From: Sorangium aterium
GTDB lineage: Bacteria; Myxococcota_A; Polyangia; Polyangiales; Polyangiaceae
DNA length: 64,000 nucleotides
Assembly: GCF_028368935.1 (NCBI RefSeq)
Contig: NZ_JAQNDK010000003.1
Span: 1,302,001-1,366,000 of the forward strand
Reading direction: 5' to 3'
The notes under the pieces are model-generated. The model saw nothing but the letters and a program-made list of their open reading frames with translations, was not told where the DNA came from and ran no database searches. Positions 1 through 64,000 of the stretch are shown here, one piece after another (within the stretch, counting starts at the first letter, position 1; each line of letters begins with the position of its first letter). Position numbers and translations under genes: made by a program.

Positions 1-78
1 CTCGAAATCGCAGCCCACGAGCCCGCCGAGGGCAGCGAGGCACCCGGCGAGGGCGAGGACAGCGGCGGAGGGTCTCAT
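1..78 (-). CDS. Lipoprotein, N-terminal fragment cut by window edge
   Basis: Reading the minus strand from an ATG at 78 gives 26 residues that look like a lipoprotein signal: MRPS, then a hydrophobic Ala/Leu/Gly stretch, then LVGC followed by DFE. The LVGC is a good lipobox, so the mature protein would start at Cys23 and be lipid-anchored. The rest lies outside the window, so the function cannot be told. The gene is divergent from the sigma-54 activator starting at 198, and the 119 bp between them must hold both promoters. Confidence 0.6.
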   Translation of the reverse strand, partial: MRPSAAVLALAGCLAALGGLVGCDFE

Positions 79-185
79 CGAGCAGGCCTCGTACCCAATC
101 CGGCGCCGGCGCGCCAGGGCTTCCGCCGCGGGGCCGGGCCTGTGCTCCCTCGCTCCCCGCGTCGTGGCGCACGGCTGAGCTGGGG

Positions 186-197
186 TATGGTCGACCC
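186..197 (+). promoter_or_regulatory. Putative -10 element of a leaderless transcript
   Basis: TATGGT (186-191) fits a TANNNT -10 box and lies exactly 6 nt before the ATG at 198. Transcription would then start at or next to the A of the start codon, giving a leaderless mRNA. No Shine-Dalgarno-like purine tract is visible. The same spacing recurs at 38815 and 47706. This is inference from spacing only. Confidence 0.35.
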
Positions 198-1691
<1,494 letters not shown>

Positions 1692-1711
1692 GCACGGCCT
1701 GCGCGTCCCGC

Positions 1712-3256
1712 CTACGCGGCCCCCTCGAGCGCCCTGCGGACGGCGCGGAGGAGCGACTCGGCCGTGAAGGGCTTCCCGAGCACCGCGGCGCCTGGCCGGA
1801 CGGCGAACGGGCCGTCGAGGGCGTCGCCCGTGTAGCCGGACATGAAGAGCACCTTCATGTCCGGCCTGAGCTTCACGAGGCGAGCGGCGAGCTCGCCTCC
1901 GGACATCTCGGGCATCAGCACGTCGGTGAGCAGGAGGTCGACGCGCCCGCGCTGCGCCTCGCAGACGCGCAGCGCCTCGCGCGGCCCGCGCGCCGTCAGC
2001 GTCGTGTAGCCGTGCTGCCCCAGGATCCGGCTCGCGAGCGTGACCACCGCGTCCTCATCGTCGGTGACGAGCACCGTCCCGCCCTCGCCCGGGCGCGGCG
2101 CGGCGCGGCGCTGGTGCGCGGCGCGCGCGCGCCGCGAGGACGCCCCGCGCGCGGAGAGCGGCAGGTAGATCTCGACGCGCGTGCCCTGCCCGGGCTGGGA
2201 GGCGAGCTCGATGTGGCCGTGCCACTGCTTGACGATCCCGTACACGGTGGCGAGCCCGAGGCCGGTCCCCTTCCCCCTCGGCTTCGTCGTGAAGAACGGC
2301 TCGAAGGCGCGCGTCCGCACGTCGTCGCACATCCCGCTTCCGGTGTCGCTCACGACGAGGCGCGCGTACCGGCCAGGCGGGACCGCCGGGTGCGCGTCGT
2401 GCAGGCTCCCCGCAGCGCCGACGCGGACCGCGCGCGCCTCGATCGACAGCCGGCCGCCGCCTTGCATCGCGTCGCGCGCGTTCAGCGCGAGGTTCATCAC
2501 CACCTGCTCGAGCTGCCCCGCGTCCGCCAGCACCCGGCAGGCCGACGGACCGAGCGCGATCGCGAGATCGATGCTGCCGCCGACGGCGGCGCGGAGCGCG
2601 CCATCCATGCCGCGCACGACGTCCCGCAGATCCAGCACGACCGGCTGCGCGAGCCCCCGCCGGCTCACCGTGAGCAGCTGCCGCGTCAGCGACGCGGCCC
2701 GCTGCGCGGCGCGCTTGATCTCGGCGAGATCCTTCTGCACCGGGCTCTGCTCGTCGAGCTCCTCGATCACCAGGCTCGTGTAGTTCAGGATGATCGCGAG
2801 CAGGTTGTTGTAGTCGTGGGCGATCCCGCCCGCGAGCCGCCCCACAGCTTCCATCTTCTGCGCCTGGCCGAGCTCCTCCGAGAGCTCGCGCCGGCGATCT
2901 TCGGTGCAGCGCGCGGAGGAGACGTCGACGATGGCCCCGACCACGAGCCGCTCGCCGCGCGCTTCCGCGACGGTCTCGGTCCTCATCACCCGGACCGCCG
3001 ACCCATCGCGGCGCGTGAGGAAGCCCTCGACCACGCCGGCCGACGTCGGCGTCGCGCCCGCCGCGCCCTCGCCGAGGAGGAGATCGGCCGCCGCGAGCGC
3101 CTCCTCCCGCGAGCCATAGCCGAGCAGCCGGGCGAGCACCTCGTTGCAGTCGACGAGGTGGCCCCCGGGCGCGGCAACGTAGAGCCCCGCCGGCGAGCAA
3201 GCCGCGAGCAGCGGGCTGTGCGCCACCGGATCCCTCGACGATCGTCCGCTGCTCAT
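1712..3256 (-). CDS. PAS hybrid sensor histidine kinase with C-terminal receiver
   Basis: This is a soluble-looking sensor kinase of about 514 residues; no membrane segment is visible. A PAS-like region lies near the N-terminus (about 15-120). The HisKA H-box reads GGIAHDYNN with phospho-His147. The GHKL ATPase follows with an N-box NLALNARDA, G1 DTGSGM and G2 GKGTGLGLATVYG. A receiver domain ends the protein, with probable Asp445 in LLTDVLMPEMSGG. The H-box variant with DYNN is typical of PAS hybrid kinases common in myxobacteria. I chose ATG 3256; a GTG at 3349 in the same frame would add 31 residues, but it would make the hairpin at 3285-3302 coding. The gene ends 20 bp from the convergent activator gene. 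Confidence 0.9.
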   Translation of the reverse strand: MSSGRSSRDPVAHSPLLAACSPAGLYVAAPGGHLVDCNEVLARLLGYGSREEALAAADLLLGEGAAGATPTSAGVVEGFLTRRDGSAVRVMRTETVAEARGERLVVGAIVDVSSARCTEDRRRELSEELGQAQKMEAVGRLAGGIAHDYNNLLAIILNYTSLVIEELDEQSPVQKDLAEIKRAAQRAASLTRQLLTVSRRGLAQPVVLDLRDVVRGMDGALRAAVGGSIDLAIALGPSACRVLADAGQLEQVVMNLALNARDAMQGGGRLSIEARAVRVGAAGSLHDAHPAVPPGRYARLVVSDTGSGMCDDVRTRAFEPFFTTKPRGKGTGLGLATVYGIVKQWHGHIELASQPGQGTRVEIYLPLSARGASSRRARAAHQRRAAPRPGEGGTVLVTDDEDAVVTLASRILGQHGYTTLTARGPREALRVCEAQRGRVDLLLTDVLMPEMSGGELAARLVKLRPDMKVLFMSGYTGDALDGPFAVRPGAAVLGKPFTAESLLRAVRRALEGAA

Positions 3257-3284
3257 CGACGCATTGCCGTGGAGAAACGTTCCG

Positions 3285-3302
3285 TCGGAGAGACATCTCC
3301 GA
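3285..3302. promoter_or_regulatory. Short perfect inverted repeat upstream of the histidine kinase
   Basis: TCGGAGA-gaca-TCTCCGA forms a 7-bp perfect stem with a 4-nt loop. It ends 29 bp upstream of the preferred kinase start at 3256. It could be an operator or a 5' UTR hairpin. No T-tract follows, so it is not a classical terminator. Confidence 0.35.
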
Positions 3303-3415
3303 CAACCAGAACTGAAGCGCGGACTCCCCGTCTTTGCAACGTCGTTCACACAGGCCGCACCGCGAGCGTCGCTGCAGGGCGACGCGGCGAGCCGCGCAGC
3401 GTGGACGGTGTCGCC

Positions 3416-3459
3416 GTCTCCCCTTCTCTCTTCTTCCTTCTCCCCTTCTCCCCTTCTCT
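3416..3459 (+). repeat. 44-nt uninterrupted polypyrimidine tract
   Basis: All bases from 3416 to 3459 are C or T, with the unit CTTCTCCC/CTTCTCCCC partly repeated. It lies 58 bp upstream of the aldolase start and is unlike the GC-balanced surroundings. Such mirror-like tracts can form triplex DNA. Whether it acts in transcription of the aldolase is unknown. Confidence 0.7.
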
Positions 3460-3517
3460 ATTGCATCGAACTGGCCTAGACCGCGCCGGGGCTCGAGCGA
3501 GCCCGCTGGAGCGATCC

Positions 3518-4168
3518 ATGTTCTTCCTCGACAGCTCGAACCCGGACGAGATCAAGGAGCTCTTCTCCTGGGGCGTGCTCGCCGGCGTGACCACGAACCC
3601 CCTCATCCTCTCGCGCGACGCGGGCTGCGTCGATCTCGAGCGGCGCATCCGCGAGGTGCTCGCGGCGTCGGCGGGGCCGGTGTCGGTCGAGCTGACGAGC
3701 GAGGACGAGGCGGCGATGCTCGACGAGGCCCGCGGCTATCACGCGTGGGCGCCCGAGCGGATCTGCATCAAGGTCCCGTTCGGCGACGTCGGCCTCAAGG
3801 TGACGCACGCCCTCGCGAAGCGCGGCGTGCGGACCAACGTCACGTGCGTGATGAGCTTCAACCAGGCGTACCTCGCGGCGCTTGCCGGCGGCGCATACGT
3901 CTCGATCTTCAGCGGGCGCATCCGCGACATGGGCTACGCCGCGACCCCGGTCATCGAGCGCACGCGCGCGAGGCTCGATCGCGAGCGGCTGGGCGCCGAG
4001 ATCATCGTCGGCTCGATCCGCCACCTCATGGACGTGAACGAGGCGCTCGACGCCGGCGCGCACATCGTGACGGTGCCTCCCGCCATCTTGCGGAAGATGC
4101 TCCACAACCCGAAGACCGAGGAGACGATCCGCGAATTCAACGCCGCCTGGGAGAAGCGTGCTAAGTAG
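3518..4168 (+). CDS. Transaldolase / fructose-6-phosphate aldolase-like protein
   Basis: The 216-residue length matches the short single-domain transaldolase group (TalC / fructose-6-phosphate aldolase, about 215-220 residues) rather than classical 320-residue transaldolases. The N-terminal motif FFLDSSNPDEIKE, followed by GVTTNPLILSRD, is the family signature. The Schiff-base lysine is the K in ICIKVPF (about residue 86). The strand motifs TNVTCVMSFNQAYLAALAGGAYVSIFSGR and IIVGSIRH are also family-like. Reactions expected are dihydroxyacetone transfer or reversible fructose-6-phosphate cleavage in the cytoplasm. The ATG at 3518 gives the conserved start. The methyltransferase-glycosyltransferase gene follows after 6 bp and is probably co-transcribed. 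Confidence 0.9.
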   Translation: MFFLDSSNPDEIKELFSWGVLAGVTTNPLILSRDAGCVDLERRIREVLAASAGPVSVELTSEDEAAMLDEARGYHAWAPERICIKVPFGDVGLKVTHALAKRGVRTNVTCVMSFNQAYLAALAGGAYVSIFSGRIRDMGYAATPVIERTRARLDRERLGAEIIVGSIRHLMDVNEALDAGAHIVTVPPAILRKMLHNPKTEETIREFNAAWEKRAK

Positions 4169-4174
4169 CCGCGC

Positions 4175-5737
4175 GTGAACGCCGAGCCCGGCCACGCGCG
4201 AGGAAACGGGGGAGACGACGGGGAAGATCGCGGGCCGCGCCCTCTCGATCACGGGGACGCCCCGGGTCGGCGCTCGCCGCCCCGCGCCGCGCCGGAGGCC
4301 CTCGCCGGGCGCAAGTACGCGGTCGAAGAGGTGAACCGGGCCCTCGTCGCCGCCGCCGGCCGGCCTCGGACGGCGCTCGACGTCGGCTGCGGGATCGGGC
4401 TCAACGGCGCGGCCGTCAAGCGCACCGGCGCGCGCGTGACCGGGATCGAGATCGCGCCCGGCTCGCTCGCACGCGCCGGCGCGGCGCTCGACGAGGTCCT
4501 CGCCGCCGACATCACGAGCGACGCCGCCGTGCGCGAGGCGCTCGGCGACCGGCGCTTCGACCTGCTCCTGTTCGCCGACGTCCTCGAGCACACCGCCGAC
4601 CCGCTCGCCGTGCTCTGCCGCTTCCTGCCCCACCTCGAGGAGGACGGCCACGTCATCGTCTCGCTCCCCAACGTCGCGGCCTGGCCGGTGCGCCTCGGCC
4701 TGCTCGCCGGCCGGTTCGACTACGAGCCGAGCGGCATCCTGGACGACACGCACCTCCGCTTCTTCACCCGCGCGTCGGCGGTCCGGCTCATCGAGCGCGC
4801 CGGGCTCGAGGTGCTCCGCGTCGAGCAGAACCCGATGCTCGTCCGCGGCGCCAAGGGGCTCATCCTCCGCGGCCTCGGCGCGGGCGACGACCCCACCGAT
4901 CTCGCCAGCTCGCTCCCCTACAAGGCGTATCACGCGCTCGTCCGCCCGCTGGAGGACGTTGTCGCCGACCGCGCGCCCGGCCTCCTCGCGTTCCAGCACG
5001 TGATCGTCGCCCGGAAGCCGCCGCGCCCGCGCCGGATGCGGCTCACCGTCGGCATGCTGACCATGGATGAAGAGGAGAGCGTCGGCGCCATGATCGGCGA
5101 GATCAGGAAGGCCGCGCCCGACGCGGAAATCCTCTGCGTCGACAGCTCCACACGGGACAGGACCCCCGAGATCGCGGCCGGCCTCGGGGCGCGCGTGCTC
5201 CGGCAGGTGCCGCCCCGCGGCCACGGGCCGGCCATGGAGCTCCTCATGTACAGCGCCGCCGCCCGGAGCGATCTGCTCATCTACCTCGATTGCGACTTCA
5301 CCTATCCGGCCGAGAACATCCCCGTGCTCAGGCGCCTCGTCGAGGAGGAGGGCGCCGACGTGGTGAACTGCGCGCGCACCCGCACGAAGCCGGCGGCCAT
5401 GCCGGTCCCGAATTACATCGCCAACCGCGCCTTTGCCGCCATGACACACGCGATGCACGGCATCCCGACGTCGGACGTCCACAGCGGTATGCGCGCCTAC
5501 CGCTGCTCGGTGATTCGCGCGTTCGATTTCGACGGTGAGGGCGACGCGTTGCCCATCGACACGCTGCTCTTCCCTGCGAAGTGCGGCTATCGCGTGGTGG
5601 AGATGCCCATCGAGTACAACGAGCGGGTCGGCACCTCGAAGCTGCGCAAGCTGGCTGGCACGGTGTGGACGATGATTCGCCTGCTGCGCGCGCTCCCCGT
5701 CGGCGCCCGGCTCGGCGACCGCTACGAGCGCCGCTAG
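4175..5737 (+). CDS. Fused SAM-dependent methyltransferase and family 2 glycosyltransferase
   Basis: This is a two-domain protein of 520 residues from a GTG start. Residues about 45-235 are a class I methyltransferase of the type-11/12 kind: motif I is ALDVGCGIGLNGAAV, and LLLFADVLEHTADP is the post-motif. Residues about 288-500 are a GT-A fold family 2 glycosyltransferase beginning MRLTVGMLTMDEEESV, with the substrate-binding strand ILCVDSSTRDRTPE and the metal/nucleotide acidic motif YLDCDFTYP. No transmembrane helices are obvious, so it is probably cytoplasmic or peripheral. Each half resembles stand-alone enzymes that modify surface polysaccharides or polyprenol-linked sugars. The fusion suggests both act on one acceptor, which I cannot identify. 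It is probably in an operon with the preceding aldolase. Confidence 0.85.
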   Translation: MNAEPGHARGNGGDDGEDRGPRPLDHGDAPGRRSPPRAAPEALAGRKYAVEEVNRALVAAAGRPRTALDVGCGIGLNGAAVKRTGARVTGIEIAPGSLARAGAALDEVLAADITSDAAVREALGDRRFDLLLFADVLEHTADPLAVLCRFLPHLEEDGHVIVSLPNVAAWPVRLGLLAGRFDYEPSGILDDTHLRFFTRASAVRLIERAGLEVLRVEQNPMLVRGAKGLILRGLGAGDDPTDLASSLPYKAYHALVRPLEDVVADRAPGLLAFQHVIVARKPPRPRRMRLTVGMLTMDEEESVGAMIGEIRKAAPDAEILCVDSSTRDRTPEIAAGLGARVLRQVPPRGHGPAMELLMYSAAARSDLLIYLDCDFTYPAENIPVLRRLVEEEGADVVNCARTRTKPAAMPVPNYIANRAFAAMTHAMHGIPTSDVHSGMRAYRCSVIRAFDFDGEGDALPIDTLLFPAKCGYRVVEMPIEYNERVGTSKLRKLAGTVWTMIRLLRALPVGARLGDRYERR

Positions 5738-5859
5738 GCGTCACGCCGAGCGGCGATGCAGACGAAGCGCGTCGCGCTCATCGGGGCGTGACGTGAATGT
5801 GGCGATAGCGACGCGGTGCGGCGTCATCTCGACCGCGTGGTCATCGCATTTCCGCCGCC

Positions 5860-5865
5860 TATACT
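5860..5865 (+). promoter_or_regulatory. Probable -10 box TATACT
   Basis: TATACT lies 31 bp upstream of the lipoprotein ATG at 5897 and matches the sigma-70 -10 consensus well in very GC-rich surroundings. No good -35 is visible. A purine-rich AGAGGAGG just before the ATG would be the ribosome-binding site. Confidence 0.45.
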
Positions 5866-5896
5866 CCGCACCTTGCAACACCAGAGGAGGCAAGAG

Positions 5897-6913
5897 ATGC
5901 GGTTTTTGAAGTGTTTTTGCGTACTAGGTGTGTCCGCGCTGATGGGCTCGGCGGCGGGAGCGGGGTGCGGGGGCGACGACGCCGGCGAGACGAGCTCGAG
6001 CTCAGCAGGGGGGACCGGCGGCGGGGCTCCTGGCGACTGCTCGCCGACGAACCCGGTCTGCACGGCTGTCGCGTCCGACTGCATTGCCGTCCACGACAAT
6101 CAGGGGGCGACCAAGTTCGGTCTGCGGATGGCGCAGCTGACGGTCACGAAGCCCGACGTGCTCGCGGTCGGCTATATCGCCCGCCTTGTCGCCGAGGGCC
6201 TGACGATGAATCTGCCCGTGTGCAACTTGAATGGCACCGGGACCTTTTCCTGGTTGCTCGAGTTCGACACGGCGACCGGCAAGCTGCGCACCGGCGGCGC
6301 GATGCCCACGAGCGACCCGCTCGCGGGCTACTGCTTCGCCAACATGTCTGCAGGCGCGTTCGAGATCGCGCCGAAGGAGCTCGACGCCCCCCTGACCGAC
6401 GGCGCATGGAGCGGCGCGGCCGACATCCTGAACGTCCCGATCTTCCTGGACACGGGCGCGGCAGACGCGGCCGCCGAGCCGATCGTCCTGCCCATGCACG
6501 AGGTGCAGCTCACCGACGCGAAGGTGTCGGCGGACAACAACTGCATCGGACGGTACAACCGCGAGGGGCTCGACCCGATGGAGGCCTGCCTCCCCGGCCC
6601 GGACGGCGATCCCCCTGCGTTCATCAACGGCGGCAAGCTCACCGCGTTCATCACGCTGGAAGAGGTCGATCGGGTGATCATCCCCGGGATCGAGCAGAGC
6701 CTCTGTGTCGTGCTCTCGGGCGATATCGGAGAGTACGGCACCGGTGAGACCCCGAATACGTGCAAGCGCGACGAGAGCGGCAAGATCGTGCTGAAGGGCG
6801 ACTGGTGCAGCGCGACGAACTCGGCCGCGACGGACGACTGCGCCGACGCCTATGCGCTTGGCGGCGAGTATGCCGCGAGCGCGGTCAAGATTACCGGTCT
6901 CTGTCCGCAGTAG
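5897..6913 (+). CDS. Secreted lipoprotein of unknown function
   Basis: This is a 338-residue protein. The ATG at 5897 is preceded by a strong AGAGGAGG ribosome-binding site, unlike the longer open frame upstream. It begins MRFLKCFCVLGVSALMGSAAGAGCGG, a lipoprotein signal with cleavage before the Cys of GAGC. A Ser/Gly linker follows (TSSSSAGGTGGG). The mature part is rich in paired cysteines (for example NPVCTAVASDC, GDWCSATNSAATDDC) and looks like a folded extracytoplasmic domain. I recognise no family. It precedes two more lipoprotein genes on the same strand, suggesting a set of envelope proteins typical of myxobacteria. Confidence 0.75.
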   Translation: MRFLKCFCVLGVSALMGSAAGAGCGGDDAGETSSSSAGGTGGGAPGDCSPTNPVCTAVASDCIAVHDNQGATKFGLRMAQLTVTKPDVLAVGYIARLVAEGLTMNLPVCNLNGTGTFSWLLEFDTATGKLRTGGAMPTSDPLAGYCFANMSAGAFEIAPKELDAPLTDGAWSGAADILNVPIFLDTGAADAAAEPIVLPMHEVQLTDAKVSADNNCIGRYNREGLDPMEACLPGPDGDPPAFINGGKLTAFITLEEVDRVIIPGIEQSLCVVLSGDIGEYGTGETPNTCKRDESGKIVLKGDWCSATNSAATDDCADAYALGGEYAASAVKITGLCPQ

Positions 6914-7018
6914 CGCTTGCGGGGGGCTCTCCGGGGAGCGTACGATCTGTCGTGGCGTCCTGAAGCCCGCGCCCAGCGGGCGCGGCGCTGCGGGTCGTGC
7001 TCCCCCGGAGGGTTCCTT

Positions 7019-10000
7019 ATGCCCCGCCTCATCAAGCATTTCTCCGCCATCCTTGCTCTCCTCATCATCGCCGGATGCGCCGCTTCGGGCGGCGGGTGCG
7101 CCGGCTGTGGAATGACCCCCCTCCCCGCCGGCTTCAAGCCCGCGGATCGCATCGAGAACGCCGGCGCGGCGCGGCTCACGCAGTCGGGCGTCGAGTTCCT
7201 CGAGCAGAACCTGGGTGTCCTCGGGCGCGCGCTGCTCGGGGGTGGGGACGGCGGCGTGATCACGTTCTCCATCCCCAGGTCTTCTGGGACCGGCTACACG
7301 GTCTGTCCCGGCGGAGCCGACCCGAACGCGAGCCCGCCCAGGTGCACGGCGGAGATCGACGTGGGGAGTGCGGCGCTCCAGATCGAGCCGAGGACGCCGC
7401 ATAACCTGCGAATCCGGGGATCTCTGCCCGTGCGCCTGCAGAACCTCCCGATCCTGGTCAACCTGCTCATCACGGACAGCACGGTCATCGCGACCCTCAA
7501 CGGCAACGACGCGTGCCCGCCCGACGACCAGACCTTCACGAACATCAACCTCGACATCGAGCTCTCCGTCGAGATCGACGTCAATCCTCAGCACTCGCGG
7601 CAGGGCTACTCGCGCGTCAAGATCGTCCGGCTCGACATCGGCAAGGATCAGCTCGAGTCGAGGCTGCGGCTCAACTGCGGCGACTCCATCGCCGGCGACA
7701 TCCTCGATTTTCTGCGCCCCATCGTCCTCCCCCTCCTGACCGGCTCGCTCTCTGAAACGCTGAAGGCCCAGCTCGACCAGCAGCTCTGTCTGAAGGCGGA
7801 TCCGACGCAGGACCAGGCCTGCCCCGACGGCACGAACGACATCGGCGGCGTCTGCCGCTACGGCACGCACGCGAACGACGAGTGCGCCTCGATCCTGCTC
7901 GGCGTCGAGGGCCACATCGATCTCGGCCGGCTGCTCGCGAGCATCTCCCCCGGCACGCAGGGCGGTTTCGACCTCCTGCTCGCCGGCGGCGGCATGAGCG
8001 AGCGGGACGACGGCTCCGATCTCGCGTGGGGCGACCTCAACCCGGTCGGCAACGGGCTCACCCTTGGCCTTTATGGCGGCGCCGAGCCGGTGCCGACATC
8101 GAAATGTGTGCCGCTGTCGAACATGGCGCTCCCGGCGGGCATCCCGATTCCCGATGAGCTCGTCGCCAACACCGTCTCCGACTGGCCAGCCGACCTTCCC
8201 GGCCCTCACGTCGGTCTCGCGATCTCCGAGCGTTTCGCGAATTATGCCATGAACGGTCTCTACAACAGCGGTCTTCTCTGTCTCGGCATCTCCACGGAGA
8301 CGGTGCCTCTCCTCAACTCTGGCACGCTGGGGCTGCTGACCCCTTCCGCAAAGGATCTCGCGCTGCAGCGCGAGTCGCAGCAGGTCGCTGTCGTCATCCG
8401 CCCGCAGGCGCCGCCTCGGGTCACCTTCGGTGATGGCACGAACGGAAGTGACGACCCGCTGATCCGCATCCGGCTGGACCGGGCGAGCTTCGATTTCTAC
8501 ATCTGGTCGCTCGACAGGTTCATCCGGTTCATGACGGCGACGTTCGATGTGGACGTGCCCATGAACCTCTCGGTCACCCCCGAGGGTCTCACGCCGGTGA
8601 TCGAGGCGCTCAGGGTCGAGAACGGCGAGGTGACAAACAACGGGCTGCTCCGGGAGAACCCCGAGAACATCGCGGAGGCGCTGGGCGGCCTCCTCAGCGG
8701 TCAGCTCGGGCAGCTGATCGGCGGCGGCATCCCGGCGATCGATCTCGACGGGCCGCTCTCGGCGCTCGGGCTCTCGCTGGTCATCCCGGAGTCGGCCGAG
8801 GGCGCGGGCTCCCCCGGCCTGAGGAAGCTCACGAAGGGGCAGGACAACTACCTCGGCATCTTCGCGGCGTTCGGAACGACGGCGCAGCAGCGCTCGCTGC
8901 GGAGCGACACGCAGGCCGAGCTGAGCCGCAAGGAGGTGCGCGCCGAGGGGCTCCGCCTGCCCACGATGACCCGCGACAACGGGCCGACGGCGCGGCTCGT
9001 CATGAGCTCGCCGCTCGACGACGGCACGCGGGCCGTCGAGTACTCGTACCGCATCGACAGCGGCGTGTGGCGCCCGTTCAGGCGCGAGCGCGTCGTCGAC
9101 CTGCACGACGACTGGCTGCGGCTCCAGGGGCGTCACGTGATCTCGGTGCGATCGCGGATCGCGGGCGCTCCCCTGTCGCTCGATCCCACGCCGGCGACCG
9201 TCGAGATGGTGGTCGACGTCGATCCGCCGGTCATCTCCGTCGGCGCCGCGGTGGACGGCCGGGTGCCGCTCGAGGTGAGCGATCGGGTCTCGGACGCCGC
9301 GCGCGCGAAGGTGCGCGTGCGGCTCGATGACGGCGCGTGGTCCCCCTGGTCGACGGCGGCGGAGACGACGTCGGTGGACGTGGGCGACGCCGTCGACATC
9401 GAGGTCGAGGCCGTGGATGAGGAGGGCAACCTCGGCACGGCGCGGCAGGCGATCCTCCGCGGCCGGGTCCCCGTCGACCCGTCGGCGGGCTGCGGATGCG
9501 TCATGGCTGGCGGCGCCGGCGAGGCGCCGTGGGGCGTCCGCTGGCTCGGCCTCGCCGTCGCGGCGGCGGCCTTGCGGCTCGCGCGGCGCGGCGACCGGGG
9601 GTCGTCGCCTCGGCGCCCTGCGCGGCGCGGTGCGCGCGGCGTGAAGGGCGCGCTGGCCGGGGCCGCCGTCGTCGCGCTCCTCGGCTCGCACGCCGGATGC
9701 TCCTGCAGCGAGGAGCCGGAGGAGGTGGAACAGGGGTGCGTCGCGCCCGACTGCACGACGCTGGAGCACGGGCTCATCGGCGCGTACACCTCGGTCGCGG
9801 TCGCCGCCGACAAGCGCACGGTCTGGGTCGCCGGCTACGCGGAGGCCGACTGGCGCAACGCGTTCGCGTGGGGCGATCTCGTGGTCGGCACGTGGGACGG
9901 CGAGGCGGTCGCGTGGGAAGCGATCGACGGGGTGCCCGCGGAGCCCCCGGTCGACCCGGCCCGGTTCGACGTGAGCGGGTTCCGCGGGGGCCAGACCGAG

Positions 10001-11134
10001 CCCGGCGACGACGTTGGCCTCTGGACGTCCATCGCGGTGGCGCCGGACGGAAAGCCGGCGGTGGCCTACTACGACCGCACGAACCGCGCGCTCAAGTTCG
10101 CGCAGCGGCAGGGAGACACGTGGGCGGTGAGCTTCGTGCAGCAGGCGCCGAGCAGCGATATCGGCCGCTACGCGAAGCTGCTCTTCGTGAAGGAGTTGCC
10201 CGTCATCGCCTACCTCGCGATCGAGCCCGGCGAGGGCGGCTCGGTCACGTCGAGCGTCCGGATCGCGACCGGCGAGAGCGCCACGCCCGGGGAGGGCGCG
10301 TGGCGGTTCGAGGACGTGGCGAAGGACGAGGCGACGCCGTGCCGCGCGTTCCTCTGCGGCGCCGGGGCGAAGTGCATCCGGAGCACGGGGCGCTGCGCGA
10401 CGCCGCTCGCGGCCGGCGACTGCGAGCCGGGGTGCGCCTCCGGGCAGGCGTGCATCGACGACGGCGGCTCGCCGGCGTGCGCCGCGATCTCCGACGGCAA
10501 CCGGCTCGAGACGTACCCCGAGGCGATCGGCGACTACATCGCGATGGCGCCCGACGATGCGGGCGGGTTCGGCCTGGCGTTCTACGATCGCATCCACGGC
10601 GACGTGGTGATCGCGTCGAAGTCGATGGGCGCGTGGGAGACCCGCATCGTGGACGGCGCGGCGCCGGACGGGACGGACACGGGCGACGTGGGCATGGGGA
10701 CGTCGCTGTTCATCGATCGCGCTGGCGACTGGCACCTCGCCTACGCGGACGGCCGCTCGGAGGGGCTGCGGTACGCGCGGGTGAAGGGAGGCACGGAGGT
10801 CGAGCCCTCCGAGGTGGCGGACGACGGGCTCGGGATCGAGGGCGCCCCCTTCGAGGACGGGCAGCACCTCATCGGCGACGACGCGAACGTGTTCGTGACG
10901 GCGGCCGGGGAGGTGCGCATCAGCTACCAGGACGCGACGAGCGGGGCCCTGCGGCTCGCGATCGGGACGAAGAGCGGCGACGGCCACAGCTGGCTCATCC
11001 GGGCGATCGAGCAGGAGGGGTTCGCGGGCGCCTTCTCGCGGATCGTGGAGGTGGACGGGCGGCTGCTCATCGCGAACTGGTGGCGCGTCGGCGGACAGAC
11101 CACGAAGGGAGACGTGGCGCTCGTCGCTCCCTGA
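7019..11134 (+). CDS. Large lipoprotein, apparently two genes joined in frame
   Basis: This is one uninterrupted frame of 1371 residues from ATG 7019 (GGAGGG ribosome-binding site 6 bp upstream). The N-terminus MPRLIKHF...LIIAGCAAS is a lipoprotein signal. The first ~830 residues are an unknown folded region. At about residue 822 comes GCGC, then WLGLAVAAAALRLARR. This is the shape of a MYXO-CTERM sorting tail (Cys motif, hydrophobic helix, Arg cluster), normally the last feature of a protein. Yet the frame continues directly into VKGALAGAAVVALLGSHAGC (residue 875), a second lipoprotein signal. The remainder has a Cys-rich insert and repeated blade-like segments (WTSIAVAPDGKPAVAYYD and similar), suggesting a beta-propeller. 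A GTGA at 9641-9644 could be the overlapping start and stop of two genes if one base is extra upstream. Confidence 0.7.
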   Translation: MPRLIKHFSAILALLIIAGCAASGGGCAGCGMTPLPAGFKPADRIENAGAARLTQSGVEFLEQNLGVLGRALLGGGDGGVITFSIPRSSGTGYTVCPGGADPNASPPRCTAEIDVGSAALQIEPRTPHNLRIRGSLPVRLQNLPILVNLLITDSTVIATLNGNDACPPDDQTFTNINLDIELSVEIDVNPQHSRQGYSRVKIVRLDIGKDQLESRLRLNCGDSIAGDILDFLRPIVLPLLTGSLSETLKAQLDQQLCLKADPTQDQACPDGTNDIGGVCRYGTHANDECASILLGVEGHIDLGRLLASISPGTQGGFDLLLAGGGMSERDDGSDLAWGDLNPVGNGLTLGLYGGAEPVPTSKCVPLSNMALPAGIPIPDELVANTVSDWPADLPGPHVGLAISERFANYAMNGLYNSGLLCLGISTETVPLLNSGTLGLLTPSAKDLALQRESQQVAVVIRPQAPPRVTFGDGTNGSDDPLIRIRLDRASFDFYIWSLDRFIRFMTATFDVDVPMNLSVTPEGLTPVIEALRVENGEVTNNGLLRENPENIAEALGGLLSGQLGQLIGGGIPAIDLDGPLSALGLSLVIPESAEGAGSPGLRKLTKGQDNYLGIFAAFGTTAQQRSLRSDTQAELSRKEVRAEGLRLPTMTRDNGPTARLVMSSPLDDGTRAVEYSYRIDSGVWRPFRRERVVDLHDDWLRLQGRHVISVRSRIAGAPLSLDPTPATVEMVVDVDPPVISVGAAVDGRVPLEVSDRVSDAARAKVRVRLDDGAWSPWSTAAETTSVDVGDAVDIEVEAVDEEGNLGTARQAILRGRVPVDPSAGCGCVMAGGAGEAPWGVRWLGLAVAAAALRLARRGDRGSSPRRPARRGARGVKGALAGAAVVALLGSHAGCSCSEEPEEVEQGCVAPDCTTLEHGLIGAYTSVAVAADKRTVWVAGYAEADWRNAFAWGDLVVGTWDGEAVAWEAIDGVPAEPPVDPARFDVSGFRGGQTEPGDDVGLWTSIAVAPDGKPAVAYYDRTNRALKFAQRQGDTWAVSFVQQAPSSDIGRYAKLLFVKELPVIAYLAIEPGEGGSVTSSVRIATGESATPGEGAWRFEDVAKDEATPCRAFLCGAGAKCIRSTGRCATPLAAGDCEPGCASGQACIDDGGSPACAAISDGNRLETYPEAIGDYIAMAPDDAGGFGLAFYDRIHGDVVIASKSMGAWETRIVDGAAPDGTDTGDVGMGTSLFIDRAGDWHLAYADGRSEGLRYARVKGGTEVEPSEVADDGLGIEGAPFEDGQHLIGDDANVFVTAAGEVRISYQDATSGALRLAIGTKSGDGHSWLIRAIEQEGFAGAFSRIVEVDGRLLIANWWRVGGQTTKGDVALVAP
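9641..11134 (+). CDS. Probable separate downstream lipoprotein within the joined frame
   Basis: A GTG at 9641, in frame with the end of the large frame, would give a 497-residue protein. It starts VKGALAGAAVVALLGSHAGCSCSEEPEE, a complete lipoprotein signal with lipobox SHAGC. The mature part has at least four related segments of the type SIAVAPDGKPAVAYYDRTNRALKFA, suggesting a beta-propeller. It also has a compact Cys-rich module at about 10350-10480 (eight or more cysteines in some 45 residues). Its own signal peptide argues that this is the true protein unit. It overlaps a TGA in the neighbouring frame in a typical GTGA coupling arrangement. Function unknown; presumably surface exposed. Confidence 0.55.
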   Translation: MKGALAGAAVVALLGSHAGCSCSEEPEEVEQGCVAPDCTTLEHGLIGAYTSVAVAADKRTVWVAGYAEADWRNAFAWGDLVVGTWDGEAVAWEAIDGVPAEPPVDPARFDVSGFRGGQTEPGDDVGLWTSIAVAPDGKPAVAYYDRTNRALKFAQRQGDTWAVSFVQQAPSSDIGRYAKLLFVKELPVIAYLAIEPGEGGSVTSSVRIATGESATPGEGAWRFEDVAKDEATPCRAFLCGAGAKCIRSTGRCATPLAAGDCEPGCASGQACIDDGGSPACAAISDGNRLETYPEAIGDYIAMAPDDAGGFGLAFYDRIHGDVVIASKSMGAWETRIVDGAAPDGTDTGDVGMGTSLFIDRAGDWHLAYADGRSEGLRYARVKGGTEVEPSEVADDGLGIEGAPFEDGQHLIGDDANVFVTAAGEVRISYQDATSGALRLAIGTKSGDGHSWLIRAIEQEGFAGAFSRIVEVDGRLLIANWWRVGGQTTKGDVALVAP

Positions 11135-11341
11135 CGCGCGCGCCGGGGCGCGAGCGCCCGGGCCGTGAGATGACCGGATCGCCGCGTGCGGCGTCCCCCT
11201 GGAGCGCTCGGTCGACGGATCGCCGTTGAGCAGGCGATCCGCCGACTGGGTATGCTCCTGGGTCGGCGCGGCCAGGGCGCGGGTGCGCCTTCTGCGAGGA
11301 TCTGCAGGCAGAGCGAAGCGTCACAGGAAAGGCTTGGGACG

Positions 11342-13054
11342 ATGAGAGCGACGGAACGAACGAGCAGCAACGCGGTGAGCAACGCATCTGCGCCATCCGA
11401 TGGAGCGCAGGACCAGGCCGGCGCGCCCGCGCGGCGCGCCGCGCGGCGGCGGATCGGCGTCCCGTTCTCTCTGTGGCTGCTCCCCGCCGCGTCGGCCGTC
11501 GCGGCGCTGCACCTCGCCGGGTGCTGGCCGCTGTCCTACGCCGAGGATTGCAAGGAAGACTCGAGGTACTGCCCCCCCGAGCCGACGGGCGGCGGCAACG
11601 ACCCTGGCCCCACGTGCGAGCCGGACCCGACCCAGGACGCGAGCACGGTGGTGGACCGGTGCGCGGTGTTCGCGAGCGCGGGCGCGGCGTCCGGAGGAGA
11701 CGGGACGAAGGCGAGGCCGTACGCGTCGCTCTCGGAGGCGATCGCGAGCGCGAACGGCAAGCGGGTGCTCGTGTGCTCGAGCGGCGTGTTCGAGGAGAGC
11801 GTCACGGTCAAGGCGGCCATCGAGGTGATCGGCGGCTTCGACTGCAACGCGGGCTGGACGTGGAGCCCGGCGGCGCGAAGCACCCTCGGAGGGCCCGCGA
11901 ACAAGGTGGCGCTCACGCTGACCGAGGACGCGGGCGGAACACGGGTGCGGAGCTTCACGATCAGCGCGGCCAACGCGACGGCTACGGGCGGGTCGTCGAT
12001 CGGCGTGGCGGTCGCGGACATCGACGCGCAGCTCGATCACGTCGACGTCATCGCAGGCAACGGGATGAACGGCGCGAACGGCGAGACGCCGGCGGTCGCG
12101 CAGGACGGTTCGAACGCGCTGGAGGACGTCTCGAGCGCGTGCCTCGTGGCGGTCTACAGCGGCCAACCCGGCGTGACGACGTGCGGGGACGGCGAAACGA
12201 GCGGCGGCGTCGGCGGCCTGGGGGGACAGCCCGCGGTGGATGAGGGGCGCGGGCAGACAGGTGGCGACGGCACGCCTCCGGCGGTCTCCCCGACCGAGCT
12301 CGGCCTCGGCGGCACCGGACACGGACAGACGGGGGGAACGGGAGAGACGACCGAGTGCAGGGACGGCGCGAGCGGTGCGAGGGGCGCCTCCGGCAGCGCT
12401 GGCGCAGCGGGCGACCGCACCGCGCTGACGCTGGTCGGCGTCAGCGGAGGTGACGGCGGCGCAGGCGTCAACGGGACGCGCGGTCAAGGCGGCGGCGGGG
12501 GCGGGGGCGCGAAAGCAGGACGCTTCTGCATGGCCAGCGGAGGTGGCTACATCGACGGCGCGGGCGCAAGCGGCGGCGGCGGCGGGGCGGGCGGCTGCGG
12601 TGGAACGGGAGGCGGCGGTGGCAAGGCCGGCGGGTCGAGCGTCGGGATCCTCAGCCTGGGGACCAAGCTGGCGCTGACCGATGTGACCATCGCCGTCGGC
12701 AAGGCGGGCAATGGAGGTGAGGGCGGGGGTGGAAGCCCCGGTGGCTCGGGCGGCATGGGGGGCAAGGGGGGGAGTCGCGTCGCCGGGTCCGGCTCGCTCG
12801 CGGGTTGCATGGGTGGCAAGGGTGGTGCGGGCGGCGATGGCGGCCCTGGCGGCGGCGGCCGAGGCGGCCACGCGGTGGGCATCGCCTACAAGATCACGCC
12901 CAGCCCCGCGGCCGCCGAGGTGCCGTTCACCGGAGGCACGGCTGGCAACGGCGGCTCCGCCGGGCTCGGTGGCTCCCCCGGGAGCGACGGCGCGGCCGGG
13001 GTGAGCGGCGCCTGCTGGGATTTCGCCAGCAACACGAGCTGCCCGCAGCAGTGA
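11342..13054 (+). CDS. Glycine-rich lipoprotein with beta-helix-like N-terminal half
   Basis: This is a 570-residue protein. After a long basic N-region (about 40 residues) comes the hydrophobic segment PFSLWLLPAASAVAALHLAGC, a lipoprotein signal. Residues about 75-260 contain DGTKARPYASLSEAIASANGKRVLVCSSGVFEESVTVK split over strands, which resembles the repeated-strand start of right-handed beta-helix (pectate-lyase-like) surface proteins. The rest is dominated by Gly-Gly-X runs (GGTGGGGGKAGG, GGSGGMGGKGG), interrupted by conserved-looking Cys residues, and ends CPQQ. It lacks a MYXO-CTERM tail. Likely a surface or outer-membrane-anchored structural protein. The Gly-rich half resembles mycobacterial PGRS regions in composition only. 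Confidence 0.7.
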   Translation: MRATERTSSNAVSNASAPSDGAQDQAGAPARRAARRRIGVPFSLWLLPAASAVAALHLAGCWPLSYAEDCKEDSRYCPPEPTGGGNDPGPTCEPDPTQDASTVVDRCAVFASAGAASGGDGTKARPYASLSEAIASANGKRVLVCSSGVFEESVTVKAAIEVIGGFDCNAGWTWSPAARSTLGGPANKVALTLTEDAGGTRVRSFTISAANATATGGSSIGVAVADIDAQLDHVDVIAGNGMNGANGETPAVAQDGSNALEDVSSACLVAVYSGQPGVTTCGDGETSGGVGGLGGQPAVDEGRGQTGGDGTPPAVSPTELGLGGTGHGQTGGTGETTECRDGASGARGASGSAGAAGDRTALTLVGVSGGDGGAGVNGTRGQGGGGGGGAKAGRFCMASGGGYIDGAGASGGGGGAGGCGGTGGGGGKAGGSSVGILSLGTKLALTDVTIAVGKAGNGGEGGGGSPGGSGGMGGKGGSRVAGSGSLAGCMGGKGGAGGDGGPGGGGRGGHAVGIAYKITPSPAAAEVPFTGGTAGNGGSAGLGGSPGSDGAAGVSGACWDFASNTSCPQQ

Positions 13055-13071
13055 TCGGCGCCGACGCGCCG

Positions 13072-13320
13072 TCAGGCGACCAGCGACGCCGCGCCGATCT
13101 CCGCCGTCGCCGGGCCGCTCACGCGCGCGCGCTCCGCGGCCACGAGATCGAGGAGCTCTTTCCGGGTCGCCTGCCCGCTGTCGAGCAGCGCGCGCATCGC
13201 GCCGTCGACGCAGCCCTTCACCCGCGCCAGGCGGGGAGCGCTCTCCCCGCCCTCCTGCGCGGTCAGCATGTCGTGCAGCATCCGCCTGAGCCCCGCCATC
13301 GCTTCGGTCTTCGAGCGCAT
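13072..13320 (-). CDS. Small conserved-looking protein of unknown function
   Basis: This is an 82-residue, mostly helical, soluble protein beginning MRSKTEAMAGLRRMLHDMLTAQEGGES. I prefer the ATG at 13320 over one two codons earlier (13326), because GAGGTG lies 6 bp before it as a ribosome-binding site. Charged and hydrophobic residues alternate as in a helical bundle. The gene lies 53 bp downstream of the membrane protein gene on the same strand and could share its transcript. No family recognised. Confidence 0.6.
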   Translation of the reverse strand: MRSKTEAMAGLRRMLHDMLTAQEGGESAPRLARVKGCVDGAMRALLDSGQATRKELLDLVAAERARVSGPATAEIGAASLVA

Positions 13321-13373
13321 CGCCATCACCTCGCCCGATCGGCCTAGCGAAGGCGGCGCGATCCGGCCAAGTT

Positions 13374-14645
13374 TCAGGCGCGCGGCAGCTTGCCCAGCGC
13401 GAGGTCCGCGGCGTCGCGCTCGATCCCCGCGAGCGCGACCCCCGGGCCCTTCCGCGGGACGAGCACCACGCGGCAGCGGCCGCTCGTCGCCGTCTCCAGG
13501 TGCGACAGCCCGAAGTCGAGCGCCGCGCCAAAGGCGAAGACGAGCGCGCCCATGCCGAGCAGCTCCGGGGAGCCCGCGCGCGCGCCGTCGACGAGCAGCG
13601 ACACGCCCAGGTACGTCCCCAGCCCCAGCGCGACGAGCCCTGCGTAGAGGGCGAGCCGCGGGTACCGCACCTCGCGCGTCGCCCGGAGGAGCGCCTCGAC
13701 CGGGATGTACGTCTCCCGCTCCCGCAGCGTCCGGCCGAACAGCTCTGTCCGGCTCCGGACGGTTACGCCCTTCGGGCCGACCTCCAGCGCGGCGGGCCGG
13801 CGGTACCGCAGAAGGAACCGCCCGGCGAGCCGGAGGACGTGCATCGCGAGCAGGATCCCCGTCGCCGCCAGCAGCACGAGCGCCACCGGCCCGCGCGGCG
13901 GCGGAGACAGCTCGCCCGCGAGCCGCGCCGTCGCCCCGCCGTCGCGCTCCGGCGCCCACTTCTCGTCCCCGGCGGCCGCGGCGCCCTCCTGTGCGGCGCC
14001 GCTCGGGCTCGGCGCGCGGCTCGGCCGCCTGGCGGGCGAGAGCGCGTCGCGCAGCAGCGAGCGCACGATCGGATCGCGCACGTCGTCCACGAGCGCCGCG
14101 GCCTCGGCGCGCGCGTCGGGCGAGGTGCTCCCCCGCAGCGCCGCCGCGGCGATGATCGCGCCCGCCCGGCCCAGCTGGGGCAGCGCGCCCTGGTCGGCGC
14201 GCCGCACCAGCGCGGCGATCGACCGCCAGAGGCCCGCGGCGCGCTCGCCCAGCGCGGCGTCCAGCGCGGTCAGCGCATCGACGGAGGTGTACGTCGCCAG
14301 CCAGACGAGCGCCTCGGCGACGCGCCCCTCCGCCTCCGGCCCGTCGGGCGGCGAGAGAGCGACCCCGCGCGCGAGCAGCGTGGCCAGGAGCACCCGGGTC
14401 GCGCTCCCCGCGCCCTCGCTCGTGCCGCGCTCGAGCGCCCGGACCACGTTGCCGAACCGGGTCTCCGCGTCGGCGACCGACAGTCCCGCCCGGTCGACGA
14501 GCTCGGCGAGGCCGCCCTCCAGGGTCGTCCGCCGCTCATCCGCGGCGGCAAAGGCCGCGGTGTGGACGACCCGCGCGAGGTCGTCGCCGCGGGGGTGTCC
14601 GGCAAGCTCATCGAGCACGGCGTACGGAGAGTGTTCGGGCGTCAT
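13374..14645 (-). CDS. Membrane protein of unknown function
   Basis: This is a 423-residue protein. The first ~240 residues are alpha-helical, Ala/Leu/Arg-rich and soluble-looking. An Ala/Pro/Gly linker leads to hydrophobic segments: VALVLLAATGILLAMHVLRLAGRF (about 255-275), then a pair LALYAGLVALGLGTYLGVSLLV and LLGMGALVFAFGAALDFGL (about 335-385). The region between them (ALEVGPKGVTVRSRTELFGRTLRERETYIPVEALLRATREVRYP) resembles the small beta domain found between membrane segments in PH-like membrane proteins. Function unknown. Probably expressed with the small gene downstream. Confidence 0.75.
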   Translation of the reverse strand: MTPEHSPYAVLDELAGHPRGDDLARVVHTAAFAAADERRTTLEGGLAELVDRAGLSVADAETRFGNVVRALERGTSEGAGSATRVLLATLLARGVALSPPDGPEAEGRVAEALVWLATYTSVDALTALDAALGERAAGLWRSIAALVRRADQGALPQLGRAGAIIAAAALRGSTSPDARAEAAALVDDVRDPIVRSLLRDALSPARRPSRAPSPSGAAQEGAAAAGDEKWAPERDGGATARLAGELSPPPRGPVALVLLAATGILLAMHVLRLAGRFLLRYRRPAALEVGPKGVTVRSRTELFGRTLRERETYIPVEALLRATREVRYPRLALYAGLVALGLGTYLGVSLLVDGARAGSPELLGMGALVFAFGAALDFGLSHLETATSGRCRVVLVPRKGPGVALAGIERDAADLALGKLPRA

Positions 14646-14787
14646 CGGCGCGGGCTGGTCGGATTAACTGAACGCCGCCGCTTTGGCTAGTGTTCCGCGC
14701 GGCCCGGGCGGCACTCCGCCCCGGCACGGCCGCCTTCGCCCCGGCGCGGCCGCTCTCGCCCCGGCGCAGCCGCTCTCGCCCCGTGCG

Positions 14788-16152
14788 CTACGGCTTCCGC
14801 GCGCCGCCCTGCTCCAGAAGCGCCTTCTCCACGAAGCCCATGATCAGCTTGAGCTGCCGGTTCGTGACGTGGAGCTTCGACCAGATGACCTTCCCGTCGG
14901 TGTTGAAGGCGATCTCATCCACCACATCGATCCTCGTGATCCCCAGGTCGATGGTCCGGATCGCGTTCAAGGTCTTCGTAAGCTCCTGCGCGTGAACCAG
15001 CGCATCTTCAGCAGATTCATCGCCCGCCGTGAGGGCGAGGTCCGCGCCCCCATCCTTGGTCGGCGTGACCGTGAGCCGCATCCACGCGAGGCTGCGCGGG
15101 ACCGCCTGGACCCCGCGGAAGGCGTTCGCCGGTGTGAGCATCGAGATGACGATGCCCGCAGCCGAAGATTTGTTGAACCCTTTCATGGACTTCAACTTGG
15201 ACAGCTGATCTTCTTCGGCAGCGGGAAGGACCACGAGCAGCCGCCGGTCCGGCACCATCGCGAAGATGCGCTTGCTGCGGTCGGCGGTGGCCCGGGCGGC
15301 GGGGACGGGGGCGTCTTCGATCCACGAGCCGTTCGACCGCTGGACGATGATGTCGACCGCCGCGCGCATGGTCTCCTCGGGCGCCCGGTAGTCCATGACG
15401 GCGACGACCTTGCTGGAGTCGCGGAGCTGCGGCCCGGCGATGAGGAGGTGGTCGATGTCCCGGATCGGGTCGATACCGGTGTCGCTGAAGAAGGACTGCC
15501 ACTGGGGGATGGTCGTCAGGATGCGGCCGAACCACGCGCCGAGCTCGTGGCTGCGGAGCCGGTCGCCGGCGATGAGCACCTGGACGTTCGGGTCCTTCGA
15601 CGCGAGCTTGCCCGGCGCGCCCGCGGCGCTCAGCGGGGTCCGCAGGTTCGGGTGATCGCCGTCGCTCTCCGTGCCCCCATCGCCAGACGCGTCCGGGCCT
15701 GCGTCGCCCGGCGGCTTCCGGCGCGGCCGTTCGGGCGCGCCCGCGTCCGGCGCCTCCGGCGAGGCGCTCGCCGACGCCGTGGGCGGCGTCGCGGGCGACG
15801 GCGTCGCGGGCGCGGCGGCGCCCGCCCCGGAAGGCGCCCCCTCACCGCCGCTCGCGGAGGGCGCAGCCGCCACCGCGCTGGGGTCGTCCGCGAGGAGATC
15901 CAGATCGATCGGCACGATCGTCTCGCCGGCGTCGTAGTCGGCCAGCTCGCCCCGGAGCGCGAACATCGCGTCGAGCCACGCGAACAGCGGGGTCGGGAGC
16001 AGGGGCAGGTGCAGGAGCGCCGCGACGACGGCCGCGGTGACGAGCGCGCGCCTGGATGCGGCGCGAACGAGCGGAACCGCCGCGGTGCCACGGCCCACGC
16101 GCTGGGCCTCCGTCGTGTTGTTCAAGCCACGCCCCGGGGTCCGTTCCGCCAC
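14788..16152 (-). CDS. Single-pass membrane protein with large periplasmic domain, unknown
   Basis: This is a 454-residue protein. One membrane anchor (ALVTAAVVAALLHLPLLPTPLFAWL, about 35-60) is followed by an acidic Ala/Pro-rich linker (about 85-190). The C-terminal domain of about 260 residues begins NVQVLIAGDRLRSHELGAWFGRILTTIP and contains many DxD/DxR elements (DRLRSHELG, IDPIRDIDHLLIAGPQ). The topology suggests the folded domain sits in the periplasm. No catalytic motif recognised. It is divergent from the L,D-transpeptidase gene and may share its promoter region. Confidence 0.75.
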   Translation of the reverse strand: MAERTPGRGLNNTTEAQRVGRGTAAVPLVRAASRRALVTAAVVAALLHLPLLPTPLFAWLDAMFALRGELADYDAGETIVPIDLDLLADDPSAVAAAPSASGGEGAPSGAGAAAPATPSPATPPTASASASPEAPDAGAPERPRRKPPGDAGPDASGDGGTESDGDHPNLRTPLSAAGAPGKLASKDPNVQVLIAGDRLRSHELGAWFGRILTTIPQWQSFFSDTGIDPIRDIDHLLIAGPQLRDSSKVVAVMDYRAPEETMRAAVDIIVQRSNGSWIEDAPVPAARATADRSKRIFAMVPDRRLLVVLPAAEEDQLSKLKSMKGFNKSSAAGIVISMLTPANAFRGVQAVPRSLAWMRLTVTPTKDGGADLALTAGDESAEDALVHAQELTKTLNAIRTIDLGITRIDVVDEIAFNTDGKVIWSKLHVTNRQLKLIMGFVEKALLEQGGARKP

Positions 16153-16436
16153 GGCGGTACCCTAGCAGCAGCCGTCCGAACGGCATCCGAGCCCCGGAGC
16201 GCGCCCTCACCGCGCGTCGCGGCTCCGTGGCACGTCGTTCGCTCGGGCGATGGTCATGCGATGCCGCCTGCCCCGGCGCCCGCCATCGCCAGCTCGAGGG
16301 GCGCGCGCTCCGCAGAGAAGTGGATCGACACGTGAGTGACCAGGTACTAAGACCGCCGAGCCGACCCGACCCTACGGGTCGATCATCAGACCGCGAGGAT
16401 CGGGAAGGCCGGTCCTCGCCCAACGCTGTGGATGCG

Positions 16437-18344
16437 ATGAACCGCTCTCAGGCGCCCCGCCCCCGCGGGCAGAAGGACCCCGCTCGATCGCACGGCAGCG
16501 GCAATGTCCGCACCGACGACCTGCGGAACCCGCAACCGGCGCCGGGCGCCGAACGCGCCGGGGGCGGCGTCGTGCGCACCTCGCTCGTGTCCAGCGTGCT
16601 CGGGTTCGTCGCCGCGGCGGCCTTCGCCGGCACCGCGGCGTGGGCGAGCGGATGCCAGGGCGAGGCCCCTCCCGGCCCCTCCACCGAAGGCAACTCGCCG
16701 CCCGAGCGGACCTCGTCCCTCCCCCGCCCCGCGCCGACGTCCTCCGCGCGCGCCGCCGCGTCCGCCGAGGCGCCCAGGGAGGCCCCGGCCGCCGCGCCTT
16801 CCGAGGCCCCGGAGCCCCCCGCGCCCGACAAGCCGTACACGGGGCCGCTGCTCGGCTCGATCGTGCCGCAGGCGGCGGTCTATCCGACGATGGAGTTCTC
16901 CAAGCAGCGGCTCGGCTACATCCGGCTCGGCGGCAAGGTGCCGGTCGATCCGAAGCCCATCAAGGGCGGTAGCTGCGCCAAGGGATGGTACCGCCTCCTC
17001 GACGGCGGCTACGTCTGCGGGAGGTCGGCCACGACGGACCTGTCGAACCCGCAGGTCCGCCTCGGCATCACGCCGCCGAACCTCGACGACGTCCTCCCGT
17101 ACAAGTACGCCTTCAACACGACGCACGGCACGCCCCTCTACCGCTCCGTCCCGTCGAAAGACGAGATGATGCGCTACGAGCCGTACCTCGATTCCGCGAA
17201 GCGCAAGCGGAAGGAAGAGGAGAAGCAGCGCGCCGAGGCGCTCTACGAGGAGACCGAGAAGGAGGTCGCCGCTGCGGCCGCCGCTCGCGCCGAGGCCGCC
17301 GCGAACCCCGCGCCGGTGGCCGCGGTCGCGGCGGATCCGGCTGCAGTCGAGGACAAGGCGGCGGCCGTCGCCGAGGCCGCGTCGCTCGGCATCGCGCCGG
17401 CGCCCGTCGAGGAGGAGCCCGAGAAGCCCTGGTGGGAGAACGTCGACGACAAGGGCAGGCCGCGCAACGTCACGCTCGCCGATCTCGACAAGGACGCCGA
17501 CTCGACGGTCGCGAAGCGGATGGTCAAGGGCTTCTTCGTCGCGGTCGACAAGACCTTCGGCTGGAACGGCCGCAGCTGGTACAAGACGACCGCGGGCCTC
17601 GTCGCGCCGAGCGACCGCATGTACATCATCAAGCCGCCGGCCTCGCAGGGCATCGACTTCCCCGAGGGCGCGAAGTCGGTCGGCTTCATCCTCGCGAAGT
17701 CGGCGAGCAAGTACCAGTTCGACGCCGAGAAGAAGTCCGTCACCGTGGCCGGCTCGCTCGAGCGCTTCGCGGCGTTCGGGCTCACGGGCGAGTCCCACAC
17801 CCACAGGTCGACGGTCTACCGGAAGACCACCGAGGGCTGGTGGATGAAGGGCGCCGACGGGACGTACACCGATCTCGGCGCCCCGCCGCCGGATCTCGCG
17901 CCGGGCGAGAAGTGGATCGACGTGAACCTGTCGCGCAAGACGCTGGTCGCGGTCGAGGGCGACAAGCCCGTCTTCGCGGCGCTCATCTCGCCGGGGAGGC
18001 GCTCGAAGGACAAGAAGAAGGATCACCCCACGCACACGGGGGTGTTCCGCATCCGCGAGAAGCACATCGCGACCACGATGGACGGCGACGGCACGGTCGC
18101 GGGCGATCTGCCCTACAGCATCGAGGACGTGCCGTTCGTCGCGTATTACGACGGCTCGTACGCCCTCCACGGCGCCTTCTGGCACGGAAACTTCGGCCGG
18201 GAGATGAGCCACGGCTGCGTGAACCTCTCGCCGCTCGACGCGAAGAAGGTGTTCTTCTGGAGCGAGCCCAGGCTCCCGCGCGGCTGGCACGGCGTCTGGG
18301 CCACGCCGGAGAACCGCGGCACGCTCGTGTCCATCCACGAGTGA
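16437..18344 (+). CDS. L,D-transpeptidase (YkuD family) lipoprotein
   Basis: This is a 635-residue envelope enzyme. A basic N-region precedes SVLGFVAAAAFAGTAAWASGC, a lipoprotein signal. An Ala/Pro/Ser linker then leads to an uncharacterised middle region with a charged Ala/Glu coiled stretch (about 255-300). The YkuD catalytic domain is at the C-terminus, with histidines in HGAFWHGNFG and the signature SHGCVNLSP (catalytic Cys594). Such enzymes form 3-3 peptidoglycan cross-links or attach lipoproteins to peptidoglycan. The start is uncertain: ATG 16437 is chosen because it leaves a sensible signal peptide, but GTG 16428 is also possible and no clear ribosome-binding site is visible. Confidence 0.85.
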   Translation: MNRSQAPRPRGQKDPARSHGSGNVRTDDLRNPQPAPGAERAGGGVVRTSLVSSVLGFVAAAAFAGTAAWASGCQGEAPPGPSTEGNSPPERTSSLPRPAPTSSARAAASAEAPREAPAAAPSEAPEPPAPDKPYTGPLLGSIVPQAAVYPTMEFSKQRLGYIRLGGKVPVDPKPIKGGSCAKGWYRLLDGGYVCGRSATTDLSNPQVRLGITPPNLDDVLPYKYAFNTTHGTPLYRSVPSKDEMMRYEPYLDSAKRKRKEEEKQRAEALYEETEKEVAAAAAARAEAAANPAPVAAVAADPAAVEDKAAAVAEAASLGIAPAPVEEEPEKPWWENVDDKGRPRNVTLADLDKDADSTVAKRMVKGFFVAVDKTFGWNGRSWYKTTAGLVAPSDRMYIIKPPASQGIDFPEGAKSVGFILAKSASKYQFDAEKKSVTVAGSLERFAAFGLTGESHTHRSTVYRKTTEGWWMKGADGTYTDLGAPPPDLAPGEKWIDVNLSRKTLVAVEGDKPVFAALISPGRRSKDKKKDHPTHTGVFRIREKHIATTMDGDGTVAGDLPYSIEDVPFVAYYDGSYALHGAFWHGNFGREMSHGCVNLSPLDAKKVFFWSEPRLPRGWHGVWATPENRGTLVSIHE

Positions 18345-18650
18345 GCGGGTGAGCGGGCCGCGCGCGCCGATCGGCCACGCGGACGAGGACGCAGCAACAC
18401 GGTGCGCTCCCCCTCGAGCGGGGCGCGCGTGGACCGGCCGGACCGGGCTCGCCGCGACGCATGAGGACGAGCGCGCGTCGGAGCCGCGCCGCGCCTCGCC
18501 TGGGCCCGCCAGCGGGCCTGCCCGCCCGCCGCCCTGCCTCCGCCGGTCGCTGGAAATCCGGGCGGGTCGTGCTCGGAACAGCTTGAACGGTCGCTTTGAC
18601 AGGGCTCCCTCTTGACTCGGGGCTCCCCTTCGCACACTTGTGGAGCCGCC
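18345..18650. other. Intergenic region, no gene seen
   Basis: 306 bp between the transpeptidase and the TPR gene. No convincing coding frame or RNA gene is seen. The last 60 bp carry TTTGACA and CTTGACT about 17 bp apart, the only promoter-like hexamers noticed. Confidence 0.4.
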
Positions 18651-19676
18651 ATGGACCAGTTCTCGGCGCACCTCGACCGCGGGTGGGATCTCGTCCAGCG
18701 CGGGGACACGCGCGGAGCAGAGGCGTCGGCCCGACGGGCGCTCGAGCTAGATCCGAACTCGCCGGAGGCTCACAACCTGCTCGGCTTCGTCGCGGCCCTC
18801 GAGGGCGAGGGCGAGGAGGCCATCGAGGCGTACCGCCAGGCGATCGCCCTCGATGACACCTACCTGGAGGCGATGCTCAACGCCGCCGAGGTGTACATCC
18901 ATCCGCTCGGCGATTTCGATCAGGCGATCGAGATGTGCGACCAGGCGCTGGATCTGGCCGAGGTCGACGAGGAGATCATCGACGCGCTCCTCCTGAAGTT
19001 CGACGCGCTCCTCGGCAAGGGCGATCTCGACGAGGCGGCCCAGGTCGCGGCGAAGATCCCCGAGGGCCCCTACGACAACCCGAACCACACCTTCCTCGTC
19101 GGCCGCGCGTTCTACGAGATCGGCCAGGCTGACAAGGCCGCCGCGCTCATCGAGGAGGCGGCGCTCAAGGATCCGCGGCACGCCGAGGCCCACTACTACC
19201 TCGGCCTCATCCGCGACGAGCGGGGCGACGTCCGCGGCGCGACGCAGGCCTTCCTGCGCTCCCGCGAGCTCGACGTCGAGCTCGGCATGCCCCCCTGGGC
19301 GCCGAGCCGCGACGGCTTCGTGACGCTGGCGCAGAAGACGGTCGCCGCGCTCAACCCCGTGCTCCGGCGCTACGTCGAGGGGGCGGAGCTCTACATCTCC
19401 GACGTGCCCGGGATGGAGCTCGTGGCCGAGGGCGTCGATCCCCGCGCGCTGGTCCTCCTGGACGGCCTCAACGCCGACGAGCGGGAGCGGGGCCTCCGCG
19501 GCAGCGCCGATGTCCACCCGTGCGCGCGGGTCTTCGTCTACGCCCTCAACGTCGCCCGCCTCGCGGGCAGCATCGAGGCGCTGGAGCGCGAGATCAACCT
19601 GGCGCTCGAGCGCGAGATCACCGCGACGTTCCTCGAAGCCGAGCAGAACGAGCGGACCGAGAAAGAGCTCAACTGA
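18651..19676 (+). CDS. TPR protein with degenerate zincin-like metallopeptidase domain
   Basis: This is a 341-residue cytoplasmic protein. Residues about 5-225 are tetratricopeptide repeats (RALELDPNSPEAHNLLG, AIALDDTYLEAMLNAAEVY, AALKDPRHAEAHYYLGLI). Residues about 235-330 match in order the small bacterial zincin-like domain (Zincin_1, minimal MMP-like): an ELYISDVP strand, a VLLDGLN loop, ARVFVYALNVARL, then the helix that normally holds HExxH. Here that helix reads LEREITATFL, so the zinc ligands are gone (HEIGH replaced by REITA). I infer a non-catalytic binding module. The alignment was made by eye from memory of the family. Confidence 0.75.
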   Translation: MDQFSAHLDRGWDLVQRGDTRGAEASARRALELDPNSPEAHNLLGFVAALEGEGEEAIEAYRQAIALDDTYLEAMLNAAEVYIHPLGDFDQAIEMCDQALDLAEVDEEIIDALLLKFDALLGKGDLDEAAQVAAKIPEGPYDNPNHTFLVGRAFYEIGQADKAAALIEEAALKDPRHAEAHYYLGLIRDERGDVRGATQAFLRSRELDVELGMPPWAPSRDGFVTLAQKTVAALNPVLRRYVEGAELYISDVPGMELVAEGVDPRALVLLDGLNADERERGLRGSADVHPCARVFVYALNVARLAGSIEALEREINLALEREITATFLEAEQNERTEKELN

Positions 19677-19734
19677 GCGGGCGAGGGCGCTCCTCGCCAC
19701 GACCGCCGCGCCGCGTGGGCGCGCGGGGCGCCGC

Positions 19735-20214
19735 TTACTTCCACTTGACGGCGAGGATCTCGGTGCTGATGCCGGGTGACGAGCGGATGATGACGGAGCT
19801 CATCAGCCGATGCACGGCGCCGAGCCCGACGCCGAGCCCCTGACCGGGCATCCTCGGCGTCAGCCGCGCAGAGCTCGACGAGGACGGGCCGCGATCGCTC
19901 TTCGGCCCCACCTCCTCGAGCAGCGCCAGCTTCGGGTCCAGGCCTGGGCCGGAGTCGCGCACGATCACCTCGACGCCCCACCGGCCGCCGCCCGTCTGCG
20001 TGTCATCACGGATCGCGCGGATGCTGATGCTCCCCCCGCCGCCGTGGCGCACCGCGTTCGACACGAGCTCGGCGATCGCGATCGCGAGCTCGTGCTGGGC
20101 GCGCTCCGAGAGCCCTGCCCAGCGCGCGATATGCGCGCCCTCGGCCGCGCAGGCGAAGCGATCCTCCTCGCGCGTGACGGGGATGCTGAACGCGGGCGGG
20201 GACCTCTGCGTCAC
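19735..20214 (-). CDS. GHKL anti-sigma-type ATPase (RsbW/RsbT-like), end of stressosome operon
   Basis: This is a 159-residue single-domain GHKL ATPase. The N-box is ELVSNAVRHGG, G1 DSGPGL and G2 GLGVGLGAVHRL; between them lies a Ser-rich lid (SSSSSARLTP). This is the fold of switch kinases such as RsbT and RsbW that phosphorylate STAS proteins or bind sigma factors. The start is GTG at 20214, overlapping the TGA of the upstream phosphatase gene (20211-20213), so translation is probably coupled. As the last gene of the module it may carry the output signal, since no sigma factor gene is in the window. Its partner cannot be told from sequence. Confidence 0.85.
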   Translation of the reverse strand: MTQRSPPAFSIPVTREEDRFACAAEGAHIARWAGLSERAQHELAIAIAELVSNAVRHGGGGSISIRAIRDDTQTGGGRWGVEVIVRDSGPGLDPKLALLEEVGPKSDRGPSSSSSARLTPRMPGQGLGVGLGAVHRLMSSVIIRSSPGISTEILAVKWK

Positions 20215-20795
20215 GCCGCGCCCCTGTCGCGGACCACGGCGACGACGCACGTCGCGTCGTCGAACGACTTCTTGTGGACGTCGACGATCCGGCGGGCCAT
20301 CTCCTCGGGATCGAGGTCGCGGAACGCGCTGAGATCGAAGCCGCTGGAGATCCCGTCGGAGTGGAGCAGGACGACGTCGCCGGGCGAGATGGGGAAGCGA
20401 AAGCTGCGGAGCCGCCGCACGCGCCGCCCGAGGATCCCCGCCGAGCAGAAGCTCGGCATGGCCGTCCGCGTGATCGCCTTCATCGCGATGTTGCCGACGC
20501 CCGAGAACTCGAGCTCGCCCACGCTCTCGTCGATGCGCAGGAGCGCAGCCGCGGCCCCGCGCGTCGACGCGAGCTGCTCCCCTGCCCCGGTCAAGAGATC
20601 CTCGATCGGCATCGACGCGTGATCCTCCACATACCGGCAGAACGCGGAGGCGGCCTGCGCGGCGTGGGGACCGTGACCGAGCCCGTCGGCGAGGCCGATC
20701 AGCACCCAGGGGGACTGTCGGACCACCACCACCTCGTCGCCGGCGATCTCCTCGCCGGCGGCGACGCAGCACGCGGTCCCGATAGCGACCGTCAT
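20211..20795 (-). CDS. rsbX: RsbX-like PP2C/SpoIIE-type phosphatase
   Basis: This is a 194-residue PP2C-fold phosphatase with metal-binding motifs LADGLGHGPHA near residue 35, LLHSDGISSGFD near 145 and DDATCVVAVV at the end. Size and motifs fit RsbX, which dephosphorylates RsbR and RsbS and resets the stressosome. Position after rsbT agrees with RsbRST-X modules known in many bacteria. The ATG overlaps the stop of the rsbT-like gene by 4 bp (ATGA) and its own stop overlaps the next GTG, so the operon is translationally coupled. Confidence 0.85.
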   Translation of the reverse strand: MTVAIGTACCVAAGEEIAGDEVVVVRQSPWVLIGLADGLGHGPHAAQAASAFCRYVEDHASMPIEDLLTGAGEQLASTRGAAAALLRIDESVGELEFSGVGNIAMKAITRTAMPSFCSAGILGRRVRRLRSFRFPISPGDVVLLHSDGISSGFDLSAFRDLDPEEMARRIVDVHKKSFDDATCVVAVVRDRGAA

Positions 20796-21577
20796 CCGAG
20801 GTACTTCCTGACTGTCACGGTCGTCCCCGCGCCGGGCGCCGTCTTGACGTCGAACGCATCCATCAGCGCCTTCGTACCGCGGAGGCCCGCGCCCATACCG
20901 TGACGCGAGCGGTACTTGCCGCTCAGGATCTCCGGCAGGTTCGTGATCCCGGGCCCGTTGTCCTGCGCGACGATCTCGATCGCACGCATCGGCGAGGTGA
21001 GCGAGCGGACGACGACCTGCCCGCTGCCCGCGTACCTGACGATGTTGCGCCCGAGCTCGGAGATCGCCGTGACGATCTTCGTCTGCAGGACGTCGCTGAC
21101 GAGGTGCTCGATGCAGAGCTCGCGGCCGGCTGACCGCGCGCGCAGCACGTCCTCCTCGTTGCGCACATCGATGGTGATCTCACGCGGCGCAGGGGCGGCG
21201 TGGTCGAGCTCACCGAGCTCGGAGATGCACCGATCGAGCTGCGCCTGGTCGCGGACGAACAGCTTCACCCCGCGCTTCACCTCGACGAGGAGGCGCCGGA
21301 GATCACCCTCGCGCGCGACCATCGGATCGACCTTCGCCTGCCGGATCCCGCAGTCGATGACGCTCTTCCTCACCGCAGGCGAGAGGAACTGCGCCAGCAC
21401 CGTCTCGATCTGATCGGTGATCGAGCGGCCGACGATCTGCGGAGACGACGGCACGGGGCCGCGCGCCGACTGCGGCGTACCCGGCATGCGCGTCGACACC
21501 GGTCCGCTGGACCGGCTCGACGGCGGCCCCGTGGCGCCGCCGCTGGAGGGCGGTCCGTCACGAGGAGGGATCTTCAT
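20792..21577 (-). CDS. rsbT: RsbT-like serine kinase with N-terminal extension
   Basis: The C-terminal ~135 residues are a typical RsbT switch kinase: N-box AISELGRNIVRYAGSG, G1 AQDNGPGI, G2 GMGAGLRGTKALMD. In the known systems RsbT sits on the RsbR/RsbS complex, phosphorylates it under stress and is released to switch on an output. This protein is 261 residues, about twice the usual length. The extra N-terminus has a Ser/Pro-rich tail followed by a folded-looking helical domain (about 50-125, SITDQIETVLAQFLSPAV onward), which I do not recognise. The first 20 bp overlap the end of rsbS. Confidence 0.85.
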   Translation of the reverse strand: MKIPPRDGPPSSGGATGPPSSRSSGPVSTRMPGTPQSARGPVPSSPQIVGRSITDQIETVLAQFLSPAVRKSVIDCGIRQAKVDPMVAREGDLRRLLVEVKRGVKLFVRDQAQLDRCISELGELDHAAPAPREITIDVRNEEDVLRARSAGRELCIEHLVSDVLQTKIVTAISELGRNIVRYAGSGQVVVRSLTSPMRAIEIVAQDNGPGITNLPEILSGKYRSRHGMGAGLRGTKALMDAFDVKTAPGAGTTVTVRKYLG

Positions 21578-21977
21578 GCGACACCTCGTTCGTGAGCTCC
21601 GGCGGCATCATGTCGTCCTCCGCGGACGGCGCGAGCATCTCGACGGCGCGCTCCAGGTTGAGCGCCGTCACCACGCCAGGGATCTCGAGATCCATCTCCA
21701 CGAGCGCGATCGCGACCGCGGGGCGCAAGCCGCACACCGCCGTCCGGACGCCCATCAGCCGGGCCGTGAGCGCGATGTCACGGATGGCGCGGGTGAGATA
21801 GCTATCGAGAATCTCGACACCGGAGAGGTCGACGATGAGGCCGCGGGGCGATCGCGCTTCGATCGACCCGGTCACGTCGTCGCGCAGCTGCTCCACCTGG
21901 CCGTCGGTGAGCCCGCCCTGCACCGAGACGATTAAGTTCCCGAAGAGGCCCACGATGGGGACCCTACCCGCTTGCAT
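21558..21977 (-). CDS. rsbS: RsbS-like STAS-domain stressosome protein
   Basis: This is a 139-residue STAS-domain protein. It begins MQAGRVPIVGLFGNLIVSVQG and carries LSGVEILDSYLTR, whose Ser59 aligns with the serine phosphorylated by RsbT in the Bacillus protein. The segment GLRPAVAIALVEMDL is the family's conserved C-terminal part. It should form the stressosome core with RsbR and bind RsbT. A short acidic tail extends beyond the domain. Its start codon shares one base with the rsbR stop (TGATG), which sets the start at 21977. Confidence 0.9.
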   Translation of the reverse strand: MQAGRVPIVGLFGNLIVSVQGGLTDGQVEQLRDDVTGSIEARSPRGLIVDLSGVEILDSYLTRAIRDIALTARLMGVRTAVCGLRPAVAIALVEMDLEIPGVVTALNLERAVEMLAPSAEDDMMPPELTNEVSHEDPSS

Positions 21978-23326
21978 CAAGTGGACGTCTCCTTCCTCGC
22001 GCTGAGCTGCAGCTGTGTCGTGGTCATTGCACCGCTGCCCGACGGATCGAAGGCGGCCCGTGGGCCGCCAGGGGTGAACGGCTGTCCTGTCTGCTTCTCG
22101 TTGTCTTTGGCCGCGCCGCGGCGGGCCCCCATGAGGGACGCGGGCGTCGGCTTCTGGCCGGCGAGCGCCATGCTCTCGCGCAGCGCATGCTTGAGGTTGC
22201 GCGCGGCGCGCACGGTGCCGAGGTTGATGCCGAGCTCCACCATCGTCTGCGCGACGGCGGGCCTGACGCCGGTGATCCGACACCGCGCGCCGAGCAGCTC
22301 GACCGCCTTCATCAGCTTCATGAAATGGTCGGCCGTCCGCGTGTCGATCACCTCGACGCCCGTCACGTCGATGATGACGTAGCGCGACTGGCGGCGGACG
22401 ATCTCGTCGAGCAGCCGCTCCATGATCTGGGCGCTCCTGCGCGAGTCGACGACGCCGATGATCGGCAGCGCGAGGACGTCGTCCCACAGCTCGAGGATGG
22501 GCGTCGAGATCTCGTCGATCGCGTAGCGGAGCCGCTCGACGAGCTCGCCCTTGGCGCTCTCGCTCTCCACGAGATCGCGGTTCTTCGCCTCGAGATCCTC
22601 GATGAGGCGCTTCTTCTCGGTCGCGTCGCGGAACACGGCGACGGCCCCGGAGATCGACCCGTCCTTGCCCCGCATCGGGCTGGCGCTGACCGTCAGGAAC
22701 AGGCCGGACACCGGTCCGTGCTCGATGCGCGGCTCGGTGAACAGCGAAGGCACGCGGACCGACCGCGGCTCGACGTCGTCCCCCTGCGGCCCCGCGGTGG
22801 GCGCGAGGGTCGGCATCGCGCCGCCCGCCACGCCGTTGGAGCGGCGGGCGACCCGCCCGTCCTGGTCGGCGGACTTCCTCGCGAAGAGCTCGACCTGATC
22901 GACCGTCTCGCCGCGCAGCGCGCGCGACAGCGGGTGCTCGGACATCGGCCAGGGGGTCGCGCGATCGGGGAAGAACAGCGTGGCGTCGCCGGGCCCCGCG
23001 TCGTCCCCCGAGCTGAGGTCGAGCGGCGCGCGGCCGAGCATGTGCTCCGCGGCCGGGTTGCGCATCAGGAGCTCGCCCCTGTCGTCAACGACGGCGACGC
23101 CGTCCGCCATGCTGTCGAGCACGAGCTTGAAGATGCCAGCCTGTCGCCGCAGCTCCTCGTCCGATCGGGCCAGCTGCTCGCCGCGCTCGCGCGCCTCGCG
23201 CGTCGCCCGGTCGAGCTGCGCGGCCTGCTCCTTCGCCGCGCGCTCGTGCCCCTCGATCTGCTGCTCGAGCGTCGCGATGCGCTCCGTGAGCCTCGCAATC
23301 TCTTGCCGCAGAGCTTCTTCGCTCAT
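21977..23326 (-). CDS. rsbR: RsbR-like PAS-STAS stressosome sensor
   Basis: This is a 449-residue protein. An N-terminal coiled coil (about 1-65, LTERIATLEQQIEGHE) leads to a PAS domain (about 65-255, GIFKLVLDSMADGVAVVDDRGELL and SGAVAVFRDATEKKR). A STAS domain (about 275-395) has the RsbR-type motif IIDVTGVEVIDTRTADHF and GVRPAVAQTMVELGI. The threonines in that motif are the usual RsbT targets. The PAS domain replaces the globin-like sensor of Bacillus RsbR and would receive the input signal, possibly redox or a small ligand. It is the first gene of the five-gene operon, with an upstream gap of about 590 bp for regulation. Confidence 0.9.
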   Translation of the reverse strand: MSEEALRQEIARLTERIATLEQQIEGHERAAKEQAAQLDRATREARERGEQLARSDEELRRQAGIFKLVLDSMADGVAVVDDRGELLMRNPAAEHMLGRAPLDLSSGDDAGPGDATLFFPDRATPWPMSEHPLSRALRGETVDQVELFARKSADQDGRVARRSNGVAGGAMPTLAPTAGPQGDDVEPRSVRVPSLFTEPRIEHGPVSGLFLTVSASPMRGKDGSISGAVAVFRDATEKKRLIEDLEAKNRDLVESESAKGELVERLRYAIDEISTPILELWDDVLALPIIGVVDSRRSAQIMERLLDEIVRRQSRYVIIDVTGVEVIDTRTADHFMKLMKAVELLGARCRITGVRPAVAQTMVELGINLGTVRAARNLKHALRESMALAGQKPTPASLMGARRGAAKDNEKQTGQPFTPGGPRAAFDPSGSGAMTTTQLQLSARKETST

Positions 23327-23919
23327 CGCGAACTCCCCGTCGTAAGCCCGCGCGCGCCGTGCGTGGCGCTAGGCAGCGCGTCCCTCCGGCGCGCGGCGCG
23401 GCGGATCCCCTTGCAGGATCGCTCCGCATGCGCGCGCCGGGAGGATGAGCCGCGCGGGCCAAACGAGACGGCCGCGGAGAGCGCGTGGCTCTTCGCCGTC
23501 CTGTCCGTCCTTTGCACGCTCGTGACGCTCATTTCTTCTCCTCGCAGGGTGCCCTGTCCCAAGCGGGGACCGTGTCCAGCACCAGTCGAGAAACACAGCT
23601 TATCGCCAACCGGGCAACCCACCGTCAAGCTTCGCGTCGGCCATGCGTGTCGCTTGTGGCGACGGCATCCACCGTCGCCCAGCCGAGGTAGCCCGTGTCC
23701 GCACAACTGCGCCCGTGCCCCGCGTCACGATCGACCACGCCAGCAGCAGCCTATGCCGCGCCGCAGCGCAGCCGAGCTCGGTCGGCGCGCACCTTCTGCT
23801 TCCGCTCCTCGGATGTGCGGATGGAGAGGGCCGGAGCTCACGTGAGGTTCCCCCCACGCGACGCGGGCTGTTCACCAGCGCGGCTCGCGTGACCGGAGCC
23901 ACGCGCGGGACGATCGAAC
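23327..23919. other. 593-bp intergenic region upstream of the stressosome operon
   Basis: No gene or RNA seen on either strand. The stretch must contain the rsbR promoter (minus strand) and the 3' region of the TPR gene that ends at 23920. Base composition around 23520-23650 is somewhat lower in GC than the flanks, which is compatible with a promoter, but no clear hexamers stand out. Confidence 0.4.
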
Positions 23920-24609
23920 TCAATCGCCGAGGCTCTGACGCTCGCGAGCGCGCCGTCGCTTGGCCTTGCGCTTCGAGTCGGCCGGGCGCTGAGGGTCTGG
24001 GCCGCTCTCGCCCGTGGTCGGAGCGCCCGCGTCGAGCCAGCGCCACAGCGCCATCTGGTCCGCGGTCGCTCCGTGACGGATGGCGCGCTTCAAGATCTTC
24101 TTGGCGAGCACCAGCTTGCCGCATCGGGCGAGCGCGTGCGCGTAGCTCGCGGCGATGTCGGCCTCGCCTGTCTGCGCCTCGGTGGCCTGCGCAAGGAGCG
24201 GCAAGGCGTCGTGCGGGCGGTTCAGCGCGACGTCGTAGAGGTGCCCCAGGTTGTGCGCGTACCACGGGTTCTCGGGCACGATGGCCAGCGCGCGCTCGTA
24301 GGCGCGCGCGGCGTAGCGGTAGTTGCCGAGCAGCGACTGCGCCAGGCCGAGCACCGCCCAGGCGCCGTCGTCCTCCTCGTGGAACTGCAGCACGCGGCGC
24401 GCGAAGAGCGCGGCGCGCCACGGATCGTGCTCCACGCCCATCTCCGCGAGGTGGCGGTGCGCGTAGAGCCACGGCTCGCTCCCGGGCGACGTCGCGCGGG
24501 CCAGGCGCGCGAGCAGCGGGAGAACCCTGTCCGCGTCGAGCTTGTCAGCAAGCGCTCGATCGATGTCCCGTCGAAGCCGGTCGATGTCCTCCGCTCCACT
24601 GCGCCCCAT
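23920..24609 (-). CDS. TPR-type protein of unknown function
   Basis: This is a 229-residue soluble, helical protein. It contains TPR-like units (DDGAWAVLGLAQSLLGNYRYAARAYERALAIVPENPWYAHNLGHLYDVALNRPHDALPLLA, spread over about 85-145) and ends in a strongly basic tail (DSKRKAKRRRARERQ). The repeats suggest a protein-binding scaffold, and the tail might contact nucleic acid or membrane. No enzyme motif. It stands alone between the stressosome operon and the helicase. Confidence 0.7.
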   Translation of the reverse strand: MGRSGAEDIDRLRRDIDRALADKLDADRVLPLLARLARATSPGSEPWLYAHRHLAEMGVEHDPWRAALFARRVLQFHEEDDGAWAVLGLAQSLLGNYRYAARAYERALAIVPENPWYAHNLGHLYDVALNRPHDALPLLAQATEAQTGEADIAASYAHALARCGKLVLAKKILKRAIRHGATADQMALWRWLDAGAPTTGESGPDPQRPADSKRKAKRRRARERQSLGD

Positions 24610-24777
24610 CCCTTCCGTGATACGACCAGTGGGCGAGCTTGGCTAGCGCGTTGCGCGCCGAGAGGCGACGCCTGGACGACGTCGCACGCAAGCCCTCACC
24701 GACGTACCATCGACGTGCGCCGGCGGGCGGTGTCTTGCACGGCGCGGAACCGCGTGAAACGCCGGGTGGAGCCCGCT

Positions 24778-24819
24778 CCGCCGCCATGTGGCGGCGGATC
24801 GACGCTTTTGCGACGATCC
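24778..24819 (-). terminator. Two adjacent hairpins downstream of the helicase gene
   Basis: CCGCCGCCA-tg-TGGCGGCGG (24778-24797) adjoins GGATCG-a-CGC-TTTT-GCG-a-CGATCC (24796-24819). They lie 14 bp beyond the helicase stop at 24833. Both stems are nearly perfect. The T-rich loop rather than a trailing T-run makes classical intrinsic termination uncertain. Confidence 0.5.
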
Positions 24820-24832
24820 GCGCGACCCGCGC

Positions 24833-27289
24833 TCAGGCGTCCTCCGCCACCTCTTCGGCGCTTGACGTGCGCTCACGAGCCTGCTCCGCGCGCGCCTCCT
24901 TGCCCGCGATCGTCGCGCCGTTCAGCGTGGCCACGACCCGCGCGAGCTCGGCCTTCGGGACGCTGACGAACGCGTTGCGCTCGCGCACCCGGATGCGCCG
25001 GATGTCCCCCTTGGCCATCCCGCCCCGCTCGATGAGCGCGCGCTGGAAATCCGCCGCGCGCGCGCCGTCGCGGCGGCCGAGGTTGATGAAGACCTCGACG
25101 AACTCTCCGTCCGCCTCGTCGCGCGCGGGCTCGGCGCGCGGCGCTTCGCCGGCCTCGCCGCTCTCGATCTCGACCGCGGCCTCGCCGGGGGCCGACGGCA
25201 CGGCGCCGCTCGCGCGCTCTCGATCGCCGCCGCGCGACACCGGCGAGCCGGGCGCCGGAGACGGAGGCTCGCCGAGGATCGGCTCGTCGTCGCCCTCCTC
25301 TTCGGGCGGCTGCCACATGGTGAAGTCGGCGTGACGCGAGAACGGCTGTCCCGCCGCGCCGCCGTGAGGCTTGCCCGGCGCGGCGCCAGCGGCGCCAGCG
25401 GCGCCGGTCGCGCCAGCGGCGCCAGCGCCGCGGCGCGCCGACAGCAGCGTCGCGGCGGGCCGTTCGCGCAGGCGCTCCGGGCCGCGGCCCGGCCCGCCCT
25501 CGCCTCGCGGCGGCTCGATCCGCATCAGCGGCTCCGGCCGCGTGAGCGGCTCGACCGAGACGGGGCCGTCGTCGCGCGCCCGCGCCCCCTCGGGCCGGCG
25601 GGGCTCTTCCCCCCCGGGCGCGTCCGCGCCGCGAGGGCCTCGCCGCCCCTCGTCCCGGCGGAGGCGCAGCGATCGCCGATCGCGCTCCCGCCCCCGGTCA
25701 CGGTCGCCCTCGCGCGCGAGCTCGCTGCGCTCCGTCTCGGGCGAGCGCGGCTCGGGCGAGCGCGGCTCGGCCGAGTCGGCCGCGCGGGGGGTCGCGTCCC
25801 GCGCTGCCCGCCCGCGCGCCGCCGGCTCGGGCTTGGTCGACGGATCCGTGCCGCGCCCCTCGCTGTCGCGCGCCGCCGCGCGCTGCGGCTGCTGGGCGCG
25901 CCGCGCGGCGCTCGCCTCCTCTTGCGCCGTCGGCCGCGCGCCGAGGTGATCGCGCAGGAGGCCCGCCACGATCGCCTCGGCCTGGTCGTGCGTGAGCAGC
26001 CGGCGCGCGAGCGAGAGATCGTCGCGGTGCGTGCCCTTCGACAGGAACGCCTCGGCGAGCATCGCCACGAGATCGGCCTCGGCGCGCGTCTTGAGCTCCC
26101 CCTCGGTGGGGAGCTGCTTCTCGAGCGGGCGGATCTTGTACGTCAGCCGGAGGATGTAGAGCGGCCCGACGTCCTGCGGCGTGATCAGCGCGATCGCCGT
26201 GCCGGTGCGGCCCGCGCGGCCGGTGCGGCCGGTGCGGTGCACGTACGCCTCGGCGTCCTGCGGGAAGTCGTAGTTGATGACGTGCGTGAGGTGCGAGATG
26301 TCGATGCCGCGCGCGGCCACGTCGGTGGCGACGAGGAAGCGCAGGCGCCCCTCGCGCGTCGCGCTCATCACCTTCTCGCGATCGGACTGCGGCAGATCGC
26401 CGTTCAGCCAGTCGGCGTCGTAGCCCTGGCGCTTCAGCGCCCCGGCGACCGCCTCGGTCTCGTCCTTGGTGTTGCAGAAGACGACCGCGTTCTCGGGGTT
26501 CTCGACCTCGATGATGCGGACGAGGGAGGTCAGCTTGTCGCCCGTGATCAGGTAGACGTAGTGCTGGATCTGGAGCGCGCCGACGGCGTCGCCCGAGAGG
26601 GTGATGAACTCGGGCGACCGCAGCTTGCTGCGCGCGATGCGCTCGATGTCGGGCGGGAGCGTCGCCGAGAACAGGAGCGTCTGCCGCTCCGGCGGCAGCT
26701 CGGCGAGGATCGCGGTGAGCTCGCGCTCGAAGCCCATCGAGAGCATCTCGTCGCACTCGTCGAGCACGAGCAGCCGGATGTGCTTGGCGACGATGGTCCC
26801 GCGGCGCAGGTGGTCGAGCACGCGGCCCGGCGTGCCGACGATGACCTGCGCGCCCGCGGCGAGCGCGTCGATCTGCCGCTGCATCGGCGCGCCGCCGTAC
26901 ACGGCGACCACCTTGATGCCCTTGCGCTTGCCGAGGCGCTCGACCTCCGCCGAGACCTGGAGCGCGAGCTCCCGCGTCGGGCACAGCGCGAGCACCTGCG
27001 CCTGAGCGAGCGAGCGCTTCACGGCGTGATCGACGATCGGGAGCCCGAACGCCGCCGTCTTGCCGGTGCCGGTGCGCGCCTGCACGACGGCGTCGCGCCC
27101 GCGCGTCACCGGCTCCCAGACGGCGAGCTGCACCGGCGTCGGGTGGACGTAGCCAATCTCCGCGAGGGTCTCGCGCAGCTCGGACGACAGGGGCAGCACA
27201 TCGAAGGTAGGCGGCGGCTGGGGCTTGTCGCCGGTCTGCGCTTCACCCGCCACTGCGGCAGGGGGAGAAGGAACGGTCATGTCGGTCAT
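24833..27289 (-). CDS. deaD: DEAD-box ATP-dependent RNA helicase (DeaD/CsdA type)
   Basis: This is an 818-residue cytoplasmic RNA helicase. The Q motif precedes motif I ARTGTGKT (about 72-79); the DEAD box is the variant DECD in LVLDECDEMLSMGF (about 181-186); SAT is in LLFSATLPP; and motif VI is HRTGRTGRAG. After the second RecA domain comes a long Arg/Glu/Pro/Ala low-complexity linker (about 470-720). The C-terminus (about 725-805, EVFINLGRRDGARAADFQRALIERGG) resembles the DbpA RNA-binding domain. This fits DeaD-type helicases for ribosome assembly and cold adaptation. The linker is unusually long for the family and rich in RGG-like and RDR/RER dipeptides. Confidence 0.92.
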   Translation of the reverse strand: MTDMTVPSPPAAVAGEAQTGDKPQPPPTFDVLPLSSELRETLAEIGYVHPTPVQLAVWEPVTRGRDAVVQARTGTGKTAAFGLPIVDHAVKRSLAQAQVLALCPTRELALQVSAEVERLGKRKGIKVVAVYGGAPMQRQIDALAAGAQVIVGTPGRVLDHLRRGTIVAKHIRLLVLDECDEMLSMGFERELTAILAELPPERQTLLFSATLPPDIERIARSKLRSPEFITLSGDAVGALQIQHYVYLITGDKLTSLVRIIEVENPENAVVFCNTKDETEAVAGALKRQGYDADWLNGDLPQSDREKVMSATREGRLRFLVATDVAARGIDISHLTHVINYDFPQDAEAYVHRTGRTGRAGRTGTAIALITPQDVGPLYILRLTYKIRPLEKQLPTEGELKTRAEADLVAMLAEAFLSKGTHRDDLSLARRLLTHDQAEAIVAGLLRDHLGARPTAQEEASAARRAQQPQRAAARDSEGRGTDPSTKPEPAARGRAARDATPRAADSAEPRSPEPRSPETERSELAREGDRDRGRERDRRSLRLRRDEGRRGPRGADAPGGEEPRRPEGARARDDGPVSVEPLTRPEPLMRIEPPRGEGGPGRGPERLRERPAATLLSARRGAGAAGATGAAGAAGAAPGKPHGGAAGQPFSRHADFTMWQPPEEEGDDEPILGEPPSPAPGSPVSRGGDRERASGAVPSAPGEAAVEIESGEAGEAPRAEPARDEADGEFVEVFINLGRRDGARAADFQRALIERGGMAKGDIRRIRVRERNAFVSVPKAELARVVATLNGATIAGKEARAEQARERTSSAEEVAEDA

Positions 27290-27319
27290 ATCGTCCTGCG
27301 TGATCGCCGCGTCGGGGTA

Positions 27320-27859
27320 TTATCTCGGGGACGCGGGCCCAAGCTGGCCATCGACGATCGCCCGGACCCGCCGCCGCAGCGGAGCCAGATCGCCTGCCTC
27401 GCGCCGCGCTGCGTGCTCCTCCGCATAGCGGAGCCGCTCGATGGCGTCGAGAGCGCGCTCGTTGTCCTCAGAGCCCCGGCACGAGGCGGCCACCCCGTCC
27501 CGGTAAGTCCACGCCGGAGCGAGCGTGCTCCTGAACCGGGCGAGGGCGGCGTCCTCCCCGTCGGTCCCGGGGGCGGCCTCCCTGGCGCGCTCGACGGCCC
27601 GGACGAGCGCCAGGAGGCCCTCCTCGCAGCTCGCGTAGGGCGACGGCGCGGCCGGCAGAAAGAAGACCTGCCGGATCAGCTGGAGGGTGCACGAGGTGAT
27701 GATGAGCGCGGCGAAGCTGTAGTACGCGACCAGGGCGATGCGCCGGCCACGGGCGCGAGGCCCGCCAGGGCGGCGCCGCGCTCCAGGAGGGCGCGCTCGC
27801 GCCTCGGTCCCTGGCACGGCCGGGGCGGGAGCGATGGGCGCGGGAGCTTGAGCGGGCAT
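27320..27859 (-). CDS. Small single-pass membrane protein, unknown
   Basis: This is a 179-residue protein. A Pro/Ala/Arg-rich N-terminal tail (about 1-42) precedes one hydrophobic segment (IALVAYYSFAALIITSCTLQLI, about 40-61). A soluble helical C-terminal domain has three Cys, two of them in SCEEGLL and SCRGSED, that could pair outside the cytoplasm. It ends 30 bp upstream of the helicase start on the same strand, so the two may be co-transcribed. It is divergent from the outer-membrane protein gene. No family recognised. Confidence 0.6.
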   Translation of the reverse strand: MPAQAPAPIAPAPAVPGTEARARPPGARRRPGGPRARGRRIALVAYYSFAALIITSCTLQLIRQVFFLPAAPSPYASCEEGLLALVRAVERAREAAPGTDGEDAALARFRSTLAPAWTYRDGVAASCRGSEDNERALDAIERLRYAEEHAARREAGDLAPLRRRVRAIVDGQLGPASPR

Positions 27860-28008
27860 GAGAGCTGCGATTCCTCGGGCGGGCTGGGGTGCGCGGCCGC
27901 CGCCGGTCGGGCTCCGCTTCTGCGGTCCCTTCCTTGCGGGCCAGTGCTATCACCTCGCCGCGGGCGCGACGAGATGCTGTTGGACGGGAGCAGCGCGAGG
28001 TGACCGAC

Positions 28009-29487
28009 ATGACCGCGGCGCTCCGCATCATCGCCCGCCGATCCGCTGCGGCGCTCTCCGCGCTGGCCCTCCTCCTGGGCCCTCCCGGGGCCGCGCTGGC
28101 TCAGCCGCTCCAGGACAACGCCTACACCATCGACCTCTTCCAGGGGCCCATCCTGGCGCCGCTGCGCGTGACCGGGATCGCCGGCGCTTACGCCGGCTAC
28201 GCCGAGGGGATCGCCGGCATGGTCGCCAACGCCGCGGCGCCCGCGCTCCGCGAGCCGTTCAGCATGCGCTGGTTCGAGTGGGACGTGGCCGCGTCGATCT
28301 CGCTGCCCATCGAGCTCTTCGAGAACAACGACTTCGACAACAGCGGCGACATCGATCTCGATTACTCGAATTTCGTGTACCTGACCCTCGGCGGCCAGCT
28401 CCAGGCGGGCGACTTCGGCGTCGGGGTCAACGCCGAGCTGCAGCGGTACTCCCTGACGGACGAGGCCGGCGCCGAGACCACGGTCGTGATCGGCAAGTAC
28501 CATTTCCTCGGCGGCGTCCGCCTCCTCGGCGACGCGCTCGTGCTGGGCGCCGGCGCGCGCGCGGTGACGCTCAACCTCGGCGCCGAGCAGACCGACCTGA
28601 CCATCGCGGGCATCTCCCCGGAGCTCGGGGTGCTCGTGCGCCCCGACTGGGCCTCCTACCGCCTCGGCGCCACGTTCCGCTTCCCGGTGAACGGCGGCGG
28701 CTTGCTCGGCGAGGGCGTGGTGATGGACGGGAAGGTCCGCCGCGCCGGCGGGCTGATCCTGCCGAACGAGGTCGTCCTCCCCTGGGAGCTCGAGGTCGGG
28801 CTCGCCGTGCAGGTCGGACCGCGCCCGCTCAACCCGGCGTGGATCGATCCGCACGTGCAGGAGCGGGAGCTCCGCGAGGCGGTCGCGCGCAGGCAGGCCG
28901 CGCGGGAGGAGCGGAGGGAGCGCGAGCTCGGCGCCATCCACGACCCGGAGGAGCGCGCGCGGCGCGAGCGCGTCTTCGCGATGGAACGGGCGCGCGAGCG
29001 CGCCGCCGACGAGCGCGAGCTCGCCGCGGGGCCGGCCGTCCTCGAGGCGGAGCGGCGCGCCCGCTACTGGAACTGGCCGCGCGAGCACCTGCTCATCACG
29101 GCGGAGCTCCTCGTCACGGGCCCTGTGTCGAACGGGGTGAGCCTGGAGCGCTTCCTGGCGCAGAAGCAGCCCGGGAGCGAGCACGGCCCGTCGGCGGTGG
29201 GCACCTCGGGCGCGCACGTGAGCTTCTCGCCGCGGTTCGGGATCGAGACGGAGCCGATCCCGGGCCGCGTGCACACGCGGTTCGGCAGCTACTACGAGCC
29301 GAACCGCTTCGGGCGCCTGGGGGGCGGGCGTGTCGGCCGGCAGCACTTCACGTTCGGCGCGGACGTCCGCGTGCTGTCGACGACCTTCTGGGGCCTGGTC
29401 CCCGACACCGCCTTGACGCTGCAGGCGTCCATGGATTTCGCGCCTCGCTACGACAGCGTGAGCGCCGGCATCGGCGTCTGGCACTGA
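28009..29487 (+). CDS. Putative outer-membrane beta-barrel protein
   Basis: This is a 492-residue protein from ATG 28009, with GAGGTG 6 bp upstream. The signal peptide ends ALALLLGPPGAALA-QPLQ. Two blocks of alternating hydrophobic/polar strands with aromatic ends (FVYLTLGGQLQAGDFGVGVNAELQRYSL and later QHFTFGADVRVLSTTFWGLVP) suggest a beta-barrel, and the last residue pattern SAGIGVWH resembles an outer-membrane C-terminal strand. The middle (about 285-350) is a highly charged Arg/Glu helix (REAVARRQAAREERRERELG), likely a coiled coil on one side of the membrane. N-terminal GITGAYAGYAEG-like glycine repeats recall FadL-like proteins, but I would not assign a substrate. Confidence 0.65.
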   Translation: MTAALRIIARRSAAALSALALLLGPPGAALAQPLQDNAYTIDLFQGPILAPLRVTGIAGAYAGYAEGIAGMVANAAAPALREPFSMRWFEWDVAASISLPIELFENNDFDNSGDIDLDYSNFVYLTLGGQLQAGDFGVGVNAELQRYSLTDEAGAETTVVIGKYHFLGGVRLLGDALVLGAGARAVTLNLGAEQTDLTIAGISPELGVLVRPDWASYRLGATFRFPVNGGGLLGEGVVMDGKVRRAGGLILPNEVVLPWELEVGLAVQVGPRPLNPAWIDPHVQERELREAVARRQAAREERRERELGAIHDPEERARRERVFAMERARERAADERELAAGPAVLEAERRARYWNWPREHLLITAELLVTGPVSNGVSLERFLAQKQPGSEHGPSAVGTSGAHVSFSPRFGIETEPIPGRVHTRFGSYYEPNRFGRLGGGRVGRQHFTFGADVRVLSTTFWGLVPDTALTLQASMDFAPRYDSVSAGIGVWH

Positions 29488-29513
29488 GCGCCGCGCCGCC
29501 GCTCACGCGCCGA

Positions 29514-30560
29514 TCACGCTGACAACGTGCGGCGGTGCTGCTCCGCGAGCAGCACGCGGAGGTGGCTCATCCGGGCGGGGTCGCGCTTGCCGAACTCGTC
29601 GAGCGCCGCGGCGACCGCGACCGGAGCGCCGCCGCGGGGCTCCTTCCGGAGCGCCCTCGCCGCCAGCGCGAGCGCGCGGGGGCACAGCACCTCCTCGATG
29701 CAGAGCCGCGCGGGCGGCGGCCGCCACGCGGCGTCGCGGTAGCCCCCCGGCGGCGTGGGCTCCGCGAGGAGCGCGAGGCCGTCCGCCTTCGCCTGCAGCG
29801 CCGAGAGGATCTCGCGCTCGATCGCGCTGCCCTCCTCGCGATCGCCGCAGCGCTCGATCGTGAACATCGGCATGGGCACGCCGCGCCGCGGGGCGCCGAG
29901 CCAGCCCTTCCGCCAGCGCACCGCCGTGGCCCTGCTGATGGTCGCCTCGCCGCGCGCGACGAGGCCCGTGAAGACGCTGAGCATCAGCACCTCGAACGGC
30001 GAGAACGCGTTGCCGCCCTTGGCCCCGGCGATGCGCGAGAGGTTCGCGGCGACGACGGGCAGCCCCGCCTCGATCGCGTCCGAGGAACAGAAGAGCGTCG
30101 ATCCCGCGCTCGTCGGGTGGAACCCCGTCAGGCTCACGCCCTCGCCGGCGCCGTACCACCCGAGGAGCGTGCGCACGGTCCCCCGGCGGGCGCCGTCGGC
30201 CGAGCAGTAAGCCCACGTCGTGCCCCAGAGATCGAACAGCGACCGCACGATCCACCGCGCGAGCCTCGCGCCGAGCAGGACGCTCGCCGCGAACAGCCCC
30301 GCGGCCGGCAGGGAGTCGTCCGCGGCCCCGGCCAGGCCCGAGAGGAGCAACCCGTAGAGCGCCGTGTACGCGAGCAGCAGCCCGCTCGTGATCGCGCTCA
30401 GGAACAGCTCGATCTTCGGCGACGCGCCCCGCGGCTCGGACCGCCGCCACACGGCGCGGTGAGGCGGCTCGCCGCAACGAGCGCAGGGGTCCGCGGGGCC
30501 GCATCGCCGCCGCGTCCCGCAGCCGAGGCAGATGTCGATCGGGGGCAACCGGCTTGGCAT
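29514..30560 (-). CDS. Membrane protein with N-terminal zinc-ribbon-like motif, unknown
   Basis: This is a 348-residue protein from ATG 30560. The N-terminus has CLGCGTRRRCGPADPCARCG, two CxxC pairs that could bind zinc. Two hydrophobic segments follow: ITSGLLLAYTALYGLLLSGLAG and GLFAASVLLGARLARWIV (about 57-110). The rest is soluble with no clear motif. A zinc ribbon followed by membrane helices is a frequent layout of small regulatory membrane proteins. It converges on the outer-membrane protein gene with a 26-bp gap and is divergent from the TolC-family gene. Confidence 0.65.
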   Translation of the reverse strand: MPSRLPPIDICLGCGTRRRCGPADPCARCGEPPHRAVWRRSEPRGASPKIELFLSAITSGLLLAYTALYGLLLSGLAGAADDSLPAAGLFAASVLLGARLARWIVRSLFDLWGTTWAYCSADGARRGTVRTLLGWYGAGEGVSLTGFHPTSAGSTLFCSSDAIEAGLPVVAANLSRIAGAKGGNAFSPFEVLMLSVFTGLVARGEATISRATAVRWRKGWLGAPRRGVPMPMFTIERCGDREEGSAIEREILSALQAKADGLALLAEPTPPGGYRDAAWRPPPARLCIEEVLCPRALALAARALRKEPRGGAPVAVAAALDEFGKRDPARMSHLRVLLAEQHRRTLSA

Positions 30561-30722
30561 CGGTGGTCCAGAATAGTGGCGCATCCGGGTTTCGTCGCCA
30601 CGACCGTGACCCACGGCGGGGGCTCGCCGCGCCCACGGTTTCGCACACGCGCACAGAGCGGGAGCGCGCCCCTGCCCGCTTCGGGCTTGTCGTCGCGCCC
30701 TGTCCGGCGCATCGAGTCGCGC

Positions 30723-32237
30723 ATGCTCCATCGCCGGCTCCGCATGGTCGCTGTCAGCCACCTCGCCGTCCTCGCCCTGTGCCAAGGCGTCGCCCTCGCG
30801 CAGCCGGCGCCTCCCCAGGGCCGACCGGGCCAGCAGGCTCAGGCGCGACCGGGCCAGCAGGCACCGGCGGCGGCCCCGGCAGCGCCTCCGATGACGGCGG
30901 CGCCCCCGGCGGCGACGCCGCAGCGCATCGAGGTGAACGACCCAGCGCTCGCGCCGGTCCCCCCGGCGGCGCGCACGCTGGCGAGCTGGAACGACGCGCG
31001 CGCGATGATCGAGCAGCGGTCGGTCGACTTCGCCATCGCCGTGCAGGAGGTCGCCCGCGCCGAGGGGGTCGCGCGGCGGGCGCTCGCGGCGGCGCTCCCG
31101 AGCCTCGACGCGCGCGGTGATGTGAATCACAAGCTGGCGGGCGGCAGCGCCGAGCGTCTCCCGTCGGACTTCGTGCCCCCCCCCGAGGATCCGTCGGACG
31201 CGCGCCAGGATATCGAGATTGCTCCGACGACCCTCACGGCGTCGCTCACGCTCCGTCAGCCCGTCCTCGCCCCGCGCGCCTGGTACGGCATCGGCACCGC
31301 CAGGCGCTCGGTGGACGTCGCCAGGCTGAGCCTGGAGGATCGACGCCGCATCACCGTCGGCGCCGCGGCGGACGCCGTCGTCTCGATCGTCACGGCCGAG
31401 CGGGTCAGCGAGATCAACCGGGTCGGCCTGCGCAGCGCGCTCGAGCGGCTCGAGCTGACCCGGCGGCGCGAGCGGCTCGGCACCGGCACGAAGCTCGATG
31501 TCGTCCGCGCGGAGCAGGACGTCGCGCTCGCCCGCGCGACGCTCGTGTCCGGCGACGAGGCGCTGCGCAAGGCGCGGGAGGCGCTCGGGGCCGTGCTGGG
31601 CGAGCGCGGCGAGGTCGGCGTCCCGCAGGGCTTCTCGCTGAACGCGATCGCGGCGGAGGTGCAGTCGCAGTGCGCCGAGGCGCGCTCGGATCAGCGCGCC
31701 GACGTCCGCGCCGCCCGGGCCGAGCTCGAGATCGCGGAGCGCAACCTCACCGACGCGAAGCTCGCGTTCGCCCCGAACGTCGATCTATCGAGCACGCTGA
31801 GCGCTCAGACCTCGCTCGGGGACGAGTCCACACACCGCACGCGGTCCTGGGGGTGGTCCATCGGCGCCGTGCTCACCGTCCCCCTCTGGGACGGCGGGGC
31901 GCGCTACGGCGATCTCGAGATCAACCGGGCCGTGGTCGAGCAGCAGCGGGTTCGCCTCGGGGCGGTGGAGCGCACCGCGGGGCTCGAGACGACGCAGGCG
32001 GTCCGGGGCGTCGCCGTCGCCGAGCAGGCGCGCGCGGTCGCCGAGCAGTCGCGCGACCTCGCGCGCGAGACCGCGCGCCTCACGCAGGTCGCGTTCGAGG
32101 CCGGCACCGCGACGAGCTTCGATCTTGTCGAGTCCGGCCGCAGGCAGCGCGAGGCCGAGCTCGATCTCGCGGTGAAGGAGTTCGAGGTGGTGAAGGCGAA
32201 GATCACGGCGCTGCTCTCGTCCGCCTCGTGCAGATGA
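30723..32237 (+). CDS. TolC-family outer-membrane efflux protein
   Basis: This is a 504-residue outer-membrane channel component. The signal peptide ends CQGVALA-QPAP and is followed by a Gln/Pro/Ala-rich linker (PGQQAQARPGQQAPAAAP). The mature protein has the repeated long-helix pattern of the family: VGLRSALERLELTRRRERLGTGTKLDVVRAEQDVALARATLVSGDEALRKAREALG, split over one hairpin, and SRDLARETARLTQVAFEAGTATSFDLVESGRRQREAELDLA in the second. These are the classical OEP repeats. It should form a trimeric tunnel for a type I secretion or RND pump, but no inner-membrane partner genes are adjacent. Confidence 0.88.
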   Translation: MLHRRLRMVAVSHLAVLALCQGVALAQPAPPQGRPGQQAQARPGQQAPAAAPAAPPMTAAPPAATPQRIEVNDPALAPVPPAARTLASWNDARAMIEQRSVDFAIAVQEVARAEGVARRALAAALPSLDARGDVNHKLAGGSAERLPSDFVPPPEDPSDARQDIEIAPTTLTASLTLRQPVLAPRAWYGIGTARRSVDVARLSLEDRRRITVGAAADAVVSIVTAERVSEINRVGLRSALERLELTRRRERLGTGTKLDVVRAEQDVALARATLVSGDEALRKAREALGAVLGERGEVGVPQGFSLNAIAAEVQSQCAEARSDQRADVRAARAELEIAERNLTDAKLAFAPNVDLSSTLSAQTSLGDESTHRTRSWGWSIGAVLTVPLWDGGARYGDLEINRAVVEQQRVRLGAVERTAGLETTQAVRGVAVAEQARAVAEQSRDLARETARLTQVAFEAGTATSFDLVESGRRQREAELDLAVKEFEVVKAKITALLSSASCR

Positions 32238-32371
32238 GGTGCGCGCAGGACGTGCGCGCGCCGAGCGCGGCCGCGACGCGACGCGCACCGAGCGCGACAG
32301 CAACGCCGAGCGCGGCCGCGACCCGGCGCGGGGGTTGTGCCGAGCGACCGCGCGAGTAGGCTACGCGCCCG
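32238..32371. repeat. Intergenic region with an 18-bp direct repeat
   Basis: GCCGAGCGCGGCCGCGAC occurs twice (starting near 32269 and 32312) in this 134-bp gap. TAGGCT at 32357-32362 could be a -10 box for the dehydrogenase, 9 bp before its ATG. Confidence 0.4.
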
Positions 32372-33961
32372 ATGGAGCGGCTCGAGAGCTACGTCCAAGG
32401 TCAGTGGCGCGCCGGCCAGGGCGCGCCGCACGTGCTCGTCAACCCCGCGACCGAGGAGCCGCTCGCCGAGACGAGCACGGACGGCCTCGACCTCGCGGCC
32501 GCGGCGGTGTTCGCGCGCGCCGAGGGCGGCCCCGCGCTCCGCGCGCTCACGTTCGCGGAGCGCGGCGAGCTGCTCCGCGCCATGTCGCGCGCCGCGCACG
32601 CCGAGCGCGACGCGCTCATCGACGTCGCCATCCGCAACGGCGGCAACACGCGCGGCGACGCCAAGTTCGACGTCGACGGCGCGATCGGCACGCTCGCCTA
32701 CTATGCCGACCTCGGCGCCCAGCTCGGCGACGCGCGGCTGCTCACGGACGGCGACGGCGTGCAGCTCGGGCGCTCGCCGCGCTTCTTCGGCCAGCACATC
32801 CTCGTCCCGCGCCCCGGCGTCGCGGTGCACATCAACGCCTTCAACTTCCCCGCGTGGGGGCTCGCGGAGAAGGCCGCCTGCGCGCTCCTCGCGGGCATGC
32901 CCGTCATCACGAAGCCCGCGACAAGCACCGCGCTCGTCGCGCTCCGGCTGATGAAGATCTTCACCGAGCGCGCCCCGCTGCCGCGCGGCGCGCTCTCCTT
33001 CGTCGCCGGCCCGCCGGGCGATCTCCTCGCGCACCTCGGCGGCGAGGACGTCCTCGCCTTCACCGGATCGAGCGCCACCGGCGCCGCGCTCCGGCTCATG
33101 CCGTGCCTCGCGCGGGAGGGCGTCCGCGTGAACGTCGAGGCCGACAGCCTGAACGGCGCCGTCCTCGGCCCCGACGCCGCCCCCGGCTCCGAGACCTACG
33201 CGATGTTCCTGCGTGACGTCGCGCGCGACATCACCCAGAAGGCCGGCCAGAAGTGCACGGCGATCCGCCGCATCTTCGCGCCCGCGGCCGTCGTCGACGC
33301 CGTGCGCGACGATCTCGTCGACCGCCTCCGCGACGCGCGGGTCGGCGATCCCACGCAGGACGGCGTCACGGTCGGTCCGCTGACCACGGCCGATCAGCTC
33401 CGCGGCGTGCGCGCGGGCATCGAGCGCCTGGCCGCGGATGCCGCGGTGGCGCTCGGCGGCACGGGGCCCTTCGAGGCGATCGGGGTGCCCCCGGGCAAGG
33501 GGTACTTCGTGCCGCCGACGCTGCTCGTCGCGAGCGGCCCCGACGGCGCGCCCGCCGCGCACGAGCACGAGGTCTTCGGCCCCGTCGCCACGCTCTTCCC
33601 TTACGACGGCGGCGCGGCGCACGCCGTGGCGCTGCTGCGCCGGGGCCGCGGGAGCCTCGTCTGCTCCGTCTACAGCGACGACCGCGCCTTCGCGGCGGAG
33701 GTGCTGCTCGGCGTCGCGCCGTACCACGGCCGCGTCCTGCTCGGCAGCGAGAAGATCGCCGATCAGGCGCCCGGCCCGGGCACCGTCCTCCCGCAGACGA
33801 TCCACGGCGGCCCGGGCCGCGCCGGCGGCGGCGAGGAGCTCGGCGGCCTGCGCGGGCTCCATTTCTACTCGCAGCGCACCGCCGTGCAGGGGTCGCGGCC
33901 GGTCCTGGAGGCGATCCTCGGGGCGAAGGGCGAGCCGCGCCCCGCGCCGGCGAAGCCGTAG
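32372..33961 (+). CDS. Aldehyde dehydrogenase of the PaaZ/BoxD type
   Basis: This is a 529-residue NAD(P)-dependent aldehyde dehydrogenase. The catalytic Cys295 lies in GQKCTAIRR and the general base Glu256 in NVEADSLNG. The phrases YVQGQW near the start, [19 protein letters not shown] and GSSATG are characteristic of the PaaZ aldehyde-dehydrogenase domain and of BoxD (3,4-dehydroadipyl-CoA semialdehyde dehydrogenase). The length fits the single-domain BoxD-like enzymes: the hydratase half of PaaZ is absent. It would oxidise a ring-opened CoA semialdehyde in aerobic phenylacetate or benzoate breakdown. No other pathway gene is in the window, so the substrate is inferred from family only. Confidence 0.85.
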
Positions 33962-34014
33962 ATCGCGAAGGCCGGGGTAGCTCTTTCCGTGGACTTTATG
34001 GTGAAGTCTCGCCC

Positions 34015-35554
<1,540 letters not shown>

Positions 35555-35571
<17 letters not shown>

Positions 35572-35692
35572 CGCCTCGCACGCTCGGCGATGGCGGGTAC
35601 GGCGGGCGCCTCGAAGGCGGCCGTTCTTCCCGAGCCGCCGACGCCTCGCGCCTCAGGCGCTGGCCGTCGTGACGCGCGCCTCGAAGGCGGCC
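35555..35692. repeat. Imperfect 70-bp tandem duplication at the junction of two convergent genes
   Basis: 35555-35622 and 35625-35692 are alike (period 70): both begin TTCTTCC and GAGCCGC-GACGCCTCGC, and both end GCGCCTCGAAGGCGGC. The first copy covers the kinase 3' end and stop; the second covers the last codons of the dynamin-like gene. The gap is thus a partly diverged copy of gene ends. Confidence 0.6.
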
Positions 35693-38367
35693 CGGAGCGC
35701 CTGCGCGCGCAGCTCGACCGCCGCGGACGCGGGCGGCGGGACCGGCGCCTCCGCCTCGGCCGACAGCGCCATCGCGAACGCGTCGATCGCGGCCTCGACG
35801 ACGCCCTCGATCGGGCGCGCCGCGAGCTCGTCGGGCGCGTCGTGCACCGCCACCATGCCCATCAGGACGGCGCGCACGTGGGCCGCCGCCCGCGGCGACG
35901 GCGCGGCGCCCCCTTCGTCGGCGCCGCTCGCGCCCCGCGCGCCGCGCGCCGCCGGCTCCGCGCCGGCCCGCGCCGCCCTCGCGATCTCGGCGGAGAGCGG
36001 CCAGCTCAGCCGCGCTACGAGCCGCTCCTGCACGTAGGCGCGGACGCTCGCGTCCGTGCGCTTGCGCTCCTCGGGCAGCGCCGCGATCGGGCGCAGGTCG
36101 GACGCGAGCTCCCGGCGCGCCGGCTCGAGCGCCTTGTCGATCGCCGCGGCGAGCGCGCGCCGCTCGCGGCGCAGGTACGCCGCGCTCGCGCGGAGCCGGT
36201 CGGCCTCGGCGCGCGCCCTCCGCCCGGCCTCGCGATCCTCGGCCGCGCGGGCCGACGCCGTCTGGGCGAGCTCGGCCGCGATGCGGCCCGCCTTGCGGCG
36301 GAGCGCGCGCTCGCGGAGCGCGTCGCTCGCGTCGACGATCTGCTCGGCGAAGAGCGCCTCGACCTCGGCCCACCCCGACGCGGCGAGCGCCGCCTCGTCG
36401 CCGAGGCGCCCCTTCAGCGAGAGCCGCGCAGAGAACGCGATCGGCGGCGTCAGCGAGGCGATGGAGCTCGCCGCGAGGCTGTCGCGCACGTGCGCGAGCA
36501 CCGTCTCCAGGGCGTCGGGCTTGAGCCGGTCGGCCTTGTTCGCGAGGATCTGCACGGGCACGCCGAGCGCGCTGATCTCGGAGAGCACCCGCCGCTCCGA
36601 CTCCTTCATCGCCTGGGGCGCGTCGAGCAGCCAGATGGCGACGTGGGCCTCGTCGAACGCCCGCCGCGCCTCGGCGATGTGATCGGGGTCGGGCGCGTTG
36701 AAGCCGGGCGTGTCGAGGATCTCGACGCGCTTGAGCCGCTCGATGGGCGCGTAGATGAACACCCGCGCGACCTTGTCCCCGGCCGCCGCGAGCGCGCGCA
36801 GCGTGTCCTTCAGCGCCGCGTGCGGCACGACGCGGTCCTGCCCGCCGCGCACGACGATGCGCGCGAACGGATCGGGCGCCCAGGCGACCCAGTGGAGCGT
36901 CGCGGTCGTCGGCAGGACGCCGGTCGGCGCCACGTCCTCGCCGAGCAGCGCGTTCAGGAACGTGCTCTTGCCCGCGTTGAACTCGCCCACCACGGCCGCG
37001 CGGAGCGGCCGCTCCCGCTCCACCGCGAGGGCCTCGATCGCCGCGAGCAGGTCGAGCCGGTCGAGGAGCTTGGCCGTGCGCGCGAGCTCGCGCAGCACGT
37101 CGCTCCACGCGGCGGCGGCGCGGGCCCCGGCGGGGCCGTCCGCGGGGGGCACCCACGCCTGCGCGATCGCGCGGCGCATGTCGTCGGCCCACGCCGCGCC
37201 CTCGCCGGTCACCGCGTCGAGCGCGTCGAGCGCGCCGCTCCCCTGCCCCGCGGACGCCATCGCCGCGGCGTCGCGGAGCCGGACGAGGTCGGGCGGGAGC
37301 GGGGGCGCGGCGGCGCCGCGCGGCTCCTCGCCGGCGTCCTTGGCCTTGGCCTTGGCCTCGCCGCGCGCGACGAGCGCGTCGAGCGCGCCGAGGTCGCGCG
37401 TCTCGACGGCCATGCGGAGCAGCGCCGCCGCGGCGGCGCTGTCGCCCGCGGAGAGCCCGCGCGCGAGCGCCTGCCGCGCGTCGTCGCGCCGCCCCTCGGC
37501 GAAGGCGAACGCGGCGGCCCAGGTCGGCTCGTCGAGCGCGCCGGCGGCGCGGACGACGCGGCGCACGCGGTCGACGACGAGCACGTCGCGGGAGGCGGCG
37601 ACCAGGGCGGCGCAGAGCTCCGCCGCGCCGGGGACGTCGAGCACGAGCGCCCGCAGCCCGAGGTCGAGCGCCCGCCCCACCACGGCGGGCGGCAGGGCCG
37701 CGGAGGAGCCCGCCGCGGAGGAGGCCGCCGCGGCGCTCGCCTCGGCCAGCGCGAGCCGGGCGAGCACGAGGGCGGCGCGCCCCTCGATCGCGGTGGGCTC
37801 GCCGAGGATCTCCGCGGCGGCGCGCGCGCCGTCGAGATCGCCGTAAGCGAGCGCGCACTCCGCGCGGCGGAGGGCCACGTCGCGGTCGGGCACGGTCGTG
37901 AGCGGCGCCGGGATGCGGTCGAGCCAGCGCTGCGCGCGGGCCGGGTCGCCCGCGGCGAGGTCGAGGTCCGAGAGATCGAGCAGCGCGAGGCGCGCCGCGT
38001 CGCGCTCCTCCGGCGCCGACGTGGCCCGCTCGATCGCGTCGCGCGCGCCGTCCCAGCCGACGCGCTGCCCCGCGCGCCCGAGGCGGAGCCACACGTCGGC
38101 GCGCCAGGGGACGCGCTTCGCGAGATCCGTGAGCGCGGCGACGACCTCCTGGTCGAGCCACGCGTCCTCCGCGGCGTCGGCCCAGAGCGCGAGCCCGACG
38201 GCCGAGTCGGGCAGCACGGACAGGATGGTGCGGGCGTGCTCGCGGGCCTCGAGAGGCATGCCCTTCGCGAGCGCGGCCTCGGCGGCGCTGCGCTCGTTCT
38301 CGAGGCCGAGCGCGAGGATCTCGACCCGCCCGAAGAACCGGTTCAGCGCCTCGACGAGCCTCGCCAT
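35653..38367 (-). CDS. Dynamin-like GTPase with N-terminal TPR-like region
   Basis: This is a 904-residue protein. The first ~440 residues are Ala-rich helical repeats resembling TPR/HEAT units. The GTPase domain starts near 450: G1 GEFNAGKST (about 459-467), a Thr in VLPTTATLHW as G2, G3 DTPGF, and G4 NKAD. A long helical stalk region with an RRKAGRIAAELAQTASARAAEDREAGRR coiled stretch follows to the end. This is the layout of bacterial dynamin-like proteins that deform or protect membranes. The N-terminal repeat region is not part of the usual family. It may form with or recruit a partner, although no adjacent second dynamin gene is present. Confidence 0.85.
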   Translation of the reverse strand: MARLVEALNRFFGRVEILALGLENERSAAEAALAKGMPLEAREHARTILSVLPDSAVGLALWADAAEDAWLDQEVVAALTDLAKRVPWRADVWLRLGRAGQRVGWDGARDAIERATSAPEERDAARLALLDLSDLDLAAGDPARAQRWLDRIPAPLTTVPDRDVALRRAECALAYGDLDGARAAAEILGEPTAIEGRAALVLARLALAEASAAAASSAAGSSAALPPAVVGRALDLGLRALVLDVPGAAELCAALVAASRDVLVVDRVRRVVRAAGALDEPTWAAAFAFAEGRRDDARQALARGLSAGDSAAAAALLRMAVETRDLGALDALVARGEAKAKAKDAGEEPRGAAAPPLPPDLVRLRDAAAMASAGQGSGALDALDAVTGEGAAWADDMRRAIAQAWVPPADGPAGARAAAAWSDVLRELARTAKLLDRLDLLAAIEALAVERERPLRAAVVGEFNAGKSTFLNALLGEDVAPTGVLPTTATLHWVAWAPDPFARIVVRGGQDRVVPHAALKDTLRALAAAGDKVARVFIYAPIERLKRVEILDTPGFNAPDPDHIAEARRAFDEAHVAIWLLDAPQAMKESERRVLSEISALGVPVQILANKADRLKPDALETVLAHVRDSLAASSIASLTPPIAFSARLSLKGRLGDEAALAASGWAEVEALFAEQIVDASDALRERALRRKAGRIAAELAQTASARAAEDREAGRRARAEADRLRASAAYLRRERRALAAAIDKALEPARRELASDLRPIAALPEERKRTDASVRAYVQERLVARLSWPLSAEIARAARAGAEPAARGARGASGADEGGAAPSPRAAAHVRAVLMGMVAVHDAPDELAARPIEGVVEAAIDAFAMALSAEAEAPVPPPASAAVELRAQALRAAFEARVTTASA

Positions 38368-38483
38368 GGGCCGGATGAAAGCCTTCCGGGAGGGCGGTCG
38401 TCCAAGGAAAAACGAAGGCCGGCGCGGCGGGCGGCCAGGCTCCGATCTGGCCGGCGGCTCCCCCGGGGAGCCTCGCTGGAGAT

Positions 38484-38818
38484 CTCGACCTGGGCGGGGC
38501 CTCGAAAACGAGGGGACCGCCAGGTCCGGCCCAGGTCAGCCGTCTGGCGACGAGCGCTCGGACAGATCTCGACCTGGGCGGGGCCTCGAAAACGAGGGGA
38601 CCGCCAGGTCTGGGCCCTGCTCAGCGTCTGGCGACGAGCGTTTTGCCAGGCCTCGATCTGGACCACGCCTCGAAAACGAGGAGACCGCCAGGTCTGGGCC
38701 CATTCAGGATCTGACCACCAGCGCTCGATCAGGTCGGGACCCAGTCAGGGTCTGGCGACGAGCGTTCGGCCAGGTCTCGACCTGGCCCGAGCCCGGAACG
38801 TGAGCGCTTGTTGTTAGA
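38484..38818. repeat. 84-bp tandem repeat array upstream of a STAND receptor gene
   Basis: The phrase CTCGACCTGG (or CTCGATCTGG) recurs at 38484, 38568 and 38652, exactly 84 bp apart; a shortened fourth copy ends near 38790. Within each unit are CTCG-aaaa-CGAG and GACC-gcca-GGTC, two small inverted repeats. The unit is a multiple of three, so all frames stay open, but no start or codon pattern suggests coding. The array fills the 459-bp gap between the dynamin-like gene (minus) and the first STAND gene (plus). Confidence 0.85.
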
Positions 38819-38826
38819 GTGGGCCC
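38815..38826 (+). promoter_or_regulatory. Leaderless promoter element of the first STAND gene
   Basis: TAGAGT (38815-38820), six bases, then the GTG start at 38827. The sequence TGTTAGA-TGG-CC-GTG is matched at the second STAND gene (47703-47720). TANNNT placed 6 nt before the start codon predicts transcription starting at the start codon itself. No ribosome-binding site is visible. Confidence 0.5.
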
Positions 38827-41800
38827 GTGCCGGCCGACATCGTTACAGGGCGCGTCGACGCGCTGATCGTCACCGCGCTGCAGGACGAGCTGGAGGCGGT
38901 GCTCGCCCTCGGCGAGGGCGGTCGAGACGGCTGGCGGGAGGCGCGGGATCCGGGCGGGTTCCCGTACTTCGTCCGCGACCTCCCGAACGACCGCGGCGAG
39001 CCGCTCCGCGTCGCCGCGGCGTGGTCGGGGCGGATGGGCGAGAGCGCTGCGGCGGCGAGGGCGCAGGGGCTCATCGAGGAGCTCGATCCGGGGTGCCTCG
39101 CGATGTGCGGCATCTGCGCCGGCAAGCGCGGCGAGGTGTCGCTCGGCGACGTCATCGTCGCCGACCGGGTCTACAGCTGCGACGAGGGCAAGCGCGTCGC
39201 CCACGGCGGTGGCGAGGGCGCGTTCTTCCACGACATCGAGACGTACAACCTCGAGCGCACATGGACCATGGATGCCGCGCTCTTCGCGCGCGAGTTCGAG
39301 CGGCAGGCGGCGTTCGCGGCCGAGCGCCCGCCGTCGAAGCCCTCGCAGGCGTGGTGGCTCCGGCACGCGCTCTACGAGAGCCAGGTGGAGGGGGGACCGC
39401 CGCCCGTCTCGCGGCCGGAGCGCGCAGCGCGGTGCCCGGGCTGGACCGAGCGCATCGGCGAGCTGGAGGCGGCGGGCGTGCTCCGCATCGGCGACGGCGG
39501 CCTCGAGCTCACGGAGGCGGGCGTGGCGCAGGTCCGCCGGGATCGCCTGCTCCACCCGGACGGCCCGCCGCCGGCCCGGCCGTTCCGCGTGCACATCGGC
39601 CCGATCGCCACGGGCAAGGCCGTGCAGGAGGACGCGGGGCTGTTCGAGCGCCTGAAGCCGATCGGGCGGAAGGTGCTCGGCGTCGAGATGGAGGCGGCGA
39701 CGATCGGCCACGTCGCGGAGCGCCTCGGGAGGCGGTCGATCATCGCGAAGGCGGTCTCGGATCACGCCGACCACGAAAAGGACGACAGCTTCCGCGCGTT
39801 CGCGTGCCGCGCCTCGGCGGAGTTCCTCGTCGCCTTTCTGAGGCGCTTTCTCGCGCCTGCGCGCGCCGAGCACGCCGGCCGAGGCCCGAGGCTGCGCCGC
39901 TTCCCGGCGCGGGCGCGGGGCGGCCACGCGGATCCGCACGGCGACGACATCCTCCTGCCGGGGGAAGGGCGCAGCGACGATTTCCTCTCGCGGGTCGAGC
40001 GGGTGTGCAGGCTGCGCGAGCCCGAGGGCGTCAAGATCGAGTGGTTCGACGCGCCCCTCCCCTTCGGCGTCTACCTTCGCGTCTCGGTCAACGAGGGCGG
40101 CATCGTCCGGATCGCGCCGCTCGCGGCGCTCGAGAGCGGCATCTCGACCGAGGCGGTCTCCGCGTTCATCGAGAGCATCGACGCCTCGTACCGGCGCGAA
40201 GATCCGGGCCTCGTGTCCACGCTGGTCTACGGCGGCGAGCCCGCGCCGGAGGAGCTCGTGCGTTACGCGAGCGCGCGGCGCGTGCGCCTCGTGCGGTTCC
40301 TCGAGTACCAGGGGCTCATCGACTTCCGCGGCTACCTTGCGTGGCAGAACGCGAGCCTCGAGCGAGACCCCACGTATCCGCCGGATCTCTACGTCGACCA
40401 GCGCGTCGCGCTCACGACGGGCCAGGAGGAGGTGGCGCGCGAGCGCGCGCTCGACGCCGTCGCGGAGCTGCTCGACTCGGAGCACAGCCGGTTCGTGCTG
40501 GTGCTCGGCGACTTCGGCACGGGCAAGACGTTCCTCCTGCACGAGCTCGCGCGGCGAATGGGCAGGGCGGGCGGCCCGCTGACGCCGGTGCTCATCGAGA
40601 TGCGCGCGCTGGAGAAGGCGCGCGACCTGAACGCGCTCATCGCGCAGCACCTGGCGCTCGCGGGGCTCGGCAAGATCGATCTGCCCGCGTTCCGGCACAT
40701 GCTGGCCGAGGGGCGGATCGCCCTCCTGTTCGACGGCTTCGACGAGCTCGCCTTCCGCGTGACGTACGACCGCGCGGTCGAGCACTTCGACACGCTGATC
40801 CAGGCGGCGCAGGGCAAGGCGGCGAAGGTGGTGGTCACGAGCCGGAGCCAGCACTTCATCTCGGAGCAGCAGGTGCGGTCCGCGCTGGCGGAGAAGGCCG
40901 CGCTCTTGCCCGGCTACCGGCTCGCGCGGCTCTTGCCGTTCACCGAGGCGCAGATCCGCAGGTTCCTCCTCAACCGGCTCGGCGGCGAGGAGGCGGCCGA
41001 CGCGCGCATGCGGTTGCTCGCGGACGTGAAGGATCTGCTCGGCCTGTCGGCGAACCCGAGGATGCTGGGGTTCATCGCCGAGATCGAGGAGGCGCAGCTG
41101 CGGCAGGCGAAGTCGGGCGACGGCGAGATCACCTCGGCGGGGCTCTACAGGCTGCTCCTGGATCGGTGGCTCGTCTGGGAGTACGAGCGCGCGCACCCGA
41201 AGGGCGCGCAGCCGGGGCTGTCGGTGGCGCAGCGGTGGCGGGCGGTGACGGAGCTCGCGACGCGGCTGTGGCAACGGACGGAGCAGAGCGTGAACGTGCG
41301 CGAGCTGCCGGCGGAGCTCATCGCGGCGCTGCAGGCCCTCGGACGGCACGAGCTCGATGTCGGGGTGACGGCGCACCAGATCGGATCGGGGACGCTGCTC
41401 GTGTGGGACGACCAGGAGAACTTCCGGTTCATCCACCAGTCGGTGCTCGAGTGGCTCGTGGCGCGAGAGGCGGCCGAGGAGGTGCAGCGCGCCGGGCAGG
41501 CGGCGGCGCTCGAGCAGCGCGAGCTGAGCGACCTCATGGCCGATTTCTTCGGGGCGCTCGCGGGCCGGAAGGCGGCGGAGTCATGGGTCCGCGCGGCGCT
41601 CGGCGGGGCGTGGGGGACGGTGGCGGCGGCGAACGCGCTGCGGATCGACGGGCGGATGGGGCTCGGGGTGAGCGAGCGGATGAACCTCGCGGGGGCGGAC
41701 CTGCGGGGGCAGGACCTCTCGGGGAAGGATCTCAGCGGGTGCGACCTGCGGGGGGCAGATCTACGGGAAGCCAAGCTCGTAAGGGCGAACCTAAGCGGTG

Positions 41801-44478
41801 CGCTGATGGCGAGGGCGCTGCTCGACGGCGCGGACCTCACCGGCGCGAACCTCACCGGGGCGGATCTGACGGGGGCGACGGCGATCCGGGGGCGCCTTGT
41901 GGGCGCGGATCTGACGGGGGCGACGCTCGCCTCGACGAGGCTACGCGGGGCGAAGCTCGTGGGGGCGCGGGGGGCGCGGTTCGACGGGTGCGACACGTTC
42001 GGCGCGGCGATGCCGGAGGCGGCGAGGTTCGAGCCCGCCTGGGTGCAAGGGAGCCGGTGCAACGCCGTGGCGATCAGCCCCGATGGGACCCTGCTCGCAT
42101 CGGGTCACTCCCACGGGATCGTGGTGTGGGACATGGCGACCGGGAGCGCGCTGCGCAGGCTGGACGGCCATACCGACAGGGTCACGAGCGTCGCCTTCAG
42201 CCCTGACGGGGATACGCTCGCGTCCAGCTCGGCCGATTGCACCGTCCGGCTGTGGGACGTGTCGACTGGCAACGTGCTCTGCGTGCTCAAGGGGCACTCC
42301 CGACACGTGAACAGCGTGGCGTTCAGCCCTGATGGCGAGACGCTGGCTTCCGGCTCTTCCGACCGCACCGTCCGGCTCTGGCAGGTGGCCACCTTCCAGC
42401 AGATCGCCGTGCTCCTCGGCCATCTGGATGGAGTGATGGCCGTCAAGTTCAGCCCTGACGGCGAGACGCTGGCCTCCGGAGCTCACGACACCATCATCCG
42501 GCTCTGGAAGGTCGCGACGGGCGAGACGCTCCGCATCTTGAGCGGCCACCGGGCTGGCGTGCTCAGCGTCGCGTTCAGCCCCGACGGCGAGAGGCTGGCC
42601 TCCGGCTCCCTGGACTACGACATCGGCCTCTGGCGCGTATCGACGGCCGAGGTGCTGCACATGCTGAAGGGCCACGCGCGACATGTGAGGAGCGTCGCGT
42701 TCAGCCCCGACGGCGCGACGCTCGCCTCTGGCTCGAGCGACGGGACCGTGCAGCTGTGGAATCGATCAGGCGTCGCGTTACACGCGCTCGAGGGCCACTT
42801 GGGTGGCGTGACGAGCGTCGCGTTCAGCCCTGACGGCGCGACGCTCGCCTCGGGCTCGAAGGACAGCGCGGTGCGGCTGTGGCACGTGTCGACCGGGGGC
42901 GCCTTGCGCGTGCTGAAAGGACAGCCGAACGTGTCCATGGCGATGGCGTTGAGCAGTGATGGCGCGACGCTCGCGCTCGCCTCCGAGGACTTTGGCGCTC
43001 ATCTCTGGCGGATGTCGACGTGGACCGCGCTGCCGCCGCTCATGGATAGCGGCATCTCCTCCGCGAAGCTGGCCTTCAGCCCTGACGGGACGACGCTGGC
43101 GTTCGCACAGCGCGACCACACGGTCTGGCTCCGGAGGCTCGGCGCAGGCCGCACGGCGCGCGTGTTGAGCGGGCATTATCATGACATCACGGAGTTCGCC
43201 TTCCGCCATGACGGTGCCGTGATCGCGTCAGGCTCGCTCGACAGGACAGTGCGACTCTGGCACACCGAGACGGGGGAGCCGCTTCGCGTGCTGGAAGGCC
43301 ACGACGATGCAATCAGCAGCGTGGCGTTCAGCCCTGATGGATCGACGCTGGCCTCAGGATCGGTCGATCGAACCATCCGGCTGTGGAAGGTGGACGGCGA
43401 AGGAGCGGTGCGCGTGCTGGAAGGTCATGGCCACGTCGTGCAGAGCGTGGCGTTCAGCCCTGATGGATCGACGCTGGCCTCGGCATCGGACGACACGACC
43501 GTGCGGCTCTGGCCCCTCGCCGAGGGCGGTGAACCACGCGTGCTGCGCGGCCACGCCGGCCCGGTGATAAGCCTGGCTTTCGGCCCCGACGGTGCCTGGC
43601 TCGCATCGGGGTCCGACGACGGCAGCGTTCTCCTCTGGCGCGTGTCCGCCGGCGAAGTGGTGCGCGTCCTCCAGGGGCACACCGGCGAGATCGTGAACAT
43701 GGCCTTCATGCCGGATGGCGAGACGCTGCTCTCCAGCTCCACCGACGGCACCGTCCGCTTCTGGGACGTGCTGACCGGCGCTTGCCGCGCCGTGCTCCTC
43801 AAGCTCCCCGAGGGCTGGGTCGCCTTCCGCCCCGACGGCCGCTACAAGCTCGGCGGCAACGTCGCGGGAGGCTTCTGGCACGCCGCGAACCTCTGCCGCT
43901 TCGAGCCGGGCGAGCTCGACGCGCTGGTGCCTGGCCTGCGCATCCCGGACGACGAGCCGCTGCTCCCCGTGTCGCCTGCGCTCCACGCCTCGACGGCCAG
44001 GGAGAGCGTCTCGACGACCAACCGAGTCCGCCTCTTCTTCAGCTATTCCCACGAGGACGAGGGGCTCCGCAACGACCTGGAGAAGCACCTCGCCCTCCTC
44101 GAGCGCGACGGCCTGGTCCGGGGCTGGCACGACCGCCGTATCGCGGCCGGCGATGACTGGGCTGGCCAGATCGACAGGCACCTCGAAGACGCGGACGTGA
44201 TCCTGCTCCTCGTGAGCGCCGATTTCCTCGCCTCCGATTACTGCTTTGACAGGGAGATGAAGCGCGCCCTCGAGCGGCACGACGCCGGTCAGGCCCGCGT
44301 CATTCCGGTCCTCCTCCGGCAGACCGACTGGCACGGCGCCCCCTTCGCCCGGCTCCAGGCGCTCCCGGCCGATGGCAAGCCGGTCACGTCCTGGCAGAAC
44401 CAGGACGAAGCCTGGACCGAGGTGGCCAAGGGCATCCGGCGCGCGGTCGAGGCGCTCCGCGTCGCCAAGACGCGCTGA
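38827..44478 (+). CDS. PNP-NACHT-pentapeptide-WD40-TIR STAND receptor
   Basis: This is a 1883-residue protein from a GTG start. Residues 5-350 are a PNP/UDP-phosphorylase (nucleosidase) domain: [29 protein letters not shown] with Glu287/Glu289, and SDHAD with Asp312, the usual catalytic acid. An insert of about 95 residues (148-245) carries a small helix-turn-helix-like segment. Residues about 380-530 are an unassigned domain ([13 protein letters not shown] ... [14 protein letters not shown]). The NACHT NTPase has Walker A GDFGTGKT 561-568 and Walker [10 protein letters not shown] 633-641. Pentapeptide repeats (957-1062, [10 protein letters not shown]) and 14 WD40 repeats (about 1078-1658) follow, then a TIR domain (1733-1880) with Glu1810 in YCFDREM. 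Probably an intracellular sensor that aborts infection by degrading nucleotides; function inferred. Confidence 0.88.
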
Positions 44479-44494
44479 GGGCTCGATTGATCTC

Positions 44495-45121
44495 CTACGC
44501 CGTCCCGCCGATCGCCTCGATCACGATCCCGCCGAATCGGGCCTCGTCGGCGCGGCACCGCACGCCCCGGATGACGCATGCGTGGCTGTCCCGAGGCTCG
44601 CCGGTATCCGCGTAGCGCGCCTCGAAGCCGCCGCCGAATGACGTGTTGAAGAACTCGAGAGGCCGCCCGGCCTCGTCCGTGGCCTCATGCTTGCAAAGCC
44701 CGCACACAGCGCGCGGGTGGCGTGGCCACAGGTCCAAGGGATCGCCGCAGATCGGGCAGCGGTGCGTCCCGTCCGGCATCCCGCTCCCGTCGGCGGTCAC
44801 GAGGCGCGCGCCGCGCTCGCCCGCGGCGGACCGGTACGGGCCGCTCAGCCCAGCGATGCTGGCGCGGTCCTCGCTCGCGACCGCGAACAGGCCGGCGCCG
44901 GCGAGGGTGAGCGCTTCGAGCGCCGCCACGAGGCCGGGCCGCTCGCCGATGTCCTCCCCGCGATCCTCGTGCCAGGCGGCGATCTCGACGCCTTCCCGGC
45001 TGGCCCAGGCCTCGATCGCCTGGCGCTGCTCTGGAGCCGAGGCGCACGCGGCGTCCGTGGAGATGCGGACGTAGGCCACGGCGCGCGCGGGACTGCCGCG
45101 CTTGAACCGGCACGCTGTCAT
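44495..45121 (-). CDS. Serine-recombinase-like domain fused to a zinc ribbon and unknown C-terminal domain
   Basis: This is a 208-residue protein. Residues 14-120 look like a resolvase/invertase catalytic domain: AVAYVRISTDAACASAPEQRQAIEAWASREG has the YxRxS serine and Q-rich helix, and SEDRASI takes the place of the DRLxRS arginine motif. The large DNA-binding recombinase region that normally follows is absent. Instead come CPICG ... CGLCK (about 127-152), a zinc ribbon, and a short domain rich in conserved-looking Gly/Phe (FFNTSFGGGFEARYADTG, CRADEARFGGIVIEAIGG). Without a DNA-binding domain it is unlikely to be a normal integrase. It converges on the first STAND gene with a 16-bp gap. Confidence 0.65.
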   Translation of the reverse strand: MTACRFKRGSPARAVAYVRISTDAACASAPEQRQAIEAWASREGVEIAAWHEDRGEDIGERPGLVAALEALTLAGAGLFAVASEDRASIAGLSGPYRSAAGERGARLVTADGSGMPDGTHRCPICGDPLDLWPRHPRAVCGLCKHEATDEAGRPLEFFNTSFGGGFEARYADTGEPRDSHACVIRGVRCRADEARFGGIVIEAIGGTA

Positions 45122-45126
45122 CGGGG

Positions 45127-45339
45127 ATGAGAGAATCCGAGGCGGCGCCGGTTGTCCAGCACTGTGGTCACGGGTGGCTCGTCAGCGCGCGGCGGAGATC
45201 GCCGGGCTACCGACAGCTCGGGGGCGGAGCGTTCGCGCTGCTCATCGTCGAGATCGACGCGGCGGCGGAGGCGGAGGACGACGATCTGCTACCGTCGTTC
45301 GGGCACAGCGAGGCCCGGACCGTCGAGGCCCGAAGGTGA
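45127..45339 (+). CDS. Small open frame, possibly a gene remnant
   Basis: This is a 70-residue frame starting ATGAGAGAATCC. The part ALLIVEIDAAAEAEDDDLLPSFGHSEARTVEARR has natural-looking amino acid use. No family recognised and no ribosome-binding site. It may be a leftover of a longer gene between the recombinase-like gene and the AraC gene. Confidence 0.2.
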   Translation: MRESEAAPVVQHCGHGWLVSARRRSPGYRQLGGGAFALLIVEIDAAAEAEDDDLLPSFGHSEARTVEARR

Positions 45340-45370
45340 TTCTCGCAGCAGTCCGGGTAGCCTCCGACCA

Positions 45371-46165
45371 ATGCTCCTCCCGCCGAGAACGACAGGCCTC
45401 GCCGCGCCCGCGGGCGTCCTGCGCCCGTGGCCCTCCGTGCTGGCGACGTGGGGCCCTGGAGAGCGGAGCACGCTGCACGCCCACCATTGCTGGCACCTCG
45501 TGCTGGCGCTCGACGGGGAACTCCAGATCCAGACGGCCGACAGGGGCGCGTTCCAGCGTGGAAGCGCCGTCCTCACGGCCCCGGACACCGCGCACGCGAT
45601 CGACGCGTCGGGCGCCCGTGTGCTCATCGTGTTCATCGAGCCGGAGAGCGACGTCGGAGATGAACTCGCCCAGGCGCTCGGGGCGTCGCCCATCGAGGTC
45701 ATGGGCAGCGAGAGGGCGGATCGGCTGCGGTCGCGCGTCGCCGAGCGTGGAGAGGCCGGGCTCTCGGTGGCGCTGCCCGGCGTGTTCGAGGCGCTGGGGA
45801 TCGCGGTCCCGCCGTCCTCGCCGAGGCCGAGGCACCCCGGGGTCCAGCGGGTGCTGCGCCACCTGCGGGCGAGCGCCGCAGACGCGGACACGTCGCTCGA
45901 AGCGCTGGCCGGCATCGCGCGGCTCTCGCCGGGGCGGTTCATGCACGCCTTCACGGAGAGCGTCGGTGTGCCGCTGCGCCCGTACCTCCTGTGGCTCAAG
46001 CTGGAGCGCGCCGGGGCGGCGATCGCCGGCGGCGCGGCGCTCTCGGAGGCCGCCAGCGCGGCCGGCTTCGCGGACGCGGCGCACATGACCCGGACCTTCC
46101 GCCGGATGTTCGGGGTGAACCCCTCCGATCTGAGACGCCGTAGCCAGCTCGTTCAAGACGGGTGA
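45371..46165 (+). CDS. AraC-family transcriptional regulator
   Basis: This is a 264-residue regulator. Residues about 20-110 form a cupin-like ligand domain (HHCWHLVLALDGELQIQTADRGAFQRGSAVLTAPDTAHAID). The C-terminal ~100 residues are the two AraC helix-turn-helices: SLEALAGIARLSPGRFMHAFTESVGVPLRPYLLWLKLERA and LSEAASAAGFADAAHMTRTFRRMFGVNPSDLRR. The DoxX gene begins 24 bp downstream and is the likely target or operon partner. TAGCCT ending 7 bp before the ATG may be a -10 box of a leaderless message. Confidence 0.88.
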   Translation: MLLPPRTTGLAAPAGVLRPWPSVLATWGPGERSTLHAHHCWHLVLALDGELQIQTADRGAFQRGSAVLTAPDTAHAIDASGARVLIVFIEPESDVGDELAQALGASPIEVMGSERADRLRSRVAERGEAGLSVALPGVFEALGIAVPPSSPRPRHPGVQRVLRHLRASAADADTSLEALAGIARLSPGRFMHAFTESVGVPLRPYLLWLKLERAGAAIAGGAALSEAASAAGFADAAHMTRTFRRMFGVNPSDLRRRSQLVQDG

Positions 46166-46189
46166 GGGGCGGGTCGCCACCTTGAGGGC

Positions 46190-46720
46190 ATGGCACCTCT
46201 CCTCGTCCTCTCGATCTCGTTCGCGCTGTTCGTTGTCCTCGGGCGCCTCGGCGTCAGGCACCTCGCGAGCTGGGTGACCTGCTTGCGGTACGCCCTCGCG
46301 GCGATGTTCCTGCTGACCGGATCGGCCCACTTCGGGAGCCGGCGCGCCGAGCTCGTGGCGATGGTGCCGCCGGCGCTGCCCTACCCGGAGCTCCTCGTGG
46401 CTGCGACGGGTGTCCTGGAGATCGCGGGCGCGGCGGCGCTCCTGGTTCCGCGGCTCGCGCCGTGGGCGGCCGCGGGGCTGACGGTGCTGCTCGTGGCGAT
46501 GTTCCCTGCGAATGTGTATGCAGCGCGCGCGGGGCTCAGCCTGGGCGGTAGCCCGGTGACGCCGCTCGTGCCGCGGACGCTGATGCAGATCGTGTTCGTC
46601 GCCGCGGCGGTCGGCGCTCGTGGCGGGGAGCGGACGAAGCGTGAACGAGCGCGGGGTGCGCTGCGCGGCGCGCCAAGCGCTGCCGATCGATGCGACCGCG
46701 CCAGCCGGGTGACGGGTTAG
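46190..46720 (+). CDS. DoxX-family membrane protein
   Basis: This is a 176-residue integral membrane protein with four hydrophobic segments (LLVLSISFALFVVLG, YALAAMFLLTGSAHFG, LLVAATGVLEIAGAAALLV, LMQIVFVAAAVGA). The motif LTGSAHF followed by a helix with GVLEIAGAAALL is typical of DoxX/DoxD-like proteins linked to quinone or thiosulfate redox chemistry and often paired with AraC regulators. The Arg-rich C-terminal tail is cytoplasmic. The 24-bp gap from the regulator suggests one transcript. Confidence 0.8.
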   Translation: MAPLLVLSISFALFVVLGRLGVRHLASWVTCLRYALAAMFLLTGSAHFGSRRAELVAMVPPALPYPELLVAATGVLEIAGAAALLVPRLAPWAAAGLTVLLVAMFPANVYAARAGLSLGGSPVTPLVPRTLMQIVFVAAAVGARGGERTKRERARGALRGAPSAADRCDRASRVTG

Positions 46721-46721
46721 C

Positions 46722-47126
46722 TCAGGTCGTTTCCCAGTCCTCCAGACGGAGCTTTGTGACCCGTGAAAACTCGGAGACATTGTGGGTGACCAACGTGAGA
46801 TCGTTTGCGAGCGCGATCGCGGCGATGAGCAGGTCGTTGGCTCCGATGGCCTGTCTGCGTCCCTCGAGATCAGCTCGAATCACGGCGTACGTCTCTGCGG
46901 CTACGTCGTCGAACGACAGCGATTTGTAGCGAGCAAAGAAGGTCCGCTGAACGGCGAGGTTCCGTTCGCGTCGCGCGCTCCGCTCCGACCCGTAGAACAT
47001 CTCCGCCTTGACGACGCTGCACACGCAGATGTCTTCATCGGGTGTCTCGGTCAGACGATCGATAAGCGCCTGTGACCGCTGGTTGAGGAACCGAATGCAG
47101 GTGTTGCTGTCGAGGAGTTACTTCAT
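46722..47126 (-). pseudogene. vapC: VapC-type PIN toxin with a stop at codon 3
   Basis: From the ATG at 47126, which overlaps the vapB stop in an ATGA, the frame reads Met-Lys-stop and then LLDSNTCIRFLNQRSQ, the exact start of a PIN toxin (usual form MxYLLDTN). The TAA at 47120-47118 most likely replaced a Tyr codon by one base change. The rest is intact, with Glu in KAEMFYG, Asp in GANDLLIAAIA and VTHNVSEF. A start further in (GTG 47024) would lose the first catalytic Asp. So the nuclease is probably not made, unless the stop is a sequencing error or is read through. Confidence 0.8.
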
Positions 47127-47371
47127 TCGATCGGCAGCCGGGTCTCGAGGAGCGGCTGTGCGGGACGCGCGATGGGATCATCCGACAAAGCGCCGGCCAA
47201 CGCATCGAGCTCGGCCCGCTTCTTCTCCAGCGCCTCCGGCGGGGTTTGGGCGCCATCGATCTCCTGCCAGACGAGCACGACCTCGACTCGACGGTGAGGG
47301 ACGCCGACCTCCAGGTCAACATGCACTGTGCCTTGCTCGTCGCTCTCGTACAGCTTGCGAACCGTGTTCAT
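47123..47371 (-). CDS. vapB: VapB-like antitoxin
   Basis: This is an 82-residue protein beginning MNTVRKLYESDEQGTVHVDL, with a Glu/Lys-rich C-terminal half ending LLETRLPIE. Position directly before, and overlapping by 4 bp, the PIN toxin reading frame identifies it as the antitoxin. Its own sequence is not a strongly typical VapB: I see a possible strand-rich dimer part, then a helical toxin-binding tail. The frame is intact although the toxin appears disabled. Confidence 0.65.
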   Translation of the reverse strand: MNTVRKLYESDEQGTVHVDLEVGVPHRRVEVVLVWQEIDGAQTPPEALEKKRAELDALAGALSDDPIARPAQPLLETRLPIE

Positions 47372-47705
47372 CCAGGGTGCGCCTCCGGAACGAGCGGATG
47401 GGGCGATCTTTCTAGCACGCCGACCCGAAGGTGACGCAGCAGGCTCCGCGCGACGGCTACCGTTGCTTCTTCGCGCGCTGGGTTTGCGGTTCGGGTAGGT
47501 TCGTCTGCCCGACCGCTCTCGGCAGCGGGATGGATCGACGCGACGCGGCATCGGTCGATCGAGGCGAAACCGGAGCCGGAGCAACCCCGCAGCGGGCCCG
47601 AGGTGGCGCGGAACGATCTACGGCGCACTCGGGCCAGCGCTGCACCGGATTGAGAGGGGTCGCGGCGGCGTTCTGCCGACTGGCGGCAGCGAGGAGGTCG
47701 TCTGT
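47372..47705. other. Intergenic region between vapB and the second STAND gene
   Basis: About 330 bp without a supported gene. It must hold the divergent promoters. A short hairpin, CTGCCG-actgg-CGGCAG, lies near 47676-47692, just upstream of the STAND promoter element. Confidence 0.4.
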
Positions 47706-47717
47706 TAGACTGGCGCC
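47706..47717 (+). promoter_or_regulatory. Leaderless promoter element of the second STAND gene
   Basis: TAGACT (47706-47711), six bases, then GTG at 47718. Spacing is identical to the element at 38815 and the flanking bases match (TGTTAGA.TGG..CCGTG). The two receptors therefore probably share a promoter type. Confidence 0.5.
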
Positions 47718-50700
47718 GTGGTGAGAGAGCTCATCGACTTCGGCATCGAGCGCAGCCGCCACGAGCACTTCTTCGGTCGAGAGGACGTGCTCGCAGCCAT
47801 CGATCGCCACCTCGACGGCGCGGGGACGTCAGGCCGCTGGGTGCTCGTTACCGGCGGGCCCGGCATGGGCAAGAGCGCGCTCCTCTCGCGGTGGCTCGAC
47901 GTGGAAGAGCAGCGCGGTCGCAGGGCGCCGCACCACTTCCTCCGGCGCGACGTCATGGACTGGGATCGACCCGAGGCGGTCGCCCGCTCCCTCTCGGCGC
48001 AGATCGAGGCGCTCTACCCGGCGCAGAAGGACCCCGAGGCGCGGCCGGAGAGCCGGCTGATCGAGCTCCTGGCGAAGGTCTCCAAGCACGAGCTCGTCCC
48101 CCTTGGAGAGCGCCTGGTGCTCGTCGTGGACGGCCTCGACGAGGCGCGAAACGATGGCGTCGGGCAGAACCCGCTGCCGAGCTTCCTGCCATACGCGCTG
48201 CCGCCGCGTGTGCACGTACTCTGCGCGTCGCGCCCGCAGTACCCGCACCTCGGCTGGCTGGAGAGCCGCGGGAATGTGCGCCGCATCGACCTCGACGCAC
48301 CCGCGTGGGCGGGCTCGAACGAACAGGCCTGCCGCGCGTTCTGGAGCGATCAGGCGCCGCGGTTCACGCCGCGGCTCGGCCCGAGGCTTCTCGAGGAGGC
48401 TGTGGTACGGGCCGAGGGGAACCTGCTCTATGCGGTGAAGCTGCGGGAATGGCTGGAGGAACAGCCGATCGAGCAGAGGCGCGTGGAGCGCCTGCCTCGC
48501 GGGCTGAGCGGTTTTCTGGAGCAGATATGGCAGCAGCTACGGAGCTTGCCGCGTGAGCAGTTCAGGCTGGTCGCGAACGGGCTTGGGCTGATCTGCGCGG
48601 CGCGCGAGGCGCTGCCGCTCGAGGAGATCGAGGTGGCGGGGGGGTGGAACGACGTGGGAGACGGCGAGGACTTCCTTCGCGCCGCGCGGGCGCTCCTCCT
48701 GGAGGAGCCGGAGGCGTGGCGCGGCGCGCAGGCGTACCGGCCTTACCACGAGGCGTTTCGCGCGTTCGTCACAGAGAAGCTCGGGCCGACGCGCATGGCC
48801 GAGTTGCACCGGCGGCTGCTGGACACGGCGGCCCGGTGGCCTGTGGCAGAGGGGGAGCGCGAATTCCGGAGCGGGTATGCGGCGCGGCACGCGATCGCGC
48901 ATGCGCTCGCGGCGGGCGAGCGGGAGAAGGTGCGGCGGCTATGCCGGGATCTCGAGCTCCTCAAGGCACTGTACCGCGAGGATGGGCCTGCGGCGCTCGA
49001 GGATGCGCTGCGCATGGGCGCGCAGGAGCTTGGGGACGGTGAGATCGACCTGCTCTACCGGGCGGTGCGTGTCGAGTCGCACTGGCTCCGTGAGGCGCCG
49101 GAGGCGCTGCCGGCGCTGGTCTACAATCGGCTGCGGTCGGCCGGGTGGGAGGCGGAGCGAATCGCACGCACGCTGCGTTTTCCGCACGGCTTACCGAGGC
49201 TTCGGCTGCGGCATCCGGTACGGATGTGGACTGGAGAGGATCGCACGTTGGAGCGCCACTCCTCTGGGGTCAATGCTTGCGCGATCAGCCCCGATGGCCA
49301 GCGCATCGTCTCCGCCTCCAACGACAAGACGCTCAGGGTCTGGGACCTGGCGACCGGGCAGCTCCTCTCCACCCTGGAAGGCCACTCCGCTTCGGTACTT
49401 GCCTGCGCGATCAGCCCGGATGGCCAGTGCATCGTCTCCGCCTCCAGCGACGAGAAGCTCAAGATCTGGGACCTGGCGACCGGGCAGCTCCTCTCCACCC
49501 TGGAAGGCCACTCCGGTTGGGTCAAGGCCTGCGCGATCAGCCCGGATGGCCAGTGCATCGTCTCCGGCTCCTACGACAAGACGCTCAAGGTCTGGGACCT
49601 GGCGACCGGGCAGCTCCTCTCCACCCTCGAAGGTCACTCCGATGGGGTCATGGCCTTCGCAATCAGCCCGGATGGCCAGCGCATCGTCTCCGCCTCCAGC
49701 GACAAGACGCTCAAGATCTGGGACCTGGCGACCGGGCAGCTCCTCTCCACCCTCGAAGGCCACTCCTGGCACGTCACTGCCTGCGCGATCAGCCCGGATA
49801 GCCAGCGCATCGTCTCCGCCTCCTACGACAAGATGCTCAGGGTCTGGGACCTGGCGACCGGGCAGCTCCTCTCCACCCTCGAAGGCCACTCCGAAGAGGT
49901 CACTGCCTGCACAATCAGCCCGGATGGCCAGCGCATCGTCTCCGCCTCCGAGGACAGGACGCTCAAGGTATGGGACCTGGAGACCGGGCAGCTCCTATCC
50001 AACCTCGAAGGCCACTCCGCTTCGGTCGCTGCCTGCACAATCAGCCCGGATGGTCAGCGCATCGTCTCTGCCTCCGGCGACAGAACGATCAAGGTATGGG
50101 ACCTGGAGACCGGGCAGCTCCTCTCCACCCTCGAAGGCCACTCCAGTTGGGTCAATGCCTGCACGATCAGCCCGGATGGCCAGCGAGTCGTCTCCGCCTC
50201 CGGCGACAGAACGCTCAAGGTATGGGATCTGGCGACCGGACAGCTCCCCTCCACCCTCGAAGGCCACTCCGCTTCGGTACTTGCCTGCGCGATCAGCCCG
50301 GATGGCCAGCGCATCGTCTCCGCCTCCGACGACAGGACGCTCAAGGTATGGGATCTGGCGACCGGGCAGCTCCTCTCCACCCTCGAAGGCCACTCCGAAG
50401 AGGTCACTGCCTGCGCGATCAGCCCGGATGGCCAGCGCATCGTCTCCGCCTCCAGCGACGAGACGCTCAGGGTCTGGGACCTGGCGACCGGGCAGCTCCT
50501 CTCCACCCTCGAAGGCCACTCCGCTTCGGTCACTGCCTGTGCGATCAGCCCGGATGGCCAGCGCATCGTCTCCGCCTCCTACGACGAGACGCTCAGGGTC
50601 TGGGACCTGGAGACCGGGCAGCTCCTCTCCACCCTCGAAGGCCACTCCGATTCGGTCTATGCCTGCACAATCAGCCCGGATGGCCAGCGCATCGTCTCCG

Positions 50701-51725
50701 CCTCCAGCGACGGGACGCCCCAGGTCTGGGACCTGGCGACCGGGCAGCTCCTCGCCACCATCGAAGGCCACTCCGATTCGGTCTATGCCTGCACAATCAG
50801 CCCGGATGGCCAGCGCATCGTCTCCGCCTCCAGCGACGGGACGCTCAAGGTCTGGAACCTGGCGACCGGGCAGCTCTTCTTCACCCTCGAAGGCCATTCC
50901 GAAGAGGTCACTGCCTGCGTGATCAGCCCGGATGGCCAGCGCATCGTCTCCGCCTCCAGCGACAAGACGCTCAAGGTCTGGGGCCTGGCGACCGGGCGGC
51001 TCCTCGCCACCCTCGAAGGCCACTCCGCTTCGGTCACGGCCTGCACGATCAGCCCGGATGGTCAGCGCATCGTCTCCGCCTCTAGAGACAAGACGCTCAG
51101 GGTCTGGGAGATGTCGACAGGGGAATGCCTGGACACAGTGTACGGAACCAGCTTGTTCGTCAGCATGGCTGTATCACAACAGTTTCTTTGCGCAGGCGAC
51201 GCAAACGGCAACCTCTGGCATCTCTATTTCACGGCCCCGGCACCGCTTGCGAAAGTTTTCCCGCTGAAGAAAGCCATCCGCCTCTTCTTCAGCTACTCCC
51301 ACAGGGACGAGGCTCTCCGCGACGAGCTGGAGACCCATCTCGCCCTTCTCAAACGCGAGGGCCTCCTCCAGAGCTGGCATGACCGACGCATCGGCGCCGG
51401 CGAGGAGTGGGCTGGCCAGATCGACAAGAACCTCAACGAGGCCGAGGTGATTCTCCTCCTCGTCAGCGCCGACTTCATAGCCTCGGATTACTGCTTCGAC
51501 CATGAGATGACGCGCGCCCTGGAGCGCCACGACGCCGGCCAGGCCTGCGTCATCCCGGTCCTCCTCCGAAAGACCGACTGGCACAGCGCGCCGTTCGCCA
51601 AGCTCCAGGCGCTCCCGAAGGATACCAGGCCGGTCACCCTCTGGCAGGACCGCGATGAAGCGTGGCACGACGTGGCCCTCGGCATCCGGCGCGCAATCGA
51701 GGCGCTCCGAGGGCGCTCGGAGTGA
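47718..51725 (+). CDS. STAND NTPase with 15 near-identical WD40 repeats and C-terminal TIR
   Basis: This is a 1335-residue protein from a GTG start. The NTPase begins almost at the N-terminus: FFGRED, Walker A GGPGMGKS (46-53), Walker B VVDGLDEA (136-143), LCASRP as sensor 1, then a helical/winged region to about 500. Fifteen 42-residue WD40 repeats fill 511-1140 (DNA 49248-51137, 126-bp period). The TIR domain (about 1187-1330) starts [12 protein letters not shown] and has the putative catalytic Glu1263 in YCFDHEM. No N-terminal effector is present, so TIR must be the output, presumably NAD+ cleavage after target binding opens the NTPase. The TIR is very close to that of the receptor at 38827. 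Anti-phage role is inference from architecture. Confidence 0.88.
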   Translation: MVRELIDFGIERSRHEHFFGREDVLAAIDRHLDGAGTSGRWVLVTGGPGMGKSALLSRWLDVEEQRGRRAPHHFLRRDVMDWDRPEAVARSLSAQIEALYPAQKDPEARPESRLIELLAKVSKHELVPLGERLVLVVDGLDEARNDGVGQNPLPSFLPYALPPRVHVLCASRPQYPHLGWLESRGNVRRIDLDAPAWAGSNEQACRAFWSDQAPRFTPRLGPRLLEEAVVRAEGNLLYAVKLREWLEEQPIEQRRVERLPRGLSGFLEQIWQQLRSLPREQFRLVANGLGLICAAREALPLEEIEVAGGWNDVGDGEDFLRAARALLLEEPEAWRGAQAYRPYHEAFRAFVTEKLGPTRMAELHRRLLDTAARWPVAEGEREFRSGYAARHAIAHALAAGEREKVRRLCRDLELLKALYREDGPAALEDALRMGAQELGDGEIDLLYRAVRVESHWLREAPEALPALVYNRLRSAGWEAERIARTLRFPHGLPRLRLRHPVRMWTGEDRTLERHSSGVNACAISPDGQRIVSASNDKTLRVWDLATGQLLSTLEGHSASVLACAISPDGQCIVSASSDEKLKIWDLATGQLLSTLEGHSGWVKACAISPDGQCIVSGSYDKTLKVWDLATGQLLSTLEGHSDGVMAFAISPDGQRIVSASSDKTLKIWDLATGQLLSTLEGHSWHVTACAISPDSQRIVSASYDKMLRVWDLATGQLLSTLEGHSEEVTACTISPDGQRIVSASEDRTLKVWDLETGQLLSNLEGHSASVAACTISPDGQRIVSASGDRTIKVWDLETGQLLSTLEGHSSWVNACTISPDGQRVVSASGDRTLKVWDLATGQLPSTLEGHSASVLACAISPDGQRIVSASDDRTLKVWDLATGQLLSTLEGHSEEVTACAISPDGQRIVSASSDETLRVWDLATGQLLSTLEGHSASVTACAISPDGQRIVSASYDETLRVWDLETGQLLSTLEGHSDSVYACTISPDGQRIVSASSDGTPQVWDLATGQLLATIEGHSDSVYACTISPDGQRIVSASSDGTLKVWNLATGQLFFTLEGHSEEVTACVISPDGQRIVSASSDKTLKVWGLATGRLLATLEGHSASVTACTISPDGQRIVSASRDKTLRVWEMSTGECLDTVYGTSLFVSMAVSQQFLCAGDANGNLWHLYFTAPAPLAKVFPLKKAIRLFFSYSHRDEALRDELETHLALLKREGLLQSWHDRRIGAGEEWAGQIDKNLNEAEVILLLVSADFIASDYCFDHEMTRALERHDAGQACVIPVLLRKTDWHSAPFAKLQALPKDTRPVTLWQDRDEAWHDVALGIRRAIEALRGRSE
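49248..51137 (+). repeat. 126-bp tandem array encoding 15 WD40 repeats
   Basis: Fifteen in-frame 126-bp units in tandem, differing at few sites. Amino acid changes concentrate at unit positions 6, 7, 9, 25, 27 and 30, while LEGHS, ISPDGQRIVSAS and VWDLATGQLLST stay fixed. Units 6-7, 10-11 and 14-15 carry the same SEEV-SASV pair, a higher-order period of four units. Confidence 0.95.
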
Positions 51726-52107
51726 CTCCCCCGGCCAGGTCCCCGGCGGCACATCCCTGGCCATATCCTGACATGGTGAGCCGCCCGCCGACCGGTAATG
51801 CTCAACTTTGAGCCCGAGTGCTCAAATTAGCCTGATTCGCGTGGCGAACGTCGATCTCGGTCCATAGCGTTCGGCGCAAAGAAGTGCAGCCCGCGGGTGT
51901 TCCAGCACCCCGGGCTGTGTGGCCGAAGGCCTGCCAGGAACACAAGAAGGCAGGCTTCCAGATGACTCAAGAGGACGTCGACCGCATCGTTGCGGAGCAC
52001 GGGTTCGAGCCCGTGAGGCTCCCCGAGCCCGAAAAGGGGCGATCGTTGTTCACGCTCCGCCAAGCGGGCGAAGCATGTTCAACGGCTCGGGCAGCTTCGG
52101 CATCTTC
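51726..52107. other. Region between the STAND gene and the IS630 copy
   Basis: 382 bp. It contains CCATATCCTGACATG (51761-51775), part of a short repeat also found at 54211, the left end of the putative element at 51794, and a frame from ATG 51962 (55 codons, MTQEDVDRIVAEHGFEPVRLPEPEKG split) that runs into the IS. That frame has plausible composition and may be a gene cut by the IS insertion at 52108. Confidence 0.4.
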
Positions 52108-52129
52108 TAGTGCCGCCCCGCAGTTTTGA
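51962..52129 (+). pseudogene. Possible small gene truncated by the IS630 insertion
   Basis: From ATG 51962 the frame reads MTQEDVDRIVAEHGFEPV then RLPEPEKGRSLFTLRQAG and crosses the left end of the IS at 52108, stopping 20 bp inside it. The first 35 residues look like a natural helical protein; the rest is not gene-like. No family recognised. It could be a chance frame. Confidence 0.25.
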
Positions 52130-53314
52130 CGATCCGTTTCGCCCGGCTCGTGCGTCTGGGCAGGCGTGAGCGAAGAACGAAAGCAGCCGCGGGCCCGGTT
52201 CAGGGGGCTCCAGCTCAGCCAGGAAGACCAGCGAGTACTGCGCCGACGCGAGCGGGAGGGCCCCCTGGGCATGCTCGTCGCGCGGCGGATTCAGGCCCTA
52301 CGTTTGCTCGACAAGGGCTGGACGATCACGCAGGCGGCGGAGGCGACGGGAACCTACCGCCGCGAGGTGCGGCGTGTAGCCAACCGTTTTCTGGAGGGCG
52401 GCGTCGAGCATGCGCTGAGCGAGGAGCCCCGGCGGCGCCGCTCCAAGCTTCTCGACAGCGCGCAGACCGCCGCGCTCATCGCGATGGTGTGCGGTCCGCC
52501 ACCCGAGGGGCGTGCGCGATGGACCATCGCCCTGATCGCCGATGAAGCCGCACGGCGAAAGGTCGTTCGCTCGGTCAGCCAGGAGACCATACGAAGAACC
52601 CTCGCCGACCAGGACATCAAGCCCTGGCGGGAAAAAAATGTGGTGCGTTCCGAAGATCGACACGCCGTTCGTCGAGCGGATGAAGGACGTGCTGGAGCTA
52701 TACGCCCGGCCCCACGACCCGAGCGAACCGGTCGTAGCGCTCGATGAGCGCCCCGTCGTCCTGCACGACAGCGCAAGGCCCGACAGGCCGATGCGCCGAG
52801 GGAAGCCACGGCGCATCGACTACGAGTACGTCCGTCGGGGAACGGCCAACATCTTCTGCATCGTGGAGCCGAAGACCGGGCGCCATCTCACCCACGCGAC
52901 CGAGGATCGGACGCGTCCTTCCTTCGCGCTCGCCGCCGAGCGCATCGCCCGCGCCTACCCGCGGGCGAGTCGGATTCACCTGGTGCTCGACAACCTCAAT
53001 ACTCACACCCCTGCATCGCTCATCAAGGCCTTCGGGGCCGAGCGGGGCCACGCGCTTGCCTCGCGTTTCGAGTTTCACCACACGCCGAAGCACGCGAGCT
53101 GGCTGAACGCCGCGGAGATCGAAGCCAGCCTCGTGTCCAGGGAGTGCCTCGGCCGTAACCGCATCCCGACGCTCAAGGAACTCCGGGCTCGCGTCCAGCA
53201 ATGGAATGCAGCTGCGGACCGAGGCCGCCGCAGGATCAACTGGAAGTTCACCGTCCGCGACGCCGAGCGAATTTTCGGATCCGACTGGTTCAACAGAATC
53301 GTGTCAGAGCACTA
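52108..53314 (+). mobile_element. IS630-family insertion sequence
   Basis: A 1.2-kb element with a DDE transposase in two frames. Both ends show TA followed inward by GTGC (TAGTGC at 52108; GCACTA ending 53314), consistent with the TA target duplication of IS630/Tc1-mariner elements. Inner terminal sequences match imperfectly over about 26 bp (15 of 26 by eye). The stop codon TAG of the transposase overlaps the right TA. Confidence 0.75.
52166..52636 (+). CDS. IS630 transposase, first frame (helix-turn-helix part)
   Basis: This is the N-terminal part of the transposase from a GTG at 52166, about 157 residues up to the A-run. It has two helix-turn-helix units: LLDKGWTITQAAEATGTYRREVRRVANRF and, after a linker, a winged segment WTIALIADEAARRKVVRSVSQETIRRTLADQDIKPWREK. 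These bind the terminal repeats. The same frame stays open to 52747 but stops looking like transposase after KPWREK. The shift to the second frame occurs at seven A residues (52632-52638). Confidence 0.8.
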
Positions 53315-53315
53315 G
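52638..53315 (+). CDS. IS630 transposase, second frame (DDE catalytic part)
   Basis: This is the catalytic part, in the +1 frame relative to the first. It reads MWCVPKIDTPFVERMKDVLELYARPHDP and then carries the three acidic residues: Asp in VVALDERPVVLHD, Asp in HLVLDNLNTHTP and Glu in WLNAAEIEASL. It ends at the right end of the element. Joining needs skipping one A, or adding two, at the A7 run: REK then MWCVP is the expected continuous sequence. Either programmed slippage or a plain inactivating frameshift could explain it. Confidence 0.8.
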   Translation: MWCVPKIDTPFVERMKDVLELYARPHDPSEPVVALDERPVVLHDSARPDRPMRRGKPRRIDYEYVRRGTANIFCIVEPKTGRHLTHATEDRTRPSFALAAERIARAYPRASRIHLVLDNLNTHTPASLIKAFGAERGHALASRFEFHHTPKHASWLNAAEIEASLVSRECLGRNRIPTLKELRARVQQWNAAADRGRRRINWKFTVRDAERIFGSDWFNRIVSEH

Positions 53316-53329
53316 CCGGGCAAGTCGCT

Positions 53330-53360
53330 GCGCCAGCGGCGGGCACCCCGCCGCTGGCGC
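53330..53360. terminator. Strong 14-bp perfect hairpin next to the IS
   Basis: GCGCCAGCGGCGGG-cac-CCCGCCGCTGGCGC, followed on the plus strand by TTTCCCC. This is the most stable simple hairpin noticed in the window. It would stop plus-strand transcription coming out of the IS; the short T-run is weak for an intrinsic terminator. Confidence 0.6.
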
Positions 53361-53509
53361 TTTCCCCGCCGCCATCCTCGGCCATCTGCGCCAGGATGGC
53401 GTCTTCGTTTCGTGTCTCGCCGGGCGCGCGCCCCCGGCGGATGGGTGGCAGAGCGTCAAGGCGGCGGGTCGTGGTGGCAGACGGGGCGTTAGGTGAGCTT
53501 CTCGGGGCC

Positions 53510-53938
53510 TTACGTCTTGTCGTCCCACCCGGTCACAACGCCGTTGTCGAGTGTGACCCTGAGCGCGTACCGGTTGATGCCCGTCTGGCCGTACTTGTAG
53601 ACGTGCTTCGTTTTGGTCTTAAGGACCTTCTCGTCGATGTCCTCCGGCGACCCCTTCGAATGCGTCAGCATTTCCGCGGTCATGCCGACCCACAACTCGC
53701 CACGGTGGATGCGTGCAGCCAAGTCAGGGCCAAAGCGTCCACAGAGATGGTTCCACCGCTGCTGCTCCATCGCAGCTTTTTCCGCTGCGCGACGGGCCGC
53801 TTCGGCGATCGCAGCCTCTTGCTCTGCGCGGCGTGTAGCTTCCGCAGCACGCAGCGCGGCGCGTTGCTTCACCTTCCCAAGGATGAACCCGAAAGCTAAG
53901 AGGGCGACGACACCGAATATCCCGTACGGAAAGTCCAT
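53510..53938 (-). CDS. Small membrane-anchored protein of unknown function
   Basis: This is a 142-residue protein. An N-terminal hydrophobic helix (MDFPYGIFGVVALLAFGFILG) is followed by a long Ala/Glu/Arg coiled coil (about 24-60, ALRAAEATRRAEQEAA). The C-terminal domain of about 80 residues has YKYGQTGINRYALRVTLDNGVVTGWDDK at the end. That ending resembles small beta domains of the SmpA/BamE-like or DUF2845-like kind (short lipoproteins with a VxLxNGxVxxW ending), but here the anchor is a helix. Codon use is less GC-extreme than the neighbours, fitting a transferred gene. It lies within the putative 2.4-kb element. Confidence 0.65.
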   Translation of the reverse strand: MDFPYGIFGVVALLAFGFILGKVKQRAALRAAEATRRAEQEAAIAEAARRAAEKAAMEQQRWNHLCGRFGPDLAARIHRGELWVGMTAEMLTHSKGSPEDIDEKVLKTKTKHVYKYGQTGINRYALRVTLDNGVVTGWDDKT

Positions 53939-54002
53939 CGGCCCATGACGATATCGTCGGGCGTCCCGACGAGCAATCCGGAGCCTGTGCCATCTACGGG
54001 GC

Positions 54003-54185
54003 GCCGCATCGCTAGCCGAGGATGCAGCTCGCATCGCGCCGCCGATCGACCCGGCGGCGCACTTTGCGCACATCGACCGGCTAAAGCCGGACAGGTGGGA
54101 TATAACAAACGAGCGGGCGCTTCGGCTGTGGCTCATGCACCGGATCGACCGTCAAGGCGACCCGGGGCTCATTGCTCAAAATTGA
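54003..54185 (+). pseudogene. Possible 3' remnant of a coding gene
   Basis: One plus-strand frame ending in TGA 54183-54185 reads HIDRLKPDRWDITNERALRLW then LMHRIDRQGDPGLIAQN, a natural-looking protein end with lower GC than the surroundings. No start codon fits and upstream residues look random. Its stop lies inside the right end of the putative element. Family unknown. Confidence 0.25.
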
Positions 54186-54194
54186 GCACTACCC

Positions 54195-54303
54195 GCCGAC
54201 CAGCCGCCGCCCATATCGCGACATGCCCGCATGCCCCGCTGGCCAGCCCCCGGCGATGTCCCGACATTCTCGCCCGCCCTGCCGACCAGCCCTAGGCCAT
54301 ATC
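54195..54303. repeat. Short repeat GCCGACCAGCC-n5-CCATATC, interrupted by the mobile element
   Basis: Copies begin at 54195 and 54281 (period 86). A third CCATATC-n2-GACATG is at 51761, left of the 2.4-kb element, with GCCGACC before the element. If the element and one copy of its 8-bp duplication are removed, the pieces join into one run of three units. The function of the repeat is unknown. Confidence 0.5.
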
Positions 54304-54329
54304 TCGTCCCCCGCCGCCCTCGCTCCCCC

Positions 54330-56084
54330 TCACCGGTACGGCCCGCCCCGCCCCTCCCCCCGCATCTGCCGCGCGAGCGCCAGCATGGGCCGCAGGACCT
54401 CCCGCGCCGCCGCCGGATCCGCGAGCGGCGCCCCGATCACCACCGCGATCGCGCCCGGCGCCACCGCGACCCCCTCCTCCGCCTCCGCAACGCCCCCGAC
54501 GCGCGCCGCCTGCTCCAGGATCGCCGCTGCGATCGCCTGCTCCGCAGCGTTCCTCGGCCTGGCCGCGCCCTCGATCGGCGGATCCAGCCGCAACGAGACC
54601 CGTGTCCTCGCCGGAACGGCCCCCTTGAACAGCGTCTCCAGCTCGAAACGCGCCCCTTCGAGCGTCCCCGAGAGCCGCATCGAACCGACCCGGAGCGCCC
54701 CGTCGCTCTCCTCCGCGAAGCGGCGCCACGCGGGCAGCCACGCCGCCATCGCCGCCGGCGGCGGCAGCGCCGCGCCGGCCTCCGCGAGCGCCTGCGCGAG
54801 CGCGTTGACCTGCGCCAGGAACGCGTCGAGCGCCTGCTCGTCCGACGCCTCCGCGGCGCTCCACACCCACGCCTCCCTGTCGTCCACGTCGGCCCGATGG
54901 AAAACACGCAGCGCGCGCCGGAGCGCAGGCCCGAGCGCGGCCAGCACCTGCGCCTCCTCCCGTCCGACCAACCGGAAGCGCCGATCGAACCCCTCCTCCC
55001 CCGTCTCCAGCCCATCGAGCTCCAGCACGCGCCGCCACTGGACGTCGAGGCGCAACCCCCAGGGCTCCGCGAACCGCACCGTCGCGCCAAGGCCGGGCCT
55101 CAATCCCTTCACGGCAGAGGTCACCTCGACGGTGCAGCCCGCGCGCACGCCGCGGAGCCGCAGCCCCCGCTCCAGCGAGAGCCCCACCCGCTTCCCCGCG
55201 CGCGCCCAGACCGCGCGCCAGCGATCCGCGCCGACCCGGGGCCGCTTGCCATCGCGCCCGGTCCGCGGCTCGAACAAGCCGACGATCACCGGCACGCGGT
55301 GTCGCACCAGCTCCCCGCCCGCCAGGTGCTCGATCGTCACCTCCAGCGCGTACTCCAGGGCGACCTCGCGGAGGCTGAAGGACGGCGCGAGATCGCTCGG
55401 CAAGGAGATGCGGAAAGGCACCTCCGTTCCCTCGGCGATGCCTGTGACATCTTGAAAGAACACGTTCGGGCAGCTCTCGTACGAACCGCTGCGCGCGTTC
55501 ACCTGCTCCACCCCGTTGCCGACCAGCGCGACGCGGAGCCCGAAGGGGTAGCGCCCCGGGAGACCACCGAAGGCGACGGCCCCGGTCAGGATCGCGCCCG
55601 GGGTGAGGGTCCGGCCCGGCAGCGACACCTCGACGAAGGCGCCGCGCCCGCGGTGGCTCGCGTCGATGAACGGCTCGTCTTCCGGCCGCTGCGCAGACCT
55701 GGGCCGGACGAGGACCTCCCGGCTCTCCCGGGCGTCGAGCCACCACGGAATGGAGACGTGCGCGCGGACCTCGCACCGGCACGCCTGGAAGGCGCCGGCG
55801 AACGTCGGCGGGAGATCACCAGGCAGCGCGAACGAGACCCTGTAGCGGTGAATCCCCTCGCCGAGCCACCCCTCCCCGGCCACCTCCTCGCTGAGGAGGA
55901 GCAGGTCGCGGACCTCGAAGGTCCCCTCGCCCGGAACCAGCTGCTCGTGCGTGTGCCGCAGGGCCACACGCACGAACTTGATGGGCGTCTCCGCAGCGCT
56001 TTCCAGCGAGAGCCCGACGTCGAACATCTCGCCCGGATGCACGACCCTGGGGAGGCGCAGCGTGATGAAAGGGCGGCTCCTCAT
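54330..56084 (-). CDS. Arrestin-fold / Spo0M-like protein
   Basis: This is a 584-residue, strand-rich protein. The first ~300 residues fit two arrestin-like beta-sandwich domains: ITLRLPRVVHPGEMFDVGLSLESAAETPIKFVRVALRHTHEQL, then VSFALPGDLPPTFAGAFQACRCEVRAHVSIPWW, and in the second AFVEVSLPGRTLTPGAILTGAVAF and PFRISLPSDLAPSFSLREVALEYALEVTIEH. The remaining C-terminal half is mixed and unassigned. No signal or membrane segment, so probably cytoplasmic. In bacteria such proteins (for example Spo0M) act as scaffolds or sporulation regulators; the role here is not known. Confidence 0.7.
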   Translation of the reverse strand: MRSRPFITLRLPRVVHPGEMFDVGLSLESAAETPIKFVRVALRHTHEQLVPGEGTFEVRDLLLLSEEVAGEGWLGEGIHRYRVSFALPGDLPPTFAGAFQACRCEVRAHVSIPWWLDARESREVLVRPRSAQRPEDEPFIDASHRGRGAFVEVSLPGRTLTPGAILTGAVAFGGLPGRYPFGLRVALVGNGVEQVNARSGSYESCPNVFFQDVTGIAEGTEVPFRISLPSDLAPSFSLREVALEYALEVTIEHLAGGELVRHRVPVIVGLFEPRTGRDGKRPRVGADRWRAVWARAGKRVGLSLERGLRLRGVRAGCTVEVTSAVKGLRPGLGATVRFAEPWGLRLDVQWRRVLELDGLETGEEGFDRRFRLVGREEAQVLAALGPALRRALRVFHRADVDDREAWVWSAAEASDEQALDAFLAQVNALAQALAEAGAALPPPAAMAAWLPAWRRFAEESDGALRVGSMRLSGTLEGARFELETLFKGAVPARTRVSLRLDPPIEGAARPRNAAEQAIAAAILEQAARVGGVAEAEEGVAVAPGAIAVVIGAPLADPAAAREVLRPMLALARQMRGEGRGGPYR

Positions 56085-56180
56085 CGCCGCCTCCCAGTGT
56101 AAACGACCTGGCCGACAGCCCTCCGGCGGGGCGTCGCACCGCCCGCTCGTTCGCTGTCGGGAGGTCGCGCCGCCCGCTCG

Positions 56181-57203
56181 CTAGCGGTAGGAAATGGCCA
56201 GCTCCTGCCTCGTGGACGGCAGCGGGTGAAACTCCGTCCGCGAGAACCCTGCGCGGCCGAACATCGCGCCGAGCTCCGCTTCCGTGTACGCGTCGCCTCG
56301 CGATGTCTGGACGAGCATCGTCATGGCGAACGACGCCGCGCCCGGGGGCGAGACGCGGTCCTCGTTCGGGACCATCTCCACCGTGATCGCCCGGCCGCCC
56401 TCGGACAGCGCGGCGCGCGCCTTGCGCAGGAGCGCTTCGCACGTCGGCACGTCGAAGTGGTGCAGGAAGTTCGTCAGCAGCACCATGTCGTACCCCTCGC
56501 CGAACGGCTCATCGAACGCGCTGCCGCGGAGCGGCCGCCACCGCTCGGCCACGCCGGCAGCCTCGGCGTTCTCCCGCGCCACCTCCAGCACAGCGGGCCA
56601 GTCGAGCGCCACGACCTCGACGCTCGGATGGCGCTGGGCCAGCGTGATCCCGAAGACGCCGTGGCCCGCCGCCACGTCGAGCACGCGCACCGGCCTGCCG
56701 CCCGGCACCTCGACGATGTTCGCCATGAGCTGCGCCGACAGCCTCATCAGCGGGGCCATGCCGCGCGCGAACCTCACCCACACCGGGTGCTCGGGCGCGA
56801 TCGTCCCCTCGTCGGGCAGCACCGTCCCGCCCTTGCGCACGGCAGCGGCGATATCCCGGTGAGCCTCCATCACCATCGGCGAGAGGACGAACTCGGTGAC
56901 CCCGCCCAGGTACAGGGGCGAGCGCCGGTCGAGGAACGCAGCCGAGTCGGCCGTCAGGCGGTAATGCCGCCGCTCGTCCTTGGTCAGGAACCCGAGGATG
57001 ACCAGGTAATCGCAGAGAATGCGGATGCCGCGCTCGGAAGCACCGCAGGCGCCGGCCAGCTCCGCGACGGTCTCGTTGCCCGCTGCGATCGCGGTGAACA
57101 GGTCGAGCTCGATGGCCCCCTTCAGCGCCGCCGTACGCACGTGGGCGCCCAACGCATCCATCAACAGCGCGGGAGACGGCCCCGCATCCTGATGCGACAT
57201 CAT
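56181..57203 (-). CDS. SAM-dependent O-methyltransferase (family 2 type)
   Basis: This is a 340-residue enzyme. An N-terminal winged-helix dimerisation part (LMDALGAHVRTAALKGAIELDLFTAIAAG, ASERGIRILCDYLVILGFL) precedes the methyltransferase fold with motif I VRVLDVAAGHGVFGITLA, the acidic strand VVALDW, GSAFDEPFGEGYDMVLLTNFLHHF and GGRAITVEMVPNEDR. This is the layout of plant-caffeate-type and bacterial polyketide/carotenoid O-methyltransferases. The HHF at the catalytic position agrees. No biosynthetic cluster is adjacent, so the substrate is unknown. Confidence 0.85.
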   Translation of the reverse strand: MMSHQDAGPSPALLMDALGAHVRTAALKGAIELDLFTAIAAGNETVAELAGACGASERGIRILCDYLVILGFLTKDERRHYRLTADSAAFLDRRSPLYLGGVTEFVLSPMVMEAHRDIAAAVRKGGTVLPDEGTIAPEHPVWVRFARGMAPLMRLSAQLMANIVEVPGGRPVRVLDVAAGHGVFGITLAQRHPSVEVVALDWPAVLEVARENAEAAGVAERWRPLRGSAFDEPFGEGYDMVLLTNFLHHFDVPTCEALLRKARAALSEGGRAITVEMVPNEDRVSPPGAASFAMTMLVQTSRGDAYTEAELGAMFGRAGFSRTEFHPLPSTRQELAISYR

Positions 57204-57427
57204 GACTTCCCCCTCTCGTTCGTGCCCGTCGGCTTGCTCGCCCGTCGCAGCGCACGCCCGCGATGACAGGCCTGTCGCCCCCCGGCGCAGGCGAGGAGGA
57301 AGCTACCGGATCCGATCTCGCGGTCGACCGGAATAACACCGGCGCGGACCACCCCGGCGGCGCAGCGGCGGGCGCGCCGCCTGCGCAGCGCGCCTCGTCA
57401 CGAGCGATGAGCGACGAGCGCGCTCGG

Positions 57428-61330
<3,903 letters not shown>

Positions 61331-61541
61331 CGAGCTGACGCGCTCCTGGCGGGCGCTCTGCCGCTATTGCACAGCGTGCCAGCGGCGCGCGCCGTCCGTC
61401 CACTGTCACCTCGCTCGACGTCGCGCGGCGTGCGTGCCGGCTCACCGCGGCCGATCACCGCGCGGGGACGCATGTCGCGGCGCAGGCGCTCGCGTCGGCG
61501 CGGCGCACACGCTGGCGCACCGGCGCGCCTCGCCGCCTCAC

Positions 61542-63035
61542 CTACCTGTCGCGCTGCGCGCCCGTGTCAGGGGGCGCTTCGCCTGCATCCGCGTCGCCTG
61601 CGCGCCGCCGCAGCACCACGTAGCGGAGGTGCGGGACGCCGCTCACCGCCACCGGAGCGAACGCGTCGCCAGCGCCGGGCAGGCGCGCGACGCGCTGCTC
61701 CACGCCGCGCGCGAACCGCGATGCGGTCCACGGCGACGCGGGCGCCTCGCCCTCGGCGAGCAGCAGCACCAGCGCGTCCACCCGGCGCGCGTCCAGCAGC
61801 GCCCCGGGGATCCGCTTCGTGGTGTGCCCGCCGGGCAGCGCCGCGATCGCCGGATCCGTGACCCCCGCGAGATCGACGAGGGTCGCGCCCGTCGCCGCCC
61901 CGAGCCAGCCGATGTCGAGGGCCGCGACGACCTCCGCCCCGGCGAGCGCGCCGCGGAGCTCCTCGACGACGCGCAGCCGGTCGCTGCCCACCCGCGCGGC
62001 GGTCGGCCCGACCCGGACCATCACGAAGAGCTCCCCCGCGAGCGCGAGCGCGAGCCGGAGCGCCGTGGCGCGCGCGTCGGCCACCGAGGCGACGTGGGCC
62101 GCCGCGAGCACCACGGCGGGCAGCGCCGGGACGACGAGCCGCGAGAGCGGCATCCAGTCGCCGCCCGCCGCCGCGACCGCGAGGAAGTGCACCGCGACCG
62201 CCGCGAGCAGCCCGCGCGGCCACGCGGGGAGCGCGCGCCACGCGGCCGGCGCGATCAGCGCCACCGGCCCGGTCAGGAGGAAGCACGCGAGCGCGTACCG
62301 GGCCCCGAGCGCCGCGTCCGGCGCCTTCGCCAGCGCAGAGAGCGGCGCGGCCCGCCCGAAGATGGAGAGGCGCGCCGCCGCCACGGCGACGAAAGGGAGG
62401 CCCGCGAGCGCGAGCGCGGCGAGCGCTCGGGCCCACGCGGGCCGCGGCGGCGCGTTCCCTGCGGCGTCGCGGCGCGGCGCCGCCTGGGCCGAGAGCGCGA
62501 CGATGAGCGCGAACGGCAGGAGCTCCGGCCGGAGGGCCGCCGCGGCCCCGGCGCAGGCCGCGCCGGCGAGCGCGCCGCCGAGCGCTGGCAGCGCGACGGC
62601 GAGCGCCCCGAGCGCCGCGACGACGCCCGTCTCCATGCCGGCCACGCTCCAGGCGGCGAGCGGCGCCGACGCTGGCACGAGCGCAAGCGCCGCGAACCGC
62701 GCGGGCCGGGCGGACGCCCGATCGACCGCGAGCGCCAGGACGCCGGCGGCGAGCGTCCACGCGAGGGCGCCGAGCGCCTTCGCGGCCGCGAGCGCGGCGA
62801 GCGGCCCGCCGGCCGCGAACGGCGCCAGCACGAACGCCCACCCGAGCGGCGTCACGCCGTCGGTCACCGGCCCGGCCGCGTTGAAGCGGTAGCCCAGCCC
62901 CCGAGCGAGGTGGTGCGCATAACGCGCCGTGATCAGGGCATCGTCGACCGTGAACCCCGAGAGCGCGAGCGCCGGGAGCAGCGCCGAGAGCGCGCCGGCG
63001 AGCGCAATGAGCAGCGAACGCTCCCGCCGCGTCAC
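61542..63035 (-). CDS. Polytopic membrane glycosyltransferase-like protein (GT-C type)
   Basis: This is about 497 residues from GTG 63035 (VTRRERSLLIALAGALSALL). An ATG at 63137 would add 34 Arg-rich residues. About ten hydrophobic helices follow. Just after the first comes SGFTVDDALITARYAHHLARG, the acidic DD loop typical of GT-C polyprenol-phosphate sugar transferases such as arabinofuranosyl- or mannosyltransferases; RFNAAGPVTDGVTPLGW matches their next conserved stretch. The C-terminal ~150 residues form a soluble domain. It would move a sugar from a lipid carrier to an envelope acceptor on the outer face of the inner membrane. Confidence 0.75.
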   Translation of the reverse strand: MTRRERSLLIALAGALSALLPALALSGFTVDDALITARYAHHLARGLGYRFNAAGPVTDGVTPLGWAFVLAPFAAGGPLAALAAAKALGALAWTLAAGVLALAVDRASARPARFAALALVPASAPLAAWSVAGMETGVVAALGALAVALPALGGALAGAACAGAAAALRPELLPFALIVALSAQAAPRRDAAGNAPPRPAWARALAALALAGLPFVAVAAARLSIFGRAAPLSALAKAPDAALGARYALACFLLTGPVALIAPAAWRALPAWPRGLLAAVAVHFLAVAAAGGDWMPLSRLVVPALPAVVLAAAHVASVADARATALRLALALAGELFVMVRVGPTAARVGSDRLRVVEELRGALAGAEVVAALDIGWLGAATGATLVDLAGVTDPAIAALPGGHTTKRIPGALLDARRVDALVLLLAEGEAPASPWTASRFARGVEQRVARLPGAGDAFAPVAVSGVPHLRYVVLRRRAGDADAGEAPPDTGAQRDR

Positions 63036-63137
63036 GCCGCCTGTGCGTCCGCGCGGCACTCCGATGGACACGAGGCGGAGGCGCCCGCGCTGGACAGCAG
63101 CCCGCGCCGCTCCGCGCGATCTCCATCGAGGACGCAC

Positions 63138-63397
63138 CGACAGCGGAGCAAGCGCTCAGGGTGGACGGCCATCAGCACGCAGCGATCCTGTGACAGGCGC
63201 ACGAAGGACGCAATTGCGCTCGCCTGCTCGCAATCATGCGAGCAGGCGAGATGCGAGATGCGACCACGCGGACGCGCGGGCACGTGCGCGAACGTCGCGA
63301 ACACCTGGGCTCGCCGCGGGGCGCACGCCTCGGACAGCGGCAGCGCCGCTGCGCCTGGTGGCAGCCATGCGCCCTCGTGGACGGTATAGTTCCCCGC
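63138..63397. other. Intergenic region, no gene seen
   Basis: 260 bp between divergent genes. It has a GC-rich stretch and GGTATAGTTCC at 63383-63393, where TATAGT (63385-63390) is a good -10 box, 7 bp before the ATG at 63398, so the next gene may be leaderless. Confidence 0.4.
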
Positions 63398-64000
63398 ATG
63401 GCACTTCCTGCCGCGCTCCTGGCCGCCGTCGAGCGGCATTCGTGTTTTACCGGCTGCTATCGCAGCGAATCGGAAGTCCAGGTCTGCATCGATCCGGCGC
63501 AGGCGCTCGCGCCGACGGTGCCTGTCTGTTGCAGCGATTGCCTGAACTTCCACCCGGCGGCGCTCGTGAGCCTCTTGCCCCTCGGCATGACGTCGTACGC
63601 GCTCGCGAACGCGCTGACGACACACGTGCGCTCGCTGCGGGGGTACAAGTGGGCGACCGGCGGCTATCACACCGCGGGCACCGGCTTCTGGCTCAACGCC
63701 GCCTACTACGGCAATGGCCTCTTCCTGGTCGACGCCGCGCGCAACCGCAACGCGAGGACGGACGTCGACATGCTGATCGAGGCCTTCCAGCACGGGATCG
63801 TGCAGCCAGAGGACCCGCGCATGCTCGATCCGGCGCTCTACACGATCGAGCTCGCCTACATCAACATGTCGCGGCCCATCCTGCCGGTCCGCAACAAGCA
63901 GGATCTCCTGGCGTCGCCGCAGCGCAGCGCCACGCCGAGGCAGGGGTTCTCGCGGGTGTCGATCGTGGAGTTCCAGCCGCTCGCCGTCGCGGGGACGTCC
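63398..64000 (+). CDS. Unknown cysteine-containing protein, cut by window end
   Basis: This frame runs open from ATG 63398 to the window edge (201 residues). It begins MALPAALLAAVERHSCFTGC and has clustered cysteines (SCFTGC, VCIDPAQ, VCCSDC) in the first 60 residues, then GYKWATGGYHTAGTGFWLNAAYYG and a well-mixed, folded-looking sequence. The early Cys pattern could bind a metal or form disulfides. No signal peptide is obvious and I recognise no family. TATAGT 7 bp upstream suggests a leaderless start here. Confidence 0.65.
   Translation, partial: MALPAALLAAVERHSCFTGCYRSESEVQVCIDPAQALAPTVPVCCSDCLNFHPAALVSLLPLGMTSYALANALTTHVRSLRGYKWATGGYHTAGTGFWLNAAYYGNGLFLVDAARNRNARTDVDMLIEAFQHGIVQPEDPRMLDPALYTIELAYINMSRPILPVRNKQDLLASPQRSATPRQGFSRVSIVEFQPLAVAGTS

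Follow-up and report, generated by a model that had tools for sequence, protein, structure and literature searches.

When two terminal sorting signals stand back to back in the middle of an open reading frame, does the frame hold one gene or two? The question is raised by a locus in a Sorangium genome (phylum Myxococcota; 13.5 Mb, 7 contigs), which we analysed within a stretch of 64,000 nucleotides, referred to as the window. An open frame runs uninterrupted on the forward strand from 6917 to 11134, with a likely start at ATG 7019 that gives 1371 residues. An earlier note, made from the sequence alone, had reported a MYXO-CTERM-like tail with GCGC and an Arg cluster, followed in the same frame by a second lipoprotein signal. 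We found the sequence as it described it: GCGC, a hydrophobic helix and an Arg cluster, then a second hydrophobic stretch ending in Gly-Cys (Table 1). The second signal opens with VKGAL directly after the 22-residue Arg-rich stretch, and the chain continues for 477 residues beyond C894 (544 beyond C827). The view that two terminal signals argue for two genes fails for this genome, which has one frame, but probably holds for function. Likewise, the GTGA at 9641-9644, which had been read as a possible coupled start and stop if one base of the G run at 9597-9601 were extra, is present together with that run; in the window, however, the frame runs on, and the exact overlap of this kind was found instead in a relative (G013).

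Table 1. Positions of the proposed precursor and its parts in the window
Feature	Position	Strand	Basis or remark
Proposed precursor, single ORF, 1371 codons	7019-11134	+	Stop codon 11132-11134
N-terminal lipoprotein signal MPRLIKHFSAILALLIIAGC; Cys codon 7076-7078 (C20)	7019-7078	+	C20 invariant in 34 aligned homologues
Putative first exported half: Cys-rich start, then region with weak BPI-like matches in few relatives	7076-9487	+	
GCGC signature motif (C825, C827) of the internal MYXO-CTERM-like signal	9488-9499	+	Conservation; TIGR03901 matches in relatives
First hydrophobic helix WLGLAVAAAALRL	9542-9580	+	Hydrophobicity over 88 junctions
Arg-rich linker RLARRGDRGSSPRRPARRGARG, 22 residues, predicted cytoplasmic loop	9575-9640	+	Net positive charge in 88/88 linkers
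GTG (Val), sole in-frame start-like codon found in the window's linker; Shine-Dalgarno score -4.0	9641-9643	+	
Second hydrophobic stretch (9650-9697) and lipobox-like ALAGAAVVALLGSHAG-C; Cys codon 9698-9700 (C894)	9650-9700	+	
Putative second exported half, predicted beta-propeller, sialidase/BNR or lectin type	9698-11131	+	Model and Foldseek

Two sorting signals within one frame

The first internal signal shares its parts with the substrates of MYXO-CTERM/myxosortase sorting (TIGR03901; MrtX of Myxococcus xanthus; MrtC), namely a short signature with an invariant cysteine, a hydrophobic helix and an Arg cluster. TIGR03901, the NCBIfam model for MYXO-CTERM, matched 22 of the 34 homologues at E values up to 1, and in five of the seven homologues scanned with coordinates the match lay at the junction, each time above the curated cut-off of 20 bits. 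The window's own tail gave no TIGR03901 match up to E 1 in the NCBIfam scan, and neither did the junction tail of L087, another Sorangium; the assignment of the window's copy therefore rests on homology. Where the signal departs from the known system is in its location, as it stands mid-chain rather than at the C-terminus, and after it come another signal and an entire, putatively exported domain. The same genome yielded at least 18 TIGR03901 matches (150 of 329 candidates scored), and all the listed ones are terminal, ending 0-16 residues before the stop. The feature in the window is a MYXO-CTERM-type signal in a non-standard position.

Such an arrangement exceeds chance. A hydrophobic stretch with [GAS]C within 120 codons was seen in 2 of the 54 frames behind the 18 listed terminal tails of the genome. 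Open stretches of 120 codons drawn at random from the window contained it in 211 of 8487 cases, whereas 88 of the 91 homologous frames described below carry it along with the first signal.

The earlier note had proposed, among other readings, a polyprotein cut by rhombosortase. The polyprotein part is upheld by the sequence evidence, but the enzyme is probably wrong, because the tail is of the MYXO-CTERM type, the genome encodes MrtC, and rhombosortase is the partner of GlyGly-CTERM (PMC11980579). A search of the genome found 12 CPBP-family proteins, of which 10 were scanned, and a cognate myxosortase emerged in L112, which matched NF040594 (MrtC) at 294.3 bits against a cut-off of 195; the enzyme expected for the junction signal is thus probably the myxosortase MrtC. 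In M. xanthus, MrtX is required for the cysteine-dependent MYXO-CTERM cleavage of TraA, and is sufficient for it in E. coli (PMC11980579). A rhombosortase substrate was rejected, as NCBIfam scans of the window and the 34 homologues listed no GlyGly-CTERM family at E values up to 1. Two further CPBP proteases of the genome, L119 (G000:C6) and L120 (G000:C1), scored 83 and 72 bits with the archaeomyxosortase model MrtA (cut-off 200). The lipo-invert anchoring domain NF058595 was also considered and dropped, its matches being weak and compositional: they occurred in 8 of the 34 homologues (best shown 18.7 bits, cut-off 37), exceeded the cut-off in none of 20 genomes, and were found below threshold in 5 of 14 control genomes as well.

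As to the second lipoprotein signal that had been claimed mid-frame, part of the claim stands: the signal at 9641-9700 has a basic start (the Arg linker), a hydrophobic core, a Gly at -1 and a Cys at +1 (G893-C894), the latter invariant. The lipobox itself, however, is non-canonical, since the -3 position holds His in place of Leu or a similar residue. Other Sorangium sequences also have His at -3 (SHAGC or AHAGC), and Leu, Val or Ile occupies this position in just 27 of 88 junctions, while the lipobox of distant relatives is often nearer the textbook form (e.g., LVLAAC, ILLAAC). At -1, G, A or S was present in 74 of 76 junctions detected with a rule that did not demand it; this rule misplaced the cysteine in L100 and L076, and the final rule demands one of the three residues. 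Judged by its residues, the second internal signal resembles that of a lipoprotein, though loosely. Inner-membrane lipoproteins of M. xanthus have been associated with Lys at +2 (PMC3222651). The second half has Lys at this position in 3 of 88 cases, so not every second half need reach the surface; the window has Ser at +2, and hence gives no hint of inner-membrane retention.

Fused and separated forms across the phylum

Each half was searched in 59 genomes, including its own. Each matched 42 of the 59, and paired matches lay mostly within one open frame of ~1400 codons. A phylum-wide search, with a single sequence from a same-order relative as query, matched 153 of 282 genomes at E values up to 0.001. 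From this list 40 stretches were fetched, and then 17 more, of which 16 were read; one of the 16 (G024) came from the 59-genome search and held no clear relative. The fetched loci were picked mostly for matches to both halves, and the sample therefore leans towards fused loci.

Whether homologues are two genes or one had been named in the earlier note as a check of its two-gene reading, and the outcome went against that reading: 91 ORFs run as single frames past the junction (the window plus 38, 41 and 11 by set), and some relatives have two genes. By a fixed rule (in order, a Cys, a helix, three or more basic residues out of five, another helix and [GAS]C), 88 of the 91 carry both signals, and the three that fail it (L180, L199, L202) look alike by eye, with weaker basic clusters. 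Some of the 91 end at contig ends, three of them (L071, L179, L233) being cut after the second signal. Outside this set are the contig-cut loci L107, L108, L109, L021, L030, L047 and L231, the locus L245, the separated genes L082, L083, L230 and L244, and the upper-only paralogues that we also observed (L075, L079, L232).

The alignment of 34 homologues shows no change at C20 or C894 and at least 90% conservation at C825, C827 and G893; these positions stand out from a stretch whose conservation is otherwise poor. From one cysteine site to the other the distance ranges between 39 and 96 residues. All 88 linkers are net positive, as expected for a cytoplasmic loop, although this is partly built in, the rule demanding a basic cluster. 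The junction is a real and conserved feature of one gene, which, going by these sequences, would encode a double surface-protein precursor.

These homologues also bear on the idea that a base error or a recent fusion joined the halves, as the G5 run and the GTGA in the window could suggest. The frame is open through the junction, with linkers of differing length, in the same-genus genomes that hold both halves on one contig (G001-G004; contig ends interrupt G005) and in relatives further away, and the fused form recurs in genomes of the same order, the same class and the same phylum. We therefore rejected a sequencing or assembly error, or a fusion private to the strain, as having next to no probability.

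In three genomes the halves are adjacent genes, with the break falling precisely where the Arg cluster gives way to the second signal. The two genes overlap as TGATG in G030 and as GTGA in G013, and in G252, where the pair lies on a 1.1 Mb contig, RRRRRGEDQ-stop closes the upper gene and the lower one opens with MSKTRLALLAALAALAFGC. In G127 the halves lie on different contigs, the upper gene ending alone and the lower carrying LVALGGC and a possible GTG start. These assemblies are all draft (G030 ~140, G013 760, G127 380 and G252 100 contigs), so a frame error may account for single separated cases. In a tree of 94 upper halves, in which G127 was not reported, G252 is grouped with a fused form from the same genus (support 1.0), G013 lies in a clade otherwise made of fused forms (0.88), and G030 is placed beside the fused L100 (0.75). 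That these three lie among fused relatives speaks once more against a recent fusion and suggests, from the tree, that the separations were separate events; we infer that fusion is the older state.

The two halves differ in how well they could be modelled. The second gave a model with pLDDT 66.6 and pTM 0.76, whose best Foldseek match was 5mul (E 1.7e-8, TM 0.54/0.66), and it is predicted to be a beta-propeller near sialidase-like hydrolases and lectins. The model of the first half had a mean pLDDT of 34.3 and was confident in its last part only, with beta strands predicted near the end; LBP_BPI_CETP matched weakly in 2 of the 34 homologues (best E 0.043) and its C-terminal domain in one (0.0093), and a PDB sequence search with the family profile returned a single weak match (E 0.067).

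The neighbourhood of the gene was also inspected. Just upstream, in the same direction, lies a lipoprotein-like gene (5816-6913) that is found beside the locus in all four of the named Sorangium relatives tested. Downstream, a glycine-rich lipoprotein-like ORF (11342-13054) has flank matches in L062 and L064, and none in L063 or L066.

Proposed maturation of the precursor

How would one chain with such a junction mature? The explanation that we favour, and hold to be likely on the sequence evidence, is a polyprotein, i.e., a single precursor from which myxosortase and signal peptidase II would release two lipoproteins of the surface or envelope after export. In this scheme, Sec would export the chain via its N-terminal signal, the first internal helix would stop transfer and leave the Arg-rich linker in the cytoplasm, and the second helix would restart transfer, so that the second half would be exported too. 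MrtC would then cut after the motif cysteine, leaving the first half lipid-anchored, while lipidation followed by a signal peptidase II cut before C894 would turn the second half into an N-terminal lipoprotein. A helix-loop-helix spacer would be left in the inner membrane, and the outcome would be two anchored proteins, 1:1, from one message. The junction structure can be read from the sequence, while both cuts and the final locations are what we infer; export is probably followed by cleavage of the chain into two anchored proteins, because the junction is kept across the phylum and recurs in unrelated genes. Among the findings that count against the scheme are the three loci that fail the junction rule, the tails of the window and L087, which TIGR03901 misses, and position -3, which is His in the window and holds L, V or I in the minority of junctions given above.

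The last of these bears on an uncleaved hairpin, in which the two helices would form a stable two-span anchor and hold the connected halves in the inner membrane. A pair of helices linked by a positively charged loop would fit such an anchor, and so would the non-canonical second lipobox of the window. For a hairpin, however, there is no need of an invariant cysteine where helix 2 reaches the outer side, or of a MYXO-CTERM motif ahead of helix 1; moreover, the halves are separate genes in four genomes, and the window's genome encodes MrtC as well as terminal MYXO-CTERM proteins. We consider this arrangement unlikely. A single cut, by either myxosortase or signal peptidase II, with the other half keeping its helix anchor, is rather unlikely: the degenerate second signal of Sorangium (SHAGC or AHAGC) and the failure of TIGR03901 to detect the window and L087 would agree with it, but both cysteine sites are conserved together.

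The second half could also be made separately, by a ribosome restarting at GTG 9641 or its equivalent. This GTG is placed where a lipoprotein start would be expected, and a good Shine-Dalgarno sequence (-6 kcal/mol or better) was found in 7 of 88 linkers, including that of L087, which scores -9.7 at a GTG 19 codons before the Cys, the same placing as in the window. We sought in-frame start codons from the Arg cluster up to 11 residues short of the Cys, and in 38 of the 88 linkers, including those of the Sorangium relatives L085 and L086, there was no ATG, GTG or TTG. For the remaining linkers the best Shine-Dalgarno energy had a median of -3.1, whereas upstream starts, scored in 31 loci including the truncated L092, averaged -7.3; the test with the 31 upstream starts used a first junction rule that missed some loci, the window among them, and the 88-linker test uses another rule. 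Internal initiation was rejected as a general explanation on account of the start-less linkers, and as the upper frame has no stop, the full-length chain would be made anyway. We regard it as very improbable.

The same junction in unrelated genes

A profile of 63 positions was built from 19 junctions, the window's included, and searched in 30 genomes. At least 15 matches lay in other ORFs, each stop-free and running from profile position 5 or earlier to 56 or later. One of them, L285, has merely 93 codons before the junction; a match in G010:C10, covering positions 6-56, falls just outside this range and looks type I-like. In 13 of the 15 listed matches the second helix ends in Cys, and the site is type I-like in L293 and L294. 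The second halves of the 15 fall into eight groups, nine with the window's family (BLAST E < 1e-8 over > 80 residues).

A Pfam scan covered nine of the 15 ORFs. The 1534-codon ORF of L283 (G042:C1142) has a GH15-like domain before the junction and an alpha-amylase domain after it, the latter with a near-threshold neopullulanase-like C-terminal match; it is predicted from sequence to hold two starch enzymes in one precursor. The domains before and after the junction were MopE with a sub-threshold VWA match and MopE with FGE-sulfatase in L284, nidogen-like and MopE in L287, FG-GAP and OmpA in L293, and MopE on both sides in L290; L289 had a subtilase domain before and nothing after, L286 nothing before and a GDSL lipase after, and L280, L288 and L294 gave nothing or sub-threshold matches in Pfam. 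Seven of the matches (L281, L282, L284, L285, L290, L291, L292), along with L300 and L328, form a second two-in-one family, marked by a C-x-[VT]-[DE]-x-[FY]-C stretch after the second Cys; MopE motifs were seen in both scanned members (L284, L290).

A further search matched 12 of 13 chosen genomes and added more cases, including some in the single-contig genomes G048, G133 and G193; L310, at a contig edge, was left out. In the window's own genome, among the best 5 of 11 profile matches, only the window's locus spans the whole junction.

Two profile matches, L295 (G014:C212) and L296 (G044:C128), are split by a stop. In each, one gene ends in a MYXO-CTERM-like tail and a second gene, opening with a lipoprotein-like signal, begins within a few bases of it; on their sequence features these are candidate unfused versions of the junction in other families.

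With somewhat less assurance than we have for the single locus, we lean towards the view that Myxococcota possess a polyprotein device of general use. This 'sort-and-restart' junction would be composed of a MYXO-CTERM signal, a cytoplasmic Arg loop and a second signal of the lipoprotein or type I kind. Such a device would yield two exported proteins per message at a fixed 1:1 ratio, matured by myxosortase and then by signal peptidase II or I; it would have emerged in no fewer than nine protein pairs unrelated to each other, including some whose partners have related activities (GH15 and alpha-amylase), and would interconvert with overlapping gene pairs. Polyproteins are unusual in bacteria. 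If the proposal is true, it describes a widespread, recurrent class of them that can be predicted from sequence: a C-terminal sorting signal acts mid-chain, and export is restarted by a second signal peptide. The annotation of such genes as single proteins of ~1400 residues is then probably misleading. The junction further offers a test case for questions left open by the authors of the myxosortase study, namely the modification of the motif Cys and the dependence of the cut on lipidation by another enzyme (PMC11980579), and the two products, being very unequal in size, could be followed separately.

Internal sorting signals as such are already known. MXAN_5598 has, like the window's gene, an internal MYXO-CTERM, there placed between an adhesin region and beta-barrel and OmpA domains, and its authors suggest that the N-terminal part is processed and that two genes were fused (PMC11980579, mBio 2025). 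In the available text of that paper, internal MYXO-CTERM signals in ORFs are rare cases and an internal myxosortase cut is a proposal, not a result; MXAN_5598 differs from the present gene in being such a rare case, described there with no second signal peptide, phylum-wide family or recurrent junction. HVO_0405 of Haloferax volcanii, also a fused protein, bears its sorting signal centrally, as a tripartite signal whose cleavage is reported to need the ArtA pathway (PMC7157517); it is, however, archaeal, depends on another enzyme (an archaeosortase) and is a strain-specific fusion, and the parts of the paper available mention no second lipobox. In the TraA-TraB pair of M. xanthus, the gene of a MYXO-CTERM protein overlaps that of its partner envelope protein, as two overlapping ORFs in contrast to the one ORF here (PMC11980579). 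Among open-licence PubMed Central papers we found no description of a MYXO-CTERM signal directly before a second signal peptide, of a phylum-wide family of this kind, or of its recurrence; the junction described here is a conserved and recurrent version with two signals.

In three loci (L293, L309, L329) we also observed a type I-like signal behind an internal signal of MYXO-CTERM-like character, with an OmpA domain in L293, a plan that resembles that of MXAN_5598.
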